Below, in pieces: positions 1-37,863 of a stretch of DNA of 37,863 nt. The position numbers were made by a program, and so were the translations under genes. Positions within the stretch are counted from its first letter, which is position 1; every line of letters begins with the position of its first letter. Source of the stretch: Thoreauomyces humboldtii (Eukaryota; Chytridiomycota; Chytridiomycetes; Spizellomycetales; Powellomycetaceae); the NCBI GenBank assembly GCA_027596035.1, contig JADGJA010000136.1, positions 1 through 37,863 of the forward strand. Direction: 5' to 3'. The notes beneath the pieces are model-generated. The model ran no database searches. It worked only from the letters and a program-made list of their open reading frames with translations, and was not told the origin of the DNA.

Positions 1-33
1 GGGGGGGGTCCACGCCCTCCGCTCGCTACTCAC

Positions 34-348
34 CCAGAGCTCCTGGATCAAGACCTTGATGGCGGCGCCGTTTCGCCAGGTCTGGGCGGGACTCTGTCCG
101 CCTTGCAGGAACGCACAGATCCCGCCGCTGGTATGCTTGATACCGCTAGGGACGCAGGCGATGTGGTCGCCGTCTCGGAAGACGCGGTCGTTGGTCAGGT
201 CGGCGCTGAGGATGTGAGCCTTGATCCTCGCAAGGGCGTTCTCAGGGGCGCCGAGGCACATGCCCGAGCCTCGGCAGTTGATCCCGAGGGATTGCACGCC
301 CGTCGTGAGGGCGAGGGTAGCGAGCGTGGCGAGGACGGAGATCTTCAT
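34..348 (-). CDS. KP4-like killer-toxin family secreted protein, first exon (partial, runs off left edge)
   Basis: Exon 1 runs from the ATG at 348 to a GT donor (GTGAGT on the minus strand) just below 34, giving 105 codons. The rest of the gene lies off the window. The first 20 residues form a signal peptide with a hydrophobic core ending in an Ala/Ser-type cleavage context. The mature part opens with a Leu-Gly-Ile-Asn-Cys-Arg-Gly motif and has cysteines at 25, 31, 65 and 78, followed by an Ile-Cys-Ala-Phe stretch and an Ile-Lys-xx-Ile helix. This is the layout of the KP4 family, small disulphide-rich secreted proteins named after a killer toxin encoded by a virus of Ustilago. Cellular homologues are spread patchily among fungi, where a role in antagonism or plant interaction has been suggested; no activity can be read from this fragment. 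The remaining cysteines should be in exon 2. Family assignment is good; function is inference. Confidence 0.8.
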
Positions 349-445
349 TTTGGAGAGGTGGGTGTGGGAGGTTGTGAGTGTGTGTGTGCGTGTGTGCGTG
401 GGTGTGTCGGATGACGGAAAAGGCAGAAGACCAAAGGCAACCCGC

Positions 446-453
446 CTTTTATA
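446..453 (-). promoter_or_regulatory. TATA-like element upstream of the KP4-like gene
   Basis: TATAAAAG on the minus strand, 98 bases upstream of the ATG of the KP4-like gene. The stretch between it and the ATG is a CA-rich tract on the coding strand (TG repeats on the plus strand around 373-405), which would form the 5' untranslated leader. Position and sequence fit a core promoter; no transcript evidence. Confidence 0.45.
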
Positions 454-1282
454 TCGCTAAAAGAGCCCCTGGAATCGTGGATACCTCAAAGGACAGTGCT
501 GTTGTCATCAAGGCCGCCAACCAGGCACTACGCCCAACGTATCCGTGCAGCAGGCAGCGATCACGTAGGATGCCCATGCGTGGGCAAACTTTCTGCAGAG
601 CTGTGCCTTGCCAGAGCTTCACACCGTCGGATGTCGAGGTCGTGGGGTGAAAACCACACCACGAACGGAAACATACGTCTAACATACCTCGAACGCGGGA
701 GCAGAGCAGCGGTGGGTGTTTGCCGACACCTTCGTGGCGCAGCATCCAATTCTGCTGCGCTGTTCATATCCCCTGCACCCGCAACATCGGAGAAGAATGG
801 ATGTTCCATAGCGGTGGTTGCCTTGGACCCGTTGCAACCATACTTGAATCATTGACCCGAAAGCCGGGCAAGGTAGCTGCCCCGTAGGTGGTCGCCTTGA
901 GCGGGCCTGCTAGTTCCCAGCCTGGCCCTGGCGACCTCCTTCTCCTCCAGATTCTTTTAGTCCCTCTCTGTCTCTCTCCTTGTCTTTGTTCTCTACTCCG
1001 TCTGTTTCCATCCAGTCGGTCCTGCTGCTCGTAAAAACAGCGTGCTGTACCCGGCGAACACCCTCAACTCCCCTGCAGAGAATCTCTACTGAAAGTGCTT
1101 CAGCATTCGCACGTTATGGGCAGATTCTGACAGAAGGATTCGGCTAAAGCCGTGCATTTGCTATCCGGAACAAGTGTAATATATAACGGTACGGTAGCGT
1201 GTGGCTATTACGAAACGGCAGAGAAAATATACGAAAAGGAACGTCATCCTACAACGCGGGGGGGATCGGGTTCAACAGTCTC
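454..1282. other. Intergenic, upstream of the KP4-like gene
   Basis: About 830 bases between the KP4-like promoter and the 3' end of the GPI-protein gene. There is a pyrimidine-rich run near 955-1010. Open frames on both strands are short, lack fungal-like protein character and have no convincing splice partners. I see no RNA gene or repeat. Confidence 0.5.
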
Positions 1283-1957
1283 CTAAAGGTACAGGACAGC
1301 AGCGAAAAGACCAGCAGCCGCAACGCCGACGAACTTTCCAAGGCCAGAGGTGGAAGGAGCCGCAGACTTCTGGTTGGTGGCCGTGCCGGCAGCGCTGGGG
1401 GCGGGTGTCGTGGAGGCAGACGCTCCCGATGCTGCGGACGCAGAGGATGCTACAACGGGGGTGGAGGTGGCGACGACGGCGACCGAGGTCGACGTCACCC
1501 AAGGGGCGACAGGAGGGAGAGCTCCAGGGTTGAGTCCGGCGGTCGCGCAGATCGAGGTAAGGGCCTCTTGGTCTGCTGCCTCTTCAGCCTATCGGAATTA
1601 GGTGGAAAGATGAGTCATTGGCTATACTTGATGACAGACGGATTTCTCCCCTCTTACCTGGACGGTGCTGTTGCCCGTGCAGTCCTGGTAACAGAGCTGA
1701 CGGTGGACGTGGTAGATGCAGAGGCAGTCGTTGGAAAGAGTGACGTTGGCCTTCGCGCCGCCGGTAAGGAAGGGGTCGCAGGTTCCAGTTTTGAAGGAGT
1801 CGTTGTCGATCAGACACCTTCCGAAAAGGGCGTCGGTGCACTCGTTCGCGGACGCGACTGGGGTGGCAGCAGCGGCTGGGGTGGTGACAGGAGTGGTGCT
1901 CTGCGCCAGGACGGAGGCGGCGAGGGCGAGGGAGAGGATGGCGGATGCGGACTTCAT
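1283..1957 (-). CDS. GPI-anchored Ser/Thr/Ala-rich secreted protein with a Cys-rich N-terminal domain
   Basis: Two exons, 1658-1957 and 1283-1588, with a 69-nt intron (GTAAGA..TAG), giving 201 residues. Residues 1-18 are a signal peptide. A cysteine-rich segment (about 39-93) holds paired motifs such as Cys-Leu-Cys-Ile-Tyr and Cys-Tyr-Gln-Asp-Cys, then a short helical stretch with Ala-Asp-Gln-Glu-Ala and Ile-Cys. After about residue 130 the protein is Ser/Thr/Ala-rich, ending in a Gly-rich hinge and a hydrophobic tail with no residues after it, the usual GPI-attachment signal. This is the layout of the fungal GPI-anchored serine-threonine-rich cell-surface proteins. A cell-wall or plasma-membrane location follows from the topology; the molecular role is unknown. 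The exact acceptor could be 6 nt further in (after GAAGAG), which keeps the frame. The ATG at 1957 is the first in frame and directly precedes the signal peptide. Confidence 0.8.
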
Positions 1958-2264
1958 GCTGGATGGATGTGTGGTGATATATGTACTATGATACTGGACG
2001 GTGAACGTGAGTTGATGTGGGACTTTGTTGGAGTAGCGAGGGAACGGGGAACAACGAAGTAGCGTTGGCTTTTAGAGAAAGAATTTCCGAACGAGAGAGA
2101 GCAACCAAGGAGGACGAAAAGGGGAGAGAGGAAAGGGGGTCTGCGCCACCACCCACACGTCCGCAACCCCTGAGAAAAGGGGCAGGAGGAGAAAACAGTG
2201 TAACATGCCGCACGCCAGGGGTTAGGGCTTCGTTTTATGATGACTCATGGGGAATCCCACTCGC
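1958..2264. other. Intergenic between dehydrogenase 3' end and GPI-protein start
   Basis: 307 bases that must hold the 3' end of the dehydrogenase mRNA and the promoter of the GPI-protein gene, both on the minus strand. No clear TATA box at the expected distance and no open frame worth calling. Confidence 0.4.
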
Positions 2265-3423
2265 TCATACACCGGAGAAGTTTGTGAATGGCGATGAAGT
2301 GGTGGTGGGCCCCTCCGGAGTCACGTACGCAGCCGTGAGACCACCATCCACGAGGAAGTCGGTTCCCGTGATGAAGGACGCCTCGTCAGACGCAAGGAAC
2401 AGTGCGGCGTTGGCCTGTTCCACCGCCTCGCCTACAAAAAAGTAAGGACCATTTTCCTCAGAACCCCACGGACGGAAAATCACGACAGGGCGGATATGCT
2501 GCGCTTACCGAACCGGCCCATGGGAACGTGGACGAGCCGTCGCTGCTTCTTTGCCTCCTCGTTGAGAAAGTTCATGAGGAGGGGGGTTCGGATGGGACCT
2601 GGGCAAAGGGCGTTGAAGCGAATGTTCTCCCGGGCGTGAATGACGGCCAGTTCCCGAGTCATGGCCAGAACGGCTCCCTTGGACGTAGTATCTGAAGTTT
2701 GCCGCATGTCAGCATACGACGGTCGACGTGGTTATCGAAACGCGCCGACGCGTCGCAAAACCCACAGGCAAGTTGAGGCGTAGCTGCACCCCTCAAAGCG
2801 ACAAAGCTCGCAGTGTTGATAATGCTCCCGCCGCCCGCTCGTCTCAAGGCAGGGATCGCGTGCTTGCATCCGAACCACACTCCCTTCACGTTGATCTGCA
2901 TGGTGAGATCCCAGACCTTCTCCTCCGTCGTGACGGCATTGTCATCGTCAGGGTGCATGATGCCAGCGTTGTTGAACACGATGTGAAGCTTGCCTAAGAA
3001 AAACGATCTTTCGTCGGTCAAGCTCATGATCAAGCCCGACGTAAGACGCGTAGTGTTACTTACCAAACGTCTTTTCGGCGATGGCAACGGCCTCCTCCAG
3101 ATCCTTCTCCTTGCTCACGTCCACGCGAACAAAGATGGCATGATCGGCACCCAGCGCAGAGTTGATCTTTGCTACAGCGGCCGTACCAGCCGCCTCGTTG
3201 ATGTCAGCGCATACGACTTTAGCGCCTTCCTTTGCAAACAGGTACGAAGCTTCAAGACCGATGCCACTGTTAGGAGGGACCCGCGAACGTTAGAGAAGGG
3301 GGTTTGAGCGGCAAGGCGAAGGTTTGACTTTTTCGACGCCAACGGCGGAATGGGCGGGGTTTCCAGTACTCACCTTCCGGCACCGGTGATGAGAGCGACC
3401 TTGTTGGCGAGACGACCGGGCAT
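2265..3423 (-). CDS. Short-chain dehydrogenase/reductase (classical SDR), NAD(P)-dependent
   Basis: Five exons (3374-3423, 3064-3266, 2766-2993, 2509-2691, 2265-2431; introns 107, 70, 74 and 77 nt) join in frame to 276 residues, the normal size of a single-domain classical SDR. The N-terminal Rossmann motif Thr-Gly-Ala-Gly-Ser-Gly-Ile-Gly is at residues 13-20, and Asn-Asn-Ala-Gly at 92-95. The catalytic Ser147, Tyr161 and Lys165 are in place, followed by the Pro-Gly-Pro-Ile turn (191-194) and the C-terminal Asp-Gly-Gly. The acidic residue after strand 2 (Cys-Ala-Asp-Ile-Asn) favours NAD over NADP, as is known for this fold. The family is large and the substrate cannot be read from the sequence. 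The enzyme has no targeting peptide and should be cytosolic. The first intron splits the Gly-rich loop, so no single open frame shows the whole active site. The start at 3423 is the only ATG giving the complete Rossmann strand. Confidence 0.92.
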
Positions 3424-3921
3424 GGTTTTGCTATTGATTTGAATTGCTCGAAACTTTTGGGGCTGTTTCGCGATCTCTAACTGCAAGATGGCGGTCGGAT
3501 GAAGGCGCGCCGGATTCTCATCCAGAAAACCGCTGTCGAGACTACATTTCGCGACCCAGCGCTGACCCTAAATAAAGCATTACGTTCGTAGAATAAACTC
3601 TTCGTCAGATCGTGAGTGCATCCGTCCAGACATCTGTACGGGGATGCTTCATCAATCGCATCATCTTCAAGTATCCGTTGCGTTCCGGAAGTAGAACACC
3701 TCTGACGTTACGTCTCACACACGACGTTCACTCTCTCGTCAATGAAGCTAGGATGGGTGAAGACCTGGGATGTTGAGGTTTCTACGATAAATGTTGAATT
3801 GAATATGGAATAGAAATATAAAAAGGGATCTAAGTGCGACAGACGTAAATATAGAAAGGTTTCCGCTGGACCGCTGGACCGCACAGCAGGGTCACCGACA
3901 TCCGACATCCAAGAACCAGGC
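3424..3921. other. Intergenic between thioredoxin reductase 3' end and dehydrogenase start
   Basis: 498 bases. It should contain the dehydrogenase promoter (right of 3423) and the thioredoxin reductase 3' untranslated region (left of 3922), including an A/T-rich segment near 3780-3850. No supported coding sequence. Confidence 0.45.
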
Positions 3922-5426
3922 TCAAGCTTTGGTGTGGGTTTCCTGACCTTCCAACCACCGCTCGCAGTCAAGCGCCGCCATGCATCCGCTTCCAGCAGCT
4001 GCGATCAAGCAGACATAAACAGTCAGCAGATGGAAGAAGAGAAGACGAAAAGCGATGCAGAACTCTATATCTCACCAGTGATGGCCTGTCGGTAAGTCTT
4101 GTCCTGAACATCACCAGCAGCAAAGACACCCTCGATGTTCGTCCTCGTAGAGGGGACACCGTTGTGCGCGTAGACCTTGAGGTAACCAACCTCGTCGGTG
4201 TCCAGCTGTCCCTTGAAGACAGTGGTGTTTGGCGTGTGACCGATGGCGTAGAAGAGACCGTTGACGTCGAGGGTGGACTGCTCCTTTGTGACGGTGTCCT
4301 CGATCACGAGCTGCTTAAGGAGACGGTCGCCCTTTGCCTCCACAGGGACCTTGTTCCAGAGAACCTCGACCTTCGGGTGCGCGAGCAAGCGGTCCGCCAT
4401 GACCTTGGATGCCCGGAGCTTGTTGGTACGGACGAGGACGTACACCTTGGATGCGTACTTGGTGAGGAAGGTCGCTTCTTCGGATGCAGAGTCACCGCCA
4501 CCGACAACAACGAGTGCTGGATACAGGCAACAAAACGATAAGTGTGGGCATTGGTAAGAGACCATTACGCATGCTGGAAACTTACGTTTGTTGCGGAAGA
4601 TGGGAACAGCTCCATCGCACACAGCACAGGCGGAGATGCCCGCCTGCCAGAAAGTGTCCTCTCCGGCAATAAACAGCTGAAAGGCGGGACCGGTGTCAGA
4701 ACGCAGGAATCAGTTCTGGGAGGGGAGTAGTGAAAGACTCACTCGCTTGGCGGTCGCTCCAGTTGCGATGACCACAGAGTCGGCAAGAATCACATCCTGC
4801 TCCTCCTCGCTGCCCTCACGCCACATGCGGAATGGCCGGGAAGAAAGGTCGACTTTCGAGATGGTTTCCGTGATAACGGTGGTGCCAAACTTCACGGACT
4901 GAGCGCGCATGCTGTCCATGAGTTCGGGACCGGAAAGGCCACCTGGGAATCCGGGGAAGTTCTCGATCTCGGTAGTGGTGGTAAGCTGGCCGCCAGCAGC
5001 CACGCCGGCCGCCATGAAGCCTTCGTACATCACAGGCTCAAGGTTTGCCCGAGCGAGGTAGATGGCAGCGGTGTGACCGGCTGGACCAGAGCCGATGACG
5101 ACGACCTTGTGGTGTGGTGGGGCAGGGGTAGCGATGGGAGCCATTGTTGCGAGGGAGCGGAAGGCGTGCTGTGGTGGTGAGAGGAAAGGGGATCTGCAAC
5201 TGGTGCTAACGCGGAAGCTGGGTTTGTGGGTGGTGAAGGTGGGGCTGCGACGAAGCTGAGCTACTTTTGAGGAAAGTGCAAGCTCCGGTCCTGCTGCCGA
5301 GGAAAAGCGGAGGGCGGAGAGAGATTTCCCGCCGATGCAGCCGATGCTGCTGCTGCTGATGAAGGTTCCCGACGACCACGAGGCGAAGCCAAGCACTCCC
5401 TTTGCAGTGCTGCGGGCGACGAGCAT
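3922..5426 (-). CDS. Thioredoxin reductase (low-Mr, FAD/NADPH), with mitochondrial-type presequence
   Basis: Four exons (4743-5426, 4586-4676, 4076-4516, 3922-3998; introns 66, 69 and 77 nt) give 430 residues. The FAD-binding Gly-Ser-Gly-Pro-Ala-Gly is at 112-117, the redox pair Cys-Ala-Val-Cys at 245-248 and the NADPH-binding Gly-Gly-Gly-Asp-Ser-Ala at 264-269. The FAD Gly-Asp motif (Phe-Ala-Ala-Gly-Asp) is near 370 and a C-terminal Ala-Ala-Gly-Ser-Gly-Cys-Met closes the fold. It reduces thioredoxin with NADPH. The core from Met95 (codon 5142-5144) is 336 residues, the usual fungal length. The 94 residues before it are rich in Ser, Arg, Ala and Leu with no acidic runs, like a mitochondrial presequence. 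Met95 sits in a strong start context (ACAATGG), so two isoforms from two starts are likely. The redox cysteines lie in a tiny 91-nt exon. Confidence 0.95.
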
Positions 5427-6191
5427 ACTGTTGCCGCTTCACCGTGTGAAAAGTGCTCTGTAAGGGAAGACGAGGCTTTTATTTCGAAAATCCGAGGAAC
5501 CAACGTTGCTTTCCTATCCACGCCCGAGAAGCGTGAGGGAGCCACCACCTTCCGGATTTGGGATTACTACAAAGCGGGCGGAGGTCAGATAGTCAGGGTT
5601 AGGGCAAGGCAAGTGGCTTAGGGTTCAATTAGACCTTCGGCCTGAGTAAACGGCCGAAAACCCAACCACTCTCGCCATGCCGAGGTACAAAGACAAAGGG
5701 AAGTCCCTCACTGATAGTGCTGGTAAAACTTGTCAGGACATTCCTGCCTTGCGGCCTTACGAAGCGTGTACACTGCACTTTGAGCGTACGGTAAAAGCTG
5801 TCGAGACGTTGACCGTTGACCGTTGACCGATGACCGATGGCCCTGGGCTCGCCACATTGTGGCCGTTGCGTGACACGTCCATCCAGCGATGGTCCCTGCT
5901 CTGACGGTGGAGATTTGGTGACAACCGTGTGGCGGAAATGTTTGAGCTTTGTACGGTACGCAAGAAGGACGGAAGGAACAAGCTGCCGCTCCGCAACCCG
6001 TCCGCAACTTCAGCCGCAGCTGCCGAAAACGCTCTTTCTAAAACTTCCAAAGATCGGCCCGTAGCTCCCGTAGCTAGCCAGGTAGCTAGGCCCGTAGGCC
6101 CCCTACATCCCTACATGCAAGCACCCTCAGAACGTGGTGGATTGAGTATGTGACATAATTGTCACGGGAGTGCATTCGTTTCTGGCACGAA
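5427..6191. other. Intergenic between cation ATPase 3' end and thioredoxin reductase start
   Basis: 765 bases, upstream of thioredoxin reductase and downstream of the ATPase (both minus strand). It holds a 7-bp tandem repeat at 5807-5839 and a cluster of GTAGCT/CCGTAG words around 6060-6110. No coding sequence or tRNA seen. Confidence 0.45.
5807..5839. repeat. Short tandem repeat, unit CGTTGAC / CGATGAC
   Basis: Three exact copies of CGTTGAC followed by CGATGAC and a partial CGATG, head to tail. It lies about 380 bases upstream of the thioredoxin reductase start. Either a small minisatellite or a cluster of binding sites. Confidence 0.75.
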
Positions 6192-10042
<3,851 letters not shown>

Positions 10043-10460
10043 TCACGTAGGGTTTCGGGAATCGTGTAGGAAGATCACTCGAAGTAGGGTAGTGGGAAAG
10101 GTGAGGTGGGTGCAATTCCCGCGCGCGGTACTTTCAGAGGACAGGACGCTATGGCGAGCCTCTATAGAACCTTTGAAGCTACAGAGTGCCGAAACAAGAG
10201 ACGTTGACGGTTATCTTTATACTGCTTAGATATGGTTTTGGGCTGTGGTCACAGTTGTGGTGGACCGGCCGCGGATGCCTGTCCCGTTATGGTTTAGGTT
10301 TTCCAGATCTGTGTTGTGTGTGTGTCATCTCCCGCACCTTTGCCTGGCTGTGCTCTTCAATCACTGGACTTGTCCCCTTGTCCGAAAGCACGACGACGGC
10401 CGCCTCCAGTCCAGAGCAGCAAAGATTCAGCAACCAGCAAGCGTTTTGGAACATCGCCAA
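10043..10460. other. Divergent intergenic region between the cation ATPase and the 76-codon frame
   Basis: 418 bases between a minus-strand start and a possible plus-strand start. It holds the TATA-like element listed separately and GT-rich sequence around 10310-10325. No other supported gene. Confidence 0.4.
10214..10221 (-). promoter_or_regulatory. TATA-like element upstream of the cation ATPase
   Basis: TATAAAGA on the minus strand, about 172 bases upstream of the ATPase ATG. Isolated match; position is plausible for a core promoter with a moderate leader. Confidence 0.3.
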
Positions 10461-10691
10461 ATGACATCTCCATCAACGTCCACCACATCCTTCATCTACC
10501 CAAGCGGCTGGCGCGAGGCCTCATCAAAGCGTCTCGTTCAGAAGCTTCCAGACCCGACGTGGAACCTCCGGAGATCAATGCACGAGAACGACAACTCAAC
10601 CGGATGGAGGAGTTGGGTTAGCCGTCATCCGGTTCTACTCGTCGCCATCATCGTTCTGCTCGGAAATACGCTTGCCGGATGGAATGCTTGA
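10461..10691 (+). CDS. Possible small tail-anchored membrane protein (76 residues)
   Basis: A single uninterrupted frame from ATG at 10461 to TGA at 10691. The first 50 residues are polar with several Arg and Lys residues, including Trp-Arg-Glu and Leu-Arg-Arg. The C-terminal segment (about 57-73) is a clean hydrophobic helix followed by only a few residues, as in tail-anchored mitochondrial or ER proteins. I do not recognise a family. In favour: intact frame, sensible topology, its own upstream region. Against: short length, no splice signals to confirm the frame, and open frames of this size occur by chance in GC-rich DNA. If real, it is divergent from the cation ATPase. Confidence 0.4.
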   Translation: MTSPSTSTTSFIYPSGWREASSKRLVQKLPDPTWNLRRSMHENDNSTGWRSWVSRHPVLLVAIIVLLGNTLAGWNA

Positions 10692-11170
10692 TCTTTTCCT
10701 TTTCCGGCGGGAAAACCCCCCTGTGACGGTTTCCCAAACGCGATTCTCACGGATTCCCATCCACCCTACGTCGGGTATGCGAACCTGTCGTAGCTCCCAC
10801 CCATCCACGGCTATACCCGACGGCTATCAAGCAAACCTACGCCCTCTCGTTACGACCTATCTCCAGAGCGGTCCCCACGACCGCTCGCCAGGCATGTTAC
10901 TTCTAGACAGGACTTGGCTATTGTTTGTCTCGGCTCAAGTCCTGGTCCCATGTTCTCACCTCTTAGTCGCATGCTTGGAGGAATGAACAAGTGTCTACTG
11001 TACCTGCCTTTGTCTTCATGGATCCACATTTCTTGCCTCAGGCTTGCTCTGAACAGGTCTGACGCAAACAGGAGCGCTGCAATGCAAAGTTCTTCGTGCG
11101 AGTGATACTCAACCGATACTCTTCCGCGATGGTATTCCACGTGATGGCCTTGCGCAGGAACCAATTCCTC
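10692..11170. other. Intergenic downstream of LSM4
   Basis: 479 bases between the 76-codon frame (plus) and the LSM4 stop (minus), so it would hold converging 3' ends. No coding signal I trust. Confidence 0.4.
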
Positions 11171-11865
11171 CTACGCACCTCCACGACCTCTTTGCCCTTG
11201 TCCGCCACCACCACGTGCTCCCCTTGCGCCTCCTCTCGCACCGCCTCGTGCTCCCCCAGATCCACGTCCCCTCCCCCCGTTATTGTAGTTTCCCCTCGGC
11301 TGGTCCTCCCGCACCATGTCGATGACCTCGTCGGGCACCCGCATGTACTTGACGGTCGGACCGCGGATGTAGATCTCGGGAATGCGCCAGAACTTGTCGT
11401 TGGCGGGGGACATGCAGACCACCTCGCGGAGATTGATCTGTTCATGATGTTTGTCGTCGTTGCGTGGGTGGAGTGTTGGAAAAAGTAGATCGTTCCAGGA
11501 TGTGACGTAGCGAAGGGATATCATTTGACGTAAGGTAAGGAATCGATCGGCCGAGAAAGAGAACAGTTGGAGTAGAAAGCGGAGACCAGGCAAAGCGTCA
11601 GGAATACGAGCGGAATACGAGAAGAGGTGCACCCTCAACTTCCCTTTCTCTGGAGAAACTTACGTTCATAAAGTTGTCGCAATTGACCAAATGACCGTTA
11701 TATGTTTCGCCTAGTTGCGGAGACAGGTCGCGAGTCAGCTCTTCCTGACCTCTATGAACGAAGTCATTCCCCTCAGTAAGCGATCGCGACACATTTCCTA
11801 CCGTTTTTGAGTTCAACAAGAATGGGATGGCCTTGGGCTGTGTGAAGCAGCGATAGGGGAAGCAT
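11171..11865 (-). CDS. LSM4: U6 snRNA-associated Sm-like protein LSm4
   Basis: Three exons (11802-11865, 11664-11710, 11171-11437; introns 91 and 226 nt) give 125 residues. The N-terminus Met-Leu-Pro-Leu-Ser-Leu-Leu, the Sm1 motif with Leu-Val-Glu-Leu-Lys-Asn-Gly-Glu (17-24) and Asn-Cys-Asp-Asn-Phe-Met-Asn, and the Sm2 motif [10 protein letters not shown] (59-68) identify LSm4 clearly. The C-terminal 40 residues are an Arg-Gly-Gly repeat tail, typical of LSm4. As part of the LSm2-8 ring it binds the 3' end of U6 snRNA in the nucleus. As part of LSm1-7 it acts in decapping and mRNA decay in the cytoplasm, where the RGG tail promotes P-body assembly in other species. The second intron (226 nt) is the longest in the window. 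Start and all junctions are supported by family identity on both sides. Confidence 0.96.
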
Positions 11866-12103
11866 GATGACGGATAAGGAATGATCCGCTCCTTTTGGTT
11901 GAGGATGCGAAGTAGGTTATGAACTGTTCGGTGGATTGGTGCGATGGCGACTAGGGACAGAGCTGAGCCGGGGCTTGGGTTCTGGAGGCCTTCTCGCTGC
12001 CGGTCTGTCGATCCCCTCCCACGACCTTCTTCTGCCCTGTTTTGCCTCGACATTCCACCTTCCTCCACCTGGCGCCGCACCCCTTCGGAGTAGAGCGAGG
12101 ACG
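11866..12103. promoter_or_regulatory. Shared divergent promoter of LSM4 and the 56-residue membrane protein
   Basis: Only 238 bases separate the two start codons, which point away from each other, so the promoters must share this stretch. No TATA box is obvious on either side, as is common for housekeeping genes. Confidence 0.6.
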
Positions 12104-12426
12104 ATGGCAGGCCCACTCGTCAATCCAAAAGTCAAGGTACCTACGTGGCAGGCTCTTCTTTCTGCAACATTTGGAACGCCCGCTCAGACTCAACGCTTTT
12201 CCTTCAGCTCATCCTCCTGACGGTCACCGGACTCTACGCTGGATACGGTTCGTCTTACTGAGCATTCACATCTATCAAACCGAGATCCCCGTAAAGCTCA
12301 TCCAGTTTATCCTCCTCTTTATTTCCAGCCATTCATCAATTTACATCCCGGACGACGGGCGAGGAGATCGAGCAGAAGATGGCCGTGGGAAAAAAGTACT
12401 CGGACGCTGAGATACTTTCAAAGTAG
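12104..12426 (+). CDS. Small single-pass membrane protein, 56 residues, three exons
   Basis: Exons 12104-12136, 12208-12247 and 12329-12426 (introns 71 and 81 nt, donors GTACCT and GTTCGT, acceptors TTCAG and TCCAG) join in frame to 56 residues plus stop. Residues 1-11 are a short N-terminus with Pro and Lys. Residues 12-27 (Leu-Ile-Leu-Leu-Thr-Val-Thr-Gly..) form one hydrophobic helix. The rest is a polar, charged tail ending Asp-Ala-Glu-Ile-Leu-Ser-Lys. Three mini-exons agreeing in phase and giving one helix with a clean amphipathic tail make chance unlikely. I do not recognise the family. Size, topology and absence of a signal peptide resemble small subunits or assembly factors of mitochondrial inner-membrane complexes, but that is inference. 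It is divergent from LSM4. A search based on single open frames would miss it, because no exon exceeds 100 nt. Confidence 0.65.
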
Positions 12427-13151
12427 GATTTAGCGTCACGACTCAGAGGATCCCCCGCTTATCTTCCGTTCTTTCTCAGATGGGAGGCCGACAGGACAAA
12501 GCAGTCCATAATATAAAAGGACACACGGTTGTTCTGATTTCAATCGGACCTTCGTAGAAAAACTGATTTTCGAGGTCCCTCGCCGATGTCGGGCATCTCT
12601 CCGTGCTGTGCCACCCCGGGACGTGACACCGCAACGTTATGACATGACGTGCGTCGCGGGGACGAACACGGTGGGGACTCAAGCGATGCATCGGTAGAGA
12701 ACAATCCATTTGGCAGTGCGTCTAAAACCCTCAGTCCTACGCATGGAACCCACGCTACAAGTCACGCCACGGATACACCATTCTTTCCCTACGAATCGAT
12801 CGGCTCCCGGGATGATCAACCGAGATACGCGCAGAGAAAGATATTATTTACAGAGTTATTTTCTTGGTACAGATTTGTTGTTGGTGTTGAAACGGTAACT
12901 GCCGATGTTGAAGAACCCAAGAACGGCGTAGTAGTAAATAACGGAAGAGAGTTGGAACAGTCAGGAGAAAGGGTGCCCCTCGAGTGGTGCACGCGGCGTT
13001 ACTTGCAAAAAGCCGGTAAACGAATTTGGCGGGCCGGGATTCGGCGAGGAAGGAAGTTTGGAGGCGACCTCGCTTTGAAGCGGGTGTCAGGCGCAGAAAA
13101 GATAGCAACGGCAAGCCGGGGTGCGGAATTATCGAGTGTCGCATAGCACTG
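12427..13151. other. Convergent intergenic region
   Basis: 725 bases between the 3' ends of the 56-residue protein gene (plus) and the two-span membrane protein (minus). Open frames here (for example plus strand 12649-13146) show no protein-like character. Nothing else seen. Confidence 0.4.
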
Positions 13152-14125
13152 TCACGCGATAGCCCTGGGTATGATCTTCACGCTCATCATAGCACCATCA
13201 CAGTCGGGTGAGATGTAGACCTGCGACAAATCTGGCGTTCGATCGGAATCCCCTCGACTATTGTCTAGCAGTTCAATGTGAAGCTGAGGTTCGTGCAGCG
13301 CGTCGTCGTCGAATGCATCGGCCAAATGCCAGGGAAAGGTAACAGTGGTGCCCGTTGTCGTGGTCGTTGCGCCTACAATCTGGAACCGGATGTCCTTCGG
13401 TGCCCGATGGTTCCATTCGGTCAGCATACGAGTCACCTGGAGCTGCGAGAGAAAAAAGAAAGTCAAGCTTGCGATTTTTCGACACGATGAATGCCATGTC
13501 GTTACCTGCAACGCGTCGGCAAGATTCGAGTAGCAGAACCCAGCGAGCGTCAACTGGATGAAACTAAACACCAAAGACAAGACGGCCCAGTAAAAGGCCA
13601 GCCAGTACTGCCCATGCCCGATGCCCAACCAAAAGATGCCCAGAAGACACGACAGCATGACCACTGAAAACAGAGCCCACAGTCCCAGCCTCCGCTTTCG
13701 TCGCTCGCTGTCCGTGATGAACATCAGAGCATTGAGTTCTGCCACGTGAGCGCGGTACAGAGGTGAAGGGATGATGTCGTCCAGAGCTGGAGGTAGTTCG
13801 AAGGAGAAGGCAGGTGGATGGGAAGTGCATGGATAGACGATGATGAGAGCACCATCGGCTGTTATCATACGTGGTGGATTGCGAGAGTGTGGAACGTCCT
13901 GTGGAAAAACGATATAGTTTAGAAAAGTGTCAGAGATTCATAAAGAACAACAGATGCGCAGCAATCAAGAAAATCGTAATTCTGACGCTTGATGTTTGAC
14001 AACTGGCCACTTACGGGATCGTTGTGAAGAAGAGGTGTTGAGGCGGAAGGCTCCTTGCCGCCTTCGAGATCCTCCGAAGGATCATCCTGGCGCGAGTTGC
14101 GACGCAGGATGTTCAAGAGGCTCAT
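13152..14125 (-). CDS. Two-span membrane protein of unknown function
   Basis: Three exons (14015-14125, 13506-13898, 13152-13436; introns 116 and 69 nt) give 262 residues. Residues 1-45 are polar and acidic with Ser/Thr, ending in a Pro-Leu-Leu-His dileucine-like stretch. About 48-107 is a soluble segment ending in a basic cluster (Arg-Arg-Lys-Arg-Arg). Two hydrophobic helices lie at about 109-130 and 136-160. The C-terminal half (about 170-262) is soluble and begins with a Trp-Asn-His-Arg motif. There is no signal peptide, so the basic cluster before helix 1 suggests both ends face the cytosol. I do not recognise the family. The second intron has two possible acceptors 6 nt apart (exon 3 starting at 13436 or 13442), which would differ by Leu-Gln. 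The second intron has no stop and a length divisible by three. Confidence 0.75.
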
Positions 14126-14402
14126 CGGGCGAAGAGGCTGGTGAGGAACTTGCGCGGAGACGAGAATGACAGCTTATGGAGTGTGAGTTGCGTAAACGCT
14201 CAGACGGGTGATGGTTGTACGGAGGGTGCAATGTAGTGTGAATGTGAGTCTTGAGGGAGCATCAAGCAAGGAGGTTCGGATTTGACCGGGGTCGTAGCAA
14301 AGTACAATAACAGTCTTGCCAAGCCAAGAGAAGGACCACCAGAGAGACGGGGTGCGAGGACAAAGAGGAAGAACAAACGAGGCTTGGGTCTAGAACAGCA
14401 TT

Positions 14403-14420
14403 ACCGGTACTGTACTGTAC
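14403..14420 (+). repeat. Promoter repeat A, copy 1 (ACCGGTACTGTACTGTAC)
   Basis: Exact 18-bp match to 14960-14977. The word contains the overlapping units GTACTGTAC, and AGTACAATTGTAC near 14611-14623 is a related inverted form. A shorter form (ACCGGTACT) recurs at 15056-15064. Confidence 0.7.
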
Positions 14421-14804
14421 CAAAGCGAGGGTCGAGCAAAGTGTGAGAGAGAGAGACGTGGAGCGAGCACCAGCTTTCGTGGTGGAGCGTTTTGTGCAAG
14501 GTGCAAAACTCAGATGTGTGACTCATGGACTCACGTTTTTTCTGCGGTTCGGACCGCGCCACCACCGGTCCTTGGAATGATAGGGTTGCGCAGCAAAGAA
14601 GCCTCTATACAGTACAATTGTACAGGACGGTAACTCTGATCAATGCATGCAGTCTCAAACGCAGTAACTTCGTCGTGCGGGCCATACAGCATACAGTAGC
14701 TGTCGTCGCGCCAGCCATATTGCTGTCAAGCCTGGCAACGGCGAAGGCGATATCCTTTGCATCGAACGATTATGAGAAATCAGGACCTCATATGGTCCTT
14801 TGAG

Positions 14805-14818
14805 GTTCTGGGGGTACC
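14805..14818 (+). repeat. Promoter repeat B, copy 1 (GTTCTGGGGGTACC)
   Basis: Exact 14-bp match to 14949-14962. The second copy overlaps the second copy of repeat A by three bases. Confidence 0.65.
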
Positions 14819-14948
14819 AATCACAACAATCGGGTAAGTGGTGGGTGGATGTAGCGCTAACTACTCCGGAGTCTTCTACACCATATCAGTCCTGCTGTCC
14901 TTCACCTTCATTTCCCTGTCGTCCCCTCCGGAACGCTTCCGGTCTTCC

Positions 14949-14977
14949 GTTCTGGGGGTACCGGTACTGTACTGTAC
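14949..14977 (+). repeat. Fused promoter repeats B and A, second copies
   Basis: Repeat B (14949-14962) runs directly into repeat A (14960-14977), about 440 bases upstream of the ABC transporter ATG and about 130 bases upstream of the TTTAAATAG element. Confidence 0.7.
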
Positions 14978-15420
14978 TTATAGGAGGTGCCCTCTTATGC
15001 GAGCTTGGCGGCATCTACAAACCGCATCCAGGATCTCCGATGCGCAATTCCCCCTACCGGTACTTGTGGTGCGCCGCCGCCACCATTCCCCATTCCACAG
15101 GCGTGAGTTTAAATAGTCGACAGCACAAGAATCGTCGCGCCAGATCTCTGAGCATCTCTCTCTCTTCCTCTCTTGAAGCGCGGCGTCATTTCATTTCGGA
15201 TCCCCGCCTCCCTCTCCTCACTCTTCTGTACGTCTCTCAACCTTCACCTCAATTGCTTGTCAACTCCCACGTCGTTTCCCAACGCAACTTTCACCGGACG
15301 GAACAGGCCTAGCTGCTTCAAGAATAAACCGCCCGCTTCGACCCTACCTCCCCCGTACGCCGGCAGCTTGCTCCGTCTTCCGACTCCTCGCCTTGTAATC
15401 CCAACCACCATCTTCCCACC

Positions 15421-18400
15421 ATGCCAAGAGCTCGGAGCAGGAACGAACCGCTCACTCTGTGGTCCGCCGTGTTTCTGTCCAACTGGCTCTTTCTATGGAT
15501 CTTTCCAATCCTACGCGCGGCACAAAGGCTTCCCATTAAGAAGCTCTCCTTTCGTCTGAGAGAGACCGAATCGGCTCGCTACAATGCCGACAGGCTCGAG
15601 GCCGCGTGGAAGGAAGAATGCAAGAAGCCATCCAGGTGGGTGGAGCTTGTGGGGAATTGTCATCTGGGGCGGAGCGATACTCACCGCTTCCGGATCCATT
15701 GTACAGCGAACGTTCCATTTTGAAAGCACTTCGCCGCGTATATGGGTGGACATATGCGTTGATCGGCATCTACAAAATCGTCTGGGGTATCTTCACGTGG
15801 CTCTCCGCTTACTGGCTCCGTGAGTAAACAATGTCGGGAAGAATGAGATTTCCGTCTTCCGTCAACCCAAACCATTTCATTGCATAGTAAAGCAGATCAT
15901 CCTCTGGGTGACCAACAACAACGCTGGAGTCGCTAATCCCGATAAACACGGTCACTACTACGCTATTGGCATGCTCCTATCGGCTCTTCTCAGCTCCATT
16001 GCGATCCATCAGCTCTATTCTGAGTGCAATCGAGTTGGAATACAGGTCCGTGCTGCATGCACGTCCCTGGTCTTCCGCAAATCCTTGCGTTTGTCGGTGG
16101 TTCGCGGAGGAGCGGGCGAGGTCATCAACATCTATTCGACCGACATTACGCGTGTGGTTGACGCGGTTACCAACTTCCACTTCTTGTGGTCGGCCTTCCT
16201 CGAAGTCACCGCCATCATCATCATTGCTTTCGTAGAAGTCGGAAAGTCCGCTCTGCCTTGTCTTGGCTTTGTCCTGCTCCTTCTTCCCATCCAGATTTTC
16301 TTGGGAAAGAAGATTAGTACCCTAAACCGAGAGCAGACGGCCGTCACAACGGGCCGCGTGCACATCATGTCTGAGATTCTCACCGCGATCAAGCTCATCA
16401 AATTCTATGCGTGGGAAAGCGTAAGCTGGTCATTTCATGGCCTTTTGTCCGATGCTTTCCTGCTAAACCGGTTTCCATCCAGCCATTTGACAGCAAAATT
16501 AAGGACATTCGAAGACGGGAGATGGGTTTCATTCGTACCGGAATGATCGTGAAGGCCATCAACTTTACTGTGGTATTCTCCGTCCCTGTCTTTGTTGCGC
16601 TGACCTCCCTTGCCATGTACACTGGCATTGGCAACAAGCTGACGGCGTCCGTCTCCTTCACAATCCTTTCTGTCTACAACACGCTACGATACCCGTTCCT
16701 CATGCTGGTTAGTACACATTGTCGGAAAACTCCTTGATTGCCCGTCACTCACGGATTGCTTAGCCCCTCGCCGTGAGATCAACCGCTGGAGCCATGACCG
16801 CCCTGACTCGTCTCAACGAGTTCTTGGATCTCGCCGAGGTCGAATATCTTCACCCCGAGACACCACCTCCTGGATCCGATCTGTCGCTCTCAGTCCGCAA
16901 CTGCGATTTCAAATGGGACGGTGTCGACGCTGGCAAGCCCACCCTGCAGAATGTCTCGCTTAACATCAAGCGAGGCAGTAAAGTCGCGATTGTTGGAGAT
17001 GTTGGCTCTGGAAAGAGTTCTTTGATCGCTGCACTCCTCGGTCAGATTCGTCTTGTCAGTGGAGACGGGATCAAGGTGTACGGTACCACGGCATACATGT
17101 CACAGGAAGCCTGGCTGCTCAACATCACTTTGCGCGATAATATTCTCTTCGGGAAAGGTAGTGTGCATCCGATGCTTTTCCCTTCAGGCTGGCTCTGATT
17201 GCTGTGCCGAGTAGAATTCGAACGTGCGCGTTACAACGATGTAGTTCGCGTTGCTGCTCTGCAACGTGACTTAACACTTCTGATTGCTGGAGACAAGACT
17301 GAAATCGCAGAGCGAGGGGCAAACTTGTCTGGAGGTACGCACGATAAAACTTGTACCTAGGATGTCTTCGGACCATTAACTCTGGGCCGTTTCAGGACAA
17401 AAGAGCCGAGTTTCTCTGGCCAGGACAATCTTTGCTGACGCGGACATCTTGCTGCTCGATGACCCTTTGGCTGCCGTTGATCAACACGTCGGCGTGCACA
17501 TCTTCGAGGAATGCTTCATGAAGTATCTCAAGGACAAAACTGTCATTGTTTCGATGAACCAACTGCAGTATCTGCCACGGATGGACCACATCATCATCAG
17601 TAAGATCAGGCCTTAAGATCGTTATCCATAGGATTACATTAACTCCTTTTGCAGTGAAGGAGGGCCAAATTGCGATGCAGGGAACGTTCGATTATCTGCT
17701 TGTCAACCACCCGGAGTTCACCGAATTCTGCAAGCAGATTGTTGCACCAACTTCAACCGACGGCGTGGATGATGAGTCTTTCGTTCCTCTGAATCAGTCC
17801 ACGTTCGATGTCGCTGCTGAAGAAAAGGAAAAACCTTACGATCTCGAAGACGAGGACGTATCGGATACCCCTGACATCCAAGGATCTCACGCGGTACTGC
17901 TGCAGGAATCCGGTCAACGGCTCAGCGCAAAGGACATGATTGAGCTCAACCAGCTGTCCGTCATGTCACGTAATCAAATGTCCGTCAAGTTTAAAGATAT
18001 CAACGAGCACACCATTCGAGCCGAAATTGAGAAGGATGCCGGAACCACGATTCGCTCTATGGGTTCTCGCCACGATTTTGCTGCCGCGGTCCGAAGGAAC
18101 GAGTCATCCGTATATAGTACGGCGGACATCGAGGGCCTTGAGGACGTCATGAACGAGCGGAAGGGCCAGCTGGTGCAAGAGGATAACTCGGCGGCCGCCA
18201 CCGGCTTCCGTGACTTTGCGACCTATGGACGTGCGGCATCGAAGTTCGGCGCAGGGACTGTCATCACGCTTTGCATCATGGTCTTCTTCTTCCTAGTCCA
18301 CGGCGTCCGCATTGGGTCTGATTACTGGTTGCGATTATGGGTGCCGCGCATCGGTGGCTATTCGGACTCCGTATACCTTGGGGTTTACGCCGCTTTCACA

Positions 18401-20420
18401 ATCGTTTTCGCTACGGGCGTGTTGACACGTGGGCTGCTGTTCGCATACCTTTCCACGAAGAAGGCAACCGAGCTTCATGACAACATCTTCAGCGCTATCA
18501 TCCGCGCGCCTATGTCGTTTTTTGGTCAGTGCAGGATGTGCGTCACTGTCCGTGAACACCATGCTAACTGAGCCTCCTATTTCCAGATTCGACGCCGCTA
18601 GGCCGAATTCTCTCTGCATTTTCCAAGCACCAGCTTCACGTTGACGATACGCTTCCTGATGCCGCCATGCAGGGTCTGCAATATGCACCCCTCGGACTTG
18701 GCGCATTGATTCTCTGCGCCGTCCTAGTCCCCTGGAACTGGGCGCCGGCCATCGGCCTTGTGATCATCGGCATTATTATCCTCCGATTCTCGACACCAGC
18801 CGAAACAAAGACGAAATCGCTCGAAGCCATCACCAAGCCTCCCATCTTCAACCACCTCGCCGCGACACTTGAAGGACTGTTCTCGATCCGCGCGTATCAC
18901 GCCGAAAAGCGATTCGACGACATGAACCTCGTCAAGCTCGACGTGAACCACGCGTCCATGCTCGCGGCCATGTCGGTCCGATCTTTCCAGGCTCTCTACC
19001 TCGACGTTCTCTCGTCATTCGTCATCTACTTCACTGCACTTCTGATCGTCCTCGCAGTGCCGAGGACGGACCTGCCTTCGATTGCTGGTCTTGCACTGTC
19101 GAACGCGCTCCAGATGCTCGTGTTCGTCCAGTGGACGGTCCGCATGTGGGGAGAGGTGCAGAGTCAGATGTCGTCCGTGGGTCAGCTTGATTATTACTCG
19201 CATGTAAAATCCGAAGCTCCTGCCATCATCGCTGACAGGCCCGTACCGAAGCTGTGGCCCGACCAGGGTGACATTAGAGTAAGTCTTCCGCGTTACTGCC
19301 GGGGGTAAATCTGACTATTAGATTGACACGGAGCAATCTACAGTTCACGGACGTTGTGCTTCGCTACAAGGAAGGAGGCGTGGACGTTCTCAAGAACATC
19401 AACCTACACATTAAAAGCACCGAAAAGATCGGCATCGTCGGTCGAACTGGATCAGGGAAAAGTATAGGATCTCGTGTTAACCAACAATTTTTGATAAGCA
19501 CTACTAACCGAACCATTTTCAGGTACACTTTTGACGGCACTGCTCAGAATCGTGGAAATCGCTCAGGGAAGCATCGTGATTGACGGTGTGGATCTCAGCA
19601 CCATCGGTTTGAACGATTTGCGCTCCAATATTGCCATGTAAGTTTTTGTCTAGCGCGAATTCCGATATGGTTGCGCTGACCAGTTTCCCTGTGCATCCAC
19701 TTAGCATTCCACAAGAACCGGTGCTCTTCGTGGGAACCATCCGTTCGAATCTCGACCCTTTCCAGAAGTCATCGGACGATGAGATCTGGCGAGCTCTCGA
19801 TTCGGTGCAACTTGGCGACAAGATCCGTGAAATGCCAGGCAAGCTTGACAGCGAGGTCGTAGAGAACGGCAAGAACTTTTCCCTTGGGCTGCGACAGTGT
19901 GTTTGCATTGCCCGAGCGATATTATCCAAGAGCAAAGTGAGAAAAATGAAGCGGGTGTAAGTGGCCGGTTACCGTAATCTGACATTGTTGCTTGCAGATC
20001 TTGGTTCTGGATGAGGCAACGGCAGCCATCGACTCTCGGACGGACGCCATGTTGCAGGAAACCATCAAGACGAGCTTTGCCAACCTGACGGTCCTGACCA
20101 TCGCGCACCGACTAAACACGATCATCGAGGTGCGTCTGCACCCGTTCTTCTCCGAGGGCTCATGTTCGGCATGGCCTTTAACCTTACATCTTCTTTCTTT
20201 CTTCCCTCAGGCGGACCGCGTTTTGGTCCTCGACGCCGGGCAGGTCCTCGAGTTCGATGAACCAAAGATCCTTCTCGACAGGGAAGGGGGAGATTTCAGG
20301 TCGCTCCTCGAACAAACGGGACCGGAAGAGTACCGCATGCTGTACGCGCAGGCTCAGAAGGCATACGAGGAGAGGCAGGCAAAGCGAGGGGGAGGTGCTG
20401 GCATTTATGTCGTCGAGTGA
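15421..20420 (+). CDS. ABCC-type (MRP-like) full ABC transporter
   Basis: Fourteen exons (15421-15635, 15707-15819, 15888-16420, 16483-16707, 16764-17157, 17215-17334, 17396-17599, 17655-18524, 18587-19278, 19344-19461, 19523-19637, 19705-19936, 19998-20129, 20211-20420) join in frame to 1390 residues. The layout is TMD1-NBD1-linker-TMD2-NBD2, without an extra TMD0. NBD1: Walker A 440-447, signature Leu-Ser-Gly-Gly-Gln 531-535, Walker B Leu-Leu-Leu-Asp-Asp 552-556. NBD2: Walker A 1155-1162, degenerate signature 1258-1262, Walker B with Glu1283, switch His1314. The NBD spacing and Leu-Arg-Asp-Asn-Ile-Leu-Phe-Gly after the Q-loop are those of ABCC exporters, which move organic anions, glutathione conjugates or drugs across the plasma or vacuolar membrane. 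The substrate is not readable. Site 1 is degenerate: Asp556 replaces the catalytic Glu and Asn588 replaces the switch His. The NBD2 Walker A is split by an intron after Gly-Lys. Confidence 0.95.
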
Positions 20421-22068
20421 AGGAAGGACCTTGGCAGGTAAACTATTCTCATGCATGTATAAACGACCCGCGCATGCCTGAAGCATGTATTTAGACTGCT
20501 AATTAAGCGACTGAGACCCAATTGCCGCGTTTCTAATACCATATAATCTCGCGGACATATGCTGCTTGCGGTTGTACTTTCTCTTTGTATCGTCCAGATA
20601 GAACTAACCTCCCAGCTTCCAGGTCGAACTTTCCACCCGCGACCCAGCGCACACATACGTTTGGATAGCTCCAGAATTTTTCCCCCCATTTCTCTTCCTA
20701 CTCTAACCCCCCAAGCGCCATCTTATCGCGCGCCCTGGGGAGGCCGTCGGCACAGGCACATCCAATGAGAGAAAGATGGAGATTATTTCTGTCTCTTTAC
20801 TTTTCTTTTTTGTATTTGACTTTTGGCGGCACGCAAGGGGTTAAGACAATTATTTGTCGAAATTAGGAGTCTTATCCTTGTCGATGGTGTTAGAGCAATA
20901 CATCTGATGAGCGAAGTGTTCAGAATTGGCCAGGCTCCGAAGCTGTAACAATCTTGGAAGAACTAGCTAGGGGACATATCCCGCTATGACAAGCCAAACT
21001 TGACGGCCTTGAGTAAGACGTCAAGGGGCAGTAACCAAAGTGCGAAGCACAGGCATTGTAGCCCCGACCCTGGCGAGGATTTGATACAGCAACCTTATTC
21101 TACAGTGAGCAGTATTCAGAGCTGCAAGAGGACTCAAAGTTCCTCAAAAGGCTATGGGAGCGGAGCTGTCCAAAAAAGCGCTACAGTCTTTTTAGCCCTC
21201 GTACGTGGCATCTGCATCACAAGAAGTGCGACGCCAAAGTCAGTTCTGGTTTCCCCGAACCGAAACTTTCACAGTATGTCCGTCCAACATCACAAAGACT
21301 CCCCCTTGCGGGTCTCACGTTGATTTTGAGGGTCCCGGAAGTTTTACTAATGGGGCGTGTCAAGATTTCGGATTGACGAAACGGGCTACTAGTAAAAGTC
21401 AGTCAGTTCTGGACCGAAAATTCCTCGGTTTGTACACAAGCTCTATCATACATTCAGGCAGCTGTGCGTCTAGTATCGATAGAATCGAACAACTGTGGGG
21501 GTTGTGGGAGCTGGGAACGTGCTGCAAAGTTTGCAAAAACTCGGTCTGAGAGTAGAGTTGCCCCTAGGAAAAAGCTGTCAGTGCATGGATTTTGGCAATT
21601 CCAAGACTGGAATAATACTCTACATACCTGCTTCTCTGTGCCCCCAAAGTTCCAAGCTTTTATTGTGCTTTTAAAATGGTATGTTATAGTGGGAATGTTC
21701 CCTCAAAATGGTGGGGAAAACCCGACTTGGCGAAACGCGAAGCTATCGACTTTGTATGTGTGCACTGAGACCCGCGAGCCGGTCCTTGGTGTGTCGACAG
21801 ATGGTTGCAAAACAGGGTCATTCGGACAAAACCTTGGGTTCCCGACCACGCGTCCGAAAACGATCTGCAATCTTGGAGAGTGTTCCAGGTCTTATATCGA
21901 GCACACACAGGACGCTGAACAGTAGACCAGCGCGGTGCGGCATCGGGTAGAGAACTCTTCGCCACGTCGTTTCCGGCAATCCCAGGCGTCTCCCTCCACT
22001 CAGTACTTGTGGCCAGCGCGCTTCATATTTGACTTTGACTCATTATCGAATGCTCGGCCGTTGAAGTC
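20421..22068. other. Intergenic, 1.65 kb, no supported gene
   Basis: Between the ABC transporter stop and the kinesin-like start, both plus strand. Several open frames of 70-150 codons exist (for example plus 21464-21925) but their predicted proteins have no domain, signal peptide or helix pattern and no consistent splice partners. No tRNA, no obvious transposon ends. Base composition looks slightly more AT-rich than the coding regions. Confidence 0.45.
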
Positions 22069-25000
22069 ATGGGCGCTAATCTTCGACACGCTCAGGTCGC
22101 CTTGCAGATCCACGGCCGCGCAAGTGACTGCATCCTCGAACGAGAGGACGAGAACCATATCTGCATAGCTGGGCTAAAGGACCGAAAGAAAGTCTATCTG
22201 GACGGCTGCTTCGACGCGTCGGCCACTGCCGACGACCTCTCCACCCGTTGCAACCTCGATGCCCTGGCTTTCGAAGCTGTGAATGGATTGAGCACCGCGC
22301 TCTTTGTCGCAGGAGCGGGAAGAAAGTTTCTTCATAATCGCACCGACATCTTCATCAACCTTCTTACCTCCCTCAACGCCCACCTGGCAGCGGACCCGAC
22401 GCTGGCTGTGAAGTTCGCTCACGTGGCTGTCGCTGATTCCAAATGCGTGGATCTGATGCGAGATCAGCACGTCGATGTCGCAGCACATGGAGGGACATGG
22501 GCTGAAGAGGTATATCAACCGCTCGTGACGTGCGAGGACCTCGCGGCCCGACTGAAGAAAGGCTACTCGATGCCCTACCTGATGTCGGTACGAATCGAAT
22601 CTCGGACGGGTGGAAGGAGGACGCAGGGACATCTGATGATGGGAGACTTGGGACTTCCCTGCTTTGACGCGTCCGTTCCGGAAGCCAAGCTGCGCGCCAG
22701 AGGCGCGGGATTGTCCATGTCCGTCCGCGCGGGGATGAGGATCTTCTCCATGTTGACCACGTCGGGAGTGGAAGGGCCTCTCCCGCACGACGCTAGCATC
22801 CTCACCACCATCTGTCGGGAGTTCTTTGGTGGGTCCGGACGACCCGTGTTCGTCCTTCATCTTGACTCAGCCGGGGAGGACGTCGGAGGCGCTTCCGACG
22901 CGGAGATCACGGGCTTAGTTCAGATGGCTGAGACGATCCGCAAACTTCGTGTGATCGCCGTACCGAACGAGATGGACCCTGTGATCGGCGAGCTCGAGCG
23001 GTCGAACGAGGAGCTTGGTTCCAAATTGGACGGACTCGTCAACGAAATCGAAGTAGTTCGAACGACTGGAGATGCGACGAGCAAGGAGTTGGAGGCGCGA
23101 CACGAAAAGCAAATTGCGGAAATCCGAGATGAACATGCCGAAGAGCTCGAAACACAACGTCAGGCCTATAGGGTGAAGACCGCCGCGTTACGTGAGCAGA
23201 GGGGAAATCTGGAGACTGAACTGACAGCTCTCCGGGATCAGAGTCAGGCGGAGATCAGAACGGTAGGCGAACACCCCGTGATTGCGTCTTGGATCTTTAC
23301 CCTGACTTCGACTTTTATTCAGTTGAAAGAGAGCCACGAGCTTGAATTAACTGAGGTTAGTATTCATGGTGGTATGACGAAGAATGCACGCACCACTCTC
23401 CTGACATCTTGAAATTCTCCTGGTCAGATGAAGGAAGCTCAGGCTGCGAAAGGCGTTGTAGACCGATTGGAAACTGCAACGCTCAGATTTGAAAATGCAG
23501 CTCTTGACGAGACTGCTCGGAAACTCCGCGTCGAAGCACGTAAGTTTCCGGAACATGAACGCACAATGATCAAGTCTATCGGAAACCAACGATTCTCTTG
23601 ATCTCAGTACATCTGACGCAGGAACGTCAGCAATTGCGGCTAGAAGTCGAACGCTTAGAGCGATCGCTGAGCCTCGCTAATGTAGGAGACTGGGAAAGCT
23701 AATATAGCTCTTTTGCGGAGAAAATAACTCATTTCTTTCTGCTTTGAAAGGATCGGCGTGAACGCCTAGTCGAAATGCAGACCCAAACAGCTCGCGAAAG
23801 TGCAGCTCTCGAGCGAGAGTCGGCCGAAATCAGATCGACCCTTGAAAGAAAGGTCGCGGACACCGAACGCGCTGCGCATGTGGCTGCAGAAGCCGCTGAG
23901 ACTGTTCTGGCCTCCACCCGCTCGGACCTCGCTACGGCAGAGTCTGCACTGGCATCCTCAGAAGTTACGGTGCAAAACCATACCGCTTCGATTGCAGAGC
24001 TGGAAACTATCGTGGCTGAACTCGGCGCCGCCGGGACAGAAAAAGATCAAATCCTTGCGCTACTCGAAACCCAACTCGAAGAATCTAGCGTCGCGCTTCA
24101 ATCCATGCAGTCCTCCCGCAACGAAGCCACTTCGACCCTCCACTCGCTACGTTTGGAGCTGACAGCCAGCGTTGCGGCCCTGACGAACGCCGAATCTGGA
24201 ATTGTTGCGCTGACGTCCGAGCTGGCCGAATGCAGACGGTCTCACGCGGACGAGGTAGCGGAGCTCCGGACCCATCTGGATGCGACACGGGAGGCTGCGC
24301 AGACGAGGGCCAGGGAATCCGAGAGGAGCGAGGGAAGGTTTGAAGGCGAACGTGACGGTTGGGTTCGAGAGAAGAGCGGATGGGACCGGGAAAGAGACCG
24401 TCTGGAGAAGGAGATTGCAGAACTCAGAATCGAGGTTGCGAGGGCAAAGGTCGAAGGGGCAGGAGAGGAGGACAAAATCAAGGTATGTTCTATCTGTTCC
24501 TCACTTGCGGTTTCCAATTTGCTCGACTCTCTTTAACCTCCGTGTTTTCTCTTTTCTTCGTTTTAAGACGTGGTTCGAACGAATAGAATCCGAGAACCGA
24601 GCGCTTCGAGCCGAGGTTGCTGAAGTCAAGACGCTCCGTCGTCAACGTCGCGACTCGGACTTTGAGACCGTCCGCGTCCACTCCCGGGCCGAGCGACTCG
24701 AGGCCCAAAACAAGAAACTAGAGGAGGAGAACCAGAGAAAACAGGTGGAATGGGCCAGGGAGCGCGACACTCTCGTCAGACAGGCGATGGAGGCTGCGGC
24801 GGTAGCGGCAGCGGCAGCGACCAAGGTCAAGCCAACGAAGCGGGCTGGCAAAAAGGTGTTGGAAGTGGTGGAAGATGATGAAGAGGACGAAGAAGAGGAA
24901 GAGGAGAGAGACCTCGCTAAAGCCGCTGAACCGCCGACTGCCCCTGCTTCCGCTCCTTCTCAGAACCGTGGAAAGAAACAGGCGGCTAAGGAAGCGTTTC

Positions 25001-26509
25001 CGGAAGAAAGCGAACCTGCGATCGTTGAACCTCGTATTGAAACCAACAAAACCAAACGTGCCCCTGGTTCCGAACCTGAACCAGCTCTTCCGAAACCGAA
25101 ATCAAAAGCCAAAAAGACGGTGGTGCCACCAGTAGTTGATGAGGAAGCCGAACCCAACACGGCCTCATCAAAACCGTCTCCACAGAAACGCAAGCGCAAG
25201 CCCAAAGCCGCTGCTCCGCTGATACCGCCACCGAACCCTGTCTCGGAGGATGAGGAACAGGAGAATGTAATTTCCGAAGACATCGAGGACACAGCAGATA
25301 TCGAACCAGTTGCAGCGCCGTCGAAAAAATCTCGAACTGGGAGAAGCAAACCTCCGAAGCCTGCTCTAAAGGTTATGGAAGCCGATAACGAAGGGCTTTC
25401 TGACGTGTACGCTGAAGAGAACGCGGGACGAAAGCCGCGTCGGAAAACCAACAAAGAATGGTGGAAGCTGGGCGGTGAACCCGAAGCTGTCGATGACGAA
25501 GAGATCGCGAAAGGTGACAATGCTGCGGCACCAGCGGTGCCTGCAAAGAAGCGTGCAAAGAAGAAGGGGCAGGTCGCAGAGGAAGGCAGTAATGAAGTCG
25601 AGCCCGTCATCGAGGACCCCGTCGATGATGCGCAGCCCGCGGATAAAGTGCCTCAGCAACCCGTCCGAAAGTCCCGGAAGGGACCCGCGAAAGACGATGA
25701 TATCGAGGGAGCTGATGATGAGGACGCCGCGGCATTACAGCCTGCCAAGCCCTTTTCCCGAAAAAGAAAGAAGGCGGCTGCTCCCGCAGATGTTGATACT
25801 GTGGAAACTGGATTTTCTGTGGATACTGCCCAAAACGAGGAAAGTCTGATTGCAAAAAGCGCACCAGCACCGAAGAAGACGACGGCTAAACAACGCAAAA
25901 ATAACGCGGTTGTCACCGAGGCGACGACAACAGACGACGTGCCAGCTACGGACAGTCCTTCTCTCGCGCCATCCTCCAATAATGTCGGCAGGGCCGAGGC
26001 CATCGCAGCTGCGGCAGCTGAAGCCGCCGCGGTCGAAGCCGAGGAGGAACAGAAGAGGGTTACTAACGCAAAGAAGCGGAAGCTCAATCCAGGACGAAAG
26101 GTCTCGATGGATCCAAACGATGTCGAGAACCAGGTACGGCGAAAGGCATGTTGCAGCAAGATGAAGGTCAATTTCTAAACTTACCAATCGTGTCTTGTAG
26201 CCACGTGCACGTCCTGCAGCAGTAGCAAGCAAAGTTCCCCAGGAAACGAAATCTCTATCCGCTATTACCACCACCACAACATTACCATCATCATCAGCAT
26301 CGTCTAGCTTTTCATCGGCGCCCACGGTCCTCTCGCTATCCCAACGAGCAGCAGCGTTCTCCTCGGACCAGGAGACCCGGACGTCAAGCGGCACAACGAA
26401 ACCGTCTTTACCCAATGTTAATGCCAAGAAGCGCATGGTGTTCGGAAAGCGAACGGTCACGAGGGATCCCGAACAACTTGCCGAGATATTGAAGGGATAT
26501 GGGTTGTAG
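22069..26509 (+). CDS. Kinesin-like protein with degenerate, probably ATP-incompetent N-terminal motor domain
   Basis: Seven exons (22069-23262, 23323-23355, 23428-23539, 23608-23681, 23751-24482, 24568-26133, 26201-26509) give 1339 residues. Residues 1-300 follow the kinesin motor in order and spacing: Tyr-Leu-Asp-Gly-Cys-Phe (43-48) for the Phe-Asp-x-Val-Phe strand; Asn-Gly-Leu-Ser-Thr-Ala-Leu-Phe (72-79) leading to the P-loop position (80-88); Gly-His-Leu-Met-Met-Gly-Asp-Leu-Gly (187-195) for the switch II strand; and Pro-Leu-Pro-His-Asp-Ala-Ser-Ile-Leu-Thr (237-246) then Phe-Gly-Gly (253-255), as in the Pro-Tyr-Arg-Asp-Ser-Lys-Leu-Thr..Leu-Gly-Gly segment. P-loop, switch I and the switch II Gly-Ser-Glu are absent. 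Residues about 305-790 are coiled coil; then an acidic run (Asp/Glu, around 815) and a long Lys/Pro/Ala-rich disordered tail with basic nuclear-signal-like clusters, ending in a compact motif with Val-Phe-Gly-Lys-Arg. It probably dimerises and may bind microtubules or a partner without moving. Confidence 0.75.
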
Positions 26510-27213
26510 GGAATCTCACCAGGATACTAGGACGGGTGGTTTTGGAGAAAGTGTTGGACGATAGCCTGACCGGAGTTTCACTCGTGAGTTGGGAAGAACA
26601 AGGAAAATTGATCTTGCATGCCGCCCTGTTATTAGAATCTGGGGAGGTGTTGATCGGTCTGTAGCCATCCCTTGACAGTATGAGACTCGCCGGGGAGGGA
26701 CTGGGGGAGGGCCAGGGGGAGGGAGCCTGCAAGAGACGCCTGCAAGTAGGCTGAGCTGTCGGTGCCATCGTCGCTGAGTCAGCCGTCTTGGGAGAAGTCT
26801 CCGACTTCTGAGCCGACGCCAATCTATTTGCGGCAACGAAGTCGGCCACAAGGTCAGCGTCGGAGCGGCATAGAGCTTCGTCACTTCCACTTTTTCGGAC
26901 GCTCTAAATCCTCGCTTCCCCTCCCCTCCCTCGACCGTTCTATCTAGGTTTTTGTTATCGCTTTCATCTTGCGTGTTGATCTCTGCTGGGTGGCTTCCAG
27001 AAGTAATATCATTCATCACAACATCGCGACGTCTTACGTTCGGCATCCCACCACCTCCCAGCCGAACTATCGCCATTTGAAGCAAAGAATAAGGCTCGAG
27101 CAACGTAGAGCGGAAATACGACCAACATCCATTCAACATTCTGTCCGTAACTTCGAGACATAATCGTAGAGGCGGGGCCACCGCACCAGAAGTCTGACTC
27201 TTCCTAGACTGTC
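26510..27213. other. Intergenic between kinesin-like gene and FHA gene
   Basis: 704 bases on the way from one plus-strand gene to the next; should hold a 3' UTR and the promoter of the FHA gene. Minus-strand open frames exist (for example 26516-27181) without a convincing start or domain. Confidence 0.4.
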
Positions 27214-30200
27214 ATGTCTGACCCCACCCAGCACACCCTCGAGCTGAATGGTCTCATCGACGCCTTTGCCCGAGAAACCCACCGACTCGTCGGAGCATAC
27301 CAGAAAATCAGCGAACCGTCTGAGGCGGACGCCGTGGGTGCTTTCGCTAACCAGTGGAGAGCCATCGAACGAATCGCTACCTCTCTGCACAAATCCCTCG
27401 GAAACAGGGATGCGATTATCGGTCCACACGTTTCGAGGGCAGCTAGCATGGTGGCTGGAGTGCTGCAGGGCAAAAGAGGAACGAGCGTCGACAGAGAGTT
27501 CACCACTTGCGTTATCGCCCTGTTGACAGCCGTCAAAGAGGTTGTCAAAGTGCATGTCGAACACCCAGTAGCCGACAAAACGGCATCTTCTACGCCCGCA
27601 GCCGCTGTTAAAGACAAACAAAGTGAAGATAGACAACGTCAGCCAAGTCTGGCTCCCTCTCGACCTGAGGAATTCGATCAACAGCTTCCCAAAGAAAGCG
27701 AGGAAGCACAGCAACTAGTGACGCAAGATGCAGCACTCGCCCCACCGATGCGAGCACCGCCTCGTTCCAGTTCACAGCGTCAAGCTTTGGATGCTATTGC
27801 CTCAAGTCTGGATGCGCCGACCATCGCGATAGACTCTGGAGCGGCACCACCTCCTCCAATACCCCCTCTTTTCACGAAGCCTGCGAGGGCTAGGTCGCAG
27901 CAACCTGGAACAAAGTCTCAATCTGCGTCGATGGAACAGCTGGACAGTACTCAACGAGGCAGTCAGCCTACTCTTGCGGAAGCGAACAAGAAGGCCGGGT
28001 CGAAGGAGTCCTTCATCTCTTCGCATGAGCAATTGCAGGTCGGCAGCATTGACGAGACTGCTGAGCGATTTGTTCAAGATGGGCACAAGTCGACTCGGAA
28101 TTCCAGGCAGCCCGAATCGCTGTCATCGGATAATGACTCTCAGACTGCGTTGTCAAATCTTGAGCCTGCGACTCCAACTGGTGTTGAGAAGCATTCAAGC
28201 ACATTTGTTCCATCCTCTCCTCCTGTAGTTGATGAGACCAGGAACTTCGCGAATGAATCAGCACCTTCTGCAATCAGTAGCGAGCAGGAAGAAGCTGAAT
28301 TGGATCGAACCGCAAATGCTCTTGAAACCGAAGCGCAGGAGGGCGAAGCATCTGTCGACAAGCGAGGCGACGAATCTGCGCTGGATTCGCTTAGCAAGAA
28401 GGCCTCTGCGGTGGAAGCAGTTGAAGATTCGACGGACACGCCACCGGCTGCACCACAAATGTCGGCAGAAGTAGCCGTCGAACTAGTAGCGCGGGGGGAG
28501 CAAGTTCCCTCTCGTCGAGGATCTCGCAATGAAGCTTCTGAGAACTCTTTCGAATCGGACTCCGCGTCTAAGACGGCGGAAGTCGGCCCCGGCTTGCCAG
28601 ACGCAATTCCGTTGAACGTCTCGGCGGATCGACAATCATCCGTATCTGAACTAGGCAATCTAAAGCTTGCGGAAACTCAGGTCCTCCCGCGCAAGGCAAG
28701 CTCACAGTCTCTCGAGGCTGCTGAGACTTCGACAATCACTGTCACTGAGCTGCTGTCAGCCACGCCCGTAGAAACTTCGGCTCCCATTGTTCAAGTCGTC
28801 ACAGTCCCAGCTAGGATTCTTGAGGGTCGATCAATCGATCATCGCAATAGCGGCCTGGAGATTGGTACGAGTGCAGCCAGCCTTAAGCGTCCCGTTGTTC
28901 CCGTTGCCGAGAACTCTACGCGCGCAAAGGCCGAACTTTTCAAGGCTAAGGCGGCGATTCAATTGGCGCCGACACCTGCTCCGAGACAAAAGCTATCTGA
29001 CCTGGCGCCTGGACGGTCAGCACCGTTTGCGGGTGCCACCACTTCGCAGACCTCGCCACGCCAGAAACTATCCGATCAGCCTCCCGGGCGTGTGACCATT
29101 GCACTCAAAGGAACATCCGTCCCACTTAAGGATGCGGACGGTCCTTCCGCTCCTGTGGATCGTCTTGCGGCACTGAAAGCGCGGAAGCAAGCAAACCGAA
29201 GTTCGTTGATGCACGTTCCATCCGTCCGACAGGCCGCTGCCTTCTTCGAAAACGCAGCGACCAAGGTAGCGGAGTCGGCTAACTCGCTCAAGCGAAGACC
29301 GCCCTCCGGCGCTCAACAAAGGGTGAACAGTCGCTCGGGAAGCGGATCTTATCTGGCAGGGACATCCGAATCCAATGACGACTTGGGAGGAAATCTGACC
29401 GACACCGACACCCTCGCTAGCGTCGGCAGCTCCTTCGACAACCTCAAGGATTACGCGGGGGACAACAACGAGGACGATGTCAATTCCCATCAGTCGGAGG
29501 ATCATTCGGCCGCTCACTCGCAGCACGCAGACTCCGAAGACGACTACGAGATCGACTCGCCCGTTCCCGTCACAACCCACTCCTACAGCAGCGCGCGACA
29601 GGGCTCTCAGAGCTCACCGAACCAGGACTCGCCCAGCACAGTCACGGGTGAAGAAGAGGACGCCATCGGTGGGAATGGAGTAGTCAAACAGTTGGGCAGA
29701 AAACTATCTCAGCCGTCTTTGAAGCAAGTTTCGGAAACCGTTGTTTCGCCTCACGTCCATACGCCGAACACGGCCGTGGAACACGACGACCTCAACGACG
29801 AGTCTCACCCTTTGGCGCCTGTTGAGAGTCTAAAGAATGTTCTGCACCTGGCAAAAAATGTCATCGTGGATCTACTGCATCCTCGGGAAGAGCCTGCGCA
29901 ATATGCTTCCGAGAACCCGACACCCATCGTCGTGATGCGCATGGAGCATGGCACGGCGCAAACCGAGCAGGTTGTTCAGGTCACCGAGTCGACAAAGGTT
30001 ATTGAGACGGCTCGTTCGGAAGAAGCACCAGCGCAGGTCGAGTTGGTTCCTGCAAAGCCGCACGATATGCAAAAGTTCAGTTCTCGACCAACGTCCAGAG
30101 TTCCGGAACTCGTGCAGCGACCCGTCGAGGAGGAGCTTAGGCAGACAGATCGACCAAGGTCGAGGATTCCGGAACCCGTGCAGCCGCTCGTTGAGGAAGA

Positions 30201-33200
30201 ACTCGGGCAAACAGGTCGACCGAAGTCGAGGATTTCGAACTCTCAGACTGTAGATTCCGAGACCTCGCTGCGGGAAAGGCAAGGCGACAGTCGGCCGCAA
30301 TCTACACTTCCTACAGCGCGACCCCGAAAAGTGGAAGATCCTACCGGCTTGAAAGCGGCAGTCGAATTGACTGATGCTTCGAAAGAGCGTTCGTTCTCAC
30401 GACCATCGTCTAAGGTGCCGGAGCTCGCTTATGCGCAAACAGCGTTAGATGATGAACCATCAACGTCAATGGACAACAATTCAGCTGATGAAGATGACTT
30501 CTCGCCGGTCTCATGTGCATTGAACGAGTTGATCAATGCTGGAGAGCACGATGCCGAAGACGCTCTGGATGTCCAACCAGCTGCTGAGATCCAACCTTTT
30601 CAGAGAGCAAACGAGCGTACGGGGTCCTTCGAGCCCGAAAAAGATCGAGATATCTCGTTGCGACAAGGGAAATCTGTGGAGTCCACTGAGCCGGTTCTTT
30701 CTGTTGCTTCGGAAAATGTCGTTGAATTGGAGAACAAGCCCCAAGCAGACGCTGGACCTAATAATGCTGACGGTGCCTCGGGACGACAGAGCAACTCCAG
30801 TCGTCCATTGTCCACCAAGCCACCACAGCAAAGCGCTCGCACTTCGGTGGTGATCCCGGTCATCGACATTGTTCCTCAAACACCGGAGATAGAACCATAT
30901 TCCGGCGCGACAGACGTTATTTTATCATCTCTACAGGAAGCAGAGCTTGTTCCGGCGGTGGAAGAATCTTCGGGTCTCCGTCCCAGCGTCTCCACGGCTG
31001 CGATCGATCAGCTCATCCGACGTCTTTCATGTCTGCCTATTGCCGAAGTTGCTCCTATCGGGACGGTCACAGAAGATTACGGAAAGTCAACTTCGGTGTC
31101 CGAGCCCGAGGTGCGGCCCAGGTATCCACGATTGGCGGGCTTGGTCAAGCAGGACACATTCGGCACTAGCAACACCACCTTGCCCGACACAACACCCGAT
31201 GATGGAGTGACATCTAACACAGAAACTCAGCAGCTTCAGGAGCAGTCGAAAGAACTCGCCGCTCCTCACGTGGACTCGTCGGTCGAATCGCACACCCCGG
31301 ATCAGCAAATGTCCGACTCAGACTCTGTCGAACCGGCACGGGTGAGAAAACCATCCCTTGCCGAGGCCATAAGTGCTGCTCCAGCATCGACAAGACCTAC
31401 GCAACCCTACAGGGCTGTGCGCATCGGACTTACCCCGTTGAACGGCCAGTTCACGGCATTTAGCATGTATCTTCACAACAACCTGCGACTCGGTCGCGGG
31501 GTGGCTAGGGACGGGTTCAAGGCTTTTGCGTCCCAGGTTGTCTCGCGAAACCATTGCGACTTCATGGCAAAGGAGGAGCGGGTGTACATCAAGGATTGTG
31601 GAAGCAACAGCGGAACGTTCGTGAATGGCATGAGGCTCAGCAGTCTGGGCACGGAGAGCGAGCTCAAGGAATTGCATGATGGAGACCTCGTTCAGCTCGG
31701 AAAGGACTACGAGGGTGCCGCAGGTGGTAACGTGCCCGAAGGTGAATAGCTATTGAGCCTGACCTTAGTATGTCGACGGTAAGTTTAACTGTGGTTTCTA
31801 TGAAAGCTCGTAGAAAGTGCGTGAAGATATCCATCAAGCTGGAGCTGGTACCAGATCTGAGGATTCTCGCAAAGCCCTTAAAGTAAGTGTAAATTTCCGG
31901 ACTGCCATTTGCGAAGTTTTCTCACGATTATCGTGCTTCAGTGCTGTTGCCAGTGCACCTCCGGTCGTTTCACCAAAGTCCGCGCGGCCACTGTGCGTGT
32001 CGAGCTCAGACCTTCTTGTTTAATTGAGAAGAGACTAATACCTTTTCTATGTTCAGAAGCACTAAAGTCGTTGCAGCAGAGCAGCACAAGCCAACTGCAG
32101 AAGTAAAGACTGACAACCAGAGGTGAGAGTGTACTGACTGCCGTGCATACAGATCATTGCTCAATAGTTTTCCTTTTAGTGCAAGCGGCTCCGTTGATTC
32201 AGTCACGAAACCGGGGGGATCTTCGAGGTATGTACTCTGATCGGTCAATAAAAACCTTGTTGTTTGCCTTTATACTTATTACTGTATAAAGTGCGCTTGA
32301 CTTGACGGGTCAGCGCGACGTAACGCTGCTCAGGAGTCAGTCCGGAACTCAGTCCATGTGAGTTTTAGATCCAACCTTTTGAGTTACTCTGTCGTCAAAC
32401 TAATGCAGAAGGCGTTGACAGCTCTGGACGACAAGGAGAAGATGATACGGGCCCCCTTCGGACCGCCACCATTCAGAGGGCGGGCTCTTCCGGAACTGTT
32501 GAAGGAATTGCAGCGTCGGATGCGAAATCGATCCCCTTCAGTCGAAAAAGCTCGAATGCTATTGCCGATCCCATCTTCAAGACGGCACCCGGGAGCTCGT
32601 TATCATCTCCGTCGAGTGGCGGGGATAACGCCGGCGGTCTGACTGCTCTCCCAACTGCAGGTTTCAAACCGAGTGACGGCTCCGGAAGTCGCGACTTGCA
32701 GGTCCCGCTCGGCTCGACAGGCAACATTTCGGCCAATGCCTCTGGTTCCAACATCGCGGCCACCAGTACTGACAACCTGTCGAGTTCGAACCTCAACGCC
32801 AGCAGCACTGGTAACCTCCTCGCCACAAATCTGTCGGCCTCAAATCTTACCGCGAGTACAGCGAATCTCTTGCGCCAGCCGTCAGCGCCGCGAAGCAAGT
32901 ACACACTCACGATCTTTGGGACAAAAGACAAGATACGGAAGATTCAGATAGCAGGCGCAGATGGCACCGAAGGCTTGACTGTAGGGCTCAAGTTCTGGGA
33001 CACCAAACGGTAAGACTTTCTTAGCTAGATCGCTCGGAAATCTTATCATGATACTAACGCCATGGTGATGTGCGCTTGAAGGGTCGTGATGATTCAAGAC
33101 CAACGGGCAGGGTACGCTTCACAGAACCCGGCATTTGAGATCTTTCCTGACCCGCGGGCCCCGACTGATTCGCCGCTATCCGTTCACACTCCTTACGTGA

Positions 33201-33667
33201 TTACTACCGCGACCGGAGCCGGGATGGGCAAGTTCCAGTACATCAGCGAGATGAAGTTGGCCGTCGAGTCGGCGCCAGTCTTCTCGACCCAAGTCCCACC
33301 GCCTGGAGAGTCTGATCAACCGGGCGCACTTGCCAGCAAATTGTCGGGCAATCTTGCGGACGGCATGAGCAGGATACCCGGTTCGCGAGACTCGTACCTC
33401 GCGCGACCAGACAGCCCGGCGTCCTACCCCGGTCCTTCGTTCACGTTCACCGGGAACCTCAAGGAGCACAAGTACATTATCGTGATGCGACGACCCAACT
33501 CGAGGGAGCAGAGGGTAGTCGGAGAAGCTGCTGGTCGTCAGTTGACGAGGAAGAGCGTGCTCGAACACAAGTCGGTCACTCATCTAGAGCTAGAGGACGA
33601 TACTTTTGGGCAACTCTTTATCGCTGCCGTCGTGTTCCTGGCGCTTTCGGCTGGGTCCGACCAGTGA
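27214..33667 (+). CDS. Very large FHA-domain protein with possible C-terminal tubby-like domain
   Basis: Exon 1 starts at 27214 and stays open to a stop at 31749. Reading on in frame needs splicing near 31724: proposed exons 27214-31723, 31769-31778, 31814-31882, 31942-31992, 32057-32122, 32180-32227, 32292-32357, 32422-33009 and 33082-33667, about 1997 residues. Residues 1-115 are helical, 120-1390 disordered, Ser/Glu-rich. The FHA domain, which binds phosphothreonine peptides, covers about 1400-1530, with Leu-Gly-Arg-Gly (1426-1429), Ser1444-Arg1445-Asn-His1447 and Asn-Ser-Gly-Thr-Phe-Val-Asn (1465-1471). Its last strand (Lys-Cys-Val-Lys-Ile) is encoded in the exon at 31814. A Ser/Asn/Gly-rich linker leads to a beta-rich region (about 1765-1997) ending in a hydrophobic segment four residues before the stop: either a membrane anchor or the buried helix of a tubby/LURP-like fold. 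The first two introns are uncertain; the others are phase-consistent. Confidence 0.8.
30085..30237 (+). repeat. Coding tandem repeat, 66-bp (22-residue) unit
   Basis: Two adjacent units (30085-30150, 30151-30216) encode Arg-Pro-x-Ser-Arg-Val/Ile-Pro-Glu..Val-Glu-Glu-Glu-Leu-x-Gln-Thr, and a third begins at 30217 (Arg-Pro-Lys-Ser-Arg-Ile). A looser copy (Arg-Pro-Ser-Ser-Lys-Val-Pro-Glu) follows near 30400. All are in the disordered part of the FHA protein. Confidence 0.8.
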
Positions 33668-34278
33668 GTCTTGACCATGCGAAAATACAACTCTGTAATA
33701 TGACTGGTTTTAACTTTTTGAGACGGAGGTCTGTCGAAAAAAAATGGTTCGGAGAAGAAAAGGAAGAAGGTTGGAGAGGGCCTCCTGGCTGTGCACTTCA
33801 TCCGATCAGCCGACGTTGGGGAAAGGAAGGGCAAGTTTGTGCACAAAGTGTGCAAAATCACAAAGTCGCACCAGTTGTGGGGGCTCGTGTGCGTCGAAGC
33901 CTTTGCTGTTGCTCAAGGCCTCCATCATGATGGCGGTGTGGTCTGTGGAGGGCTGGAGGACGGCGTGGAGGGCCCGTTCTGAGCAGGGATTTGGGCATTC
34001 TTGGCGGTAGACCCGTCTTACGTCGCGTCACGGGAGCCAACCAAAACCATGCCTTTCGCTTCCTCAAGCGCGCAGCAGCGGGTAGCACGTTTGGAGGGCG
34101 CTCGAGTGACCAGTCGTTCGGTGGTTCAAAAGGTCCTGGATCTCCTCGGCCCCTCTTCCTCCCCGCCCAAAGCTAAATAATCCGCTAGAAACTCCCGCTT
34201 TTTGGACCATCGTCGCTTGTTCAGCATACAGTATCCCTCATAGCTTCTTTTTTTGCAACCCCTTCGATACTCTTTACA
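33668..34278. other. Intergenic between FHA gene and FAS1 gene
   Basis: 611 bases, 3' end of the FHA gene and promoter of the FAS1 gene. Short GC-rich open frames on both strands look like chance. The last 30 bases before the FAS1 start are T/C-rich, fitting a fungal leader. Confidence 0.4.
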
Positions 34279-35282
34279 ATGCGTTTCGCTTTTGCTGCTC
34301 TGGTCTCTTTCGCCGCTGGCGTCGTCTGCGCCCAGGAATTGTCCCTTCCCACCAACACCATCTGGCAAAATGTCGTTGCCTACGACCAGACCGCCGACAA
34401 CGGAAACAACACTTACCACATCAGCACCGTCAACTCGTACGCGTCCGACATTCAAGAAATTCTTTCGGGCCCCGGACCCTTCACTTTCTTTGCGCCTTCG
34501 GACCATTCGTTCGGTCGCCTTGCGGACACCAACGCATCCTTCCTTGCCTCTTGGAAGAAGGATGCCGCTTTGATCAAGGCCACTTTGGAATGTGAGTTGC
34601 GTGGCCAACAAAACTGTTTGCCTCTGACGTGTCCCAAAGTGACTGCTCCGCCACTGCCCGCTGGAAAGTGCGGCCGCTGTCCATAAATCCCACAGCTTAC
34701 TGACAGAATTCTCAACGTACTATAATAGACCACATCATCACCGGAGTGTACGACATCCACGCTGCCGCTCCTTCCCCACACACTCTGTTGCCCTCCATCC
34801 TCACTCCCTCGGTCATCGATGCCACCATCGTCCCCAGCACGGCCGCCAACCCCGTCGGCTGGGTCGTCTGCATCTTGAAGGGCGAACTTCCCGTCTCGGC
34901 GAGCATCGTCCACACGATGCCCTCCTCCAACGGCATCCTCTACGTCATCGACACCATGCTCACCCCTCCCGCCGAAGCCCTCGCCGCCGCCGCCAACGGT
35001 ACCATCAACACCATCGTCCCCGTCGTCGCCTCCTCGACCGTCGCCGTCGCCGTCTCCACCTCCGTGTCCGTGGCCACCGCCACCGCATCCCCCACGGCCG
35101 TCGCTCAGCAGACTTCCGGAACCGCTGCTGCCGCTTCGAGAACCGCTTCCTCCGCCCCTACCCAGTCCGTCGCTGCCCAGGGATCCACCGCCGTCAACAG
35201 CGGTGCTTCCTCCGTCGTCGCAACCCGCTCGATCCTCGGCGCCGCCGTCGCTTGCGTCGCTTTCTTTGCTTTCGCTCTGTAG
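34279..35282 (+). CDS. Secreted FAS1 (fasciclin) domain protein with GPI-anchor signal
   Basis: Two exons (34279-34591, 34729-35282; intron 137 nt, GTGAGT..TAG) give 288 residues. Residues 1-18 form a signal peptide ending Val-Cys-Ala. A single FAS1 domain (about 30-185) shows the H1-type signature Phe-Thr-Phe-Phe-Ala-Pro-Ser-Asp-His-Ser-Phe (72-82) and, across the splice junction, Leu-Ile-Lys-Ala-Thr-Leu-Glu-Tyr-His-Ile (98-107), the conserved Tyr-His box of FAS1. A Ser/Thr/Ala-rich region follows, and a terminal hydrophobic stretch with Ala-Phe-Phe-Ala-Phe-Ala-Leu indicates GPI attachment. FAS1 proteins mediate cell-cell or cell-matrix adhesion, and in fungi are often cell-wall proteins linked to development or virulence. 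The domain is weakly conserved in its second half. Family assignment is good; partner and role are not known. Confidence 0.85.
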
Positions 35283-35767
35283 AGCCGGGTCTTGCTCCCT
35301 CCGTTCATCCACACCCCCTCATCATATAGCCCTTTTTGTAGACATTTCAGATTTTGAATATTATCAAAGAGTTTTTCACCACCCTTCTCATGAGAACGCC
35401 GTTCACCTGATCTCGCAGCTCATCTGATCTGCTTGAACTTTTCCAGTCTGCTACCACGCGGGAGAAGTCATAAACTACGTATCAAAGGTTTACGACTTGC
35501 TGATCGGATGTCGAGCTAAACGGAAAGAGGCGAGCGGTCGACGAGGGATGTGGAATATACAATCTCTGCTTAAAAAATCAAATAATACAAACTACTCAAA
35601 ATGCATACAATATACTGTCCATACCCATTGTCCGTCCAACCATCCATCCAAAGTTCCATCCAACCATCTTATTGCCATCTTCTTGTGTCCATCTCTCTCT
35701 TCTTTTTTTTTTCTCTCTCTCTCTGTCTCTCTCTCTCTCTCGAAAACGCTCCTTCTCAAAAAAAATT
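35283..35767. other. Convergent 3' region with CT-rich simple repeat
   Basis: 485 bases between the FAS1 gene (plus) and the zinc-finger gene (minus). A CATC-rich stretch near 35637-35680 is followed by the CT tract listed separately. No gene supported. Confidence 0.45.
35690..35741. repeat. CT-rich microsatellite
   Basis: Runs of CT interrupted by T10 and TGT, directly before the 3' end of the minus-strand zinc-finger gene, so it would be GA-rich in that mRNA's 3' region. Simple repeat, likely length-variable between strains. Confidence 0.85.
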
Positions 35768-37301
35768 CTATCTGCAAGTCTCGGATCCTCTCGTGTAAGG
35801 GTGATATCTAGCTGGCCGAAGGTGGCCGTCGGAATCGATGCTGTAGCCGCACGGTAGGGTCATGTCCATCCCGCTGTCGCGTCGAGAGCTGGTGTACGAC
35901 GAGGACGCCTCGCTGCTGACGCTGCTTCGTCGATGATCGAGGTCGACGCTGTCCCGCTTCGTGTATCCCCGGTCGTGGTGGCCTGGTGTCATGTAGGGTA
36001 GTCGACGCTTCGGAAGGTCCAGGACTGGAAGAGGAGAGGATGGGTCAGTTGCTTTGCTTTTTTTTTTTTTTCGTTCGATCGGCGCGTGTTTCGCGGCGGG
36101 AAACCAGGAGTTGGGATGCTTACCGATCTTGGCGACCTTTCGGTTGTTCGCACATGCGGGTTCGCAGAACCATCGTTCGCCATCTGGAAGGGAGGGTTGT
36201 TAGATCACGGTGGTACCTGAAACCTGCGAGATCTTTTGAGGAAGGAGCGCTCACCAAAGTTCTGTGCGCGGTCGTAGCACTCAGGATGGTAAGCGCGCGG
36301 ACAACCGTCGCACTGCACCAAAAGTGAACTATGCGCACTGTCCCGCTGGAAGCAGGTTATGCAAAAGTCCTGGAGGATCGGTCGACATCGCTCCTCCACC
36401 GTCTCCTTGTGGAAGGAGCTGAGGTCCAGTCGACTTTGCTTGTCAGCGTAGCCGTAGCCTTTGTAGTCACATCCGTGTTTGCTGGAGCAAAACATCGGGT
36501 CAGATGAATGGATCGCGGGATTGAGAAGGTAAATGAAAGGTCCACATACTTGCAAAGGGTCCGCTTGCCCCAGGGTCCAGGACGGAAGCTCGCATTGGTC
36601 TGACCGCCTTTGGTGACTCCGCAGTATCGACACCAGTCGAGACCCTTCTTTGTGAACTCCTCGTAGATGGTCGGTCCCAAAGATCGCCTCACGACGCATG
36701 GTCGAATGATCTGTTCCGCGTACTCCTCGATAGGCTCGAGCTCCTCGTCCGAATCCGTCAGGGTATCGCTCTGCAGGTCACTGTCGCTCGCACCGTCAGG
36801 GTCGCGGAAGGAATGACGTGGGGTATATGAGCAGCTCTTGGGTGGTGATGATGATGGCGAAGGCGGCGTGGAAGTAATGTCCAAACCAACGTCCATGTCG
36901 CTAAAGTTGAAACGAACAAAATAGCGTGAGAAAATCGCAATCGGACTGGTTGTGACTGGGTGGAATCGAGAGGTCACTCACTCATCGAACGAGAACGCAG
37001 TTCCGCATAGGAGGTTTCCTTCCCACGCATCTTGAAGCTGGAGCTGAAGCGGGTTGAGCTCAAAGGAAGCTGTCCGCTTCACAAAGTCTGGTCCGTCAAG
37101 GTGCTCGACGTTCCCAGCGTCCGCTCCAGGTAGGATACGTTGCGATTGCTTCAGATCCGACGAGATTGGTTGGACAATGCCTGCGAGGAGTGCGTCACTG
37201 TAGAAGTGAGTGAACTCGTGCACGAAGGCATCTGCGTTCGTGGGATGAGTGTCGAAGGAGAACGGAGGGAGGGAAGGGCACGAGAGCGGGACGTCGAGCA
37301 T
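35768..37301 (-). CDS. GATA-like and PHD zinc-finger protein
   Basis: Five exons (36982-37301, 36550-36900, 36255-36481, 36124-36183, 35768-36024; introns 81, 68, 71 and 99 nt) join in frame to 404 residues. After an unstructured first half (1-190, with an acidic Ser/Asp/Glu run around 145-165) comes a GATA-like finger: Trp196-Cys197-x2-Cys200, then Arg-Pro-Gly-Pro-Trp-Gly and Leu-Cys223-Asn-Lys-His-Gly-Cys228. It is followed by a PHD-type finger: Cys264-x2-Cys267, Cys281-x2-Cys284, His289-x2-Cys292, Trp304-x-Cys306-x3-Cys310. The C-terminal tail (311-404) is rich in Ser, Arg and Asp. PHD fingers read histone tails and GATA fingers bind DNA, so a nuclear chromatin or transcription role is likely. 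Target genes are unknown. The start at 37301 has A at -3; an in-frame ATG at 37382 would add 27 Pro/Ser-rich residues. Confidence 0.85.
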
Positions 37302-37863
37302 TGTGGATGGTGCGAAGAACGACAGGAGGACGAACTTGGGCGGAAGGGCAGGAGATGCTGGCACCGAGGGTGAGCCTCTCACGATCGTTGATGTCGTCTG
37401 GTGTCTTCTTGGGTTTCCGCTGGGAGCAAAAGGTTGGGGTGATGCCTAAGGAAACCTGTTTGATGTTCGTCGGAGTTGATGGAGACGATGGTTTGTTGCA
37501 GCAGGCAAGAGTAGGTGTTGCGCGGGTTGCTTGGGAAGTAGATTTGGGAGCTATACGTCTTTATATGGGACTATAAGTCTTCTTGGAGGATCGCTCACAA
37601 AGAGTCGGGGATGGGTGGTGACGGCGCTTTGACAGTTGACGGAAGGAGAGGGGGGCGGGGGGTCATTCCAACCCCTGGCGGCCTTTGAAGCTTTGTGGGC
37701 ATCGACGACCATGGCAGATGGGACAGGAGTACCAAGGACGAACAAAGGGGCCCCAAGGGTGGGATGTGCCAAAACGAACAGAAGGAGGACCACGCCGGGT
37801 GCTGATGTGCGCGCGATGACACGAAAGGGAAAATCAGACAGACTCTCGGAGAGGGGGTGGGGC
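37302..37863. other. Upstream region of the zinc-finger gene to the window end
   Basis: 562 bases. It should hold the promoter and leader of the zinc-finger gene. A minus-strand frame near 37551-37793 begins with a hydrophobic stretch but has only a GTG in start position, so it is not called. Confidence 0.4.

Follow-up and report, generated by a model that had tools for sequence, protein, structure and literature searches.

Kinesin heads that lack a functional ATP site are already established, in Vik1/Cik1 (PMC4338441, in part) and in VAB-8/KIF26 (PMC12646758, in part). In Vik1/Cik1, the yeast kinesin-14 partners, a coiled coil is attached to a motor homology domain that is described as missing what ATP binding and hydrolysis require (PMC4338441, in part). 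VAB-8, KIF26A and KIF26B (kinesin-11) are non-motile and are described as having no functional P-loop (PMC12646758, in part), and VAB-8 has been called very highly divergent (PMC2867816, in part). In the same portion of PMC2867816, Costal-2 (Cos2) lies below the profile cut-off as a result of divergence and is possibly without motor activity; that census of kinesins left aside the 166 most divergent of its 1624 sequences. Among fungal kinesin-related proteins, Smy1 of budding yeast is grouped with kinesin-1 (PMC5076506, in part) and is said to act on myosin V and not to bind microtubules (PMC3472504, in part). Such pseudo-motors reveal the uses of the kinesin fold once motion is taken away.

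The protein described here comes from the chytrid Thoreauomyces humboldtii (Powellomycetaceae) and appears to be a kinesin-derived pseudo-motor, an unusually degenerate one, rather than an active kinesin. Its gene lies in a window of 37,863 nucleotides, the whole stretch of DNA that we analyzed, on a contig labelled C42 in the 20.7 Mb assembly used for our genome searches. No description of this protein was found in the literature, judged by titles and abstract openings among the matches listed. The gene is laid out as follows:

22069..26509, + strand: whole gene, seven exons, protein of 1339 aa
22069-23262, 23323-23355, 23428-23539 and 23608-23681, + strand: exons 1-4, with GT..AG introns between them
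23751-24482, 24568-26133 and 26201-26509 (stop included), + strand: exons 5-7, with GT..AG introns between them

The six introns are each 60-85 bases long with GT..AG ends, and the joined exons give 1339 codons and a stop. The predicted protein equals the NCBI entry "hypothetical protein HKX48_001488" over 1339/1339 residues, and the coordinates and frame given in the preliminary description were right. An N-terminal head is followed by a long stretch that looks like a coiled coil and then by a low-complexity tail. Residues 1-302, the head, lie wholly within exon 1, which is open for 398 codons. The adjoining gene (27214-31749) is a single ORF of ~1511 residues that by eye is mostly low-complexity; close to its end it encodes an FHA domain (E 3.9e-12). 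Frames for a pyridine-nucleotide disulphide oxidoreductase (4065-5438, - strand), a short-chain dehydrogenase (2659-3114, - strand), a P-type cation ATPase (7934-10042, - strand) and an ABC transporter (17558-18571, + strand) belong to ordinary genes. Towards the window end there are a PHD finger frame (36205-36777, - strand) and a weak fasciclin match (34189-34686, + strand, E 7.2e-5).

The head and its first core strand are placed as follows:

22069..22974, + strand: degenerate kinesin motor domain (pseudo-head), residues 1-302, from PDB search, HHalign, AF2 model and core pattern
22096..22119, + strand: first core strand VALQIHGR, residues 10-17, from the sequence, with a strand at 9-15 in the AF2 model

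The head very probably adopts the kinesin motor fold, as modeled, and its descent from a kinesin with loss of the ATP site is supported. The case is built on the order of elements, the hydrophobic pattern, PDB hits and the predicted structure, not on residue identity. The HHalign score of the head was equalled by 1 of 300 residue shuffles and by 0 of 200 block shuffles. HHalign aligned 257 columns of the head, and no shuffled control reached 200; its own probability for the head-kinesin match was 15% and 6% in two runs. The head keeps the hydrophobic core pattern of kinesin motors, and a separate PDB search with the head gave kinesin matches. The AF2 model built with kinesin rows in the alignment had high confidence and a predicted kinesin motor fold over the entire domain, a result biased by the fact that those rows were kinesins gathered by a search from an alignment with kinesins.

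Other comparisons were silent. The head is identical to kinesins at 33 of the 152 consensus columns (those where kinesins mostly agree), against 31.0 +/- 3.9 for shuffles and 31.6 +/- 3.1 for block shuffles; since this is the shuffle level, residue identity gives no signal. Pfam found no kinesin domain, the PF00225 cut-off not being reached, and HMMER kinesin profiles placed the head among its own shuffles (rank 24/1002, 136/2002 and 15/2002, with shuffled heads and one reversed copy as controls), which is not significant. Over the whole genome at E<=10, PF00225 gave 56 matches on 17 other contigs and none on that of our gene. Profile-based kinesin counts therefore miss such proteins, as this head falls wholly below PF00225. 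From the head sequence alone, AF2 returned a pLDDT of 38. With that single-sequence model, the best 50 of 330 Foldseek matches included one kinesin (KLP10A, at rank 50), and the 50 VIA matches listed included none. We set these fold searches aside as meaningless given the pLDDT, and they do not count as evidence against a kinesin fold. An alignment of the full protein with motors (A1) was also dropped because it spread the motors over the coil; a head-only alignment (A2) was used instead.

The preliminary description had seen kinesin elements in order and spacing. The collinear resemblance does beat shuffles in HHalign, but the spacing is partly broken, at switch I, at switch II and possibly at the P-loop. 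In the profile search that it proposed, HHalign rises above shuffles, over 257 columns, but HMMER and Pfam do not rise above noise. Likewise, the structure prediction it called for gives a kinesin fold with kinesin rows but not without them.

The losses at the ATP site fall at three places:

22309..22332, + strand: P-loop position AGAGRKFL, residues 81-88, from the sequence; Walker A Lys and Thr missing
22567..22572, + strand: switch I deletion site, after KKGYS (residue 167); ~15 residues gone, including NxxSSRSH
22645..22659, + strand: switch II position, DLGLP for DLAGSE, residues 193-197, from sequence and alignment

In the alignment with 78 kinesin motors, 2/8 letters of GQTGSGKT are retained in the head, neither the Lys nor the Thr among them, and 0/8 of the switch I motif NxxSSRSH, which is deleted. 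For DLAGSE it reads DL-GLP, with 3/6 kept, one residue missing and a G preceding D193; three residues are missing from the P-loop in one of two alignments. The strings quoted earlier (A81-G-A-G-R-K-F-L88, D193-L-G-L-P197 after a G, and no N-x-x-S-S-R-S-H) are as reported. However, the wording "every nucleotide-binding motif lost" is slightly too strong, given the letters kept in the P-loop and in switch II. More broadly, the head keeps 21/89 columns conserved in at least 80% of 46 kinesins (alignment A3), with gaps at 10. The Walker A pattern [GA]xxxxGK[ST] is absent from the head and present in 116/120 kinesins, and SSR[STC] of switch I was found in 117/120. The 4/120 kinesins without Walker A were considered as pseudokinesins and rejected; they look like fragments or mis-spliced CENP-E models. 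In the first core strand VALQIHGR, what we take to be the kinesin RxRP motif is cut down to a single Arg. With the Walker A Lys and Thr gone, switch I deleted and switch II broken, the supported prediction is that the head can no longer hold or split ATP.

A further loss, beyond those listed in the preliminary description, lies on the microtubule face:

22777..22818, + strand: loop 12 / helix 5, PLPHDASILTTICR for HIPYRDSKLTRILQ, residues 237-250, from sequence and alignment

Here the kinesin HIPYRDSKLTR has become PLPHDASILTT. In the head, D, I and T replace kinesin-1 R278, K281 and R284, positions at which 77, 66 and 67 of the 78 kinesins have a basic residue. By computed electrostatics, these three kinesin residues are the first, second and fourth largest contributors to the contact with tubulin (PMC3226556, in part). 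The S, L and T of helix 5 are kept, and INKSL of helix 4 is LSMSV. The net charge of the loop 12/helix 5 stretch is 0 in the head versus 1 to 3 in the 78 kinesins, and from strand 8 to the neck it is -2 versus a kinesin mean of 2.1, with 1/78 as low. Charge is not unusual from switch II to GGN (0 versus 2.5, with 13/78 as low) or in strand 5/loop 8 (-2 versus -2.0). The canonical microtubule face is thus damaged at the sequence level, and loss of binding is a prediction: the head probably no longer grips the microtubule by its usual face. The role of microtubule or spindle scaffold that had been proposed is weakened because the head has lost R278/K281/R284.

Against a codon-usage reference of 11 stretches from the T. 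humboldtii genome, the head frame scored +0.176 per codon; the two alternative forward frames scored -0.111 and -0.138. A single reverse frame is also high (+0.142 over the head; over the remainder of exon 1, +0.223 versus +0.168 for the forward frame), as is common for the shadow of a coding frame. Exon 7 scored -0.087, non-coding-like by this measure. At the base composition of the window, 0.041 stops per codon are expected, or one in about 25 codons. That so diverged a head is free of stops makes it probable that it was translated during most of its divergence. The earlier judgment that this is not a pseudogene is supported by the 398-codon open frame and coding-type codon usage.

Searches among 5.8 billion proteins returned only the protein itself, whether the query was residues 1-340 (6597 candidates at E<=1e-3) or residues 190-345 (946 candidates at E<=10). 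The method depends on five-letter words in common and on comparable length, and a fast-evolving or much shorter relative may escape it. A kinesin of Geranomyces, which we take to belong to the same family as Thoreauomyces, was in the searched database (P0008), so the proteins of a near relative are at least partly covered. No second copy of the head was found in its own genome; the weak matches were on C588 (E 0.0018), C675 and C122 (E 0.68). The C588 match was rejected as a second copy: it is a 151-codon frame with low-complexity similarity, behind frames that presumably encode a NOC2-type nucleolar protein. The "separate family" of the preliminary description is thus not supported by these searches. 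In a rough tree with 78 kinesins the head sits on a branch of 5.3 substitutions per site, where the median is 0.29, and is unplaced (support 0.42), so the tree does not give its parent family. Two odd, divergent kinesins (L009 on C209 and L010 on C334), apparently related, have a recognizable P-loop, switch I and switch II; the P-loop of the C209 kinesin was read across an exon-piece joint.

Beyond the head, the rest of the protein comprises:

22969..24867 (introns in span), + strand: long coiled coil, residues ~301-815, from hydrophobic period and two prolines in 515 residues
24868..26506, + strand: low-complexity tail, probably disordered, residues ~816-1339, from sequence composition
26065..26124, + strand: tail motif copy 1, NAKKRKLNPGRKVSMDPNDV, residues 1215-1234, from sequence and pair score
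26420..26479, + strand: tail motif copy 2, NAKKRMVFGKRTVTRDPEQL, residues 1311-1330, from sequence and pair score

The hydrophobic period is near 3.5 over residues 471-815 and 3.35 over 301-470, by a periodicity count, and helix 304-332 of the AF2 model falls within the putative coiled coil. The tail holds 5/6 of the protein's K/R clusters, set between acidic runs. Its 20-residue motif, NAKKR...R.V..DP, occurs in two copies flanking the last intron (pair score 40 versus 17.4 +/- 3.6, reached by 0/2000 shuffles). A search of the genome with the C-terminal copy found only itself, and it says little, as it missed even copy 1.

We are moderately confident that the gene goes back to a kinesin in a chytrid ancestor and that its product retained the motor fold while losing motor activity, with the ATP site gone and the microtubule grip probably gone. 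With no ATP cycle and a damaged track face, the heads would most simply be binding modules. The anatomy suggests how they might be used. The long coiled coil would make a parallel homodimer, and the paired dead heads could form the ATP-independent binding end of a rod-like scaffold whose other end is the tail with its basic clusters. Those clusters may direct the protein to the nucleus, or to nucleic acid or chromatin. Nuclear location, dimerization and scaffolding are inferred, and on the other side stands the negative net charge of the tail (-9 over 816-1339, made up of -14 over 816-1229 and +5 over 1230-1339). A fuller claim is possible but rather doubtful, namely that an N-terminal head without ATP site or microtubule face, its fold under selection, serves a rod-shaped nuclear protein purely for binding and marks a distinct line of pseudokinesins, in Powellomycetaceae or the genus, more degenerate than Smy1.

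The main rival, which we consider unlikely, is that the pseudo-head protein uses its coil to pair with an active N-terminal kinesin, whose hold on the track it would set, by analogy with Vik1/Cik1-Kar3. There, a motor homology domain lacking an ATP site limits diffusion and determines how fast Kar3 moves (PMC4338441, in part). The coiled coil directly after the head would suit such pairing, and the kinesin matches on 17 contigs are possible partners, but Vik1/Cik1 retain a microtubule-binding site, whereas here its basic residues are replaced. It is less probable still that the gene is decaying or recently orphaned, an ex-kinesin drifting and open by luck or weak selection. The lack of a relative in both protein searches and the long head branch are consistent with decay. 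However, ~300 neutral codons would carry ~12 stops, the hydrophobic core pattern is kept, and all six introns splice in frame. Least probable, and very much so, is that the head is an unrelated alpha/beta domain whose strand and helix order parallels kinesin by chance. The silence of Pfam and HMMER, the shuffle-level identities at conserved columns and the noise-level matches of the single-sequence model to other folds would fit such a domain; independent PDB hits, full-length collinearity, the core pattern and the high-confidence model with kinesin relatives point the other way.

Because five defining features of an active kinesin are absent (a PF00225 match, Walker A, switch I, switch II and R278/K281/R284), the protein is classed as kinesin-derived and not as a kinesin. 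A head that has lost both sites in its sequence but retains the core pattern would clearly exemplify the fold used as an interaction module. Compared with known pseudo-motors, what appears to be new here is an N-terminal pseudo-head that falls below every profile and has an altered microtubule face as well. VAB-8, KIF26A and KIF26B come from animals, where they act in migration and axonal transport, and the comparison with them, as with the insect protein Cos2, is by description only. Cos2 also differs in that it is said to bind microtubules independently of ATP (PMC2867816, in part). Smy1 passes the kinesin cut-off of that census (PMC2867816, in part), whereas the head here has no Pfam match, and the fungal orphan group "pseudoKinesin-21" (PMC5076506, in part) resembles our protein in name and fungal restriction. 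According to the preliminary description, the known non-motile relatives retain part of the nucleotide site or carry the domain at another position. For Vik1/Cik1 the second half is right, as their domain is C-terminal, after the coil (Vik1 351-647), and ours N-terminal, but their ATP elements are said to be absent (PMC4338441, in part). Finally, the Vik1/Cik1 domain holds a microtubule-binding site (PMC4338441, in part), whereas in the chytrid head the basic residues of loop 12/helix 5 are gone.
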